Assembly (NCBI GenBank): GCA_008501735.1
Contig: QQUF01000045.1
Span: forward strand, 305,742-359,093
DNA from: Calditrichota bacterium
GTDB lineage: Bacteria; CLD3
Reading direction: 5' to 3'
Length of the DNA stretch: 53,352 bases
The notes under the pieces were generated by a model, which searched no databases, was not told the origin of the DNA, and saw only the letters and a program-made list of their open reading frames with translations. Below are positions 1-53,352 of the stretch, piece by piece. Position numbers and translations under genes: made by a program. Each line of letters opens with the position of its first letter. Position 1 is the stretch's first letter.

Positions 1-1741
1 AGTTTTGGCTTTGAAACTCTAAGTAAATTGTCTTTGTGAATCCCGGTTGTAGAACGGAAGTCGAATCGAAATTTATAGAGAATTCGTTGCTTCCATTCAA
101 GGAAATATTATTAAATGTCAAATCAATATTTCCTGAGTTGGTTATCAAAATTGAATCTTTAAGACTAGAATTTGAATTCAGAATTAGGTTTTGAAAGTTC
201 AATTCAGTTTTGTTAGGGATTGCTTCTGGTCCAACTCCAACTACTTGGAAAGAATAAAATTCAGGGTTAGTAATCGAATTACCTAAAATTTGCAAAGAAT
301 GAGATTTAGGTCCTACTTTATTTGGAATTAGAGTTGCATTAAAAGAAACAAATTCTCCTGTCGCAAGATAAAGTGGAAGTGAATTAAGGAAACTTGGTTC
401 TAATGAAATTTGATTTCCATAATTAAAATCTTCAATGTAAAGTGGTCCTGTTCCGATATTAACAAAACTAATCGTTTTTGTTTTTGATTGTCCATAACCA
501 ACAGCACCAAAATTTACAACTTCTTGGCTTGGGTAAATTTCACCATTTATTTTTAATCTAAGGATTCCAACTTGATAAGGATTTCCTGATTGATAAACTT
601 CTCCGAACACTAAGAGTTTAGAATCTTTCTGATGAACTATTGATTTAACATCAAAATTTAAGCCTAGCGATATTTTTGCTTCACTTGAATCTCCAAAAGA
701 ATAATCCTTAGTTCCATTTGAATGAAACCTTTTAAACCAAGATTTTTTATCCCCACTGCTTAGAATTACTTTTTCATCTAAATGAGCAAATGAAACTCCG
801 TTGGTTGAAAAAGATTCAATATAACTTTCTTCTACCAAACCTGAATCTCCAAAACCTAAATCTAATTGAACAAATTGATTAAATTTAGCGATAATTGATT
901 CGCTGGAATTTAATCTTCCAGTTAAAAGATATTTTGAATTTTTTAACAAATGAATATTTTTGAATTCACCTGTATTTGAAAAAACTTTATATCCAAAAGG
1001 AGTTTGTGTACCAATTGAGAAAACAGAATTATCAAAAACTCCATTTGGAAGAATCCTTCCGATCATTAACTTTCCATTAACACTTCCACAAAACAAAATT
1101 TTATCATCATCTAAAACTTTAGAATCAGTTATCATCACTTGCTTTTGAGAAATCAAAATACTTTTTATGCCGTTCGTCGCAAAAGAACTATCAATTGAGC
1201 CATCATTGTTAATCCTTTGGAAAATACTTGATGTAGTATGACTTAGCCTAAAAATAATTTTTCCATTTTGTTGAACTCCTATTGACCCTGCCCAAAGAGC
1301 AGAGCTATTATAAGTAAACTGACCATTTTGTCCAAATGTTGAATCTAACTCTCCATTACTCTCTAGCCTTGCTATAAAGTTAGTAGAATTACCATATTTC
1401 CCACAGATTAAAAACTTACTACCACTTATACCAATCACATCTTTTAAATAATGATTATCATTGAATTGTCCGAGAACTAAACTTTTCTTTCCGTTCACCC
1501 CAAAGGAATTATCAAAATTTCCATTTGAATCCAATTTTGCTAATAAAATTTCATTTACCCCTCCTCCTGCAATCAAAATTTTATCATCATAAGTTTTGAT
1601 TGCTTTTTGCACTCTAAAACTATTTCCATTATTGTCAAAAGTCAAAACGCCGTTATTACCAAAGGTCGAGTCAATTTCGCCATCTTTGGCTAAAACGGAA
1701 ATTGCCAAAGCTAAAATCAAAATTATAGATTGAAAATACAT
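1..1741 (-). CDS. Delta-60 repeat beta-propeller secreted protein, 3' end cut by the window
   Basis: An open frame runs without a stop from an ATG at 1741 to the window edge, giving 580 codons of an incomplete protein. A strong Shine-Dalgarno GGGAGG lies 5 nt before the ATG. The N-terminus is a signal peptide (hydrophobic stretch, then V-L-A-K). Residues about 20-370 hold repeats of the delta-60 type (S-T-F-G-x-N-G and variants, with K-I-L-I-A-G), expected to fold as a beta-propeller. Residues about 380-580 are beta-sandwich repeats of the choice-of-anchor/ASPM-like kind (V-N-F-G-A-V-G-Y-G-Q). The two downstream-strand neighbours share this architecture and end in a T9SS sorting domain, so this one probably does too, but that part lies outside the window. 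It is the last gene seen of a four-gene minus-strand cluster, 12 nt after its neighbour. The function of such propellers is unknown; adhesion or surface binding is a guess. Confidence 0.85.
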   Translation of the reverse strand, partial: MYFQSIILILALAISVLAKDGEIDSTFGNNGVLTFDNNGNSFRVQKAIKTYDDKILIAGGGVNEILLAKLDSNGNFDNSFGVNGKKSLVLGQFNDNHYLKDVIGISGSKFLICGKYGNSTNFIARLESNGELDSTFGQNGQFTYNSSALWAGSIGVQQNGKIIFRLSHTTSSIFQRINNDGSIDSSFATNGIKSILISQKQVMITDSKVLDDDKILFCGSVNGKLMIGRILPNGVFDNSVFSIGTQTPFGYKVFSNTGEFKNIHLLKNSKYLLTGRLNSSESIIAKFNQFVQLDLGFGDSGLVEESYIESFSTNGVSFAHLDEKVILSSGDKKSWFKRFHSNGTKDYSFGDSSEAKISLGLNFDVKSIVHQKDSKLLVFGEVYQSGNPYQVGILRLKINGEIYPSQEVVNFGAVGYGQSKTKTISFVNIGTGPLYIEDFNYGNQISLEPSFLNSLPLYLATGEFVSFNATLIPNKVGPKSHSLQILGNSITNPEFYSFQVVGVGPEAIPNKTELNFQNLILNSNSSLKDSILITNSGNIDLTFNNISLNGSNEFSINFDSTSVLQPGFTKTIYLEFQSQN

Positions 1742-1753
1742 TTTATCCTCCCG

Positions 1754-3976
1754 TTATTTGACAAATAGCATTTTACGGTTAAAAACTTGCTCATTAGTTG
1801 AAAGTCTATAAAAATAAACTCCACTCGAGACACTTGAACCAAATTCATCTGTGCCTTTCCACTCAAAAGTATAAAATGAAGGTGAAAGTTCAGCTTCAAC
1901 TAAAGTCCTAACCTTTTGCCCAAGAACATTAAATATCTCAAGTCTTACACTTGATTTTTCAGGAATTCCAAATGTAATTTTTGTACTTGGATTAAATGGA
2001 TTTGGATAATTTGGCAAAAGTATAAAATCTTTTGGAATTGAATTTTTAACCTCTTTTGAATCCGTTACCAAAAGTACATCTGCTCCTAAGCTAATTGCTA
2101 CAGTTGGAGAAATAGGGTCATTTGATGAAATTTGTAATTCTGCTGAGAATGAGCCATCAATTATTGTAAAAAAATTAATGTCTAAATCTTTTGATTCTTG
2201 AGGCGAAATTGTAACTGGAAGTGAATTTGAAACAAAGAAATTACTTGCATCAAAACCACTCACATTTAAATCCGAAATTACCAAATCATAATTTCCATTA
2301 TTAGTTACTGATAATTTTTCAGTTACAGAAATCGTTTGGCTTGGTAAAATATCTATGAAACCAAAATCTATAAAATTAGAGTTTGTTTGGATTTCTGGTT
2401 TTGCACTCAAAACTGTAAGATCTAATTTGTAAGGACTGTAATTTGTATTGCTGAATATTTCTGCTGTACCTTCTATTGTTCCAATTGTATTTAATGAGCA
2501 AGTAACTGTTATAAATGCTGAATCTCCACTATTTACACTAAAGGGAGGTAAAAGTGAATTCGGTGCAAAAGAAAATGAAGGCGGTAAAGTAATGTTTGAA
2601 ATATTTAATGTAGGTCCATCTAAATTTTCTATCAAAAGTGAATCTGTAATTGTAGTTCCCCAATAACCTACTCCAAAATCTTTGTAACAAGCTGACATTA
2701 GTGGTGTCTGCGGATTGGATAATAATTCAAATTTTTGAATTTGTGAAATTCCATTACTATAACTACTCCAAACGATTAGTTTTTGATTTTGGTCAATAAA
2801 AGTTTTTTTAATAGATTTATTGCTATCAATGAACCCAGATATCGAACCATTATCTCCAAAAGTAGTATCTAAAAAACCATTTGAATTTAATCTTTGAATT
2901 GAATGATTTAAAGTAGATGTGTCTTTACCAAAAACTAATATTTTGTTATTCTGTTGATTAATTAAACCGCTATAACTTAGATATAATTGAGGGAAATCAA
3001 CTTTTCCATTAAATCCAAATGTAGAATCAATAGAACCATTAACATCAAACCTAGTTAATAAATTTGTCGAACCTAAATAACCTGCAACAATCATTTTATT
3101 GTCACTTTGTGCTAAGATTTTTTGAGTTTGACTCGCTTCATTAGAATTCAGGTTATTTAAAATAATTCCATTTCCTAACGAACTATTTATTGTTGGGTCG
3201 GGTAAAAATGCAAATGTAAGTCTCATCAATGTGAATTGATTTTGAGCAGGAGTTAGATTGCCTAAAATCTTCATTGCAACTGCAATTTTTCCATTAGGCA
3301 ACAAACTCAATGAATTTACACTTTCACTAATGAACTGAGTGTTATAAATCATATTTACTTTGTAGCTTATGAAATTGCCAGTTGTCAAACTAAACTTTAA
3401 AATAATTCCTAGGTCATTATTGTAATAATCATAAAGTTGTGAAGAACCATAAAGTAAAATTGAATTACCGGAAAGTTCAACTCCTTTTGGAGAAACCCAA
3501 GAACCAACCCAAGTTGGAAAATTCCACCAATCATATTGTTTATAACCATTAGCTCCGTAGCCAGAATTAAATGAACCATTTGGAGTAAGCCCAATTAGGT
3601 TTAATAAATCATCACCTGAAGAATTTTGAGTTATCATTAGGACACAAATATAATTATTGGAGTTCGCAAGTATTCCAACTACCTTATTTGAAAATATTGG
3701 TAAATAAACAACTCCATTTAGTCCAAATGTTGTATCAATACTACCATCTTCCTCATATCTTAAAACAATACTTTGATTCTGATATTTTGCTACAACCAAT
3801 ATTTTATTGTCTTGCTGAACTGTAACTGCTCCAACATTCAACTCTTCTCCGTTAAGTTTCAATTCCAAAGTTCCACAATTACCAAAACTTGGGTCGAAAT
3901 CTCCGGGAGATGAGTAGCAAATTGGAATCTCAAAGAATAAACTCAATAAAACGATTAACGGTAAAATCTTTTTCAT
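1754..3976 (-). CDS. Delta-60 repeat protein with T9SS C-terminal sorting domain
   Basis: This 740-residue protein has a signal peptide (M-K-K-I-L-P then a hydrophobic core to about residue 22). About residues 25-420 are delta-60 repeats (S-I-D-T-T-F-G-x-N-G), and about 430-640 are two Ig-like/ASPM-type beta repeats (I-D-F-G-F-I-D-I-L-P). Residues about 645-740 are the T9SS type A sorting module: the N-Y-P-N-P-F-N-P box, a FlgD-like beta domain and the ending K-M-L-F-V-K. By family knowledge such proteins cross the outer membrane by the type IX system and are released or anchored at the surface. It sits 10 nt behind the next homologue and 12 nt before the following one, so co-transcription is likely. 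The T9SS-encoding DNA is nearly identical to that of its neighbour (see the repeat entries). Confidence 0.9.
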   Translation of the reverse strand: MKKILPLIVLLSLFFEIPICYSSPGDFDPSFGNCGTLELKLNGEELNVGAVTVQQDNKILVVAKYQNQSIVLRYEEDGSIDTTFGLNGVVYLPIFSNKVVGILANSNNYICVLMITQNSSGDDLLNLIGLTPNGSFNSGYGANGYKQYDWWNFPTWVGSWVSPKGVELSGNSILLYGSSQLYDYYNNDLGIILKFSLTTGNFISYKVNMIYNTQFISESVNSLSLLPNGKIAVAMKILGNLTPAQNQFTLMRLTFAFLPDPTINSSLGNGIILNNLNSNEASQTQKILAQSDNKMIVAGYLGSTNLLTRFDVNGSIDSTFGFNGKVDFPQLYLSYSGLINQQNNKILVFGKDTSTLNHSIQRLNSNGFLDTTFGDNGSISGFIDSNKSIKKTFIDQNQKLIVWSSYSNGISQIQKFELLSNPQTPLMSACYKDFGVGYWGTTITDSLLIENLDGPTLNISNITLPPSFSFAPNSLLPPFSVNSGDSAFITVTCSLNTIGTIEGTAEIFSNTNYSPYKLDLTVLSAKPEIQTNSNFIDFGFIDILPSQTISVTEKLSVTNNGNYDLVISDLNVSGFDASNFFVSNSLPVTISPQESKDLDINFFTIIDGSFSAELQISSNDPISPTVAISLGADVLLVTDSKEVKNSIPKDFILLPNYPNPFNPSTKITFGIPEKSSVRLEIFNVLGQKVRTLVEAELSPSFYTFEWKGTDEFGSSVSSGVYFYRLSTNEQVFNRKMLFVK
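1842..2035 (-). repeat. Near-identical T9SS-domain tract, copy 1
   Basis: This 194-bp stretch encodes most of the sorting domain of the 740-residue protein. It aligns without gaps to 4075-4268 in the neighbouring gene at roughly 90% identity by eye. A run of about 37 residues beginning L-L-P-N-Y-P-N-P is identical in both proteins. Flanking DNA is much more divergent, which suggests gene conversion or recent domain shuffling. Confidence 0.8.
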
Positions 3977-3986
3977 TTTTTATTTC

Positions 3987-6587
3987 TCACTTTAAAATTG
4001 TCATTTTTCGGGTTTCTGTAAATTTACCTGCTTGCATTTTCAAAAGGTAAATTCCGTTACTAACTCGATTATTAAATTCGTCTGTTCCATTCCATTCAAA
4101 AGTATAAAATGAAGGTAAAAGTTCAGCCTCAACTAATGTCTTAACCTTTTGCCCGAGAACATTAAAAATCTCAAGTCTTACACTTGATTTTTCAGGGATT
4201 CCGAATGTTATTTTTGTACTCGGGTTAAATGGGTTTGGGTAGTTTGGCAAAAGTGTAAAATCTTTTGGTACTGAATTAGAACTCTCTTTTGAGTCTGTTA
4301 GAACAACTTCAGCAAAAAGATTCACAAATTCATTACTGTTTACTAAATCATTGCTCACTATTTCTAAATTAGCTTCAAAACTCCCTAGGTTCAAAGATGT
4401 AAATGTGATTCCAATTCCATAAGATTCACTTGGTTGTAAAATTATAGGTAACGACTCATTAAATATAAAATTCGAAAAATTTTGCCCACTTAAACTCAAG
4501 TCTGTAATTTTTAAGATTCCATCACCAGAGTTGAAAATATTTACAAAATCATAGCCAATAGCTGCTTGTCCTTGATTTAAAATAATATTTCCGAAATTTA
4601 TTGTATCACTTTGAACAGAAATGCTTGGATAATAAAAACCCGACATCGCAGTAAGAGCTACAGTTTTTGTGTTTTGCAAGAAATCATTTGTAGTAATTTC
4701 TAAAGAACCAACAAAATCCCCAGTTATATTTGTTCCGAATTTTACAGGTAAATTATAAATTGAATTTGGTTGAATTTGAATAGGTAACGAAGCATCAGAA
4801 TTAAATTTCGCATTTACTGGATTTGTAAAATTTAAAGAATAAATCTCTAAAACAGAATTCCCTAAGTTCTCTATTGGTAAAGTTACAGTTTTTTCAACTT
4901 CTTCTCCCCATTCTGCTTTCGCTAAACCAAAATCCAGACTATCGGAATTTGAAATTACTGAACCGATTCCAAACCCTTCTAAAGCAACGTCATAAAGCAT
5001 TCCTGTGTTACTGAAGATTGTTAATGTTCCAAAATTATTACCAACTAAAGCAGGATAGAAATCTAATTCAATATTAACTGAATCACTCGGAGCAATTGTA
5101 AAAGGTATTTGTAAATTAAAATTTGGGTTAAACGCAAAAGGTGATGAAATTATAAAATTATTAACTACTAAATTTCCAAAACCTGTATTTTTAATTTTTA
5201 AAAATGCTGAATTTGAATTACCCGTAAAAGTGCTATCAAATTTTACCATTTTGGATTCAATTACTGGACTTTGCAAATCAAAAGAATTTTCAAATCGGGC
5301 AAATGTAAACTTTGGGTTTGAAAACTGTTGAGGTTGAGCAAAACCTCCAGTTAAAATTTTTCCGTTTTGTAGAACATGAGTTGAAATAATTCGCTCATCA
5401 TTTCCTGCAATATCAAGAAATTTACTCCCGCTGTTCCCAAACGAAGAATCTATAGAACCATAATAATCCATTTTGAAAAGGAAAAATTCTGTTGTATTTG
5501 TTCCAATTGGAGGAGGTTCTGATTTATTTCCTCCAGAAAATACTATTTTAGAATCCTTAGTAACATCAACATCATAAAAATTATTATTCCAAAATAAGCT
5601 GTTATCTAATGAAAAAATGCCATTTGAAGCAAAGTTTAAATCTGGTTTACCATTCAAATGAAATCTAAATACACCTAATTCATTATCCTTTTTTCCAACG
5701 AATGTAAACTTCTCATCTTCTTCTAACAAAAAAACTGGATTCCAATTTACCAAATTTGACTTTGTTTTAACATTAGTGAAAATAATTCCATTGACTCCAA
5801 AACTATCGTCAAAACTTCCATCATCATTAATCTTTAAAACAGAAGTATTTAATCCAAACCCCTGAATAAAAATAGCAGCAAAAATTATTATTTCACCGTT
5901 ATCCAAAATTTCAATTTGAACTGCAGAATCCATATCTCCCATATGATCATAAATAATTTTTCCATTATCGCCAAATGTGTTATCTAAAGTGCCGTCACTA
6001 TTATACCTTGCAATAAGAATATCTTCATCACTATAAGCATTAGTTTGACCACAAGAACCAACACATAGGATTTTCCCATTGGGAAGAATTTTAATATCAT
6101 TATATTTTTGTTTATACATATTAAAATTTTCTAAAATAATACCTATTGGCCAACTTGGACTTCCAAAATTGTTGTCAAAAGTTCCATCAATATTCAATCG
6201 AACTAAAAAAGCATTTATTATACCCGCATAAGTCATTTCACCTCCAAATACTATTTTGCCATCAAGTTGAGATTCTAAAGCATTTACAAAAACTAAATTA
6301 TACCCAGCCAAAGTAATATTAGTAAACCCCTGATTATTCAAGCCAAAAGAATTTATTTTGTTTCCCATTGAGTCTAATTTTACAATTGTAATTTCCCCCA
6401 TTGTTTTACCAATAGCAATAATTGAACCGTCAGGAAGAATTTTAAATTCTGATAGTTCTTCCAATCCTGTTGTTCTAAGATTTTGTGCAGCAATTCCATC
6501 TCCGTTAAATGTTAAATCCAAATCACCATCGTTTGCAAAAACTAAATTGCATAAACCCAAAATTAAGAATAGTAATATTTTTTTCAT
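3987..6587 (-). CDS. Delta-60 repeat protein with T9SS C-terminal sorting domain
   Basis: An 866-residue paralogue of the gene downstream of it. The ATG is preceded by GGAGG at 8 nt spacing. A signal peptide (residues 1-18, ending V-F-A-N) is followed by delta-60 propeller repeats (about 20-430; repeated D-x-x-F-G-x-N-G). Next come about three 100-residue Ig-like beta repeats (about 440-765; L-D-F-G-L-A-K, I-N-F-G-N-I-I-L). The T9SS sorting module occupies about 770-866 (N-Y-P-N-P-F-N-P box, ending K-M-T-I-L-K). Compared with the 740-residue paralogue it carries one extra beta repeat. The last 30 residues differ strongly from the paralogue although the preceding part of the sorting domain is almost identical. 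Substrate or ligand is unknown. Confidence 0.9.
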   Translation of the reverse strand: MKKILLFLILGLCNLVFANDGDLDLTFNGDGIAAQNLRTTGLEELSEFKILPDGSIIAIGKTMGEITIVKLDSMGNKINSFGLNNQGFTNITLAGYNLVFVNALESQLDGKIVFGGEMTYAGIINAFLVRLNIDGTFDNNFGSPSWPIGIILENFNMYKQKYNDIKILPNGKILCVGSCGQTNAYSDEDILIARYNSDGTLDNTFGDNGKIIYDHMGDMDSAVQIEILDNGEIIIFAAIFIQGFGLNTSVLKINDDGSFDDSFGVNGIIFTNVKTKSNLVNWNPVFLLEEDEKFTFVGKKDNELGVFRFHLNGKPDLNFASNGIFSLDNSLFWNNNFYDVDVTKDSKIVFSGGNKSEPPPIGTNTTEFFLFKMDYYGSIDSSFGNSGSKFLDIAGNDERIISTHVLQNGKILTGGFAQPQQFSNPKFTFARFENSFDLQSPVIESKMVKFDSTFTGNSNSAFLKIKNTGFGNLVVNNFIISSPFAFNPNFNLQIPFTIAPSDSVNIELDFYPALVGNNFGTLTIFSNTGMLYDVALEGFGIGSVISNSDSLDFGLAKAEWGEEVEKTVTLPIENLGNSVLEIYSLNFTNPVNAKFNSDASLPIQIQPNSIYNLPVKFGTNITGDFVGSLEITTNDFLQNTKTVALTAMSGFYYPSISVQSDTINFGNIILNQGQAAIGYDFVNIFNSGDGILKITDLSLSGQNFSNFIFNESLPIILQPSESYGIGITFTSLNLGSFEANLEIVSNDLVNSNEFVNLFAEVVLTDSKESSNSVPKDFTLLPNYPNPFNPSTKITFGIPEKSSVRLEIFNVLGQKVKTLVEAELLPSFYTFEWNGTDEFNNRVSNGIYLLKMQAGKFTETRKMTILK
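4075..4268 (-). repeat. Near-identical T9SS-domain tract, copy 2
   Basis: This is the partner of the tract at 1842-2035, in the 866-residue paralogue. Both copies have the same length and the same position relative to the N-Y-P-N-P-F-N-P box. The final 30 codons after the tract differ. Confidence 0.8.
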
Positions 6588-6601
6588 TTTAAAAACCTCC
6601 C

Positions 6602-9600
6602 TTATTTAAGCAAAAGCATTTTGCGAGTTAAAGTTGATTTTCCTGTTTTCAATCTTGCAAAGTAAACTCCTGAAGCTAATTCTTTTCCAGAAAAATCTAT
6701 TCCCTTCCAACTAAGCTTCTTAGTACCTGTTTCGACTTGACCTTTAAAAATTTCATTAACCTTTTGCCCTTTTACATTAAAGATTGAAAGTTCAATGAAA
6801 CCGCCTTCCTGTGGAATATTTATTTGAATAGTTGTTTTTGGATTAAAAGGATTTGGGTAATTTTGTAAAAGTTCAAATTCTTTTACAACTTGAGGTTTGA
6901 CTTCATCTAAATCTGTAACCCCAAAACCTTCTGTGATTGTGATAGACTCATTTATCTGCAAATTTGTAAAAGTCTCAACATTTCCTGAACTCCAATGAAT
7001 CAAAATTGAATCAACTAAAGTGGCATTTCCTAAACCAAAATTCATTCTAAATCCGCTTTGCGAATAACGACCTGATTGAGTTGTAATTTCCCGAGTTTGC
7101 CAGACTCCATTAGCTTTTACTTTCACTCTTGAGCCAATTGCGAATGTGTTTGACTGAACTCCACTAAGTTTGAGACTCAACCAATTTTTTTCTTCCAAAG
7201 AGTTTTCAAACAAATATTTTTCTCCGTCCCAATTGACAGAAAATAAATCCAAATCGCCATCATTGTCAAAATCAATCCAACTACAACTTTCAGTTGCTTC
7301 AAAATCATTAACAATTTTACCATAATTTTGTTTTGTGAAATTTCCACTGCCGTTATTTATGTAAAGAAAATTGCGTTGATTTGAGTTTGTAACGTACAAA
7401 TCCAAATCACTATCTCCATCAAAGTCCACCCAAGAACTGCCTCTAGAATTTCCTCCGTCTGTCGATAAATTCAAATTTGTAAGTTTGGTAAAATTGCCAT
7501 TTCCATCATTTTGATAGAGAAAATTATTTTGATTTTCACCATTAGTAACAAACAAATCAAAATCACCGTCAGCATCAAAATCTCCCCAAGAAGCTCCGTA
7601 GGAATTTCCTCCGTCAGTTACAATTTCACCTGTTATAATTTTTGTAAAATTGCCGTTGCCTTCGTTGGTGTAAAGAAAATTATTTCCTGCCCAATTAGGA
7701 ACGAATAAATCTAAATCATTGTCGCCGTCAATGTCTGCCCAAGAGGCTCCGTAGGAATTTCCTCCATCAGTTACAATTTCACCATTGGTAACTTTAGTAA
7801 AATTACCACTTCCATCATTGGTATATAGGAAATTAAATTGCCCATTCCAATTTGTAACAAACAAATCCAAATCATTGTCGCCATCAATGTCTGCCCAAGT
7901 TCCACTTGTAGAAAATCCCCCGTCAGTTACAACAGAACTGTTTGTGATTTTTGTAAAAGTTCCGTTTCCTTCATTGTGGTAAAGAAAATTATCTTCATTA
8001 TTCCAATTCGCAACGAAAAGGTCTAAAAATCCGTCATTGTCATAATCGCCCCAAGTTGCACTGATTGAGTTTCCATTTTCGTTTACCAAAATACCATTTT
8101 GCTGACTTATAAAATCCATAGAACTTTGATTGATAAAAAATGAATTATCTTCTAAAATTGCATTTGGAACAAATAAATCCAAATCTCCATCATTATCATA
8201 ATCTGCCCAAGAATTCCCATAAGAACTTTTTATACCATTGAATTTTTCTGATAGCTTATTTGGAACGATGTATTTTTCTTCAGTAATTTCTAAAAGTTGG
8301 TTAACTGAAACATTAGTGAGAACTTGTTTTTTGTCTTTAAACCACTCAACAATTATCGAATCAACAACTACTGCATCTCCCAACCCAAAATGAATTCTAC
8401 CGTTTAATTCTTGTTCAATTTGCCTCATTTGCCAAAAACTATTTCCATCAATAGTAGCTTTAACTCTGACAATTGAACCAAATGCACTAGAGTTTGTAGT
8501 TTTTCCATTGCAGTCAATAATCAACCAATTGTTGCCATTGCCTTGACTTTCAAAAATTCGATTTTTGACAACATTATCTGTGGGAGTATTATTTCTATAA
8601 GGAATTAGGAAATCAAAATCTCCATCAGCATCAAAATCTCCAATTGAGGCAAAAACTTGGTAATCCTCTGCTAAGATTTTGCCATTCGCTATTTTTATAA
8701 AACCACCATTCGCATTATTTAGCATTAAAAGATTTTGCTTATCATAATATTTATGCCCTTGAAACCATATATCAAGATGTCCATCATTATTAAAATCATA
8801 AAAGTTAACATCTGTCATTTGTTGATTTAACTCTAATCCAAATAAGGCAGTTGAAACATTTGTAAAAGTTCCATTTCCATTATTTCTATAAATGTAATTT
8901 TTGATATTAGAATTTGAACTAGTAATTACAACAATATCTAAGTCACCATCATTATCATAATCTCCTTTAGAAGAATAAAAGAACTCTCCTGAATCATCTG
9001 TTAAACCACTACTATGTATCTCAGTAAAAGAACCATTAGCATTATTTTTATATAATCTATTATCTCCGTATGGGGAATCATTAAGCACAAAAATATCTTG
9101 AAATCCATCATTATCAAAATCAAACCATTCGCCATCATAAGATATTGTCACATCATTAACAAATTCATCATTTGTTAACTCTTCAAAAGTTTCGTTTTCT
9201 TTGGCAATAAAAAACTGGTTTACATATTGACTAACGTGCAAAGTTAAAAAAGCTAAATCCAAATCACCGTCTTTATCAAAATCTGCAAATTTAGATTTCC
9301 CATAATTTAAAAAATTTATATCTTGAACAGTCGAATCTGAATTTGCAAATAATCCATTTTCACTTTTAAGCAGGTGTGGGCTATAGTTTGAAAAATAAAA
9401 ACAATCTAAATCACCATCATCTTCTATATCATAAAAAATAATATCATTTAAAATAAAATCAATTGGCAAATAAAAATAACTTTCTGGTAAAGAATTAAAA
9501 TTCCCGTTATCATTTTTTAAAATAAGAGCTTTTAAACTATTACTGTTAGGCTCTGGCAATAAAGAAATAATATCCAAATCACCATCTTTATCAAAGTCAA

Positions 9601-11035
9601 CCCAATTCATCTTTTGAAATAGATAAGAATCTGAGATAAATTCATAATTTTCATAAACAGGCAATCTCAATTCAACCAATTTCATTTCTTGGTTAACTGT
9701 AAGATTTGTGTAAACCTCAACCTCTCCTGAAAGCCATTCGATTTTCAAAGAATCAACTAATCCTGCATTCCCTAAGCCAAAATATACTTGAGAAGCATTT
9801 TCATCTTTAATTTCTCTGAATTGCCAAGAATTATTTGCTTTTAGACTAACCTTTGCTCCAATAGCAGAAAGATTTGAAATCATTCCGTAAAGTTTGACAC
9901 TGAGCCAATTGTTTGTGTTTCCATTATTGGTGTAAAAGAAATTGTTTCCAATATTAGCTACAAACAGATCCAAATCACCGTCTTTGTCGTAATCAACGAA
10001 ATTTACGTCCTTAGAATTTCCACCGTCAGTAAATAAACTCTTGGCAAAATTCCCACTCCCAAGATTAGTGTAAAGAGAATTATTTCCGTCATTCGCTAAA
10101 ATTAAATCCAAATCGCCATCACTATCGTAATCTCCAAAAGTGCAAGCATTTGATATTTCAGAATCTGTAACTAAATTTCCACTCGTAATTTTTGTAAATG
10201 TCTCATCGCCATTATTTTGGTAAAGTGAATTTGTCCCGTCATTCGCAACAAAGAAATCTTCCCAACCGTCATTGTTAAAATCACCAGCACAAATGTCAAA
10301 AGAATTTTCAGAATCCGTTACAATTTCACCATTTAAAATCTCAGTAAATGTTTCATCACCATTATTTTTTAATAAATTATTCATTCCATTATTGGCAATA
10401 TAGGCATCAAGAAAACCATCTTTATTAAAATCCGCCCAAACCATTTTTCTCGAATTTTGATTAGCAGAGATAAAAGAACCACTCGTAATTGCAGAAAATC
10501 CAGTACCCTCATTATTTTTATAAAGGAAATTATTTCCATTATTCGCAAAAGAAATATCTAAAAAATTATCATTATTTATGTCAGCAAAATTTACTCCATT
10601 CGAAAAACCACCTTCATTTATTATCTGCCAATTTGATGAATTATCTTCAAAACGAATGCCTTCTTCTGAGCCCGTTAAAAAAGAATTATTTTGAAAAAGC
10701 CCATTTGCAATTGCGACATCTACAAATTCATCATTTTGATAATCTCCAATTGCTACACAAAAAGAACTATTCAATTCTGAATTAAATTCATCATTTAAAT
10801 CTTTTTGAAAACTCCCATTAGCAACATTAATGTATAAATCATTGCTTTGGTTTTGACCGTTAACAACCAAAAGGTCTATCAAACCGTCAGAATTAAAATC
10901 AGCCCAAATTGAGCTATTTGAACTCTTCACCTCATTACTTAACTCTGAATTTGTAACTTTTGTAAAGACTTGCCCACTTACTATTTCGACAATTAGAAAT
11001 AAATAGCCAATCAATGAAACACCTAAAACTCGCAT
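6602..11035 (-). CDS. Giant FG-GAP/VCBS repeat protein with three ASPIC/UnbV domains and T9SS sorting domain
   Basis: The start is placed at the ATG at 11035 (1477 residues) because GAGGAAA lies 6 nt upstream and the protein then begins directly with a signal peptide. An in-frame upstream ATG would add eight residues without a better ribosome site. The protein consists of dozens of FG-GAP/VCBS repeats rich in calcium-loop motifs (D-F-N-N-D-G, D-Y-D-S-D-G-D-L-D-L). They are interrupted by three ASPIC/UnbV domains near residues 390-470, 855-930 and 1290-1370 (each N-W-L-S-x-K-L followed by F-G-L-G-N-A and a D-S-I-x-x-x-W-x-S-G type motif). A T9SS module ends it (about 1385-1477; N-Y-P-N-P-F-N-P, final K-M-L-L-L-K). 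It is the first gene of the minus-strand cluster. FG-GAP repeats build integrin-like propellers, so a surface or adhesive role is possible but unproven. Confidence 0.9.
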   Translation of the reverse strand: MRVLGVSLIGYLFLIVEIVSGQVFTKVTNSELSNEVKSSNSSIWADFNSDGLIDLLVVNGQNQSNDLYINVANGSFQKDLNDEFNSELNSSFCVAIGDYQNDEFVDVAIANGLFQNNSFLTGSEEGIRFEDNSSNWQIINEGGFSNGVNFADINNDNFLDISFANNGNNFLYKNNEGTGFSAITSGSFISANQNSRKMVWADFNKDGFLDAYIANNGMNNLLKNNGDETFTEILNGEIVTDSENSFDICAGDFNNDGWEDFFVANDGTNSLYQNNGDETFTKITSGNLVTDSEISNACTFGDYDSDGDLDLILANDGNNSLYTNLGSGNFAKSLFTDGGNSKDVNFVDYDKDGDLDLFVANIGNNFFYTNNGNTNNWLSVKLYGMISNLSAIGAKVSLKANNSWQFREIKDENASQVYFGLGNAGLVDSLKIEWLSGEVEVYTNLTVNQEMKLVELRLPVYENYEFISDSYLFQKMNWVDFDKDGDLDIISLLPEPNSNSLKALILKNDNGNFNSLPESYFYLPIDFILNDIIFYDIEDDGDLDCFYFSNYSPHLLKSENGLFANSDSTVQDINFLNYGKSKFADFDKDGDLDLAFLTLHVSQYVNQFFIAKENETFEELTNDEFVNDVTISYDGEWFDFDNDGFQDIFVLNDSPYGDNRLYKNNANGSFTEIHSSGLTDDSGEFFYSSKGDYDNDGDLDIVVITSSNSNIKNYIYRNNGNGTFTNVSTALFGLELNQQMTDVNFYDFNNDGHLDIWFQGHKYYDKQNLLMLNNANGGFIKIANGKILAEDYQVFASIGDFDADGDFDFLIPYRNNTPTDNVVKNRIFESQGNGNNWLIIDCNGKTTNSSAFGSIVRVKATIDGNSFWQMRQIEQELNGRIHFGLGDAVVVDSIIVEWFKDKKQVLTNVSVNQLLEITEEKYIVPNKLSEKFNGIKSSYGNSWADYDNDGDLDLFVPNAILEDNSFFINQSSMDFISQQNGILVNENGNSISATWGDYDNDGFLDLFVANWNNEDNFLYHNEGNGTFTKITNSSVVTDGGFSTSGTWADIDGDNDLDLFVTNWNGQFNFLYTNDGSGNFTKVTNGEIVTDGGNSYGASWADIDGDNDLDLFVPNWAGNNFLYTNEGNGNFTKIITGEIVTDGGNSYGASWGDFDADGDFDLFVTNGENQNNFLYQNDGNGNFTKLTNLNLSTDGGNSRGSSWVDFDGDSDLDLYVTNSNQRNFLYINNGSGNFTKQNYGKIVNDFEATESCSWIDFDNDGDLDLFSVNWDGEKYLFENSLEEKNWLSLKLSGVQSNTFAIGSRVKVKANGVWQTREITTQSGRYSQSGFRMNFGLGNATLVDSILIHWSSGNVETFTNLQINESITITEGFGVTDLDEVKPQVVKEFELLQNYPNPFNPKTTIQINIPQEGGFIELSIFNVKGQKVNEIFKGQVETGTKKLSWKGIDFSGKELASGVYFARLKTGKSTLTRKMLLLK

Positions 11036-11231
11036 TTTCGTTTCCTCATTAAAAAACAAAAAGTATTTTTTATTTTAACTAAATCATTCTAAAGAAAAAT
11101 TCATAAAAATTCAATAGGAAATTTTAAAGTATTTTAATTAAGGGAACTAATATGAATTTGACACAACATTACTTTTTAGAAATTAGTCAACAGATATTCT
11201 TGATTTTATGGTTGCTTTTAACCTTGCGAAA

Positions 11232-11268
11232 TTCGTAAAATAAAATGCCTTCAAAAAATGAAGGCATT
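11232..11268 (-). terminator. Hairpin followed by a T-rich tract on the minus strand
   Basis: AATGCCTTCA (11244-11253) and TGAAGGCATT (11259-11268) form a perfect 10-bp stem with a 5-nt loop. Read on the minus strand it is followed by TTTATTTTACG, a fair U-tract. It could stop transcripts running leftward from sbcC before the T9SS cluster. Confidence 0.5.
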
Positions 11269-11283
11269 CACTGTGTCCAAGAA

Positions 11284-11312
11284 TGCAACTTAATGAGCAA
11301 AATTAAGTTGCA
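11284..11312. repeat. Perfect 11-bp inverted repeat
   Basis: TGCAACTTAAT (11284-11294) and ATTAAGTTGCA (11302-11312) are exact reverse complements around a 7-nt loop. No U-tract follows on either strand, so an operator or RNA structural element is more likely than a terminator. Confidence 0.6.
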
Positions 11313-11381
11313 AATTTTTAAGGTTAGGTTAGAAGGAGTTTTTCTATAGGGATTTTTTGATTTTTAAGACTCACCAAAAAA

Positions 11382-11473
11382 TAGATTTCTCCTAAGGTTA
11401 AGGTTAGGAAAATGATTCACAGAGTCATTTGTAAAAAGATGACTCTGTTGAATCTAGATTTCTCCAAAGGTTA
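11382..11473. repeat. 19-bp direct repeat flanking a 15-bp stem-loop
   Basis: The units at 11382-11400 and 11455-11473 agree at 18 of 19 positions. Between them lies an inverted repeat: 11414-11428 pairs with 11439-11454 (GATTC then ACAGAGTCAT, against ATGACTCTGT, one bulged T, then GAATC), giving 15 base pairs around a 10-nt loop. The nested order is repeat, hairpin, repeat. Confidence 0.6.
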
Positions 11474-11577
11474 ACCGAAAACAAAATAACTTATACGAAT
11501 AACAAAAATGATTTTTGCTTGTGAACTTCAAAAAGCCAATGCGAATTTCAACATAATTTTACTAAAGGTTCCCTAAA

Positions 11578-11982
11578 GTGGTTACAATAAATTCCGATGA
11601 ACTAAATTTTCAATTTGTAAGAAGTAGTGGACCAGGAGGGCAACACGTCAATAAAACATCTACAAAAGTCATTTTGTCCTTTAATCTCGCGACATCGAAT
11701 TCATTTACCGATGAAGAAAAAATAATAATTTACAAGAAGCTAAATTCAAATCTGGACAATGAAGGGAATTTGCAAGTTGTTTGCCAAGAGACAAGAAGTC
11801 AACACAAAAACAAAACAATTGCAATTACGAAGCTCAGAAGCATTCTCACAAAAGCTCTTGTTAAGCCAAAATTTCGAGTCCGAACAAAACCAACAAGGTC
11901 TTCTCAAGAAAAAAGACTTCGACTCAAAACCGAAAAATCCCAAACAAAAAAATTACGTGGCAAAGTCCAAAGAGACGAATGA
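11578..11982 (+). CDS. arfB: Alternative ribosome-rescue factor B (peptidyl-tRNA hydrolase)
   Basis: This 134-residue protein has the class I release-factor signature S-S-G-P-G-G-Q-H-V-N-K-T, with the catalytic GGQ at residues 20-22. It lacks the stop-codon recognition domain and ends in a basic lysine/arginine-rich tail (about residues 100-134). Length and layout match ArfB/YaeJ. That protein enters stalled ribosomes whose mRNA channel is empty and hydrolyses the peptidyl-tRNA, with the tail lying in the mRNA channel. The start is a GTG with AAAGG about 10 nt upstream. The gene converges on sbcC with only 5 nt between the stops. Confidence 0.9.
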   Translation: MVTINSDELNFQFVRSSGPGGQHVNKTSTKVILSFNLATSNSFTDEEKIIIYKKLNSNLDNEGNLQVVCQETRSQHKNKTIAITKLRSILTKALVKPKFRVRTKPTRSSQEKRLRLKTEKSQTKKLRGKVQRDE

Positions 11983-11987
11983 TTGTT

Positions 11988-14900
11988 TTAATTTACAATC
12001 GAAACTAAACTTCCTCTTTGTGGGTGTTTTTCTACTTCAAGTCTGACGGGAAAAACGTTTTTTAGGCTTTCGAGGTGAGTAACAATTAAGATTTTTTCAA
12101 AATCGTCTTTGATTGAGTTTATTGCTTCAATCAAATTTTCCAAACCTTCGTCGTCTTGTGTTCCAAACCCTTCATCAATTACTAAAGTTTGAAGTCTTGT
12201 TCCAGCACGTTGAGCAAGAACTTTCGAAATCGCCACACGCAAAGCAAAATCAATTCTGAAAGATTCTCCGCCACTGTAAAGTTCGTAATTTCGACTTCCC
12301 AAAACATCAGAAATTATAATGTCCAATGACTCGCGGAATTCGCCACCTTTAGTCTCACGTTGAGTCTGAAAAACCAAAGCAGTTGTTCCGTTTGTGAGCC
12401 TCGAAAGAATTTCGTTTGCTTCGACTTCAATTTGTTCAATTTCGTTTTCAATGATTAGTGCTGGGATTCCGTTTTTACTGAACATTTTCTCAACTTCTTC
12501 TGAGACAAAGTGTTCTTCTCGGAATGCCCTTGTTTCTTCCTTGAATTTTGCCAAAGATTTTTCAGATTCCAAAACCTGATTTAATTTTTCCTTCAAGCTA
12601 CCAATATCAGTGAGTTTTTCAGTTTTGATTTCTGTTTGAATTTTGAGCTTACTTTGTGCTTCCTCAATTTCAAAAGACAAATCATTTTGCTCCGAAATTG
12701 CTTTTTGAATTTCAGCAACCTCTTTTGAAAGTTCTTCGACTTGCTTCAACTTTCTTGCACCTTCTTTTCGCAATTCAATAATTTCAACCTCAAGCTCCGA
12801 AATTCTTCCTTTTGCATTTTTTAATTTTTCAAAAAAACTAACTGCGTCTTTTAAATTTTCCAAATTTTCTTTAACAAATTCGTGTTTCTTCGGCTCGTAA
12901 TGGATTTTCAAAATTTGATTTCCAATTTTCTCCAATTCTGCTCGTTCTTCAAGTGAAAAATTTTCTGTTTCCAAAAGTTCTTCAAATTGCTTTCGCCTTT
13001 GAGTCAGTTCCAAAATTTTCTCACGCAATTCGGTGCTTTCCGTTTGCGAATCAGTGAGTTTTGCAAATTCAACCTTAAAGTGTGCAAGCGAATCAACAAG
13101 ACTTGAAAGTTTGCGAAGCTCTTCCGTCGAAAAATTTAACTCAGAAATTTGAGATGAAATTTTGGAATACTCTACTCTTTCAGGTTTGGAGAAATCACGA
13201 TTTTTAATTTTAGTTTCTTTTTCCAAAATCTCATTTTTAAGCATCTCAACTTCGGCTTTAAAACTTTCTGATTCTTTTACTTTTGATTGAATCTCGCCAA
13301 TTTTCGAGTCAATTTCTTTTAAGGAAATTAGTTTCTGCTTTTCAGTTTTAAATTTTTCGGTTAAAGAATTGAGCTTCTCTTTTGTGTTTCCAAGCTCATT
13401 TTTCAAAGTCTGAATTTTCTTTTCGCGGATTTTAATTTCAGTTTCATAATGATTTTCAACTTGGTGAAATCTTCCTTCTGAAAGTTCGCTTTGGCAAATT
13501 GGGCAAGAATTTTCACCTTGATGCAAAAGTGTGTTTTTTTCTTCCAAATCAGAAATTTCTGTTTTCAAATTCAATATTTCTTTTGGAATCAGATTTGTAA
13601 AGTTTTCTCGTAAACTTTTTCCGTCAGTCTCAATTTCCCGCAATTCATTTTCAAGTTTTTCTTTTAAAATAGCTTTTTCTTTGAGTTCAGAAAGTTGTTT
13701 TTGAAAGTGTGCAACTTGTGAAAGTTTCCCTTTAAAATCTGAAATTTTGTTGCGATTGTTTTGAATTTCAGTTTCAAGGACTGTCTTCTCTTTTTCAATT
13801 TTTGTAAAAATATTCTGTCTTTGAGTTTCCAATTCCTGCAAAATCTCTTGCTTAGAATTCACTTCTTTAAAAGTAGTTTCGGCTTTCTTCAGGTCTTCAA
13901 AACCTTTTTCAATTTCATTTTTTCTTTTCTGAATTTGAAGAAGGTTTTCCATTCTTTTTTTATGCGAATTAATTTCAGCCGAAACTTTAGCTTCTTGAGT
14001 TTCAAGACCGTTTTTTGTAGTTGCAATTTTCTTTTCAATTTCGTTGGCATTTTGCTTTAAAACCGCAAGTTCGGTTTGTTTTTGAGAAAGGATTTTTGCC
14101 TCTTCTTGAAGTTCTAAAAACTTTTTGTAATTCCTTTCAATCTCATCTTCCAAAGAAATTATTCTTTTACTTTCAGTAAGTTTGACACCAACATTTTTAC
14201 CTTTTTCTATCAACCTTTCTTTTTCTTCTTCTGCATTTTTCAACTGATTTTGTAGAGAAAGATTCTGCTTTTTGAGGAGTTCAAAACTTTCTTGGTTTTT
14301 CTGGAGTTGGACAACTTCAGAAGAAACTGCCAAAATTACTTTTTCGATTTGTGAAAGTTGTTCTTCGTTAATTGTCAAGGATTCCTCAAAACCCTTTTTC
14401 TCAGAAATGTGTTCTTCAAATTCTGCAATTCGTCTTTGGATAAATTCGATTTCTTTGAGAGCATTCTTTTTATCTTCTTTGGCGAGTTTCTCGAGTCTTG
14501 AATAAATTCCAAGATTTAAAATTTTTGCTAATATTTCTTTTCTTTGTGAAGGAGATTTTTTTGCAAACTCGTTCGAACGACCTTGTAGTAGAAAAGAAGA
14601 GTTCACAAAAGTATCGTAATCAACTTTTAAAGTTTCATTAATTTTGTTTTGAGTTTGAGAAATTGAAACGTCGTCAAGAGTGTGAAAAGATGCAGCATTT
14701 TCGTCAAAAATCTGGAAACTGAGAACGTGAGGACGAGATTTTCCAAGATTGTAAGTTCTGACTACACGATAAAGTTCGTCTGAAAGAAGAAAATCAAATT
14801 CAACAATTGTTTCTGTTGAGCCAATTCTAACGACTTTTTCATTCGACTTACTTGACTTACTTGTTTCACCCCAAATAGCCCAAGTTACTCCGTCAAGCAA

Positions 14901-15023
14901 AGCAGATTTACCGTGTCCATTTTTGCCAGAAAGGCAAGCAATGCTAAACTTTGTAAAATCAATTTCTTGAGCAGGTTCGCCATAACTAAGAAAATTTTGG
15001 AGCATTAATCGAATTGGAATCAT
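11988..15023 (-). CDS. sbcC: Exonuclease subunit SbcC (Rad50-like ATPase)
   Basis: A 1011-residue SMC/Rad50-type ATPase. The Walker A motif G-K-N-G-H-G-K-S is at residues 33-40. Long heptad-rich coiled coils run from about 180 to 850, broken by the zinc hook C-P-I-C near residue 504. The ABC signature Y-S-G-G-E-S-F-R and Walker B L-V-I-D-E-G-F-G lie near the C-terminus. With SbcD (Mre11) it forms the nuclease that processes DNA ends and cuts hairpins or long palindromes. No sbcD is present beside it: the 213 bases upstream hold no gene and the next gene on that side is rplM on the other strand. sbcD should therefore be elsewhere. Confidence 0.95.
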   Translation of the reverse strand: MIPIRLMLQNFLSYGEPAQEIDFTKFSIACLSGKNGHGKSALLDGVTWAIWGETSKSSKSNEKVVRIGSTETIVEFDFLLSDELYRVVRTYNLGKSRPHVLSFQIFDENAASFHTLDDVSISQTQNKINETLKVDYDTFVNSSFLLQGRSNEFAKKSPSQRKEILAKILNLGIYSRLEKLAKEDKKNALKEIEFIQRRIAEFEEHISEKKGFEESLTINEEQLSQIEKVILAVSSEVVQLQKNQESFELLKKQNLSLQNQLKNAEEEKERLIEKGKNVGVKLTESKRIISLEDEIERNYKKFLELQEEAKILSQKQTELAVLKQNANEIEKKIATTKNGLETQEAKVSAEINSHKKRMENLLQIQKRKNEIEKGFEDLKKAETTFKEVNSKQEILQELETQRQNIFTKIEKEKTVLETEIQNNRNKISDFKGKLSQVAHFQKQLSELKEKAILKEKLENELREIETDGKSLRENFTNLIPKEILNLKTEISDLEEKNTLLHQGENSCPICQSELSEGRFHQVENHYETEIKIREKKIQTLKNELGNTKEKLNSLTEKFKTEKQKLISLKEIDSKIGEIQSKVKESESFKAEVEMLKNEILEKETKIKNRDFSKPERVEYSKISSQISELNFSTEELRKLSSLVDSLAHFKVEFAKLTDSQTESTELREKILELTQRRKQFEELLETENFSLEERAELEKIGNQILKIHYEPKKHEFVKENLENLKDAVSFFEKLKNAKGRISELEVEIIELRKEGARKLKQVEELSKEVAEIQKAISEQNDLSFEIEEAQSKLKIQTEIKTEKLTDIGSLKEKLNQVLESEKSLAKFKEETRAFREEHFVSEEVEKMFSKNGIPALIIENEIEQIEVEANEILSRLTNGTTALVFQTQRETKGGEFRESLDIIISDVLGSRNYELYSGGESFRIDFALRVAISKVLAQRAGTRLQTLVIDEGFGTQDDEGLENLIEAINSIKDDFEKILIVTHLESLKNVFPVRLEVEKHPQRGSLVSIVN

Positions 15024-15165
15024 TTTGTCTTTTACCAGATTTTTTTTGAGAAAGTTATAAAAACGTTTTCTCGTTAGTTTGAAAGTAGATTTTTCAAAAT
15101 TGAAAGTTAATAAAATTGCAAAAATTTCTGATTATTTAATAATTTTAAATTGGTTAAAAAGTAGG

Positions 15166-15197
15166 TTGACTTTTAGCAAGTCATATTTTAAATTTTG
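15166..15197 (+). promoter_or_regulatory. Possible promoter of the rplM operon
   Basis: TTGACT at 15166-15171 is followed about 18 nt later by TTAAATTTTG, which resembles both a sigma-70 -10 element and the Bacteroidota TAnnTTTG box with one mismatch. It lies about 40 nt before the TTG start of rplM in a region without genes. This is a pattern match only. Confidence 0.35.
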
Positions 15198-15236
15198 AGG
15201 CTCAATTTTGATGTAAACAATTAACGGAGAACTGAA

Positions 15237-15671
15237 TTGAAAACATTCATCCCTAAAGTTGATGACGTACAAAGTGGTCGTAAATGGTACGTCGTTGATG
15301 CAACAGATAAAACTTTAGGAAGACTTGCTTCTCAAATTGCTCACGTAATTCGTGGCAAAAACAAACCTTATTTCGTTCCGCACCTTGATACAGGCGATTT
15401 TGTAATTGTCTTGAATGCAGAAAAAATTAAGATTACTGGAAACAAAGTCAACCAAAAAGTTTATCAAAGACACACCCAACATCCGGGTGGGTTTAGAGAA
15501 GTCAGTTTCAAAAAGCTTTTAGCTGAGAAACCTGAAAGAATTATTGAAAGTGCTGTTTATGGAATGCTTCCAAAAAACACACTTGGTAAAAAATTGAAAA
15601 AGAAACTATTTGTTTATTCAGGTACTGAACATCCTCACGGAGCTCAAACACCTCAAGCAATGGTTGTTTAA
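15237..15671 (+). CDS. rplM: 50S ribosomal protein L13
   Basis: A 144-residue protein with the L13 landmarks W-Y-V-V-D-A-x-D-K-x-L-G-R-L-A-S near the N-terminus, N-A-E-K-I-K-I-T-G-N-K, Y-x-R-H-T-x-H-P-G-G, and G-M-L-P-K-N-T-L-G. The start is a TTG with GGAG 7 nt upstream; no ATG is available at the expected N-terminus. It is the first gene of a translation operon and is followed 29 nt later by rpsI, the usual bacterial pairing. L13 is an early assembly protein of the large subunit. Confidence 0.97.
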   Translation: MKTFIPKVDDVQSGRKWYVVDATDKTLGRLASQIAHVIRGKNKPYFVPHLDTGDFVIVLNAEKIKITGNKVNQKVYQRHTQHPGGFREVSFKKLLAEKPERIIESAVYGMLPKNTLGKKLKKKLFVYSGTEHPHGAQTPQAMVV

Positions 15672-15700
15672 TTTAAACTAAATAATATGGCAGTTTGTTA

Positions 15701-16093
15701 ATGTCTGAAAAAAGAAAAATATTTACAGGTAGAAGAAAAAGCTCGGTTGCTAGAGTAAGAATCGAACCTGGTGATGGTAAAATTATCATCAATAAAATGG
15801 AGTCTTTGAGCTACTTAAAGCGCAAAACTCTCCAAAAGATAATCGAAGAACCCTTTACAGTATTAGAAGCACTTGGAAAATTTAACATCATAGCTAATGT
15901 TAATGGTGGTGGATTAAGTGGTCAAGCTGGTGCAGTTCGTCTTGGAATCGCAAGAGGTTTGATTGATTACGACCCTGAGTTTAGAACTGTTCTTAAAAAA
16001 GCAGGTTTCTTAACTAGAGACTCTAGAGAAGTTGAGCGTAAAAAATACGGTCTTGCAGGTGCACGTCGTAAGTTCCAATTCTCTAAAAGATAA
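15701..16093 (+). CDS. rpsI: 30S ribosomal protein S9
   Basis: A 130-residue S9. It begins with the R-K-S-S-V-A-R-V-R-I region, continues with the glycine-rich V-N-G-G-G-L-S-G-Q-A-G-A-V-R-L-G-I-A-R-G-L segment, and ends in the basic tail K-K-Y-G-L-A-G-A-R-R-K-F-Q-F-S-K-R, whose last residues contact P-site tRNA. The ATG at 15701 is preferred to the in-frame TTG at 15695. The ribosome site is weak, so translation may be coupled to rplM. Confidence 0.97.
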   Translation: MSEKRKIFTGRRKSSVARVRIEPGDGKIIINKMESLSYLKRKTLQKIIEEPFTVLEALGKFNIIANVNGGGLSGQAGAVRLGIARGLIDYDPEFRTVLKKAGFLTRDSREVERKKYGLAGARRKFQFSKR

Positions 16094-16111
16094 ATTTTAT
16101 TTAATGACACA

Positions 16112-16169
16112 CACCGAAAGCATTCTTTTGATTCTCGGTGCCTTTTTAGGTGGAATCGAAGTTTCGGTG
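16112..16169 (+). promoter_or_regulatory. Candidate rpsB leader with two mutually exclusive pairings
   Basis: CACCGA (16112-16117) can pair with TCGGTG (16135-16140), which is followed by CCTTTTT and looks like a weak terminator of rplM-rpsI. The same left arm, extended to CACCGAAA (16112-16119), can instead pair with TTTCGGTG (16162-16169) just before a GGAGG. Such a switch is typical of attenuators or ribosomal-protein autoregulatory leaders, but regulation here is inferred only. Confidence 0.45.
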
Positions 16170-16202
16170 GAGGATTAACCAAACAGGAAAATTAGAAATT
16201 CT

Positions 16203-17129
16203 ATGGCAGAAATAACAATAGAAGAACTTTTAGTTTCGGGTGCTCATTTTGGGCATTTAGCACGTCTTTGGAACCCGAAAATGAGACCTTACATTTTTAT
16301 GAAAAAAAATGGGGTTCACGTACTTGACCTTAAAAAAACATTAGTAATGTTAAATTCATCAGCTAATGCAATTCGTGAACTCGCAGAAAATGGAGAGAAA
16401 ATTCTCTTCGTTGGAACCAAAAAACAAGCACAAGAAATTATTAAAAACGAAGCTGAGCGTTGTGGAATGTACTACATAACTGAAAGATGGTTAGGTGGAA
16501 CACTTACAAATCTACAAACTGTTCGCAGAAGTATAAAAACTCTTAAAAACATCGAAAAGATGTTTGCTGACGGAACAGCTGATAGCTTAAAGAAAAATGA
16601 GCGTTTAACTCTTGAGAGAAAACGTTTAAAGCTAGAAACTGTCCTAAGCGGTATTAAAGACCTTAACAGACTTCCAGGGGCTTTGTTTGTTGTTGACATC
16701 AAAAAAGAGCATATTGCAATTGCAGAAGCTAAGAAATTAGACATTCCTGTTTTTGCAATAGTAGATACAAATTGTGACCCGGAAATCGTTGACCACGTTA
16801 TTCCAGCTAACGATGACGCTTTTAAATCAATTGCTGTAATCACAAAAACTATTGCTGATTCAGTTCTTGAAGGAGCTCAAATCCATCAAGAAAAAGTTAA
16901 AGCACTCGATATGGACAAAATCTTAAAAGATGCTGACTTTTCAAGAAAAAATAGAGATTCAAGAGGTGGAGGCAAAGACGCTCCTAGACGTAGAAGACGC
17001 AAAAGAAGATCAGAAGAAGATTCTGCTCCAAAAAGTGCCGCTCCTACAAAACAAGCTCCAACTCCTGCTGCTCCAAAAGCAGAAGTTAAAGTTGAAGCTC
17101 CTAAAGAAACTTCAAAATCCGAAGAATAA
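16203..17129 (+). CDS. rpsB: 30S ribosomal protein S2 with long C-terminal extension
   Basis: The S2 core spans about residues 1-230. Landmarks are E-E-L-L-V-S-G-A-H-F-G-H, R-L-W-N-P-K-M-R-P-Y-I-F, L-F-V-G-T-K-K-Q-A, R-W-L-G-G-T-L-T-N and P-x-F-A-I-V-D-T-N-C-D-P. The total is 308 residues, longer than the usual 230-260. Residues about 240-308 form a low-complexity tail: an arginine/lysine-rich block near 255-270, then proline, alanine, lysine and glutamate. Such tails occur in Bacteroidota-type S2 proteins; no function is assigned. S2 joins the small subunit late and contacts S1. A strong hairpin separates it from tsf. Confidence 0.97.
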   Translation: MAEITIEELLVSGAHFGHLARLWNPKMRPYIFMKKNGVHVLDLKKTLVMLNSSANAIRELAENGEKILFVGTKKQAQEIIKNEAERCGMYYITERWLGGTLTNLQTVRRSIKTLKNIEKMFADGTADSLKKNERLTLERKRLKLETVLSGIKDLNRLPGALFVVDIKKEHIAIAEAKKLDIPVFAIVDTNCDPEIVDHVIPANDDAFKSIAVITKTIADSVLEGAQIHQEKVKALDMDKILKDADFSRKNRDSRGGGKDAPRRRRRKRRSEEDSAPKSAAPTKQAPTPAAPKAEVKVEAPKETSKSEE

Positions 17130-17143
17130 TTTTTTTAGAATTT

Positions 17144-17183
17144 TAAAATTAAGGCACAGCAATTTCGTTGTGCCTTAATTTTA
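17144..17183 (+). terminator. Strong stem-loop between rpsB and tsf
   Basis: TAAAATTAAGGCACA (17144-17158) pairs perfectly with TGTGCCTTAATTTTA (17169-17183), and a G-U plus a C-G pair extend the stem to 17 pairs around a 6-nt loop. The T-rich 3' arm makes it terminator-like, although rpsB and tsf are normally co-transcribed. It may be a partial terminator or a processing site that sets the S2:EF-Ts ratio. Confidence 0.65.
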
Positions 17184-17216
17184 TACTTGAAAACATAAAC
17201 ATTAAGGAAATATAAA

Positions 17217-18047
17217 ATGGCAATTACAGCCCAATTAGTTAAACAACTTAGAGACTTAACAAATGCCGGAATGATGGACTGTAAAAAAGCTCTTACCGAA
17301 ACTAACGGTAACCTTGAAGAAGCAGTCGAAATTCTTAGAAAAAAAGGAATGGCAACTGCTGCCAAAAGAGCTGACAGAGAGGCAAATGAAGGAATCATTT
17401 TCTTAAAAGTTAGCGAAGGAAACAACTACGGTTCAATGGTAGAGTTAAACTGTGAAACTGACTTTGTTGCTCGTAACGAAAACTTTACTGAATTTGGTGA
17501 TAAAATCGTTGCTTACGCTTTAGAAAACAAAATCTCTTCTAAAGAAGATTTGGAAAATGCTGTTGTTGACGGAAAATCTATCAAAGAAGAATCTGTTGAC
17601 CTTATCGGAAAAATTGGTGAAAAAATTGAAATTGGTAAAGTAGTAACAATTGGTTCTGATGATACTACAATTGGTCAATATTTGCATATGGACAAAAAAG
17701 TAGCGGTTTTGGCAGAGGCAACAACTGGTATTGATGCTGATGTTTTAAAAGACATTACTTTGCAGATTGCTTCAATGAAACCAATTGCTGTGAGCAAAGA
17801 TGACTTGAGTCCAGAAGAAGTTGAAAAAGAAAAAAACTTCCTCATCGACCAACTAAAAGAAGACCCTAAGAATGCAAAAAAACCTCAAGAAATTCTTGAG
17901 AAAATTGTTGGTGGAAGACTCAACAAACACTTTGCTGAAATCTGCTTAGTTGACCAAACTTTTGTAAAAGACAGTAGCAAGTCAATCAAAGAAATTTTAG
18001 GCGATTCAAAAATTTTAAGATTCACAAGAATTGGAATTGGAAGATAA
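17217..18047 (+). CDS. tsf: Translation elongation factor Ts
   Basis: A 276-residue EF-Ts. The N-terminal UBA-like domain carries V-K-Q-L-R-D-L-T-N-A-G-M-M-D-C-K-K-A-L. The EF-Tu contact motif E-L-N-C-E-T-D-F-V-A-R-N follows, and the core then has M-K-P-I-A-V-S. Length matches the family. EF-Ts exchanges GDP for GTP on EF-Tu. The ATG has AAGGA about 8 nt upstream. The gene lies 3 nt before pyrH, so those two are translationally close. Confidence 0.97.
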   Translation: MAITAQLVKQLRDLTNAGMMDCKKALTETNGNLEEAVEILRKKGMATAAKRADREANEGIIFLKVSEGNNYGSMVELNCETDFVARNENFTEFGDKIVAYALENKISSKEDLENAVVDGKSIKEESVDLIGKIGEKIEIGKVVTIGSDDTTIGQYLHMDKKVAVLAEATTGIDADVLKDITLQIASMKPIAVSKDDLSPEEVEKEKNFLIDQLKEDPKNAKKPQEILEKIVGGRLNKHFAEICLVDQTFVKDSSKSIKEILGDSKILRFTRIGIGR

Positions 18048-18050
18048 TAA

Positions 18051-18767
18051 ATGACTCAAAAACCGATTTACAAAAGAATACTTCTCAAACTTAGCGGTGA
18101 AGCTATGATGGGAAACAGAGGTTATGGAATTGACCCTGCAGTTGTTCAACGAATGGCTCAAGACATCAAAAATATTTTTGAACTTGGAGTTGAAATCGGA
18201 ATTGTAATCGGTGGTGGAAATATTTTTCGTGGACTTGCAGCAAGCGAACACGGAATGGAAAGAGTTTCCGCTGACCATATGGGAATGCTTGCAACAGTAA
18301 TTAATTCTCTCGCTTTGCAAAATAGTTTGGAGCAAATTGGAATCCCGACTCGTCTCCAAACGGCAATTAAAATGGAACAAATTGCCGAACCTGTGATTCG
18401 TAGAAAAGCAGTAAGGCACTTAGAAAAAAAGAGAATTGTTATTTTTGCGGCAGGAACAGGAAATCCTTACTTTACAACTGATACAGCTGCTGTTTTAAGA
18501 GCCGTTGAAATCAATGCAAATGTAATTATCAAAGGAACTAAGGTTGACGGAATTTACGACTCAGACCCTGTCAAAAATAAATCTGCTTTCAAATTTGAGA
18601 CAATTTCATACCTTGATGTAATTCAAAAAGGTTTGAATGTAATGGACACTACAGCTATTACACTTTCAATGGACAACAAGTTACCAATTCTCGTTTTTAA
18701 TATGAATACAGATGGAAATTTAACGAGATTAATTCTCGGTGAAAATATTGGTACAAAAGTAAACTAA
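18051..18767 (+). CDS. pyrH: Uridylate kinase (UMP kinase)
   Basis: A 238-residue amino-acid-kinase fold protein. It has [12 protein letters not shown] near the start, the G-G-G-N-I-F-R-G loop, [11 protein letters not shown], and the nucleotide-site motif [16 protein letters not shown]. These identify UMP kinase, which phosphorylates UMP to UDP in pyrimidine synthesis and is usually allosterically controlled by UTP and GTP. Its place between tsf and frr is the classic bacterial order. Confidence 0.97.
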
Positions 18768-18778
18768 GGAGATTTTTT

Positions 18779-19348
18779 ATGGACGCAAACACAGTTGAAG
18801 AAATTTTGTTTTATACTGAAGACCATATGGATAAAGCAATCACATTTACTAATTCAGAACTTGCAAAAGTTAGAACAGGTAAAGCATCACCTTCGATGTT
18901 AGACAGTGTAAAAATTGATTATTACGGAACACTAACACCAATTAATCAATGTGCAAACATCAACACTCCTGAAGCTCGATTGATTGTTGTTCAGCCTTGG
19001 GATAAGTCAATGGTTTCTACAATAGACGCTGCAATTCGAAGTGCTGATTTGGGATTAAATCCCGCAAATGACGGCACTTTAATTAGAGTTCCAATTCCTG
19101 ACCTTACAAAAGAAAGACGTGAGCAATACATCAAACAAGCTAAGAAGATTGTTGAAGAAGGAAAAATTGCTGTCAGAAACCTTCGTAGAGATGCAAATGA
19201 CCACATTAAGAAGTTAGAAAAAGCTTCGAGTATTTCTGAGGATATGGCAAAAAATACGATGATTGACACGCAAGAACTTACTGATGCTCACATCAAAAAA
19301 CTTGATGAAATTTTAGTCAAGAAAGAATCTGAACTCAGAGAAGTCTAA
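18779..19348 (+). CDS. frr: Ribosome recycling factor
   Basis: A 189-residue protein with the RRF signature: K-V-R-T-G-K-A-S-P-S-M-L-D near residue 31, Y-Y-G-T-x-T-P-I-N-Q, and V-x-I-P-D-L-T-K-E-R-R. Length is typical (about 185). With EF-G it splits post-termination ribosomes. AAGGAG lies 7 nt before the ATG. It is the last gene of the operon and is followed by a clear intrinsic terminator. Confidence 0.97.
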   Translation: MDANTVEEILFYTEDHMDKAITFTNSELAKVRTGKASPSMLDSVKIDYYGTLTPINQCANINTPEARLIVVQPWDKSMVSTIDAAIRSADLGLNPANDGTLIRVPIPDLTKERREQYIKQAKKIVEEGKIAVRNLRRDANDHIKKLEKASSISEDMAKNTMIDTQELTDAHIKKLDEILVKKESELREV

Positions 19349-19387
19349 CAAGAATTACGAATTAAAAATTACGAATTACGATTTTAA

Positions 19388-19416
19388 AGCCCGAAAATTA
19401 CTTTCGGGCTTTTTTG
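19388..19416 (+). terminator. Intrinsic terminator of the rplM-frr operon
   Basis: AGCCCGAAA (19388-19396) and TTTCGGGCT (19402-19410) form a perfect 9-bp stem with a 5-nt loop, followed by a T-run. Confidence 0.9.
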
Positions 19417-19454
19417 TTTTGAAAAGAAATAGTTTTGGAATCAAAATATTTGGC

Positions 19455-19469
19455 TTTACATTTTGTAAA
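19455..19469. promoter_or_regulatory. Palindrome TTTACA-TTT-TGTAAA
   Basis: This is a perfect 6+3+6 inverted repeat, 2 nt before the annotated TTG and 38 nt before a likelier downstream TTG start of the beta-barrel-like gene. The core TTTACATTTTGTAA recurs at 42857-42870 upstream of the pentaheme cytochrome. A shared operator or promoter element is possible. Confidence 0.45.
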
Positions 19470-19471
19470 CT

Positions 19472-20965
19472 TTGAAAATTAAATACAAAATCTTTGGGAA
19501 ACATTTGTTGAAATTCATTCTTCAAATTTTAATTTTGCTTGTTTTGACCTTAAACAGCTATGGGCAATATGTTGCAAGACAAAGTAATTACCTACCAACT
19601 CACATTTTGGCTCAAGAAGAACTAAGACCTTTCTTTTCTGACACAACTTCTCAAATTTTATTTAATCCTGCAAAAGCCGAAATCACGGACAAAGAATTTA
19701 TTATTACAGACAGAATCCCTTTTAGAATAATTGGTTTGAAAGAATTAAAAGGCAAAAAACTATTCTACAATTTTTACCATAACTCCAGATTCAATGATAG
19801 AACAAATGTTTTTATTAATCGGTATGAAAACCTTAGTACACTTAGAAATTATAAGAGTAAAAATGGAGGTAACTTTAATCAGTTTTACCTCGCTTTTATC
19901 AAAAAATCAACCGCAATTGGTTTAGTTGGAAAACTTGACTTGCAAAAAAATAGCAGTGATGACCTTAACGAATTTGATAGTTCAAACATCAGTTCTTTTT
20001 CTAATTCCGAAACCAAAACTAAGAGAAGAATAAAAAATAATAATTATTTACTCGGAATCACATTCTCAAACTTTCACAATGACAAAGAGCTTCTTGCGGA
20101 ACTTTCTTATGAAGTTTTTGACTTTCAGAAAAAGCAAAATGAGGACTCCGAAAGATTTGATTTTCAAAATTCAGACTCTCTTGAAATACTTAGAAATTCT
20201 CAAATGAACATCACAAGTTCTATGAAAAACTTTAGGTTCAATTATTCTCTTTATCTCAAAAATCGCCTGAATTGGTTTTCAAAAAATGATTTTGGATTTA
20301 TTTCTGTTAAAGGATTTTATCAACCAAAAGGGAAAAGTAAATACGATTATTCTTTAATTGCAAACCTTCAAGAAAAAATAGATGAGCAAATAATCTTAGA
20401 TAGAAACTTAGAACCTAAATCTTCTTATAAAATTGAATCTGACATAATTTCTGGAGATCTTTCATTTGGCTACGTTTGGAAAAAGAAATTTGACGAATTA
20501 GATATTCTGCTTAGCTCAATCTATCAATTTGAATATTTTAACAATGATTTGCCACTAAATTTTAGCCAAAATACTAGCACTGATTTTTTCTCTTTTAGGG
20601 TCGAAGAAAATGAGGATACTGTTCTCCGAAATAATCTAATTTTTCCAATTCATTATGAGTATCAACCAAATAATTGGTTTAGACTAATTGGCGGTTACTC
20701 TTTTAAATTTTCTCATTTGTTTTATTTGAGGGAAATCCTAATAAACTCAGAAGAATTCGATTTAATAAATTTAGAAACTGCTCGAAGTGCTACTCTTTAC
20801 AAAGACAAATTTTACGACATTAAAACTGAACAAACGATTTACTTAGGAATGAGATTAAACCATAAATCAGGGCTTTTTATCGAAACTTCTTTTTCGCAAA
20901 ACAGCAATGGGGCTTTCGATATTTTTAGTTTAAATAGATTTTTATTTATTGGATATGAATTTTGA
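19472..20965 (+). CDS. Predicted surface or outer-membrane beta protein, unknown function (paralogue A)
   Basis: Not recognised as a named family. The frame opens at TTG 19472, but a second in-frame TTG at 19508 gives a cleaner signal peptide (K-F-I-L then a hydrophobic core ending S-Y-G-Q) and leaves room for the palindrome upstream, so 19508 may be the true start. The mature part (about 460 residues) is rich in alternating aromatic and polar residues with many Y, F, N, S and K and few Cys. It ends in an aromatic residue (G-Y-E-F), typical of outer-membrane beta-barrels assembled by BamA. The next gene is a diverged tandem paralogue: both carry D-(T/S)-x-S-Q-I-L near residue 50 and an H-K-S-G-L motif near the C-terminus. 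The stop overlaps an upstream in-frame TTG of the next gene. Confidence 0.75.
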   Translation: MKIKYKIFGKHLLKFILQILILLVLTLNSYGQYVARQSNYLPTHILAQEELRPFFSDTTSQILFNPAKAEITDKEFIITDRIPFRIIGLKELKGKKLFYNFYHNSRFNDRTNVFINRYENLSTLRNYKSKNGGNFNQFYLAFIKKSTAIGLVGKLDLQKNSSDDLNEFDSSNISSFSNSETKTKRRIKNNNYLLGITFSNFHNDKELLAELSYEVFDFQKKQNEDSERFDFQNSDSLEILRNSQMNITSSMKNFRFNYSLYLKNRLNWFSKNDFGFISVKGFYQPKGKSKYDYSLIANLQEKIDEQIILDRNLEPKSSYKIESDIISGDLSFGYVWKKKFDELDILLSSIYQFEYFNNDLPLNFSQNTSTDFFSFRVEENEDTVLRNNLIFPIHYEYQPNNWFRLIGGYSFKFSHLFYLREILINSEEFDLINLETARSATLYKDKFYDIKTEQTIYLGMRLNHKSGLFIETSFSQNSNGAFDIFSLNRFLFIGYEF

Positions 20966-20982
20966 AAAAAGGAAAATATAAA

Positions 20983-22548
20983 ATGACTTTAAAAACATTA
21001 ATTGCAATATTTTTATTACCAAGTTTTTTGTTCGCTCAAGCAAATTTTGGTAGTTTTGAGGCTTCTGATTTTAATTCTGACCCTTTAGTTTCAACTGATA
21101 ATTTACCACTCGGCTTTAAAAATTTTGTTCAAGATTCTGCAAGTCAGATTTTGCTCATTCCGTCAAAAGGAGCTTCTTTCACTAAGGATTTTGTTTTTGC
21201 AAATTATTCACCTCAAAGAGGCACAACAAATTCTCCAATTTCCAAAGATTACCCTTCTTTTTCACTCTCATATTTAAATGGAAACGAAAACAAAAAATGG
21301 CTTTACAGATTGGACTTTGAACAAACTTATTCAAAAAGTATTTCAGAGAACGATGTATTTGACAATGGTTTATTTTCAAATGAAACCGAGTTAATAGATG
21401 ATATTCAAGAAAATGAAAGAAATAACTTACTTGCAAGATTTAAAATTGATATGATAAATAAAACTAATTCCGGCGGATACTCAATTGGACTTTCGGCAAA
21501 AATCAATCACAACTCAGATAACTTATTCGATAAAGATGATAGGGAAGAATTTTATCTCAATGAGTTTTCAACGATAAAAAATACAAGTAAATCATTTTTC
21601 GATTTACAATCTGATTTTGAAAACGAAAATTTTATCTACTCTTTAGGAGTCGAATACACAAAAAGCACAAAGAAATGGAACTACAGTTCCGAACTTTCAT
21701 TTAACCAAGCAATTCAAAAAGATGATAATATTATTTTTAGTAAAACCACAACTTATGATTCTACCTTTTCAAAAGATGCTTTAGGGAATTATATTTTAGA
21801 CTATTATTCGGTTAATTCATATGAATTAAATGCAAATGAAAATGGTAAAGATTCACCTTTTACAATTGGATTAAAAAACTACTTCCAAAATAGTCTAAAT
21901 GCTTTCGATAAAGATGCAAATTACTTTGTTGGTTTTGATTTAGCTTATTCTTTTGGCAGTAAAATTGAATTAGAAGCTTCAAGAATTGACGTTGACATTT
22001 TTAGTTTGCAAGGAGAATTAGTCAGTAATGACACAACAAGAATTAATGATTTCAATAAAGATTTCACATCAGAATACCGAAAAGCAAAATTAATTTTTGG
22101 TTACGTAGTTGACAAAAAATTTGATGATTTACAATTCATAACGGGAGTTAGTTCCGAGTTCCTTTACACTCAAGTTAAGTCTGCTGAATACTATCAACCC
22201 AGCTCTTTTAACTATAGTTTTACAGAGACAAATGACAAAAACTGGAGCTTTGTAACAAAGTTTCCGATTTATCTGAATTACACACCTGTAAAATGGTTTT
22301 CAGTTTTCGGAATTTTAAATAATGGCTTCACTTTTTCTGGATTAGAATCTGAAGACTTGAGAACAGAACTAGAAAGTGAGAGTACAAAAACAATCACTAA
22401 AGGTAACTCAAAAAACTTTGGACTCAATTCAGAGTTAAGTCTCGGAATGAGCCTAAGACACAAATCAGGTTTAGTTTCTCACGTTGCTTTTAATGGCGAT
22501 TTCGGAAACTTCGGCTTTTGGAACGTTTCTTTAGGTTACTTGTTTTAA
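20983..22548 (+). CDS. Predicted surface or outer-membrane beta protein, unknown function (paralogue B)
   Basis: Start chosen at the ATG 20983, because AAAGGAAAA lies just upstream and the protein then begins with a signal peptide ending L-F-A-Q. The product has 521 residues, rich in F, N, S, D and Y. The final residues are L-G-Y-L-F, consistent with a beta-signal for outer-membrane insertion. It resembles the preceding gene in its N-terminal D-S-A-S-Q-I-L and its C-terminal R-H-K-S-G-L motifs, and is probably co-transcribed (17 nt gap). Function unknown. It converges on the radical SAM gene with 4 nt between the stops. Confidence 0.78.
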   Translation: MTLKTLIAIFLLPSFLFAQANFGSFEASDFNSDPLVSTDNLPLGFKNFVQDSASQILLIPSKGASFTKDFVFANYSPQRGTTNSPISKDYPSFSLSYLNGNENKKWLYRLDFEQTYSKSISENDVFDNGLFSNETELIDDIQENERNNLLARFKIDMINKTNSGGYSIGLSAKINHNSDNLFDKDDREEFYLNEFSTIKNTSKSFFDLQSDFENENFIYSLGVEYTKSTKKWNYSSELSFNQAIQKDDNIIFSKTTTYDSTFSKDALGNYILDYYSVNSYELNANENGKDSPFTIGLKNYFQNSLNAFDKDANYFVGFDLAYSFGSKIELEASRIDVDIFSLQGELVSNDTTRINDFNKDFTSEYRKAKLIFGYVVDKKFDDLQFITGVSSEFLYTQVKSAEYYQPSSFNYSFTETNDKNWSFVTKFPIYLNYTPVKWFSVFGILNNGFTFSGLESEDLRTELESESTKTITKGNSKNFGLNSELSLGMSLRHKSGLVSHVAFNGDFGNFGFWNVSLGYLF

Positions 22549-22552
22549 AAAA

Positions 22553-23854
22553 TCATCTTCCTTCAAAACCAATCACGTCCATAAAAGCACTAACACTGAA
22601 AACTGCTTTTCCAACTCCGGGTTCTCCGTAACCTTTTGGAGAAGGAAGTTCGTATTTTTCAAAAGTGTTTTTCCAAGCTAAAAGTAGTTTGCAAAAATAT
22701 TCAAGTGGTGCAGATTCTTGCGGTCCAAGAGCAGCAAGTGGTTCTGGACACCAAGTTGTGAATCTCGGAGTAATTCCTTTGCTCATAAAAAAGTCCAAAC
22801 CTTCCGAAGTCGAGGCAATCGCTTCGTCAATGTCTTTGAATCCTGTAACTTTATTCATTTCGACTCCACCGACAAAATTCGGAATCACACTTTCTGCTCC
22901 AAAAACTTCTGCCGACTGCACTACTCTTTCAATCCAATTTTCAAAACCAATCACCCGTTCTTTTCCTGGGCAAATTTTGGCAAACATTTCTTTTCCCCAA
23001 ACTTCGTAATTCGGGTGATAAATATCGATTCCTGCATCTTTGAGTCTTTGACAATCTTCTTTCTTCCAAGCCTGAACAACTGCTTTTGCGATCCAACGAT
23101 TTGGGAATTTGTTGTTAATTGCTTCTGCGAATCTCAAGTAAAAATCTGCTTCTCCTTCACCTTGCAAATCCTCGATTACACTTCCACCAGTCAAAGTGTA
23201 AGCCTTTGCAGTTGTGTCAAATTCGTCAACGTAAGAAAGTGCTTCCAAAATCTCTTCAACACTTTTGATTCCTGTGTAACTCCTGCCAGCTTTTCGTTGC
23301 TGAACAAAATTTGTGTTAATATCGCAAAACTGACACTGTTCACTTTTGTTAAAGTATTGACACATTCTGTAAACTGTCAGATAAAGCAAATAACCCCATT
23401 CAATGACTGGACAAATTTCACCAATAGGTTTTCCATTCACCATTTCACTTTTGTAATAATCAGGAATTGGGTGATACTCAACTTCACCAAGATTTACACC
23501 ATCAATTGTTAAAGACAAAATTCCTTCTTGAAGCTCAACCTTGTAAGGCGAATCAGGGTTAATTCTAACAGAAATTATTGTTTGAAGTAAACCAAAAACT
23601 CCACCTTTAACTCTAATTTCTTCGGGAGCTTTTAAGTTTTCACTTTGGTCCATTTCTTTGAGTTGGACGAGGTCGAATGTAAAAATAAAGTAGTCTTTTG
23701 GCTTGTAACCTGTTGCGATTTTCAAAGCATCTTTGCTAAAGTTTAATCCTCTTCTCAGAACGTCTTGTTTAATCACTGCTTCTTTGGGTAGATTAGGAAA
23801 ATTTTCGATATTTTCAATTAGAATTTCCGCTTCCATAGAGTTTACTGAAATCAT
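22553..23854 (-). CDS. Radical SAM protein with non-canonical C-x8-C-x2-C cluster motif
   Basis: A 433-residue protein. Cysteines at 165, 174 and 177 (C-Q-Y-F-N-K-S-E-Q-C-Q-F-C) look like ligands of a [4Fe-4S] cluster for S-adenosylmethionine cleavage. The usual spacing is C-x3-C-x2-C, so this is an atypical member. The aromatic-x-C ending (Q-F-C) and a downstream L-T-G-G-S motif, resembling the GGE SAM-binding motif, support the fold. The first 160 residues form a separate domain of unknown kind. The ATG has AAAGG 8 nt upstream. Neighbours give no pathway clue: the gene is divergent from pyk and convergent with the beta-barrel pair. Substrate unknown. Confidence 0.75.
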   Translation of the reverse strand: MISVNSMEAEILIENIENFPNLPKEAVIKQDVLRRGLNFSKDALKIATGYKPKDYFIFTFDLVQLKEMDQSENLKAPEEIRVKGGVFGLLQTIISVRINPDSPYKVELQEGILSLTIDGVNLGEVEYHPIPDYYKSEMVNGKPIGEICPVIEWGYLLYLTVYRMCQYFNKSEQCQFCDINTNFVQQRKAGRSYTGIKSVEEILEALSYVDEFDTTAKAYTLTGGSVIEDLQGEGEADFYLRFAEAINNKFPNRWIAKAVVQAWKKEDCQRLKDAGIDIYHPNYEVWGKEMFAKICPGKERVIGFENWIERVVQSAEVFGAESVIPNFVGGVEMNKVTGFKDIDEAIASTSEGLDFFMSKGITPRFTTWCPEPLAALGPQESAPLEYFCKLLLAWKNTFEKYELPSPKGYGEPGVGKAVFSVSAFMDVIGFEGR

Positions 23855-24025
23855 CTTTTGTGCCTTTGTAGGTTAAGTTTAAGAATTGCAAATTTAAAAT
23901 ATTTTTCGCAAAAGTTAACCTGTTTTCGTTTAACAATTATTTCATTTTGAAAATAGTTTTTTTTTAACAACTTTAATCCAAACTTGATTTTACCATTAAT
24001 TTAAATAAACTGAAAGATTCTAAAA

Positions 24026-25456
24026 ATGAGCCTTGAACTCAAAAGAAAATCAAAAATAGTTTCAACTCTTGGACCAAGTTCTGATTCTTATGAAAAAATT
24101 AAAAAATTAGTTAAAATCGGTGCAAATGTTTTTCGATTAAATTTTTCACACGGAACTCACGAATACCACAAAAAGTTAATTGAAACAGTTAGACAAGTTT
24201 CTAAAGATTTGAACCAACCAATTGCGATTTTACAAGATTTACAAGGTCCAAAAATTCGAGTACAAAAGTTTGAAAACGGTCAAGTTAAGCTAGAAAATGG
24301 CTCAATCTTCACACTCACAGTTCGCGAAATCATTGGAAACGAAAAAATTGCCTCTGTTTCCTACAAGACTTTTCACCAAGATGTAAAAGTTGGCGATTGG
24401 GTTTTACTTGACGACGGAAATTTAAGACTTCAAGTCGAAAAAATCGAAAACCAAGATGTTCATTGCAAAGTAATTTTTGGTGGAATCTTAAAGGATAAAA
24501 AAGGTTTGAACCTTCCCGGAGCAATTCTTTCCGTTCCTTGTCTAACTGAAAAAGATTTGAAAGACCTTGATTTTGGTTTAGAAAACAATGTCGATTATAT
24601 TGCTTTATCTTTTGTTCAAAAGCCTGAAGACGTAAAAGAACTCAAAGAAATCATAACTTCAAAAGGGCGAACAACTCCAATAATTTCCAAAATCGAAAAA
24701 CCTCAAGCAGTTGAAAAAATCGAAGAAATTATGGATTACACTGATGTAATTATGATTGCTCGCGGAGATTTGGGAGTCGAGATGAAAACAGAAGAAGTTC
24801 CTCCTGTCCAAAAAGAAATCATAAAAATTTGTAACAGACGTGGAATTCCTGTAATCACTGCAACTCAAATGCTCGATTCAATGATTGAAAATCCGCGACC
24901 AACAAGAGCCGAAGCATCAGACGTTGCAAACGCAATTATTGACGGAACAGATGCAGTAATGCTCTCAGGTGAAACAGCTTCGGGAGATTTTCCTTTAGAA
25001 GCAGTTGAAACGATGAGCCAAATTGTAGAATTAATTGAAAAAACTGACAGTCCTCGTTGGGATTTGAAACGACGAGCAATAAATGTTGTTTATCCACCAG
25101 AATTTGCAATTGGTTACTGTGCTTGTCACGCAGCAGATTTGGTTGAAGCAAAAGCAATTGTCTGCCTAACACTTTCTGGTTCAACTGCAAAAATGATTTC
25201 AAGGTTTAGACCTTCGAAACCAATAATTGCTCTGACTCCAAGCGAAAAGACATACAGAAGACTTTCATTACTTTGGGGAGTTGTAAGCTATCACACTGAT
25301 GTTTTGGAAGGAAATATGGAAGATGTTTTAAAAACTGTGCTAGCAGATTTAAGAGACCAAAACATACTTGAAAAAGGTGACAAAATTATTCTTACTGCAG
25401 GACTTCCTTTCTACGAAAGACACCAAACCAATATGCTTAGAATCGAAGAAATTTAA
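24026..25456 (+). CDS. pyk: Pyruvate kinase
   Basis: A 476-residue enzyme of typical length. N-terminal K-I-V-S-T-L-G-P-S and V-F-R-L-N-F-S-H-G hold the ATP- and substrate-site residues. I-S-K-I-E-K-P-Q-A-V contains the catalytic lysine, followed by I-M-I-A-R-G-D-L-G-V-E with the Mg2+ ligands. T-A-T-Q-M-L-D-S-M and M-L-S-G-E-T-A-S-G complete the barrel, and the last 120 residues form the C-terminal domain. It converts phosphoenolpyruvate and ADP to pyruvate and ATP at the end of glycolysis. It appears monocistronic, divergent from the radical SAM gene across about 170 AT-rich bases. Confidence 0.97.
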   Translation: MSLELKRKSKIVSTLGPSSDSYEKIKKLVKIGANVFRLNFSHGTHEYHKKLIETVRQVSKDLNQPIAILQDLQGPKIRVQKFENGQVKLENGSIFTLTVREIIGNEKIASVSYKTFHQDVKVGDWVLLDDGNLRLQVEKIENQDVHCKVIFGGILKDKKGLNLPGAILSVPCLTEKDLKDLDFGLENNVDYIALSFVQKPEDVKELKEIITSKGRTTPIISKIEKPQAVEKIEEIMDYTDVIMIARGDLGVEMKTEEVPPVQKEIIKICNRRGIPVITATQMLDSMIENPRPTRAEASDVANAIIDGTDAVMLSGETASGDFPLEAVETMSQIVELIEKTDSPRWDLKRRAINVVYPPEFAIGYCACHAADLVEAKAIVCLTLSGSTAKMISRFRPSKPIIALTPSEKTYRRLSLLWGVVSYHTDVLEGNMEDVLKTVLADLRDQNILEKGDKIILTAGLPFYERHQTNMLRIEEI

Positions 25457-25482
25457 ACTAATGAATAATGATTAATAACTTT

Positions 25483-25510
25483 GAATTCTCTTTTAGAGGA
25501 TTCATTTTCT
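25483..25510 (+). terminator. Weak terminator candidate after pyk
   Basis: GAATTCTC (25483-25490) pairs with GAGGATTC (25496-25503), including one G-U pair, around a TTTTA loop, followed by ATTTTCT. The stem is short and the U-tract modest. Confidence 0.35.
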
Positions 25511-25540
25511 CGTAACTTCCAAACTTAATTCTTAATTCTT

Positions 25541-26215
25541 TCACTCTCCAAGTGCAAACTCGAAAATTATATAACTCACGGCAACAAAAATCCCGTCAAA
25601 AGCAGCTAGAATTTGCAACCATTCATAAAAATTTACGAGGTTTTCAGTTTCTTTAAGAATTAAAGTTGTGGATTCAACACTTCCAATCACAACAGGAATC
25701 ACGACTGGGAAAAGTAAAATTGGTAACATTACTTCTTGAAGTTTTGTGTTTGCAGAAACAGCCGAAAGCAAAGTTCCAACAGAAGTAAAACCGACTGTTC
25801 CCAAGACAAGAACCATTAGTAAAAGTGGAAAATTTTCAGTAGGGATTTCGAGATTAAAAAAGAGAATAAAAATCGGTAAAATTATCAATTCTAAAAGAAG
25901 CATAAAAAACGAATTTGAGAGCAACTTCCCGAAATAAATTTGACCTGATTCGATTGGTGCAACTCTCAACCCTTGCAGACAACCATTTTCTTTTTCTGAA
26001 CTAAAAGAGCGGTTTAGCCCAAGAGTTCCTGCAAAAATGAAAGCAACCCAAAGAATCCCACCAGCAATTTTATTTAAATTGTGCCTTTGAGCCTCAAAAG
26101 AGAAGTTAAAAATCACCATTACCAAAAGACAAAACATCACCATTGAAATCAAAGATTCCTTTGTTCTGAATTCAAGTAAAACGTCTTTTCTAAGGATTAA
26201 CCAAATTTTTTTCAC
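25541..26215 (-). CDS. ccmB: Heme exporter protein CcmB (ABC permease subunit)
   Basis: A 224-residue integral membrane protein with six hydrophobic segments and the N-terminal L-R-K-D-V-L-L-E-F-R-T-K-E motif of CcmB. R-S-F-S-S-E-K-E-N-G-C-L-Q-G-L follows the second membrane segment, and the final segment is typical for the family. CcmB works with CcmA and CcmC in system I cytochrome c maturation, moving or presenting heme outside the cytoplasmic membrane. No other ccm gene is in the window. The gene fits a cell that makes multiheme cytochromes such as the one at 42924. Confidence 0.9.
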   Translation of the reverse strand: MKKIWLILRKDVLLEFRTKESLISMVMFCLLVMVIFNFSFEAQRHNLNKIAGGILWVAFIFAGTLGLNRSFSSEKENGCLQGLRVAPIESGQIYFGKLLSNSFFMLLLELIILPIFILFFNLEIPTENFPLLLMVLVLGTVGFTSVGTLLSAVSANTKLQEVMLPILLFPVVIPVVIGSVESTTLILKETENLVNFYEWLQILAAFDGIFVAVSYIIFEFALGE

Positions 26216-26318
26216 TTATTATTTTTACCAATCAAATTCTAATTTTTTCAGTGAGAACCTGACTTTGAATCAGAATCTCACAAGTTGTAGCAAAGGTAAA
26301 AAATAAGTGGTCAAAAAC

Positions 26319-27113
26319 TTACCGATTTTTCAAAAACCAATTACTTGCAAAATCTATTGCCTGTTTTTGTGGAAAAAACTTTGACTCTGCTTCACCGATT
26401 TTATTTTTAACAACAAGATTTAACTCTGTTTCAAAATCTTTACCTAATTTTAGAAAATCATCTGCATCAAGTGGAATTTCTTGGTAAGACTGCCAAACTC
26501 TTTTTCCATTAACTAAAATTGCACCGTAAGCTGTTTCGATTTTTAAGTTCGGCTGACGATACTCACCAAGATGAAAAGAAGTATTTCTGTCGTAATCAAC
26601 TCCAAGTAACAGCACGAAACTATTGAGTTTATACATTTTCCCAAGTGGTGAGTCTTCACCCATTGCAAAATCAAGTGAATGATTTTCAGTAACCAAATCT
26701 GCATTTCTTCCCCAAGCGGCAAAAGAATCACAAGGATGATAGCTTCGTTTGACATTGTGCCAATTTCTGAAAGTTTCGGGAATTTTTCCCATCATTCCGG
26801 TTGGAGTTGTTTTTGGGTCAAAAGGAGGCATAGAATCACGAATAATTTGAAACCAACTTTCAGGAACTGGTGGATTTTCCCATTCTTTTGGGTCGGAATT
26901 ATCAGAAGTATGAGTTGGCATCACTAAAGTTCCATTTTCTGTTAGAACTTCCATCAAAGCCAAAATCACTGTTTCTGCTCCACCACAAACCCAACCGATT
27001 GATTTTAATGAAGAATGAACAATGATTGTCATTCCTTCTTTTAGCCCGATTTTTCTGAAGTCTTCAACAAGAGTTTCTTTTGTTACGGGTAGAGAATTTG
27101 AGTCTATTTTCAT
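26319..27113 (-). CDS. AAC(3)-family N-acetyltransferase
   Basis: A 264-residue protein of the antibiotic_NAT family. The N-terminal V-H-S-S-L-K-S-I-G segment, G-A-E-T-V-I-L-A-L, G-T-L-V-M-P-T-H-T and the N-T-S-F-H-L-G-E-Y-R block with a conserved histidine are as in aminoglycoside 3-N-acetyltransferases. Many chromosomal members are not resistance enzymes, so the natural substrate is unknown. Start moved to the ATG at 27113: AAAGG lies about 5 nt upstream and the longer frame would overlap the previous gene. That gene ends 2 nt before this ATG, so the two are coupled. Confidence 0.85.
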   Translation of the reverse strand: MKIDSNSLPVTKETLVEDFRKIGLKEGMTIIVHSSLKSIGWVCGGAETVILALMEVLTENGTLVMPTHTSDNSDPKEWENPPVPESWFQIIRDSMPPFDPKTTPTGMMGKIPETFRNWHNVKRSYHPCDSFAAWGRNADLVTENHSLDFAMGEDSPLGKMYKLNSFVLLLGVDYDRNTSFHLGEYRQPNLKIETAYGAILVNGKRVWQSYQEIPLDADDFLKLGKDFETELNLVVKNKIGEAESKFFPQKQAIDFASNWFLKNR

Positions 27114-27115
27114 TT

Positions 27116-28702
27116 TTACCTTTTTGTGTGTCGTTTGAAAACACGAATAATTTGCCAAAATAAACTAGAATAAAAGATATAAAATAATAAGCTAAGAAAC
27201 TCCATTCCATCTTTTAAAAATTTACTCAATGGAAGAATATTTTTTGCAAAATTATTTAACAGGTGAGTTGAATATGAAAAAAAAGAATTCAGTGGAGTAA
27301 AGATTTTATAAAGAGAATTATTTTCAAAACCTAATTGAATTAAACAATGCAAAACTCCAACTAAAATTATACCCAAAATTGGTCTTAGGTAACTTTGTCC
27401 AAAATCTGAAACAATCCAATCTAAAAGTGGGATTAACATTTTTAGATATTTTTTCTCATCAAATAATTCTTTTAAATAGCTTTTCATTTCAAATTGATAA
27501 AAAGTATTTGCTTCAATATAATTTCCAACTTTATCAAAAATATTTTTGACAATCCTAAAAGTATCTCGACTCGTATTTTTTGGGTTGATTTTTGTTTTTA
27601 AGAAGTTAGCATTTTCTTTAAAACTAACAGTCTCAATATCTAAGCCATTAAAGAAGATACTGTTGCTAAGGTTAACAAAATCTAGAAATACAATAAATTT
27701 AAAAGTTGTAATATCTGATTTTTTAGAATCCGATTCCTTATTATTTTCTTCGCCAAATTTGCAATTTCCAAAAACAGCGACATCTTCAAAATTGCATTTT
27801 TCCATGATAAAATTTATAAATCTATTTCCAAATAAATCGGCAACTTTAAGAAAATCAGTATTTAAAATCTCAAAAAAATTGATTTCTCTTCCTTTAAATT
27901 CAAATTTTTCTTTAAATATTGAATTATGGCAAGTGAATTTTTTTACATCATAATTATTGAAAATAAATCTACTATTAAAAGTGCAGCCTAAAATTTCAAT
28001 CTTATCAATTTTACTTTGAAAATTTGGCTCCATACCTTTCGCAAATTTGAACACTTGTCCTTCAAAAATAGTTTTTTCTAACAAAATACTTCCATTAAAA
28101 ATACAATTGGCAAACAAATCATTTTCAAAAACTACTATTTTATTCTTTTTCTGGTTTTCCTCACTTTCGGAGTCAGACCAATATCTAACTTCAACCTCTT
28201 GCTCGAAAATACACCTCAAATAAGAAGACCCACTTGCATTTTCTAAAACTTTATTGTCATATACACTCCAATCCTCATTAAACTTACATTCATCAAATAA
28301 AACATATGATTCTTTTAACTCAAGAGTATTAAGATAATACTCACATTTTATAAAATGAATTTTCCCTATCTTGCCCAAAAATTGTTCATAGTCAAAATAA
28401 TCACTCCTTCTTTCAGGAAAGTGTATTCCTGCCAAAGTAATTAAACGGTTTTTCAATTGTTTTTCTTTGTAAAAATCTTGGTTTTTACCCATTAAGAAAC
28501 CTTTTAATTTCTCTACTGCGGATATTGTATTATTTGTGCTTACTTGATTAATAGTCTCTTCTAATAATGCATTGTAAAATAAAACTAATGAACCGTCAAG
28601 TTTTGCATCTTGATAATCAGTAGTTTTCGGACAGTGTAAAATACACTTATCAAAATTTTTGTAATTTTGCAATTGACAGTTATGTTGTGAGCAGGTTGCC
28701 AT
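27116..28702 (-). CDS. Pentapeptide-repeat-like protein with Cys/His N-terminus and C-terminal membrane segments
   Basis: The 528 residues start at the ATG 28702, with GGGA about 8 nt upstream (an in-frame ATG at 28738 is possible). Residues 4-24 carry C-x2-H-x-C ... C-x2-H-C, a possible zinc site. About residues 130-370 are degenerate pentapeptide-like repeats with a phenylalanine every fifth position (C-I-F-N-G, C-N-F-E-D, F-x-N-x-x-F types), expected to form a right-handed quadrilateral beta-helix. About 440-520 contain at least two hydrophobic membrane segments, then a basic tail. The protein would thus expose a helix-shaped domain in the cytosol tethered to the membrane. It may be an operon partner of the acetyltransferase. 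Function unknown. Confidence 0.75.
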   Translation of the reverse strand: MATCSQHNCQLQNYKNFDKCILHCPKTTDYQDAKLDGSLVLFYNALLEETINQVSTNNTISAVEKLKGFLMGKNQDFYKEKQLKNRLITLAGIHFPERRSDYFDYEQFLGKIGKIHFIKCEYYLNTLELKESYVLFDECKFNEDWSVYDNKVLENASGSSYLRCIFEQEVEVRYWSDSESEENQKKNKIVVFENDLFANCIFNGSILLEKTIFEGQVFKFAKGMEPNFQSKIDKIEILGCTFNSRFIFNNYDVKKFTCHNSIFKEKFEFKGREINFFEILNTDFLKVADLFGNRFINFIMEKCNFEDVAVFGNCKFGEENNKESDSKKSDITTFKFIVFLDFVNLSNSIFFNGLDIETVSFKENANFLKTKINPKNTSRDTFRIVKNIFDKVGNYIEANTFYQFEMKSYLKELFDEKKYLKMLIPLLDWIVSDFGQSYLRPILGIILVGVLHCLIQLGFENNSLYKIFTPLNSFFSYSTHLLNNFAKNILPLSKFLKDGMEFLSLLFYIFYSSLFWQIIRVFKRHTKR

Positions 28703-28751
28703 TGTTTCCCATTTAATTATTTTATTGGAAATATACAAATTTTATTTATTT

Positions 28752-28830
28752 GTTGCAAAATACGTAAAATTATATGTCTTAAATTTTTACTCATTAAACA
28801 ATATTCATTAGAGTTGCAACTTCTTGCAAC
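28752..28830. promoter_or_regulatory. Three GTTGCAA boxes upstream of the molybdoenzyme operon
   Basis: GTTGCAA (28813-28819) and TTGCAAC (28824-28830) form a perfect 7+4+7 inverted repeat. A further direct half-site GTTGCAA lies at 28752-28758. The boxes lie in the divergent gap between the pentapeptide gene and the torD-like gene and could bind a dimeric regulator of either. Confidence 0.5.
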
Positions 28831-28910
28831 ATTCTGAAAACTTCAAATCAGCAAAACTTTAATTCCAGTTCTAAAATGCCATTTTGAGTTTGGTACAAGT
28901 TTTGAATTAA

Positions 28911-28940
28911 TCTTTACCAAGAATTAAATTTTGGTAAAGA
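28911..28940 (+). promoter_or_regulatory. Inverted repeat abutting the start of the torD-like gene
   Basis: TCTTTACCAA (28911-28920) and TTGGTAAAGA (28931-28940) are exact 10-bp complements around a 10-nt AT-only-plus-one-G loop, ending 2 nt before the ATG at 28943. As RNA it would bury the ribosome-binding region (GGTAAAG); as DNA it would be an operator. Confidence 0.55.
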
Positions 28941-28942
28941 AA

Positions 28943-29566
28943 ATGAACTCGGAATACAAAATAAATTTAGCTCAAGAACTCAAAAACATCACAAGATTCT
29001 TTGTCGTGATGTTTGAATACCCGACTCAAAATTCAGTTGATTTCTTCTTAAAACAAAATGATTTCATTCGTGAACTTTGTGAACTTACAAGAACTGAACT
29101 TGTAAGTTTTAAAAATCTAAATTTGCTTGAGTTAGAAACAAATTACAACTCTCTTTTTATTGTCGAACCAAGTAAAAACGGTGCTGTACTTTACGAATCA
29201 TTTTATACTTCAGATTCAAAATTACTAAACCAAGAATCTGAAAGAAAATTGTTGGAGTTAATTCAAACTGAAAATGGTTTTGTTGCTCCAAATTGCCCTT
29301 CTGATTACTTGCCTGTAATTCTTGAATTTATCAATCATCTTTCGGATAAATTTATCACAACTAAATGTGACGAAGACTTTGATAGGATTCAATTTGTCGT
29401 TGGAAACCACATTTTAAATTGGATTGAAAAATTCACATTTGATATTCTCAAAAACTCAAATGTTTTTTATGGTTTTGTAGCGAATCTTTTTTACAACTAC
29501 TTCAAAATGCTTTCAAAAAATTTTGAAGAAATCAAAAACTATAATTTCACAGATTTTAATAATTAG
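28943..29566 (+). CDS. TorD/DmsD-like molybdoenzyme chaperone
   Basis: A 207-residue alpha-helical protein directly ahead of a Tat-exported molybdoenzyme (8 nt gap). It has the TorD-family layout: an N-terminal helical half, then Y-x-S-x-Y/F-T-S-D (here Y-E-S-F-Y-T-S-D), a P-x-D-Y-L-P-V-x-L-E-F segment and a D-x-F near the middle. Such chaperones bind the twin-arginine signal and the apoenzyme until the molybdopterin cofactor is inserted. The ATG at 28943 is preferred to an in-frame TTG at 28931, because the TTG lies inside the inverted repeat and leaves no ribosome site. The family is diverse, so the call rests on motif plus context. Confidence 0.8.
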   Translation: MNSEYKINLAQELKNITRFFVVMFEYPTQNSVDFFLKQNDFIRELCELTRTELVSFKNLNLLELETNYNSLFIVEPSKNGAVLYESFYTSDSKLLNQESERKLLELIQTENGFVAPNCPSDYLPVILEFINHLSDKFITTKCDEDFDRIQFVVGNHILNWIEKFTFDILKNSNVFYGFVANLFYNYFKMLSKNFEEIKNYNFTDFNN

Positions 29567-29574
29567 GTGAGAAA

Positions 29575-31761
29575 ATGCCTTACAACAAAATAACAAGACG
29601 AAAATTTTTAAAAAGCAGTGCAATCGCTTCATCGCTTTTTTTAGCTTTTGCCGGTGCAGGAATTCCTGTTCTTTTTTCAGACGAACCAAAAGAGCAATTG
29701 AGCAATTTTTCTGCAAACAATTACATTTACACTTCCTGTGGAATCTGTGTGAATAAATGCGGTGTTAAAGCTCACGTTGAAGGCGGACATATTATTCGCC
29801 TCGAACCAAATCCGCATTTTCCAAAAAGTCGTGGAATGGTTTGTGCTCGTGGAAATGCAGGTGCAAGACTTCCCTACTCTGCTGACAGACTAAAATTCCC
29901 CTTGATTCGTGTCGGTGAACGTGGTGAAAATAAATGGAGAAAAGCATCTTGGGAAGAAGCACTTCAAATGGTTGGTGAAAACCTCAACAAAGTAGTTGAA
30001 AAATATGAAAATCGTTCTGCTGTTATGTTTGTTTCAACAGAAGGATTTCAAGAAGAATTCTTCAAAACCTTTGCAGAAGCATTTGGTTCTTACAATCTTT
30101 TAAGACACCCAACTCTTTGTCTCTCTTCAAACATTCAGGGATTTTCAGCAGTTTTCGGAAATTACCCAGATGCCGATGTAAAAAATGCAAAATACATAAT
30201 TTTCACAGGAAGCAATCGATTAGAGGCTTTGATTACTCCAGACTCAATTGATTTGATGAAAACAGGTCCGAAAAAACTTGTTGTGATTGACCCAAGATTC
30301 ACCAAAACAGCTGCAAAAGCAAACGAATGGCTTCCAATAAAAGTTGGAACGGATTTAGCATTTGCTTTGGCGATGATTCACGTTTTGATAAACGAAAATC
30401 TTTACAATAAACAATTCGTTGAAGAAAATACTTTTGGTTTTGAAGAACTAAAAATTCACATTCAAAAATACACTCCAGAATGGGCAGAAATAGAAACAGA
30501 AATTTCAGCCGATAAAATCAGGCAAATCACTAGAGAGTTCGCAGAGAATGCTCCAAAATCGGTTTATTATCCCGGAAGACGTTCTTCATTTAGCAAAAAT
30601 GATGCGGAACTCAGAAGAGCAATGGCAATGGTAAATGCTTTAGTTGGAGCTTACAACGTTGAAGGTGGTTTGGTTCAAACTCAAAAAATAAAACTTAACA
30701 AAATCGAATTTGAACCTGTTTGGTACGACAATAATGCAGATGACAGACTCGAAGCTGGAAAAGTTAAATTTTTAGCGGAATCTTCAGGAGCTTGGATTCC
30801 TTTTAGAAACGCAGTTTTGGAAGAAAAACCTTATCCTGTTAAAGCAATGATGGTTTACAAACAAAACCCTGTCGAGTCAGTTCCAAATCGTAAAAAAACC
30901 ATTCAAATGATGAAATCGATGGATTTCGTTTGTGTAATTGATATTGAAATGTCAGACACTGCTTACTACGCAGATGTAATATTACCAGAATCAACTTACT
31001 TGGAACGTTGGGATCCAGCACACTCTTTAAGCGGAATTGAACCTTTGGTCACTTTTCGTCAACCTGTAATTCAACCACTTCACGACACTAAATCTTGCTT
31101 TGAAATTATGCAAGGTCTCACCAAAACTTGTAATTTAGAGACTAACCCTTTTGACTACACAATACAAGAATACATTCAAAAACAAGTTGAAGATTACGAA
31201 GGTGCGTACGAGTCTTTGTTGAATAAAGGAGTTTATATTCCCAAAAACATTCCTAGCCCTTACGGAAATCGAGGATTTAAAACTCAAACAAAAAAAATTG
31301 AATTTTACTCAGATAAGTACAAAAGAAAAGGATTGAACCCAATGCCTGTTTACGAAACTGTAACCGAAATTCCTGAGGGGAAATTCAAGTTCACAGTAGG
31401 AAGACACGCATTTTTCACACACAGTTCAACTCAAAATATGGACTATCTGAACACAATTATGAAAGAAAATGTTTTGTGGCTAAACACAGAAAAAGCTAAG
31501 AATCTTGGAATTAAAAACAATGACTTGGTTAAAGTAAAATCTTCTGTTGGTGAAGGAATTCTCAAAGCTTTTGTAACACAAGGAATAAGAACTGACACAG
31601 TATTTTTTGTTCACGGATTTGGCTCGAAATCAAAAGGATTGACCAAAACTCACGGAATTGGAGCTTCCGAAGCAGAAATTCTCGAAGACCATTGGGAACC
31701 AATTTCCGGTAATGCTTTGATGCACGAAACATTAGTTGAAGTAACGAAAGTGAGGTCTTAA
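29575..31761 (+). CDS. psrA: Polysulfide/thiosulfate reductase-type molybdopterin oxidoreductase, catalytic subunit
   Basis: A 728-residue member of the DMSO-reductase superfamily. The twin-arginine signal has R8-R9-K-F-L. A [4Fe-4S] site is formed by C55, C58, C62 and C90. The stretch T-L-C182-L-S-S supplies a cysteine ligand to molybdenum, as in the PsrA/PhsA/TtrA-type group rather than serine (DMSO reductase). The C-terminal domain contains the molybdopterin dinucleotide-binding motifs (G-R-H-A-F-F-T-H-S-S-T-Q-N). With the following FeS and NrfD subunits it forms a membrane-bound periplasmic-side reductase fed by quinol. Thiosulfate, polysulfide, tetrathionate or arsenate cannot be separated from sequence alone; the symbol is a family-level call. 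Confidence 0.88.
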   Translation: MPYNKITRRKFLKSSAIASSLFLAFAGAGIPVLFSDEPKEQLSNFSANNYIYTSCGICVNKCGVKAHVEGGHIIRLEPNPHFPKSRGMVCARGNAGARLPYSADRLKFPLIRVGERGENKWRKASWEEALQMVGENLNKVVEKYENRSAVMFVSTEGFQEEFFKTFAEAFGSYNLLRHPTLCLSSNIQGFSAVFGNYPDADVKNAKYIIFTGSNRLEALITPDSIDLMKTGPKKLVVIDPRFTKTAAKANEWLPIKVGTDLAFALAMIHVLINENLYNKQFVEENTFGFEELKIHIQKYTPEWAEIETEISADKIRQITREFAENAPKSVYYPGRRSSFSKNDAELRRAMAMVNALVGAYNVEGGLVQTQKIKLNKIEFEPVWYDNNADDRLEAGKVKFLAESSGAWIPFRNAVLEEKPYPVKAMMVYKQNPVESVPNRKKTIQMMKSMDFVCVIDIEMSDTAYYADVILPESTYLERWDPAHSLSGIEPLVTFRQPVIQPLHDTKSCFEIMQGLTKTCNLETNPFDYTIQEYIQKQVEDYEGAYESLLNKGVYIPKNIPSPYGNRGFKTQTKKIEFYSDKYKRKGLNPMPVYETVTEIPEGKFKFTVGRHAFFTHSSTQNMDYLNTIMKENVLWLNTEKAKNLGIKNNDLVKVKSSVGEGILKAFVTQGIRTDTVFFVHGFGSKSKGLTKTHGIGASEAEILEDHWEPISGNALMHETLVEVTKVRS

Positions 31762-31763
31762 AA

Positions 31764-32318
31764 ATGAACGGTAAAAAAAGATATGCAATGGTGATTGACA
31801 CTCACAAATGTTTCGATTGTAAAGCTTGTACAATTGCTTGCAAAATGGAAAACGGAGTCGCAGACTCTGACCAAGAATACAGAAATTGGGTCGATACAGG
31901 CGAAATAATAGGAGTATTTCCGAATGTCTCACAAAAATTTACTCCCGGACAATGCAACCACTGTACAAATGCTCCTTGTGTAAAAGTTTGCCCAACAACA
32001 GCAACTTACCGAGACGAAAACGGTTTTGTCAGAGTTGATTATGAAAAATGTATTGTTTGTAAATATTGTATGATTGCTTGCCCTTACGATGCAAGATTTG
32101 TTTCAAGTACAACTCACACAGTTGATAAATGTACATTTTGTGCTCACAGAGTTGGTCGTGGCGAACTTCCTGCTTGTGTTGAAACTTGTCCTTCAAAAAC
32201 TAGAACTTTTGGAGATTTGAATGACCCAAAATCAGAAGTTTCCAAGTTACTCCGTGAAAATGAGTACAAAGTTCTTAAACCTGAAACAGGTGCTGAACCT
32301 AACATTTTTTACATTTAA
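31764..32318 (+). CDS. psrB: Four-cluster [4Fe-4S] ferredoxin subunit (PsrB/NrfC type)
   Basis: The 184 residues contain four cysteine groups. C-F-D-C-K-A-C-T-I-A-C opens the protein, then C-N-H-C-T-N-A-P-C-V-K-V-C-P, C-I-V-C-K-Y-C-M-I-A-C-P, and C-T-F-C-A-H-R with a final C-V-E-T-C-P. This is the standard pattern of the electron-transfer subunit of complex iron-sulfur molybdoenzymes, with sixteen ligands for four cubanes. No signal peptide is visible, so it is exported with the Tat-signal-bearing partner, as in relatives. The gene starts 2 nt after the catalytic subunit stop and 18 nt before the anchor gene. Confidence 0.93.
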   Translation: MNGKKRYAMVIDTHKCFDCKACTIACKMENGVADSDQEYRNWVDTGEIIGVFPNVSQKFTPGQCNHCTNAPCVKVCPTTATYRDENGFVRVDYEKCIVCKYCMIACPYDARFVSSTTHTVDKCTFCAHRVGRGELPACVETCPSKTRTFGDLNDPKSEVSKLLRENEYKVLKPETGAEPNIFYI

Positions 32319-32336
32319 AAAATTGAGGCAACTAAA

Positions 32337-33449
32337 ATGTTCACCAAAAAAAATATGCTCTACATTTCTTTCTTCTTCGCTTTTATTGGAATTTTGGCTG
32401 TAATTGATACTCTTTACTTTGGAAGAGAAGAAAGTTTTAATCTAACACGTCAAATTCCTTGGGGAATGCACATTGCAGGTTATGTTTTCTTTGTTGCAAT
32501 TTCAACAGGGCTTTGTCTCATTGCATCAATTGGGCACGTTTTTCATCTAAAAGAATTTGAACAAATGAGCAAGCACTTGATTCTACTTTCAATAATTACT
32601 CTTTTTGCTGCATTCTTCGTAATTGGAATCGAATTAGAATATCCAACAAGATTAATAATTTATGCAATCATTTCACCAAATCTTCAATCACCAATGTGGT
32701 GGATGGGAACTTTATACTCTCTTTACACTGTGCTTTTAGTTGCAGAATTTTACTTTTTACAACAAAAGAAATTTAAACTCGCCGGAATTTTGGGACTAAT
32801 TGGAGTAGCCGCAGACATTATTGCACACGCAAATCTTGGAGCACTTTTTTCTGTTGCAAGACCGTTTTGGTCAGGAGCATTTTTGCCACCTTACTTTATA
32901 GTTTTGGCAATTCAGTCAGGTGCAGCTGTTATGGTAATTTTCCTTACTTTGATTCAAACTCATAACAAACTTCAACTAACAAGTTCAATTCGTGCAGGAA
33001 GAAGATTATTGGCAATTGCAATAGGTGTTATGTTTTTATTTCAAGCCTCTAGAATGATGAGTTCAGCAATTATGTCAGCTCCTGATGTTTACAACGGAGC
33101 AATGACAATGCTTGCAGGTCCATTGAAATGGCATTTTTGGATTGGTGAGGTCTTTTTAGGAATGCTTTTACCTTTGGGACTTTTGAGTAAATCTTCCGAT
33201 GAAAACAACTTAGCAGTTTATGCTTCTTGTTCAGCAATTTTCGGTATGTTTTTTATGCGTTTTAATCACGTTATTGCGGGACAAATGGTTCCTGTTAGAG
33301 ATTACTACAAATTGGAATTAGTTGATAATTTTCTGCAATACACTCCTTCATTTTCTGAAATTGCAACAATAGTTGGAGGACTCGGTTTTACTTTTATTGC
33401 TTATTATTATGCGGAAAAATATTTCAAAATGGAAAGAGAAATTTCCTAA
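32337..33449 (+). CDS. psrC: NrfD/PsrC-type quinol-oxidising membrane anchor
   Basis: A 370-residue polytopic membrane protein with about nine hydrophobic segments. The first cytoplasmic loop carries the NrfD-family motif T-R-Q-I-P-W-G-M-H-I-A-G-Y, and further family features are W-W-M-G-T-L-Y-S and a conserved H-F-W-I-G-E. It should hold the quinol site and pass electrons to the FeS subunit. It is the last gene of the torD-like/psrABC operon; a possible terminator follows at 33512. Confidence 0.92.
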   Translation: MFTKKNMLYISFFFAFIGILAVIDTLYFGREESFNLTRQIPWGMHIAGYVFFVAISTGLCLIASIGHVFHLKEFEQMSKHLILLSIITLFAAFFVIGIELEYPTRLIIYAIISPNLQSPMWWMGTLYSLYTVLLVAEFYFLQQKKFKLAGILGLIGVAADIIAHANLGALFSVARPFWSGAFLPPYFIVLAIQSGAAVMVIFLTLIQTHNKLQLTSSIRAGRRLLAIAIGVMFLFQASRMMSSAIMSAPDVYNGAMTMLAGPLKWHFWIGEVFLGMLLPLGLLSKSSDENNLAVYASCSAIFGMFFMRFNHVIAGQMVPVRDYYKLELVDNFLQYTPSFSEIATIVGGLGFTFIAYYYAEKYFKMEREIS

Positions 33450-33511
33450 AAATAAAATTTTTATAATTCTAATCTGAAAAATGAGAGAATCTTAAAACTA
33501 TAGTTGATTTT

Positions 33512-33547
33512 AAAGTGCAAAACGAAGTTGAAAAAATTGGCACTTTT
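33512..33547 (+). terminator. Possible terminator after psrC
   Basis: AAAGTGCAAA (33512-33521) pairs with TTGGCACTTT (33537-33546) with one mismatch, across a 15-nt loop, followed by TATTG. It would separate the reductase operon from the selenoprotein gene. Confidence 0.4.
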
Positions 33548-33591
33548 ATTGAAATGTGTTTTTTTGACTTTCAAATTATCGGAATTAAAAA

Positions 33592-34365
33592 ATGGAAATT
33601 GTTGAAAATTTTTTGGAATGGCAAAATAGCTACAAAGAATGGTTAAAATATTACGAATTAAATGGAAAATTAGACTGGAATAATTACAAAAGACCTAAAA
33701 ATAAAACTGCACCAAACACAAAAGGAATAAAACTTTCAGATAGTAAAATAATGCTAATTTCTTCTGCAGGAGCATTCTTGAAAAGAGACCAAAAAGCATT
33801 TGATGCAAGTAATTTATTCGGAGACTACACAATTCGTACTTTCCCAATTGAAACTCCTTTTGAAGAATTAAGTTATGCTCACGAACATTACGACCATAAA
33901 GTTGTTGAAGAAGACCCACAGTCATTGCTTCCATTAAGAAATCTTGAAAAGCTTGTAAAAGAAAATATTATCCATAGCTTGGCAAAATCTGTTATTAGTT
34001 TTAGTGGTTACTTACCAGACGTTAAAAGGTTAGTCGAAGTTTTAATTCCTGCAATTTTAAACGAAGTAAAATCTCAGAATCCTGACGCGGTTCTTTTGGT
34101 GCCTTCTTGACAACTTTGTTCTCAGTCAGTTGGACTGATTGCCAGAGCTTTAGAAATTGAAGGCATTCCTTCAACACTCACAACTTGGAATGCAGCTGTT
34201 ACAAGACTTGCTTTGCCTCCAAGGGCAACAATTACACAACTTACTAGAGGTGCAACTCTTGGACACCCAAATGACTTTGAGCAACAAATGCGAATCCTAA
34301 AAACTACATTAAAATTATTAGAAAAAAATTCACCACAAAAATTGGTTCGCTTAAAAGAGGTTTAA
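33592..34365 (+). CDS. GrdB-like selenoprotein (in-frame UGA read as selenocysteine 173)
   Basis: Conventional reading stops at TGA 34108-34110 after 172 codons. The same frame then stays open for 84 codons to TAA at 34363-34365, and those codons are clearly protein: Q-L-C-S-Q-S-V-G-L-I-A-R-A-L-E, then G-I-P-S, R-L-A-L-P-P-R-A and G-H-P-N-D. This matches the glycine/sarcosine/betaine reductase selenoprotein B-like family, whose cysteine relatives have C-x-x-C-x-Q-[ST]-V-G-L at this place. Here the motif is U173-x-x-C176. The N-terminal half also fits (D-Y-T-I-R, S-Y-A-H-E-H-Y-D-H, F-S-G-Y-L-P-D). A SECIS-like stem-loop follows at the canonical distance. Total 257 residues, one third shorter or less than clostridial GrdB and without grdA/grdE nearby, so the reaction is unknown; a thiol or selenol redox role is inferred. 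No signal peptide. Confidence 0.9.
34108..34147 (+). promoter_or_regulatory. Bacterial SECIS element at the selenocysteine codon
   Basis: The UGA (34108-34110) is followed after exactly 11 nt by TCAGTC (34122-34127), a five-base loop AGTTG and GACTGA (34133-34138), a perfect 6-bp stem of 17 nt in total. A guanine is the second loop base, as required in known bSECIS hairpins. A lower helix CTTTG (34114-34118) with CAGAG (34143-34147) extends it. This spacing and size match the minimal SelB-binding hairpin described for E. coli fdhF. Confidence 0.85.
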
Positions 34366-34443
34366 TTAAGAAAAAGAATTTCTTAGATTAAAAATTGGTT
34401 CCCTTTCAGTAATGCTACGAAAATTTTATCTAAGGACTTACGA

Positions 34444-35568
34444 ATGCAAAACCTTTTAAATCTAATCTGCTTAATTTGTTTTTCACTTTTGATATTTACA
34501 AATTCACATTGCAAGCCGAAACCATTGAAAAAAACAGAATTAAAAACTCTCGAAAGTCTTCCAAATCAATCATTTAGTTTTTTAGTTTTAGGTGATTCAC
34601 AAAACCCTGTTTCCAAAAACCCCGAAGTTACTAATCAACCAGAAAGAGTTGCAATTTTTAACAAAATTTATGAAGAATTGAATTCTAGAAACCCTCCTGA
34701 TTTTGTGGTTCACGTTGGAGATTTTACAGAAACAGGAAGCAGTTCTAAAGAATGGAAAAAATACTTTGACGAAATCTTTTGGGACAAACTTTCCGAAGAA
34801 CAAAAGAATAAGTTTTTTCCGGTAGTCGGAAACCACGAATACAAAGACCATTTTTTCAATTACGGCGGTTACGATTTGAAAAAATATTATCAGCATTTCC
34901 CTCACATTCAAAAAAATCGATACTACTTTTTCCGTTATGGAAATTCGATTTTTATAATTTTGGATTCAGGCAGAAATGGAATTATGAAAGTTATTGGCGG
35001 TGAAAGGTGGCAAAATGGTATTGAAGAGCAAATTGATTGGCTCAAAAAAGAATTTTTCCCACACTTAAGTAAGCAAAATGAAGTCGAAAATATTTTCCTT
35101 ATCTTCCACAAACCTGCCTATGCAACACCTGAATACTTGAGAAATAAGCAATCTGCAAAAGTTATCGGAATGTTCGAAGATTACAACTCTACGCAAAATG
35201 ATAAATTTAAACTTACAGTTTTCAACGGGCACATTCACACTTTTTCGCACATTGTCAAAGATTTTAACAATGACGGCAAAAAGCCAACAGACCAGTTTAC
35301 AATTGGAACAGCTGGTGGAAAACAAAGAGGCAAAAAATATTTCAAAAAAATCAAAACTGTCGAAGGCTTAGACCTTTATAGAAAAAGCAAATATTATCAA
35401 GGAATCGAAGAAGACGGAATCGACAAAGAGATTTTCGATAAAGTTAGATTTGATAGCGAAATTTTCGGATATTTGGAAGTGAAAGTTGGTGAAGAAATTG
35501 AATTTATTTTTCACCGACTCTTTACGGAAAGAGATGGTTTTATAAGAAATTATGAATTTAGAAAATGA
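34444..35568 (+). CDS. Calcineurin-like metallophosphoesterase, exported lipoprotein candidate
   Basis: A 374-residue protein. It starts with a hydrophobic segment ending T-N-S-H-C, a loose lipobox, so it may be a lipoprotein. The metallophosphoesterase signature is complete: L-V-L-G-D-S-Q (metal aspartate), H-V-G-D-F, V-V-G-N-H-E, I-F-H-K-P and F-N-G-H-I-H. These supply the two-metal site that hydrolyses phosphomonoesters or diesters outside the cytoplasm. AAGGA lies 8 nt before the ATG. The substrate cannot be read from the sequence. It stands 21 nt before a T9SS protein gene and may be co-transcribed with it. Confidence 0.88.
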   Translation: MQNLLNLICLICFSLLIFTNSHCKPKPLKKTELKTLESLPNQSFSFLVLGDSQNPVSKNPEVTNQPERVAIFNKIYEELNSRNPPDFVVHVGDFTETGSSSKEWKKYFDEIFWDKLSEEQKNKFFPVVGNHEYKDHFFNYGGYDLKKYYQHFPHIQKNRYYFFRYGNSIFIILDSGRNGIMKVIGGERWQNGIEEQIDWLKKEFFPHLSKQNEVENIFLIFHKPAYATPEYLRNKQSAKVIGMFEDYNSTQNDKFKLTVFNGHIHTFSHIVKDFNNDGKKPTDQFTIGTAGGKQRGKKYFKKIKTVEGLDLYRKSKYYQGIEEDGIDKEIFDKVRFDSEIFGYLEVKVGEEIEFIFHRLFTERDGFIRNYEFRK

Positions 35569-35589
35569 TTATAAGTTAAATTATTACAA

Positions 35590-37947
35590 ATGGAATTTAA
35601 GAAAATGAAATTGATTTTGAAAATCCCAAAAATATTTTTTAAGGTCTTATATTGTATTATTTATACAATTTTTTCTGTATCAATGTCAAATGCTGTAACA
35701 ATAGACTTTTCAACATATATTGGTGGATTTTCTGAGGACTTTAGTGTTGAAGCTGATGTAAATTCAAAAAATGAAATAGTTATATCCGGCAATACAAGTT
35801 CGACTAATTTCCCAACAACTTCTGGAGTATTTGATAACCTTTATAATGGTGGTAGCTGGGATTCTTTTATATCAAAACTTTCTAAAGATGCTTCAACTCT
35901 TCAATTTTCTACTTTCATTGGTGGAAACTCTTCAGATACTGGAACAAATGTTTTTTATAATCAAAGTGAAGATAAAATTTTGATAATTGGAACAACATCC
36001 TCATCTAATTTCCCTACTAAAAATGCTTATTCTGATACTTTTAATTTAGGTTATGATTCTTTTATCTCTTGTTTCTCGAATAAAGGGGATTCACTAATTT
36101 ATTCTACCTACATTGGAGGCTCCAATACTGACTTTACCTTAGCTTCATTTGTAGACAAGAATGATAATGTATACGTTTCAGGTAGAACTTTTTCCCTAGA
36201 CTTTCCAACTACTTTGAATGCATTTAGTCAAACAAGTTTTGGTAATTGGGAAAGTTTTATTTCAAAAATCTCTTCGAATGGAGATTCTTTAATAGCCTCT
36301 ACCCTAATTGGGGGAAATCAACAAGATGAAAATTTTGATATAGAAATTGATAAATTTGGGAATCCATATATTACAGGTTTTACATTTTCAATTAATTATC
36401 CTACTACTTCAGGAGCTTTTCAAGTTTATCCTTCAGGAAATAGTGAAATTTATGTTTCAAAATTTACTAATGATATGTCGATTTTAAATTACTCTACGTA
36501 TTTAGGAGGTTCTTCAACAGATTATGGCAATAGTATAGCTATTGATAAGAATCTTAATGCATTTATAACTGGTTCTACCTCTTCTACAGATTTTCCAATT
36601 TTTAATGGTTATGACGCAAGTTTTAATGGTGGTGAAGATATATTTCTGAGTAAAGTTTCTTCTGATGGTTCGATACTTCTTTATTCTTCATTTTTAGGAG
36701 GTAATTCAAGTGAAAGAAGTTATAATGTCTCTCTTGACCTTGTTTCAAACGTTTATTTAAGTGGACATACCTCATCAATAGATTTTCCAATTTTTAATGG
36801 TGTTAATAACAATGGCTCTAATGATTATTTTATAGTTTCATTAAATATTATAGATAATTCAATAAATTATTCAACTTGTTTTGGAAGTACTTTATCGGAA
36901 ACTTTTGGAAGCTCAAATTATACAAATGGAAGCTTATATTTAACTGGAAATACTGAATCAAATAACTTCCTTTCTACAAGCGGTTCTTATTCACAAATAA
37001 ATAGTGGCGGAAATGATGTGACTTTAACTAAATTTCTATTTTTTAATCAGCCATTGAAGATTTCACAAATTCAAGATAAAAGTTACTTAGAAGATAGTGG
37101 AGTTAATTTAGTTGTTAATTTAGATTCAATTTTTATAAACCCTGACTCTTCTTCTGCCTTAGTTTATTCAACTTCTGTTTCAGGAAGTGGTATCAACTCT
37201 TATATAAATTCAGATTCGTTGCTAATCTCAACTATTACTGATTCTACAGGAGACTATCAAATAATAGTAACAGCATTAAAAGATTCGATAACAACAGTAA
37301 GTGATTCATTTTTAATTACAATTATTCCAGTTAACGACCCTCCAACAGTTTTTAATCTTTTGAACCCAACCGACGGAGACACTTTACCAAACTTTTTTGA
37401 CCCAATTGAATTTATCTGGAACTCCTCAATTGATGCGGATAATACAAATCTAATTTACAATTTAAAAATCTTCAACTCATCTTTCGATACTACAATTTCA
37501 AACATCTCCGACACAACTTTAAATTTCACAAGTTCACTCGAAGAACTCACAAATTACAATTGGTTCGTAGAAGTTACTGACGGAGAATTTACAGTTAGCA
37601 GTTCAGATACTTTTGAATTCATTACACCAATGGCTGTTAGCATTTCTGAAAATGAAAATCAGGTTCCAAATTCCTTTGCTTTGAGGCAAAATTATCCGAA
37701 TCCATTTAATCCAACTACAACAATCAGCTACGATTTACCGATTAACTCAAAAGTCATTTTGAAGATTTACAATTTAATTGGGCAGGAAGTAAGAGCTTTA
37801 GTTGAGAAAAATGTTAATGCTGGATTTCATTTAGTTAATTGGGACGGAAAAAATGATTTTGGAAAGCAAGTGAGTTCAGGAATTTACATTTACAAAATTC
37901 AAGCAGGTGATTTTGTTCAAAGCAAAAAAATGGTGTTTTTGAAATAA
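35590..37947 (+). CDS. SBBP-repeat beta-propeller protein with T9SS sorting domain
   Basis: A 785-residue secreted protein. A signal-like hydrophobic segment lies at about residues 10-35; an alternative start at ATG 35605 would shorten the N-terminus by five residues. Repeats of the SBBP kind (S-T-Y-I-G-G, G-x-T-x-S-x-[DN]-F-P-T/I) fill about 40-480. Then come cadherin/Ig-like beta segments (about 490-690, including V-N-D-P-P-T) and the T9SS module (about 695-785; N-Y-P-N-P-F-N-P, ending K-M-V-F-L-K). The repeats probably form beta-propellers displayed at the cell surface. Codon use is more A/T-rich and serine/asparagine-rich than in the metabolic genes. Confidence 0.9.
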   Translation: MEFKKMKLILKIPKIFFKVLYCIIYTIFSVSMSNAVTIDFSTYIGGFSEDFSVEADVNSKNEIVISGNTSSTNFPTTSGVFDNLYNGGSWDSFISKLSKDASTLQFSTFIGGNSSDTGTNVFYNQSEDKILIIGTTSSSNFPTKNAYSDTFNLGYDSFISCFSNKGDSLIYSTYIGGSNTDFTLASFVDKNDNVYVSGRTFSLDFPTTLNAFSQTSFGNWESFISKISSNGDSLIASTLIGGNQQDENFDIEIDKFGNPYITGFTFSINYPTTSGAFQVYPSGNSEIYVSKFTNDMSILNYSTYLGGSSTDYGNSIAIDKNLNAFITGSTSSTDFPIFNGYDASFNGGEDIFLSKVSSDGSILLYSSFLGGNSSERSYNVSLDLVSNVYLSGHTSSIDFPIFNGVNNNGSNDYFIVSLNIIDNSINYSTCFGSTLSETFGSSNYTNGSLYLTGNTESNNFLSTSGSYSQINSGGNDVTLTKFLFFNQPLKISQIQDKSYLEDSGVNLVVNLDSIFINPDSSSALVYSTSVSGSGINSYINSDSLLISTITDSTGDYQIIVTALKDSITTVSDSFLITIIPVNDPPTVFNLLNPTDGDTLPNFFDPIEFIWNSSIDADNTNLIYNLKIFNSSFDTTISNISDTTLNFTSSLEELTNYNWFVEVTDGEFTVSSSDTFEFITPMAVSISENENQVPNSFALRQNYPNPFNPTTTISYDLPINSKVILKIYNLIGQEVRALVEKNVNAGFHLVNWDGKNDFGKQVSSGIYIYKIQAGDFVQSKKMVFLK

Positions 37948-38001
37948 CTTTTTTAACTTACTCTCGTTAGTGTAAGTTCACAAAACTAAAGTAAGTAGAA
38001 A

Positions 38002-38553
38002 ATGAAAGCACAGCCAACTCTCAAAACGAAAAGATTAATTCTCAGACCATACACTCTTAAAGATTCTAAAAGAGTACAACTTCTTGCAGGAGACAAAGAA
38101 ATCGCAAGAACAACTTTGCTAATTCCTCACCCGTACGCTGATGGTGAAGCTGAGAAATGGATTTCAACTCACAAAAGTAGTTTTGAAGCAAAAGAAAGTG
38201 TAACTTTTGCAATAGTCTCTAAAGAATCGAATTTGCTGATAGGTGGAATCGGTTTGACCTTGTCTTTAAATCACGAAAGAGCAGAAATGGGTTATTGGCT
38301 TGGAAAAGAATTTTGGAATCAAGGTTTTACATCTGAAGCTGGAAAAGCTCTTTTAGATTACGGATTTAGTGAATTTAAACTAAATCGAATTGACGCTCAC
38401 CATTTTCATAACAATCCTTCATCAGGCAAAGTATTGCAAAAAATCGGTATGAAATACGAAGGCAGACAAGCTCAATACATCAAAAAATGGGGTAAATTTT
38501 TAGATATTTTGATGTATGGAATCCTTCGTGTGGATTGGGAAAAATCAAAATAA
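38002..38553 (+). CDS. RimJ/RimL-type GNAT acetyltransferase
   Basis: A 183-residue GNAT protein. The N-terminus L-K-T-K-R-L-I-L-R-P-Y, the middle E-M-G-Y-W-L-G-K-E-F-W-N-Q-G-F-T-S-E-A (acetyl-CoA site) and N-P-S-S-G-K-V-L-Q-K-I-G-M-K-Y-E-G all fit the Acetyltransf_3 group that contains ribosomal-protein N-acetyltransferases. The target (ribosomal protein, metabolite or antibiotic) is unknown. It stands alone between T9SS and regulator genes. Confidence 0.88.
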   Translation: MKAQPTLKTKRLILRPYTLKDSKRVQLLAGDKEIARTTLLIPHPYADGEAEKWISTHKSSFEAKESVTFAIVSKESNLLIGGIGLTLSLNHERAEMGYWLGKEFWNQGFTSEAGKALLDYGFSEFKLNRIDAHHFHNNPSSGKVLQKIGMKYEGRQAQYIKKWGKFLDILMYGILRVDWEKSK

Positions 38554-38630
38554 CTTGTGGTATTTTAAATTCTTAATTCTGAATTTCTTCCAAAGTTAGT
38601 ATCTTTTGCAAAATTAATTTTTTGCTCAAA

Positions 38631-39302
38631 ATGACTAACAAAAATGAAAACCCTTCCAAGCAAATCCATTCACATTCTGACTTTGTACCTAACTCACAAA
38701 AAATTGACATTCAGAAAAAATTAGAAAACTTTAAAGTTTTTAGGGAATTAGAAAAGAAAGAATTCATAGAAGAATCGAATAAGAGATTTGAAAATCTGCG
38801 AAAAACTTTTGAAGTAGAAATAAAAGAAATTCAAATTCAACAACTTGAGCAGGAAAAGTCTCTTCAACAAAAGACAATTGAGTTGAAGGAAAAAGAACTC
38901 GTAGATTTTGCTTTAATTCTTTCTACTAAAAATGAAGAAATGACTAAAATCAACGCCGAAATAATTTCCATACTTGAAAAACAAAGACCAATTTCAGCTT
39001 TAAAAAAGCTTTTAAAAAATCAAGAAAAGCAAACTAGTACAAAAAGAGATTGGAGTGAATTTGAAAAGCGTTTCAACAAAGTTCACGATGACTTTTTGGA
39101 AAGACTTTCGTTAAATTTTTCAAAACTCTCCAAAAGGCAATTGCAAATTTGTGCATTACTAAAAACAAATTTGTCCTCAAAAGAAATATCGGATTTACTG
39201 AATATTTCTTTGCGAAGTGTTGAACAACAACGTTACAAAATTCGGCAAAAACTTAACTTAACCTCAGAGCAAAATTTAACCTCATTTTTAGTTTCAATTT
39301 AA
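38631..39302 (+). CDS. Coiled-coil protein with C-terminal LuxR-like HTH (short paralogue)
   Basis: Start placed at the ATG 38631 (223 residues); an in-frame TTG at 38622 would add three. About residues 25-125 are charged coiled coil. About 140-223 hold a helix-turn-helix of the LuxR/GerE kind (L-S-K-R-Q-L-Q-I-C-A-L-L-K-T-N-L-S-S-K-E-I-S-D-L-L-N-I-S-L-R-S-V-E), as in Bacteroidota TPR-linked regulators. The whole protein aligns with the C-terminal part of the next gene and lacks its TPR repeats. It is either a truncated duplicate or a partner that heterodimerises through the coiled coil. The next gene begins 4 nt after its stop. Confidence 0.8.
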   Translation: MTNKNENPSKQIHSHSDFVPNSQKIDIQKKLENFKVFRELEKKEFIEESNKRFENLRKTFEVEIKEIQIQQLEQEKSLQQKTIELKEKELVDFALILSTKNEEMTKINAEIISILEKQRPISALKKLLKNQEKQTSTKRDWSEFEKRFNKVHDDFLERLSLNFSKLSKRQLQICALLKTNLSSKEISDLLNISLRSVEQQRYKIRQKLNLTSEQNLTSFLVSI

Positions 39303-39306
39303 TCTT

Positions 39307-40836
39307 ATGAACGAAAACATTTTAGAGCTTCAATCAAAACTTGAAAATGAAACAGACGACTTAGCAAAGCTAAATTTGTTATCAGAATTAGCTTTGCAGA
39401 CTTACTACCTTGACCCAACTAAGTCTGTAATTTTTTCTCAAAGAAGTCTTAAACTTGCTCTAAAATTAAACCATAAAAAAGGAATTATTTCTTCAAAACA
39501 TTTGCTTAGTGCAGCTTTTCATTTTCTTGGCAACTACGAAAGAAGTCTAACTTTATCCTTTGAAGTTCTAAACATTTACGGAAAAAATAAATCTGATGAG
39601 ACTAAGGCGAATTGCCTAAACAACATTGGAAATATTTATTCAGAATTGGGAGATTTAGCACGAAGTTTAGAATTTTATCAAAAATCTTTAAGAGAATACA
39701 AATCTTTAAAAAGCATTCAAGGCGAAGCAGCACTTTTGGTAAACATTGGAATTCTTTTTATGAAAATGGAGAATTTTGAAAAGGCTTTGGAGTTCTTTGA
39801 GAAAGGTTTAGAAATTTCTGAAAAAGAAAACTTCACAATAGGAAAATCTCACGCTTTGAGGAATTTAGGAACTCTTTACGGGAAAACGAAGCAATTTGAA
39901 AGAGCTTTAGAATTTTACCAAAAAGGGCTTTCGGATTCAAACAACCGTTCAAAAGTTAATACTTTAGCAAACATTGGAGATGTTTTTTCAGAACTTGGAG
40001 ATTTCGAGAAAGCAATTCAAAATTACTCTGAGAGTCTTAGAATCTCAAAAGAGTTAAATCTAAAATTTGACATTGCCCACTCTTTGGACGGTCTTGGTTA
40101 CGCTCATTTTTTACAAGGAAAATTTTCTCAAGCTATCAATTTTTTAGAACAATCTTTGAAAATTGCCACAGAAATAAATTCACAAGAAATCCTTTTGAAC
40201 AATTTTACAAAATTGGCACAAGTTTATGAAAAGTTAGAGGATTTTGACAAAGCTTTAGATTATTTAGAAAAGCATCGTGAAATCGAAAAAGAGATTTTTA
40301 ATCGTGATTCGGACAAACGTTTTAAAAATTTGCAAATCAGTTACGAAGTTGAAATTAAAGAACTTAAAATTCAAAAACTCAAAACTGAAATCCAAATCCA
40401 AAATCAGGAAATGGAATTAAAAAACCGTGAACTAACAAACTTTGCTCTAAATCTTTCTGCAAAAAATGAACAATTAAAAAAAATCTTAAAAGAACTTGAA
40501 AAGATTGCAGAAAAATCGAACTCAATTTCGGACTTAAAGTTTTTTATGAAACGCTTTAACAAAGAATTTTCATTAGAAAATGATTGGCGAGAATTTGAGG
40601 AACAGTTTAGCCAAGTTCACGGAAATTTTCTTAATCGACTTTCCAAAAAATATCCTAAACTGACACCAAGACAACTTCAAGTTTGTGCTTTACTCAAGAC
40701 AAACCTTCCTTCAAAAAAAATTTCAGACCTTCTCACAGTTTCACTAAGAAGCATCGAACAACAACGCTACAAAATCCGCAAAATCTTGTTTCTTGAAAAA
40801 GATGAAAACTTGAATGACTTTTTGAATTCTTTATAA
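39307..40836 (+). CDS. TPR-repeat regulator with coiled coil and LuxR-like HTH
   Basis: A 509-residue cytosolic protein. About residues 15-335 form seven to eight tetratricopeptide repeats (A-x-x-x-G-N-I-x-x-x-L-G-D-x-x-x-A type, e.g. N-N-I-G-N-I-Y-S-E-L-G-D). A coiled coil at about 335-410 follows, and a C-terminal HTH at about 445-500 (L-T-P-R-Q-L-Q-V-C-A-L-L). Such proteins in Bacteroidota sense signals through protein contacts and bind DNA. No receiver or ligand domain is visible. The 200 C-terminal residues are clearly homologous to the preceding gene, so the pair arose by tandem duplication. It is followed by a large palindromic repeat. Confidence 0.85.
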   Translation: MNENILELQSKLENETDDLAKLNLLSELALQTYYLDPTKSVIFSQRSLKLALKLNHKKGIISSKHLLSAAFHFLGNYERSLTLSFEVLNIYGKNKSDETKANCLNNIGNIYSELGDLARSLEFYQKSLREYKSLKSIQGEAALLVNIGILFMKMENFEKALEFFEKGLEISEKENFTIGKSHALRNLGTLYGKTKQFERALEFYQKGLSDSNNRSKVNTLANIGDVFSELGDFEKAIQNYSESLRISKELNLKFDIAHSLDGLGYAHFLQGKFSQAINFLEQSLKIATEINSQEILLNNFTKLAQVYEKLEDFDKALDYLEKHREIEKEIFNRDSDKRFKNLQISYEVEIKELKIQKLKTEIQIQNQEMELKNRELTNFALNLSAKNEQLKKILKELEKIAEKSNSISDLKFFMKRFNKEFSLENDWREFEEQFSQVHGNFLNRLSKKYPKLTPRQLQVCALLKTNLPSKKISDLLTVSLRSIEQQRYKIRKILFLEKDENLNDFLNSL

Positions 40837-41231
40837 CTTCTACTCCCACGAAACACACAAAAAAAGATGAAAAGGATTGCCGACTTTAGTCGGTTCTTTA
40901 AGTTAACCGACTAAAGTCGGCAATCCTTTTTTATCAGTCTTTTAAATTTCTCCTTTGTGATTTAAGTCAAAACTTATACTTCAATTTTATCTTTTTTGCA
41001 CAAAATTACCCTACCCTAAATGTTTATTTATTAGCCCTTTAGCCTAACTTAGTTTTTCAAAAAGTGAAGTTTTGGTGAGGTGATTTTTATTAAGATTTGA
41101 ATTATCATTTACTTAGAAAAAATCATTTATCAATCCCGAATGTTACGGTATGAATTTAAAACTGAACGTTTTTTTAATTAATTGTTTCGTGCCGAATGTT
41201 TGGGTTAACTAACAAAATAGGAGACAATAAA
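40837..41231. other. Intergenic region with palindromic repeat, otherwise plain
   Basis: This 395-base gap holds the palindrome at 40870-40930. The remainder is AT-rich with no open frame of note. It includes the T9SS gene's upstream region ending in AGGAG, 8 nt before the ATG at 41232. Confidence 0.6.
40870..40930. repeat. REPIN-like double palindrome, also a terminator candidate
   Basis: The 26-bp arm at 40870-40895 and the arm at 40905-40930 are perfect inverted copies with a 9-nt loop. Each arm contains CCGACT-TT-AGTCGG (or its complement), itself almost palindromic. Two inverted near-palindromes are the layout of REP doublets. The 3' arm ends in TCCTTTTTT, so it can also stop transcription. 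Confidence 0.75.
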
Positions 41232-42695
41232 ATGTCAAAATTACAATTTTTATTAGGGTTGTTTTTATTAGCAATTTTTGATTTAAGTTCAATTGCTGCA
41301 CCTATTGTTACCGTCTCTGTTTCAGCAGGTCCAGGAAGTTGGGTTTACACAGTTTCAGTCGATCCTTTAAGCCCTGAAAATGTCATAGATTTCTCTGTAA
41401 ATACAGGACTTCCACTTGGAAACGAAGGAAGAGTAACTTTAAGTGGTCCAAATGGTTGGAGAACTGATACAGCAGAAGGAGCTTACGAAAATCTTGGTTT
41501 TTCTTGGAATGGAGAAGAAGTAGGAAAAACTTGGATTGACAGCATTCCTCCTGGTGGGAGTGAAACTTTCGTCATTACTTGTGGTTCTTGCTCAAATACA
41601 ACTTTTCAAACTGATTGGGCAGCTTTGGAATACGGTCAAACTGACGGAATAAATATTCCTGCTCCAGCTCTTCCAACTCAAAAGAATGGAATTGCAAGTA
41701 ATTCAAATATTGGCAACGGAACAAATATTACTGCAATGAATAGTGGAAATCCTTTGGCTCAACTTGCCATTACTTCTGGGTCAGGTTCTGCAAGTCTAAA
41801 CGTAAATCATTACAATGCACAACATCAAACTCCTCCTGCAAACAGTGTTTTCGGTTGGTGGGACGTAAATGTTTCAGGAACTTTCACTACAGATTTGACT
41901 TTTTATTACGATGGAATTAACATTAACGGAATCAGTGAAAATAACTTAAAAGTTTGGCATTGGAACGGAAGTATTTGGGAAGATTTTGGTGGAACAGTCA
42001 ACACAATTGCCAAAACAATTACTGTTACAAATTTGAATCAAGGAAATTTTTCTCCTTTCACTCTTGGAAGTGGAGACAATCCTTTGGCAATTGAACTAAG
42101 TTACTTTAAGGCAGAATCAATCGAAGAAGGTCTGAAACTTAGTTGGAGAACCGAATCTGAATTCAACAACAAAGGATTTTACATTGAACGGAAAAATAAT
42201 TCACAAAAGTTCATTCGAGTTTCAAATTTAATTGAAGGACAAGGGACTTCAGCAAGTTCTTTCAATTACATTTTCATTGACGAAAACGTGAATTTAGGCA
42301 AAACTTATATTTACAGATTAATTGACGTTGATAGCGAAACAGGAGTTGAGAAAAAACACGAAGAAATTGAAATTACTTTTGTGTTAAAACAAAATGAAAT
42401 TGGAGCAAAAATCCCAACAGAATATTCTTTACACCAAAACTTTCCAAATCCATTTAATCCAAGCACAACAATTAAATTTGAGTTGCCGAAATCAAAACTC
42501 GTGAATCTGAGCATTTACAACACCAAAGGTCAACTTGTGAGAAATTTACTTTCAAAGAAATTAGAAGCAGGTTTTCACTCGATAAATTGGAACGGAACTG
42601 ATACTTTTGGTAATTTGGTTTCAAGTGGAGTTTACTTTTACAAAATTGAAGCAGGAAGTTTTAGAAAAATTCAGAAAATGACTTTTTTGAAATAA
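41232..42695 (+). CDS. Secreted T9SS-sorted protein of unknown function
   Basis: The ATG at 41232 is chosen because AGGAG precedes it by 8 nt and a signal peptide starts there (K-L-Q-F-L-L-G-L-F-L-L). An upstream in-frame ATG at 41196 has no such site. The product has 487 residues. An N-terminal beta domain (about 25-150) has two cysteines close together (C-G-S-C). A second beta domain (about 155-285) contains V-W-H-W-N-G-S-I-W-E. An FN3-like segment (about 290-390; L-K-L-S-W-R-T-E-S-E-F-N-N-K-G-F) precedes the T9SS module (about 400-487; N-F-P-N-P-F-N-P). Function unknown. A strong terminator follows. Confidence 0.88.
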   Translation: MSKLQFLLGLFLLAIFDLSSIAAPIVTVSVSAGPGSWVYTVSVDPLSPENVIDFSVNTGLPLGNEGRVTLSGPNGWRTDTAEGAYENLGFSWNGEEVGKTWIDSIPPGGSETFVITCGSCSNTTFQTDWAALEYGQTDGINIPAPALPTQKNGIASNSNIGNGTNITAMNSGNPLAQLAITSGSGSASLNVNHYNAQHQTPPANSVFGWWDVNVSGTFTTDLTFYYDGININGISENNLKVWHWNGSIWEDFGGTVNTIAKTITVTNLNQGNFSPFTLGSGDNPLAIELSYFKAESIEEGLKLSWRTESEFNNKGFYIERKNNSQKFIRVSNLIEGQGTSASSFNYIFIDENVNLGKTYIYRLIDVDSETGVEKKHEEIEITFVLKQNEIGAKIPTEYSLHQNFPNPFNPSTTIKFELPKSKLVNLSIYNTKGQLVRNLLSKKLEAGFHSINWNGTDTFGNLVSSGVYFYKIEAGSFRKIQKMTFLK

Positions 42696-42717
42696 ATTCA
42701 TTTACCCCTACTCTCTT

Positions 42718-42755
42718 GAAAGTCTCGATTAATTTCGGGACTTTCTCTTTTTTTT
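42718..42755 (+). terminator. Intrinsic terminator after the T9SS gene
   Basis: GAAAGTCTCGA (42718-42728) pairs with TCGGGACTTTC (42735-42745), eleven pairs with one G-U, 6-nt loop, followed by TCTTTTTTTT. The stem nearly equals that at 44841. Confidence 0.88.
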
Positions 42756-42856
42756 AAATTACTCCGTCGTAATTCAACTCGCACAAATGAGAAAAGCCTA
42801 TCAATTCGGTTAATTACTTTAAAAGAATTAAGTATTTAAGACACTTAAAATTCGGA

Positions 42857-42870
42857 TTTACATTTTGTAA
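42857..42870. promoter_or_regulatory. Second copy of TTTACATTTTGTAA
   Basis: These 14 bases are identical to the core of the palindrome at 19455-19469, here 53 nt before the cytochrome ATG. The arms TTACA and TGTAA are symmetric around TTT. Confidence 0.4.
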
Positions 42871-42923
42871 TTTTTGGTATGAGTTTTGAGAAAACTAAAT
42901 AACTAATTTTTGGAGAATGCAAA

Positions 42924-44816
42924 ATGTCTGTCTTAATTTTTATCTTAAGTTTAGTTCTTAGCTCAACTTTAATTGGTCAACCTTTACCGACAAACACTTC
43001 ATCAATGTTTTCTGCTTCAGGAACTTGTCAGAATTGTCACACTGGAAGTGGAAGTATTTTAACGGAAAATGGAGTCGACATTTCTCCAATTACAGATTGG
43101 CGTTCAACAATGATGGCAAATGCAGCAAAAGACCCTTTGTGGCGTGCAAAAGTTTCTGCTGAAGTTGCTGAGAACCCTGCTCTTCAAACTGTAATCGAAA
43201 GCAAATGTACAAAATGTCATTCTCCAATGGGTTACACTCAAGCAATTCACAACGGGCAAAGTGGTTACTCAATTCAAGAAATGGAAAATTCTACTTTGGC
43301 TTTAGACGGAGTTTCTTGTACAGCTTGTCACCAAATTAAAAATACAAATTTTGGTCAGAATTCGAGTTTTACAGGTGGTTACGACATTGACACAACTAAA
43401 ACAATTTATGGACCTTACCAAAACCCTTTTGCAATGCCGATGATAAATATGACAGGTTTTACACCAGTTTTTACAAATCATCTTAATGAATCTGAATTGT
43501 GTGCAACTTGCCATACACTTTTCACTCCTTACGTCGATAACAATGGACAAGTAGCTGGAGAATTTCCAGAACAAGTTCCTTACTTTGAATGGAAAAATAG
43601 CATTTATCCTACGCAAAATAAAAATTGCCAAACTTGTCATATGCCTCAGACTCAAACTCCAATTGACATTGCTACAAATCCTCCTTGGGAAACAACTTTG
43701 AGAACTCCTTACTGGAAACATCACTTTGTTGGTGGAAATACTTTTATGCTGAACTTACTAAAAAATAATATGGCAACACTTGGAATTCCCTCATCTGCTT
43801 CACATTTTGATTCAACAATTGCTAAAACTAGAGCTCAACTTGAAAACAATACAATCAATCTTTCAGAATCCCATTCGATTGTTAATGATTCTCTAAATCT
43901 TGTAGTTGCAATTGAAAACCTAACTGGTCATAAATTGCCTTCTGCTGTTCCAATTCGTAGAGTTTGGCTTCACGTAAAAGTTTCAGATTCTCAAAATCAA
44001 ATCGTTTTTGAGTCAGGGAAATGGGATTCTACAGGAGAAATTGTAAGTTTGGATTTAGCTTATGAACCACATTACAACGAAATAACAGACGAAACACAAG
44101 TTCAAGTTTATGAAGGAATTATGAAAGACGTAGACAATAATCAGACTTTTACTTTTCTGAGAGCTGCTGAATTTTTGAAAGATAATCGTATTCCTCCAAA
44201 AGGTTTTACTACAAATTATGCATTTTACGACACTGTAAAAATTGTTGGGAACGCAGAAAACGATGCAAATTTTAACATTGAGAATGGAAATGAAGGAAGC
44301 GGTAAAGATTTGGTTACTTACAAAATTCCAGTTTTGCAAAATGAGGTTTACTCCGTTGAAATTGAAGCCTGTTACCAAAGTGTTATGCCAAGATTTGTAA
44401 ATCACCTTTTTACACTTTCTACAAATGAAATTGCAACTTTTCAAGGAATGTACAACAACGAAATTAACGAGCCCGAAATTATGAGTTCAGTTAATTTTAA
44501 TGTTGGTACAGCCACCGATTTAATTGAAAACGAAAATTCTATTTTAGAACAATTTGCACTTTCTCAAAATTTCCCAAATCCTTTTAATCCTACCACAAAA
44601 ATAAACTATCAAATCCCTAATGGGCTTCAAGGTAAAATTCAAATATTTAATATTTTAGGAGAAAAAATTAGAAACTTTGAATTAGCTGATTCCAATGGAG
44701 AAATAAATTGGAATGGATTAGATAATTATGGAAAAAGTGTCAGTTCAGGCATTTATTTTTATGAAATTCAAGCTGGTAATTTTAGTGATATGAAAAAAAT
44801 GGTTCTTTTAAAATAA
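42924..44816 (+). CDS. Pentaheme cytochrome c with T9SS sorting domain
   Basis: A 630-residue exported protein (signal segment 1-20, ending I-G-Q). Five C-x-x-C-H heme sites begin at C35 (C-Q-N-C-H), C95 (C-T-K-C-H), C132 (C-T-A-C-H), C193 (C-A-T-C-H) and C235 (C-Q-T-C-H). All lie in the first 240 residues, so heme is bound after Sec export. About 300-540 is a beta-rich part without cysteine clusters. About 545-630 is the T9SS module (N-F-P-N-P-F-N-P, final K-M-V-L-L-K). The combination predicts a multiheme electron carrier or oxidoreductase delivered outside the outer membrane. GGAG precedes the ATG. The partner redox protein is unknown. Confidence 0.9.
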   Translation: MSVLIFILSLVLSSTLIGQPLPTNTSSMFSASGTCQNCHTGSGSILTENGVDISPITDWRSTMMANAAKDPLWRAKVSAEVAENPALQTVIESKCTKCHSPMGYTQAIHNGQSGYSIQEMENSTLALDGVSCTACHQIKNTNFGQNSSFTGGYDIDTTKTIYGPYQNPFAMPMINMTGFTPVFTNHLNESELCATCHTLFTPYVDNNGQVAGEFPEQVPYFEWKNSIYPTQNKNCQTCHMPQTQTPIDIATNPPWETTLRTPYWKHHFVGGNTFMLNLLKNNMATLGIPSSASHFDSTIAKTRAQLENNTINLSESHSIVNDSLNLVVAIENLTGHKLPSAVPIRRVWLHVKVSDSQNQIVFESGKWDSTGEIVSLDLAYEPHYNEITDETQVQVYEGIMKDVDNNQTFTFLRAAEFLKDNRIPPKGFTTNYAFYDTVKIVGNAENDANFNIENGNEGSGKDLVTYKIPVLQNEVYSVEIEACYQSVMPRFVNHLFTLSTNEIATFQGMYNNEINEPEIMSSVNFNVGTATDLIENENSILEQFALSQNFPNPFNPTTKINYQIPNGLQGKIQIFNILGEKIRNFELADSNGEINWNGLDNYGKSVSSGIYFYEIQAGNFSDMKKMVLLK

Positions 44817-44840
44817 AATCCTTTTTCTCCCCTAGTCATT

Positions 44841-44873
44841 AGAAAGTCTCGTTTACATACGGGACTTTCTTTC
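44841..44873 (+). terminator. Terminator after the pentaheme cytochrome
   Basis: AGAAAGTCTCGT (44841-44852) and ACGGGACTTTCT (44859-44870) form a 12-bp stem with one G-U pair and a 6-nt loop, followed by TTC. It is nearly the same stem as the terminator at 42718. Confidence 0.75.
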
Positions 44874-44881
44874 ATAAAATA

Positions 44882-44915
44882 AAAAAGACTATCAATTGAA
44901 ATAGATAGTCTTTTT
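44882..44915. terminator. Bidirectional terminator between convergent genes
   Basis: AAAAAGACTATC (44882-44893) and GATAGTCTTTTT (44904-44915) are exact complements around a 10-nt loop. A-rich and T-rich flanks allow function on both strands, ending the cytochrome gene (plus) and the LruC gene (minus). Confidence 0.85.
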
Positions 44916-44944
44916 ATAATTTATTACTAAATCAATTATGATTT

Positions 44945-46645
44945 CTAATTTTGTGGTGGATAAAAAATATTATAAATATTTCTGTATCCAACTAAGTCTT
45001 TGTACCAATCTTCAAAAAGAAGACCTGAACTATTTACCCAAGCAGAGAATTTTAGATGTGATTGAATAATTGTAACAGTTTCTTGCGGATAGTTCCATTT
45101 TTCCGAAAGATTAATTGCCCAAGGCAAATTCAAGTCAGTCCTATAAAATCGATTAGTTAACAGATTACTGTCATCATCTCCAAGCCCAAAAAGATTGTAA
45201 TCAGCAACATCAGTTGGAGTGTAATCAGGCAAATGAACCTCATAACCTCTTGACTTGTTAACAATTATAAACGGATTGTAAGGAGGAGTCCCGAGAATAT
45301 TTGTGTTAACAGGTGAATTAAGTTCAACAACAATGTTGAAGGTATCAGGTGTTGTGAAAGAACTTGATTGAACTGTGTTAATAAAACCAGAAGTATTAAA
45401 TGAGTTTTTACCGTTATCAAAAACAATAATTACTGCTTTGCTTTGGTTTGCTTCAACATTTGTCCCGAGTAAGTTTATGTAATTTTCAGTCAATTCTTGC
45501 CCTGTAACGTTTGAAACAGCATCGAATGGAATTGGCAATTGAAACCCAAACCCATTTTTGAATCCTGCACCATAAGCTCTTAAAACAAATTGTGCTTCGA
45601 TTTGAACAACGTCATTGTTTGCATTTGTGATTTGATTAATATTGTAATCAACTACAACATCATTAAAATCATAATCTCCTTTAAAGGGCCATTGGTCTTC
45701 AAAAGCTAAAGTTCCGTATTCATTTTCACTTGGCGTAATGTTATTAAATGCTTTAGTTGGGTCATTCGGATAATCTTCTTCTGTATCAGCAATTCCGTCT
45801 TGGTCAACATCACTCGCCAAATTTGAAATTGTGTGCAATCCTGCAACGTCTTCGTTGTTTGAGAAATCATCTTCGTCTAAATAAATTGCAGCGGTGTCAG
45901 CAAAGGGATTATAATCGACAATGTCTCCATCAGCAATTTGTACCAAATTTGTTCCTATCCATTCACTGTCTTTAAATGACATTAAAATATTTCCATTATT
46001 CAAAAAGCAAACGCCATCAATATCTCCATTTCCATTTAAACTTCCATTTGAAGATCTGAATAGATTTTGACTATCTAAAAGTAAACTCGCAGTGTCATTA
46101 ATCGGATCGTACTGAACTAAATCACCTTTAGTGAAAGAAATAAGATTTGAGCCTAACTTAGCATCACCTGTTGTTGAAAGTACTAAATGTCCATTGTCCA
46201 TTAAGAAAAATGCGTCAATATTTTCACTCTGACCAGTTGTTCCATTATTTTTTCGGAAGTTGTTTCCATCAAAGAATAAAAATGCTGAGTCCGAAACAAG
46301 ATTGTATTCAACCAAATCATCTTTATCAAAACCTAGTTGATTCACTCCAAGAATTGCTGTTCCGCTTGTCGAAAGAATTATGTTTCCATTTTGCAAAACG
46401 TGAAGTGCTGACAGAGTTTCATTTTGCCCAGTCGTACCATTATTTTTTCTGAAATTATTTTCGTCAAAAACCAAGTTCGCAACGTCTTGAGTGATGTTGT
46501 ATTTTATAATATCACCATTTGTGAAGTTTAATCCACCAATTTGAGCATTATTTCTTGCTACAATAAAAACTTCAACATCAGGAGTTTGGGCAATCAAGTT
46601 TGAAGCAAATGATAAAAATAATGATGTAATAATTAGATTTTTCAT
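44945..46645 (-). CDS. LruC-domain secreted protein
   Basis: Start chosen at the ATG 46645, giving 566 residues with a signal peptide (K-N-L-I-I-T-S-L-F, ending L-I-A-Q); a longer frame would run into the upstream gene. About residues 22-270 hold four related repeats of about 65 residues (G-D-I-I-K-Y-N, F-R-K-N-N-G-T-T-G-Q, N-G-N-I-I-L-S). A calcium-type loop D-V-D-Q-D-G-I-A-D-T-E-E follows near 275. The LruC domain fills about 300-560, with W-P-F-K-G-D-Y-D-F-N-D-V-V-V-D-Y and a tryptophan-rich end. LruC proteins are exported surface proteins named after a Leptospira antigen; function is unknown. It sits 1 nt after the lipoprotein gene stop, so the two are one unit. No T9SS module. Confidence 0.88.
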   Translation of the reverse strand: MKNLIITSLFLSFASNLIAQTPDVEVFIVARNNAQIGGLNFTNGDIIKYNITQDVANLVFDENNFRKNNGTTGQNETLSALHVLQNGNIILSTSGTAILGVNQLGFDKDDLVEYNLVSDSAFLFFDGNNFRKNNGTTGQSENIDAFFLMDNGHLVLSTTGDAKLGSNLISFTKGDLVQYDPINDTASLLLDSQNLFRSSNGSLNGNGDIDGVCFLNNGNILMSFKDSEWIGTNLVQIADGDIVDYNPFADTAAIYLDEDDFSNNEDVAGLHTISNLASDVDQDGIADTEEDYPNDPTKAFNNITPSENEYGTLAFEDQWPFKGDYDFNDVVVDYNINQITNANNDVVQIEAQFVLRAYGAGFKNGFGFQLPIPFDAVSNVTGQELTENYINLLGTNVEANQSKAVIIVFDNGKNSFNTSGFINTVQSSSFTTPDTFNIVVELNSPVNTNILGTPPYNPFIIVNKSRGYEVHLPDYTPTDVADYNLFGLGDDDSNLLTNRFYRTDLNLPWAINLSEKWNYPQETVTIIQSHLKFSAWVNSSGLLFEDWYKDLVGYRNIYNIFYPPQN

Positions 46646-46646
46646 A

Positions 46647-47054
46647 TTAAAACGGTGCCACAAAAATTTGTTCAATTAAATTACTATTGATTTCAATTTG
46701 CTTTTCTTCAAAAACAGTTTTTACGATAATTTTATTTTTATAAGTCGGAAGATTTAACTTCGCTTCAAAGATACCATTTTCATCACTGATTCCTTGAAAA
46801 ACAATTTCGCCACCTTTAGTTTCTTCACCATTCCAAACTGTGAATTTCATTCCAGCAAGTGGTGAACCACCATTTCTAACTGCATTAAATTTTAAATTTA
46901 TGTCTTCGGAAGTGTTGAATTTGAATTCTGGCTCAACGACTAAATCTTCGACAGTTTCATTAGGTAAAGCTTTGTCTAAATCATTATTTGTGCAACTTAG
47001 AAAAAATGTGCTGAATAAAACTAGGATAATTATTTGAATAAAAGTTGATTTCAT
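46647..47054 (-). CDS. Small lipoprotein encoded with the LruC protein
   Basis: A 135-residue protein. Its N-terminus has a hydrophobic core followed by the lipobox F-F-L-S-C at residues 17-21, so it should be lipidated. The rest (about 45-125) looks like a small beta-sandwich of the carboxypeptidase-regulatory or Ig kind (L-K-F-N-A-V-R-N-G-G-S-P-L-A-G-M-K-F). The gene ends at 46647 and LruC begins at 46645, implying translational coupling. It may anchor or chaperone the LruC product; this is inference. Confidence 0.75.
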   Translation of the reverse strand: MKSTFIQIIILVLFSTFFLSCTNNDLDKALPNETVEDLVVEPEFKFNTSEDINLKFNAVRNGGSPLAGMKFTVWNGEETKGGEIVFQGISDENGIFEAKLNLPTYKNKIIVKTVFEEKQIEINSNLIEQIFVAPF

Positions 47055-47363
47055 CTTGAATTTCTTTTTTTTAAAATTTATAACAAGTTATTTTGTTTTC
47101 CTTAGAAAGTCCATTTTTTTCGATTAACCCCAAATTATTACAGACAAAACTTAACTTCATAAAGTTAATAAATGATATTTTGAAATTATATTTTGTGATT
47201 TTCAGAAAACCAATTCAAGTTGGTAAAATGACATTAAAATTCAACGATTTTGTAGGGAACATTTTTTTCTATAACTCTTTAAGATAATCGCAAATTTGCA
47301 ATTATCGGGAATTTTGCTAACTTTTTTAACATTAATTAACGTAGTTAAAAAAGGGTAAATCAA
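47055..47363. other. Divergent intergenic region upstream of the phosphorelay genes
   Basis: These 309 bases separate the lipoprotein gene (minus) and the histidine-kinase gene (plus). The visible structure is the 24-bp palindrome at 47283-47306 and a TTAA-rich stretch before the kinase start. A short open frame here lacks a start signal and is not called. Confidence 0.6.
47283..47306. promoter_or_regulatory. 24-bp near-perfect palindrome, operator candidate
   Basis: GATAATCGCAAA joined to TTTGCAATTATC reads the same on both strands except for one position in each arm (11 of 12 pairs). It lies 57 nt before the kinase ATG. A zero-length spacer suits a DNA operator rather than an RNA hairpin. 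Confidence 0.5.
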
Positions 47364-50141
47364 ATGCGTAACAGAAGTAACAAAACTTTAATGAACGAAC
47401 CGAACCTTACTAAAATAACTGAAATCAGTTATCAAAAATTACTAAATTCTCTTCCTCAAAAAATATTTATCAAAGATTTAAACTCTAATTATATTTTTTG
47501 CAATGAAAATTACGCGAAAGATTTAGGTATGAAACCTGAATTAATAATTGGTAAAAACGATTTCGGTTTTTACGATAAAAAACTCGCTAAAAAATATAGG
47601 AATGAGGATAAAAGAATTATTTCTTCAGGAAAAGCAGAAGACTTTGTAGAAAAAAATATAATTGATGGAAATGAATATTTTGTTCATACTTTAAAATCTG
47701 TGATTAAAGACGACAAAGGAAATGTTGAGGGGATTTTAGGAATCTTTTGGGACGTTACCAATGAACTAGAAAATAGAGAATTGATTGACAACCAACAAAA
47801 ATTTTTAGAAAGTATTTTTCAAGGAGTTTCATTGCCTATTTTTGTCATAGACGTAGAAAATAATGGAACTCTGAAATTCAACTCAATTAATCCTGCCCAC
47901 GAAAAATTATCTGGAATGACAAATGACTGGATAAAAGGCAAATCTACAAAAGATCTTGAAGAATTTATCACAAAAGCAGGAGTTGAACATATTGAACAAA
48001 GATACAACTCTTGTTTAGAAGCAAGTGAACCAATTTATTACCAAGAAATGATTCCAATGAATGGTAAGGAGACTTGGTGGAATACTACTCTTACTCCTTT
48101 AAAAAATAAAGATGGGATAATTTATAGAATTATTGGAACTGCGTCTTTTATTAATGAAAAAATTACTTTAGAGGAAGAAGTAAAAAAATATAAAGAGGAT
48201 TTGGAAACCTTATTTAAAAAACGAACTCAAGAAATAGAAAAAACAAATCAAGCTTTGTTAAAGAAAATTTCTGAAAGAAAAAAAATAGAAAAAGAGCTAC
48301 GCAAAAATCAAGTTGAGCTTAAAATGAATCAGTTGAAACTTAAGCTATCAATTGATGCTTCAAAAATTGGAATTTGGGATTGGAATATGGAAGAAAACTC
48401 TTTGTCTTGGGACGAAAGAATGTGTCAAATGTTTGATTTGGAATTGAATGATGTACAAAATTATGAAAATTTCATTTCTCGTGTTCACCAAGAAGATAAA
48501 GAAAGAGTAAATGCTGAAGTAGCTAAAGCCGCAGAAACAGGAATTGATTTTGATACTAATTATAGAATTGTTTGGCGAAACGGAACTATCAAACATATTG
48601 TTGCAAAAGGTAATTTTTACTACAATAAGGCTGGCGTTCCAATAAGAATGAATGGAATCTGTTTAGATGACACAGAACGATTTGAGGCTGAAAACAAATT
48701 AAAACAAGAAAAAGAACGAGCACAACATTACTTAGATGTAGCAGGAAATATGTTTATTGTCATTAACAAAAATCAAAATGTAACTTTGATTAATCAAAGC
48801 GGTTTAAAAATTTTAGAATATGAAAACGAGAATGAAATTATTGGAAAAAATTGGTTTGAGAATTTTTTACCTAAAGAAAATATTGAAGAAGCAAAAGAAA
48901 CATTTAATTCTTTAATAAACGAAAAAATTGAGTTAGTTGACTCTTTTGAAAATGACTTAGTTACAAAAAGTGGTAAATTAAAAACAATTGCTTGGCACAA
49001 TAGCTTGATAAGAAATAGTGAAGATGAAATTATTGAAATAATTAGTAATGGCGAAGATATTACAGAAAAAAAGAAAACAGCTAAAGAAAGGGATTTATTT
49101 TTTAACCTTTCATTGAGTTTTATGGCTGTTGCAAATCTTGACGGATTTTTCAAACTTTTAAACCCAACTTGGGAAAAGACTTTAGGTTACACTCTAAAAG
49201 AATTAAAATCTAAACCTTATATAGAGTTTGTTCATCCTGAAGACGTAGAAATTACACTTAAAGAAATAGAGAATTTAAACAAAGGAATTAAGGCAATCAA
49301 TTTTACTAATCGTTATCAAACAAAAGACGGCTCTTATAGGTGGTTAAACTGGAATGCTGTTCCTTTCGGAGATCTATTTTATTGTTCGGCTACAGACGTT
49401 ACTGAATTAAAAAGCAATACACTTTTATTGGAAAACTTAAATAAAAAACTAAAAAGTTCTAATTCCGAACTTGAACAATTCGCATACGTTGCTTCACACG
49501 ACCTTCAAGAACCACTTAGAAAAATTTCAAGTTTCTTAAACATAATTGAAAATCGTTATAAAGATAAATTGGATGAAAAAGGGAAGCAGTATATAGATTT
49601 TACGGTAAAAGGTGCAGAAAGAATGAAAGTTTTAATTAATAATTTATTAGAATTTTCAAGAATTTCAACTCGCGGAAAAGAATTTTTATTAGTAGATTCC
49701 AGTGAAATTTTAAATTTAACATTAGAGACTTTTTCTAATACTATTGAAGAGAAAAATGCTAAAATATCTATTCAGAAAAATTTTCCAAAAATAAATGTTG
49801 ATTCAACTCAAATAGAAATTTTGTTTCAAAATCTAATCGGTAATGCTTTAAAATTTTGTGATAAAAATAATCCGGATATTTCACTTAAGTTTAAACGAAA
49901 AGCAAATTTTTGGAATTTTTCTGTAATTGATAACGGTATAGGTATTAAAAATGATTACAAAGATAGAGTTTTCATAATTTTTCAAAGATTGCATACTCGC
50001 GAAGAATATCCAGGAACAGGAATAGGTTTAGCAGTTTGTAAAAAGATTGTTGAAAGGCACGGTGGTGAAATTTGGTTTGAATCAGAAGTTGGGAAAGGGA
50101 CAACGTTCCACTTTACTATCCCAATTTTAAGTAAAAATTAA
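47364..50141 (+). CDS. Multi-PAS sensor histidine kinase
   Basis: The 925 residues contain five PAS-type domains: about 20-130, 140-265, 325-440, 445-570 and 575-690. A charged coiled coil at 270-320 lies between the second and third. The HisKA domain has phosphoacceptor H712 (V-A-S-H-D-L-Q-E-P-L-R). The ATPase domain at about 800-922 has N-A-L-K-F, D-N-G-I-G-I and G-T-G-I-G-L-A. No membrane segment or signal peptide, so it is a cytosolic sensor. The H-box resembles phytochrome-like kinases, whose partner is a short Rcp1-type regulator like the third gene here. The ATG has an AAAGGG site 8 nt upstream. Confidence 0.92.
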   Translation: MRNRSNKTLMNEPNLTKITEISYQKLLNSLPQKIFIKDLNSNYIFCNENYAKDLGMKPELIIGKNDFGFYDKKLAKKYRNEDKRIISSGKAEDFVEKNIIDGNEYFVHTLKSVIKDDKGNVEGILGIFWDVTNELENRELIDNQQKFLESIFQGVSLPIFVIDVENNGTLKFNSINPAHEKLSGMTNDWIKGKSTKDLEEFITKAGVEHIEQRYNSCLEASEPIYYQEMIPMNGKETWWNTTLTPLKNKDGIIYRIIGTASFINEKITLEEEVKKYKEDLETLFKKRTQEIEKTNQALLKKISERKKIEKELRKNQVELKMNQLKLKLSIDASKIGIWDWNMEENSLSWDERMCQMFDLELNDVQNYENFISRVHQEDKERVNAEVAKAAETGIDFDTNYRIVWRNGTIKHIVAKGNFYYNKAGVPIRMNGICLDDTERFEAENKLKQEKERAQHYLDVAGNMFIVINKNQNVTLINQSGLKILEYENENEIIGKNWFENFLPKENIEEAKETFNSLINEKIELVDSFENDLVTKSGKLKTIAWHNSLIRNSEDEIIEIISNGEDITEKKKTAKERDLFFNLSLSFMAVANLDGFFKLLNPTWEKTLGYTLKELKSKPYIEFVHPEDVEITLKEIENLNKGIKAINFTNRYQTKDGSYRWLNWNAVPFGDLFYCSATDVTELKSNTLLLENLNKKLKSSNSELEQFAYVASHDLQEPLRKISSFLNIIENRYKDKLDEKGKQYIDFTVKGAERMKVLINNLLEFSRISTRGKEFLLVDSSEILNLTLETFSNTIEEKNAKISIQKNFPKINVDSTQIEILFQNLIGNALKFCDKNNPDISLKFKRKANFWNFSVIDNGIGIKNDYKDRVFIIFQRLHTREEYPGTGIGLAVCKKIVERHGGEIWFESEVGKGTTFHFTIPILSKN

Positions 50142-50151
50142 AAAGGTAAAA

Positions 50152-52446
50152 ATGACTTTTCCACAAAATATTTCCATTTTGATTATTGAAGATGACCCTG
50201 AAGATTTTACTCTTTTTGAGGACCATCTTTCTGAAATAAAAGATTTTGCAAAAATGAATGTTTCTTGGGCAAAAACTTTTGATGAGGGAAATGATAAACT
50301 AAAAACAGGAAAATTTGATTTATGTTTCGCAGACTATAATTTGGGAGAAAAATCAGGTTTAGATTTTATCCTTGAAAATTCTAACCAAAAATATTCACCT
50401 TCATTTATTTTAATTACAGGTTTAGGAAATAGAGAAATTGATTTAAAGGCAATGGAAGCTGGAGCTTCGGATTACCTAATAAAAAATGAAGTTAACCCGT
50501 CTTCTTTAGAACGAACAATTCGTTACACACTTTCTCAAAAAATAATTGAAGAAGAATTTAAAATTAGTGAAGACCGACTAAATTTAGCCTTAAATGCCTC
50601 AAATGAGGGACTTTGGGATTGGAATTTGGTTACAGATAAATTTTATCGAAGTGAACGTTGGGCTAATATTTTGGGTTATGAATTAAGTGAGATTGAAAAT
50701 GTAAAGAAAATTTGGGTAGATAAAATTCATCCTAATGATTTAGAAAGAGTTCATAAATCTTTAGACTTGCATTTAAAAGGGATAATTGAATCTTATGAAT
50801 CCGAATATAGAATTCTTACTAAAAGTGGGAAGTGGATTTGGATTTTAGATAAAGGAAAAGTTGTAAAAAGAGATGAAAATTATAAACCGTTAAGAATGGT
50901 TGGAACTCATCTTGATATTTCAGAAAAAAAAGAATATGAAGAACAACTTAGACAATTTTCTTACATAATCGAACAAAGTCCAATTGCAATTGTTCTTACT
51001 GACCTAGTTGGAGACATAGAATATGTAAATAAAAATTTTTCGAATTTATCAGGGTTCTTAAAAGAAGAAGTTATTGGTAGAAATCTAAGAATTCAAAAAA
51101 GTGACAACCACGACCAAGAGTTTTTTGAAAATCTTTGGAAAACACTTAAAGAAGGCAAAAATTTTAAAGGTGAAATTCAAAACAAACATAAAGACGGAAA
51201 TCTTTATTGGGAGAATTTGACAATTTCACCCCTTCGGAATTTGGATAATAACGTTATTAAGTATATTGGGTTCAAAGAAGATATTTCAGAAAAGAAAAAA
51301 CTTGAAGCTCAATTAATACAAGCCCAAAAAATGGAAGCAATCGGAAATCTTGCTGGTGGTGTTGCACATGATTTTAATAATTTACTTACTGTAATCATCG
51401 GTTATTGCGATATTATTTCAACGCGATATAAAAATGACCATTTTTTCCAAAATTCCATTGCTGAGATAAAAAAAACAGGATTAAGAGCTGCTGAACTAAC
51501 CAGACAGCTTTTAGCAATGAGTCGGAAACAAGTTTTAAAACCAAAAGTTCTAAATTTGAATGAGTTAGTAAAAAATATGCTCAAAATGTTAAATCGCTTA
51601 ATAAGTGAAGATATAGAAATTAAGACTGAATTTGCAAACGAGCTACAAAATATTATGGCTGACCCAACAACTATTGAACAAGTTGTTTTAAATTTAGTTG
51701 TCAATGCAAGAGATGCTATGGAATCAGGTGGGAATATTCACATTAAAACTGAAAACATTCAAATTGATGAAGAATTTGTAAAACAAAATGTTGAATCTAG
51801 AATTGGAAGTTTTATTAGACTTTCATTAACAGATAATGGTTTCGGTATCCCAGAAGAAATAATTAAAAGTATTTTTGACCCGTTTTTCACAACAAAAGAA
51901 ATGGGAAAAGGAACAGGTTTAGGGCTTTCTGTTGTTTATGGAATCATTAAGCAACAAGAAGGTTGGATAACAGTTAATACAGTTCTGAACAAAGGAACAA
52001 CTTTCCAAATTTATTTACCTGTAATAAATGAGAAAGTTAAAAAAAGTGAAGTTAAAAAAAATGATAAAGAAGATTTAACAGGAAATGGAGAACAAATACT
52101 ATTAATTGAAGATGAGCCTGGAATTTTAGAAATGTTGCAAGAAGTTCTTACAAGCTATAACTACAATGTTTTTGCTGTTAACAGAATTGTGGAAGCCAAA
52201 AATTGTTTTGAAGTAAACAAAGAAAAAATACAAATCGTCATAAGTGATGTCATTTTACCAGATGGAAATGGGATTGATTTGGTTGAGAAATTCTTAAATA
52301 TCAAAACAGATTTGAAGGTAATATTGAGCAGTGGTTATACAGATTCAAAATCAAAATCTGAATTAATTAATAAAAAAGGCTATAATTTTTTACAAAAGCC
52401 TTACGATATAGAAGACCTTTTAAAATTAGTGAAATCAATTATTTAG
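50152..52446 (+). CDS. Hybrid kinase: REC-PAS-PAS-HisKA-ATPase-REC
   Basis: The 764-residue product starts with a receiver domain (about 5-125; acidic E-D-D at 13-15, phosphoacceptor D61). Two PAS domains follow at about 145-260 and 265-390. The kinase core carries H406 in [11 protein letters not shown], with [10 protein letters not shown] and G-T-G-L-G-L-S boxes. A second receiver ends it (about 645-764; D699 in I-S-D-V-I-L-P-D). The domain set predicts a phosphorelay node fed by the preceding kinase through the first receiver. It begins 10 nt after that gene and has AAAGG before its ATG. Confidence 0.92.
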
Positions 52447-52459
52447 CAAGGAGAACAAA

Positions 52460-52924
52460 GTGAATCTAAAACCATTAATAATATTACTTGCAGAAGATGA
52501 CTTTGAAGATAGAATTTTAGTTAAGGAGGCGTTTGGAGAGAATAAGCTTGCCAATCAATTAAATATGGTTGAAGATGGACAAGAGCTTTTGGATTATTTG
52601 GACAGAAAAGGAAAATTTAATGATCCTGTAAAATACCCAATTCCAGATTTAATCTTATTAGATTTAAATATGCCTCGTAAAAATGGTATTGAAGCCCTAA
52701 AAGAAATAAAATTATCGGAGAATAAACATATTCCTGTTATTGTCCTAACAACTTCAGAAGCTGAAAGTGATGTAGTAAAATCTTATAAGTTAGGTGTAAG
52801 TTCCTACATAGTAAAACCTGTAAGTTTTGAAAAAATGGTCGAAATTATAGGCTCCTTTAGTGAATATTGGTTCCAACTTGTAAAACTACCTCCTAAAAAT
52901 AATTTACACTTGGACAAACAGTAG
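52460..52924 (+). CDS. Rcp1-like single-domain response regulator
   Basis: A 154-residue receiver domain without output domain. The acid pocket is E-D-D at 12-14, the phosphoacceptor D68 is in L-L-D-L-N-M-P, followed by the L-T-T-S threonine region and the K-P-V lysine. The extra loop K-G-K-F-N-D-P after the third helix is typical of Rcp1-type regulators that pair with phytochrome-like kinases. The GTG start has AAGGAG at 6 nt, the best ribosome site of the three genes. It lies 13 nt after the hybrid kinase and is probably the shuttle or terminal target of the relay. Confidence 0.93.
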   Translation: MNLKPLIILLAEDDFEDRILVKEAFGENKLANQLNMVEDGQELLDYLDRKGKFNDPVKYPIPDLILLDLNMPRKNGIEALKEIKLSENKHIPVIVLTTSEAESDVVKSYKLGVSSYIVKPVSFEKMVEIIGSFSEYWFQLVKLPPKNNLHLDKQ

Positions 52925-52957
52925 GGAACAATAATTATTGCCCCTTAATAATTTGAT

Positions 52958-52993
52958 AAAAAAAGCCGAAACTATAAAAGTCTCGGCTTTTTT
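52958..52993. terminator. Bidirectional terminator after the phosphorelay operon
   Basis: A-run plus GCCGA (52958-52969) pairs with TCGGC plus T-run (52983-52993). Three further pairs (ACT/AGT) lie across an A-C mismatch. It separates the regulator gene (plus) from the T9SS gene (minus). Confidence 0.85.
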
Positions 52994-53038
52994 AATTTAA
53001 ACTTGAAAAGTTTAAAACCTTTCAAGTTTCGAAATTCT

Positions 53039-53352
53039 TTATTTCAAGAAAGTCATTTTTCTGACTTGAACAAACTTACCTGCTTCCATTCTTGCAAAGT
53101 AAATTCCACTCGCAACAGTGTTTCCATTGTTATCTGTTCCGTCCCATTTGAATTCGTAGAAAGAAGCCTCAAGAGTTTCACTGACCAAAGTCTTAACTGA
53201 TTGACCAAGTGCATTGTAAACAACCACTTTTGTGAAGTTCTTTTCTGGAATTCCGAATTTAATCGTTGTTGAAGGATTAAAAGGGTTCGGATAGTTTGGA
53301 GCTAAACTGAACTCTGTTGGAATTGCATTCACTCCATCTTCGATTCCAACAA
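53039..53352 (-). CDS. T9SS-sorted protein, only the C-terminus in the window
   Basis: The frame is open from the right edge to the TAA at 53039, giving 103 codons. The visible part is almost only the sorting module: P-N-Y-P-N-P-F-N-P-S-T-T, the I-P-E-K and V-V-Y-N-A-L-G-Q elements, S-G-I-Y-F-A-R-M-E-A-G, and the end R-K-M-T-F-L-K. The GTG at 53332 is internal, because coding sequence continues upstream of it (G-I-E-D-G-V-N-A-I-P). The functional domain of the protein lies beyond the window. Confidence 0.88.
   Translation of the reverse strand, partial: VGIEDGVNAIPTEFSLAPNYPNPFNPSTTIKFGIPEKNFTKVVVYNALGQSVKTLVSETLEASFYEFKWDGTDNNGNTVASGIYFARMEAGKFVQVRKMTFLK

Follow-up and report, generated by a model that had tools for sequence, protein, structure and literature searches.

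A candidate gene in a genome fragment of a Calditrichota bacterium (the window, 53,352 nucleotides of contig QQUF01000045.1) is interrupted by an in-frame TGA. Does this triplet end a damaged gene, or is it read as selenocysteine (Sec), and what kind of protein would then be made? A preliminary interpretation made from the nucleotide sequence alone (below, the sequence-only reading) favored a GrdB-like selenoenzyme. The features of the locus are collected in Table 1.

Table 1. Features of the locus (window coordinates)
Feature	Positions	Strand	Remarks
Upstream cluster	28931..33449	+	TorD-like chaperone, PhsA-like molybdopterin oxidoreductase, 4Fe-4S protein, NrfD
PrdB-like selenoprotein gene (predicted)	33592..34365	+	257 codons through UGA; ATG start at 33592; TAA stop at 34363-34365
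Codons H97-E-H-Y-D-H102	33880..33897	+	H97 nearly invariant within the family
In-frame UGA, predicted selenocysteine 173	34108..34110	+	TGA in 29/29 clade members
Cys176 codon TGT, predicted resolving cysteine of UxxC	34117..34119	+	
SECIS-like hairpin	34122..34138	+	stem 34122-34127 with 34133-34138, loop AGUUG 34128-34132

The reading frame and the UGA site

Between the ATG and the TAA the TGA is the sole interruption, and it is followed by 84 further sense codons. The frame is thus exactly as described by the sequence-only reading, and the read-through product of 257 residues, with the local context LLVPS-U173-QLC176-SQSVGLIAR, contains the proposed U173-x-x-C176 motif. The N-terminus, MEIVENFLEW, matches the start of the orthologue L025 in the alignment. 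The plain list of open reading frames does give a protein of 172 residues, as had been expected of ordinary gene calling; a gene finder stopping at the UGA would drop the catalytic residue and the final third of the protein. The sequence beyond the TGA is real coding sequence, judging by its higher identity to relatives: 58-63% to six of them downstream of the TGA, compared to 35-52% upstream.

The relatives were drawn from the small phylum of the source, from named genome contigs, from Chloroflexota (the phylum of the Brevefilum match) and from two Chloroflexota classes. U was entered as C for the alignment; the motif is gap-free and can be recognised by eye. In the clade of the window gene the site is occupied by UGA in all 29 members (the window copy and 28 orthologues) and by Cys in none. 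The orthologues are 43-56% identical, and all come from Chloroflexota or from groups reached from Chloroflexota. In samples of the two classes, the clade was found in 6/158 and 21/396 genomes (matches stronger than E 1e-60). In one copy, from Anaerolineae SM2_1_5 (L026, positions 2198-2967), the frame changes just before the UGA; the coverage of this contig is 2.6-fold, an assembly error probably explains the shift, and only the UGA region of the copy was used.

Distant homologues have UGA or Cys at the site. In a wider set of 80 sequences, 57 have U at the aligned position, 15 have C and seven have G; one frameshifted copy is undetermined. The annotated PrdB genes of Peptoclostridium acidaminophilum and Ligilactobacillus salivarius contain an in-frame UGA in TAG-U-GTCHR at the equivalent position, and the window UGA aligns with U151 of annotated PrdB. 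Whether U173 lines up with a conserved Cys was the first check suggested for this gene; in the alignment it stands opposite Cys in homologues and opposite UGA in annotated PrdB. The gene has an in-frame UGA where homologues have Sec or Cys, and its host carries selA, selB, selC and selD.

These four genes were identified in the source genome, which is 4.14 Mb long and 100% complete. The tRNA-Sec gene selC scores above the Rfam gathering threshold and is called SeC with the anticodon tca by ARAGORN; selA, selB and selD match at 492, 371 and 367 bits, respectively. The sequence-only reading had named the absence of selB or selC as an observation that would speak against it; since both are present, this objection falls. 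The source lineage joins the selenocysteine users. The selD gene (L059, G000:C46:187289-188221) is itself a predicted selenoprotein gene. It has one in-frame TGA, in KCAG-U-ASKL, at a conserved site that we take to be the one where SelD of other bacteria has Sec. A gene for a YgeY-family-like hydrolase, described as selenium metabolism-linked (L001, positions 305-1596 on G000:C16; 257 bits with a cut-off of 321), adjoins selC on the upstream side.

Genome-wide reading of UGA as tryptophan or glycine, which would also open the frame, is practically out of the question: five other window ORFs of at least 150 amino acids end normally at TGA and meet another stop within 20 codons (0/5 are open further), so the code is not reassigned; the sel genes are all there; and where homologues retain the UxxC/CxxC pair, the site is aligned with Cys.

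A SECIS-like hairpin downstream of the UGA

A candidate hairpin is found 17 nt 3' of the UGA. If the U of UGA is numbered 1, bases 15-20 are paired with bases 26-31. The model of the bacterial SECIS element (bSECIS) has a loop of 3-9 nt with a G within its first two positions, a stem of 4-16 bp, a distance of 16-37 nt from the UGA and a minimum free energy of at most -7.5 kcal/mol (PMC13188914). The window hairpin, with its loop AGUUG, 6-bp stem and 17-nt spacing, agrees with these constraints, and its energy is -9.6 kcal/mol in the register described here and -12.5 kcal/mol for the best fold. Most relatives have GUG and a closing C-G pair in the loop region.

Taken alone, the window hairpin is unexceptional compared to dinucleotide shuffles (z -1.34) and in its number of pairs (p 0.135); its folding energy is better than that of synonymous shuffles with p about 0.02. 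Since it is only mildly unusual by itself, the strength of the case lies in the comparison among relatives. Counts of covariation are inflated by relatedness, which the controls remove only in part; with this reservation, 26 diverse UGA genes have 89% of cells paired and 22 double changes, compared to 5.9 in shuffles, none of 500 being as high. The clade alignment is 95.8% paired, and its covariation is likewise matched by 0/500 shuffles. Shifting of the pairing partner abolishes the signal in both alignments.

The pairs are retained beyond what the choice of codons would give. Relative to synonymous-codon shuffles, the UGA genes keep 5.80 of seven pairs where 4.05 are expected, whereas the 15 Cys genes keep 3.93 where 4.22 are expected, and none of the 15 has a complete hairpin. 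Energy z-scores alone do not separate the UGA members from the Cys members (p 0.29), whereas the pair count relative to synonymous codons does. In three clade members a CAG codon for Gln has become CAA jointly with the change of a CTG codon for Leu to TTG; both changes are silent and the pair is kept (Fisher p 0.001). The Gly codon at the site is GGA in 25 of the 29 clade members, while GGA constitutes 17% of the Gly codons in the same genes, and the Ser codon is TCC in 27/29. On these comparisons, the hairpin is under selection at silent sites and is absent from the Cys homologues.

The sequence-only reading had considered the UGA a probable selenocysteine codon. The position at a Sec/Cys site, the full machinery in the genome and the covarying SECIS-like hairpin argue for the same conclusion, and UGA 34108 is almost certainly decoded as selenocysteine. 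A pseudogene or a sequencing error, with a decaying 172-residue fragment left by a nonsense mutation or by a wrongly called Cys codon, would account for the short ORF in the plain list. It would also account for the patchy presence of the gene, which follows from the fact that a genome of the same family as the source (G001) has no homologue; the same pattern fits transfer of the gene from Chloroflexota, which we infer. However, an error or decay is hardly credible given the identical UGA at the family Sec/Cys site in 28 orthologues, the stronger conservation after the UGA than before it, and a hairpin selected at silent sites.

Family placement and the search for partners

The best NCBIfam match of the read-through protein is PrdB (TIGR04483), at 115.2 bits. 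This is below the equivalog cut-off of 300 bits, which PrdB of P. acidaminophilum passes at 310 bits, and the protein is thus PrdB-like but outside the PrdB equivalog. The GrdB-type NCBIfam models score 28-37 bits, over roughly their C-terminal half only; the GrdB model TIGR01917 gives 35.9 bits, far below its cut-off of 602, at profile positions 210-370 only. The Pfam family PF07355 (GRDB) is matched at 31.2 bits, above its gathering cut-off of 22. The label "GrdB-like" of the sequence-only reading is better replaced by "PrdB-like".

In the tree, the window gene groups with the Chloroflexota orthologue L029 and with L025 (support 100/100), and its clade stands apart both from annotated PrdB and from Cys-less homologues found in the source's class. 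By alignment and tree, the gene is a member of a distinct clade with invariant UGA. The window protein resembles PrdB in length and in having Sec at the same UxxC position, and it is about 30-34% identical to plasmid-borne PrdB. It differs in its separate clade, in having HEHYDH where PrdB has HGGYDN, and in the absence of a PF09338 protein from the source genome. GrdB, GrdF and GrdH, the protein B subunits of glycine, sarcosine and betaine reductases, match it at about residues 200-410 of models of 431-435 residues, including the Sec site. However, the N-terminal half of these proteins is lacking in the window protein, and the genome has neither GrdA nor a GrdE-type partner. The Cys-less homologues (L018-L024) belong to the same family at 25-29% identity and have no in-frame stop. 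They have Gly, or Gly and Ser, at the positions equivalent to UxxC (GPLGHQ, GPLSHQ) and hence no redox pair; these genes from other families of the source's class are possibly a non-redox paralogue group. A separate UGA branch with the motif U-PDCCSNVPV, very long at 1.91 in the same tree, was observed in Chloroflexota (L089, L095, L099, L114-L117, L121).

It had been claimed that no grdA or grdE partner lies beside the gene. This holds, and the partners are missing from the whole genome as well. GrdA has no match genome-wide, although it is matched in the positive control genome G280. The family PF09338, which we take to cover PrdA and which was searched with this one model, also has no match in the source genome; it is matched in the control genomes G280, where both families are present, and G179. 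The latter, from Chloroflexota, is unusually rich in protein B complexes: PF09338 matches 18 times across many contigs, and several GrdB-like genes with UGA are present; GrdA gave no match there.

The PhsA/Psr-like cluster upstream ends 142 bases 5' of the gene and is not common to the relatives. No general conserved neighbor was found at the 29 clade loci and 23 loci of the wider family, and synteny at these loci is confined to small subgroups. The neighbors recurring near clade members are an SDR gene or an MBL-fold gene, at three to four loci each.

The gene could still encode one subunit of a genuine D-proline or glycine reductase with its partners elsewhere in the genome, as the best curated match is to PrdB and annotated PrdB has the UxxC site in common with it. 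However, the score is well below the PrdB cut-off, the protein forms a separate clade, and neither PF09338 nor GrdA is found, while genomes with the glycine reductase set do match. We consider such a subunit very unlikely. With no GrdA and no GrdE-type component, the protein is not expected to act as a glycine or D-proline reductase. Taken as a whole, the locus is best explained by a stand-alone PrdB-like selenoprotein, and we hold this reading with high confidence.

Possible function and relation to known selenoproteins

AlphaFold2 modeling of the read-through protein with a 32-member alignment yielded a single compact protein, with a pTM of 0.94 and a pLDDT of 96.6 across the full 257 residues. 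Sec173 is placed at the start of a helix (174-189) that follows a strand (166-170). The PDB, searched by sequence and by fold, contained no meaningful match; the best fold match had E 0.066.

In GrdB and PrdB, Sec acts in reductive cleavage. A complex of the GrdB type was proposed for C-F cleavage of fluoroacetate. In the window protein, SelB bound to the hairpin would deliver Sec-tRNA(Sec) to the UGA, giving a single-domain protein of 257 residues. The selenolate of Sec173 could then serve as the nucleophile that either cleaves a small substrate reductively or reduces a disulfide-type bond. Sec173 and C176 would form a Sec-Cys selenenylsulfide, with Cys176 as the resolving residue, and a thioredoxin-like donor would reduce it again. 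A thiol-recycled selenolate reductase of this kind is a reasonably likely function, whereas any substrate named for it would be a doubtful guess.

Alternatively, the Sec protein may handle disulfides, selenium or metals, as a redox buffer, selenium carrier or mercury trap, and reduce no small substrate. UxxC is a general thiol-redox motif, and the lack of a partner and of a conserved neighborhood agrees with such a role. On the other hand, the protein keeps the invariant residues G60, D78, R82, D108, R211 and Q232 and the nearly invariant H97 of a family in which the proteins studied so far, GrdB and PrdB, act as reductive enzymes (PMC13188914). A handling role is thus rather unlikely. As a tentative suggestion, the clade may constitute a new family of single-subunit, Sec-invariant selenoreductases on the GrdB/PrdB fold. 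Such enzymes would act with neither a pyruvoyl nor a protein A partner, and the bond that they cleave would not be the C-N bond of glycine or proline.

Genes of this kind are already known, as UxxC selenoproteins named PrdB have been catalogued outside clostridia since 2005. Zhang and Gladyshev counted "proline reductase PrdB", with UxxC, among the commonest marine selenoproteins, with 42 in the Sargasso Sea and, in the GOS metagenome, 235 Sec and 110 Cys sequences (PMC1088965, PMC2398784). In a 2006 survey, Anaeromyxobacter and Geobacter are listed as having proline reductase selenoproteins. The marine proteins share UxxC, pfam07355, the alternation of Sec and Cys and an origin outside clostridia with the window clade, a likeness drawn from the published descriptions (PMC1088965, PMC2398784). 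The sequence-only reading underestimated what was known of PrdB-type UxxC selenoproteins away from the clostridial operon (PMC1088965, PMC2398784). A 2026 review treats PrdB as D-proline reductase only. Among open-licence PMC papers, we found none that describes the window clade or the function of a partner-free PrdB-like protein. As neither a structure of the fold nor a study of a partner-free member was found, a single purified protein could make the family accessible to study. The always-UGA branch of PrdB/GrdB proteins without reductase partners occurs in Chloroflexota and in one small unrelated phylum.
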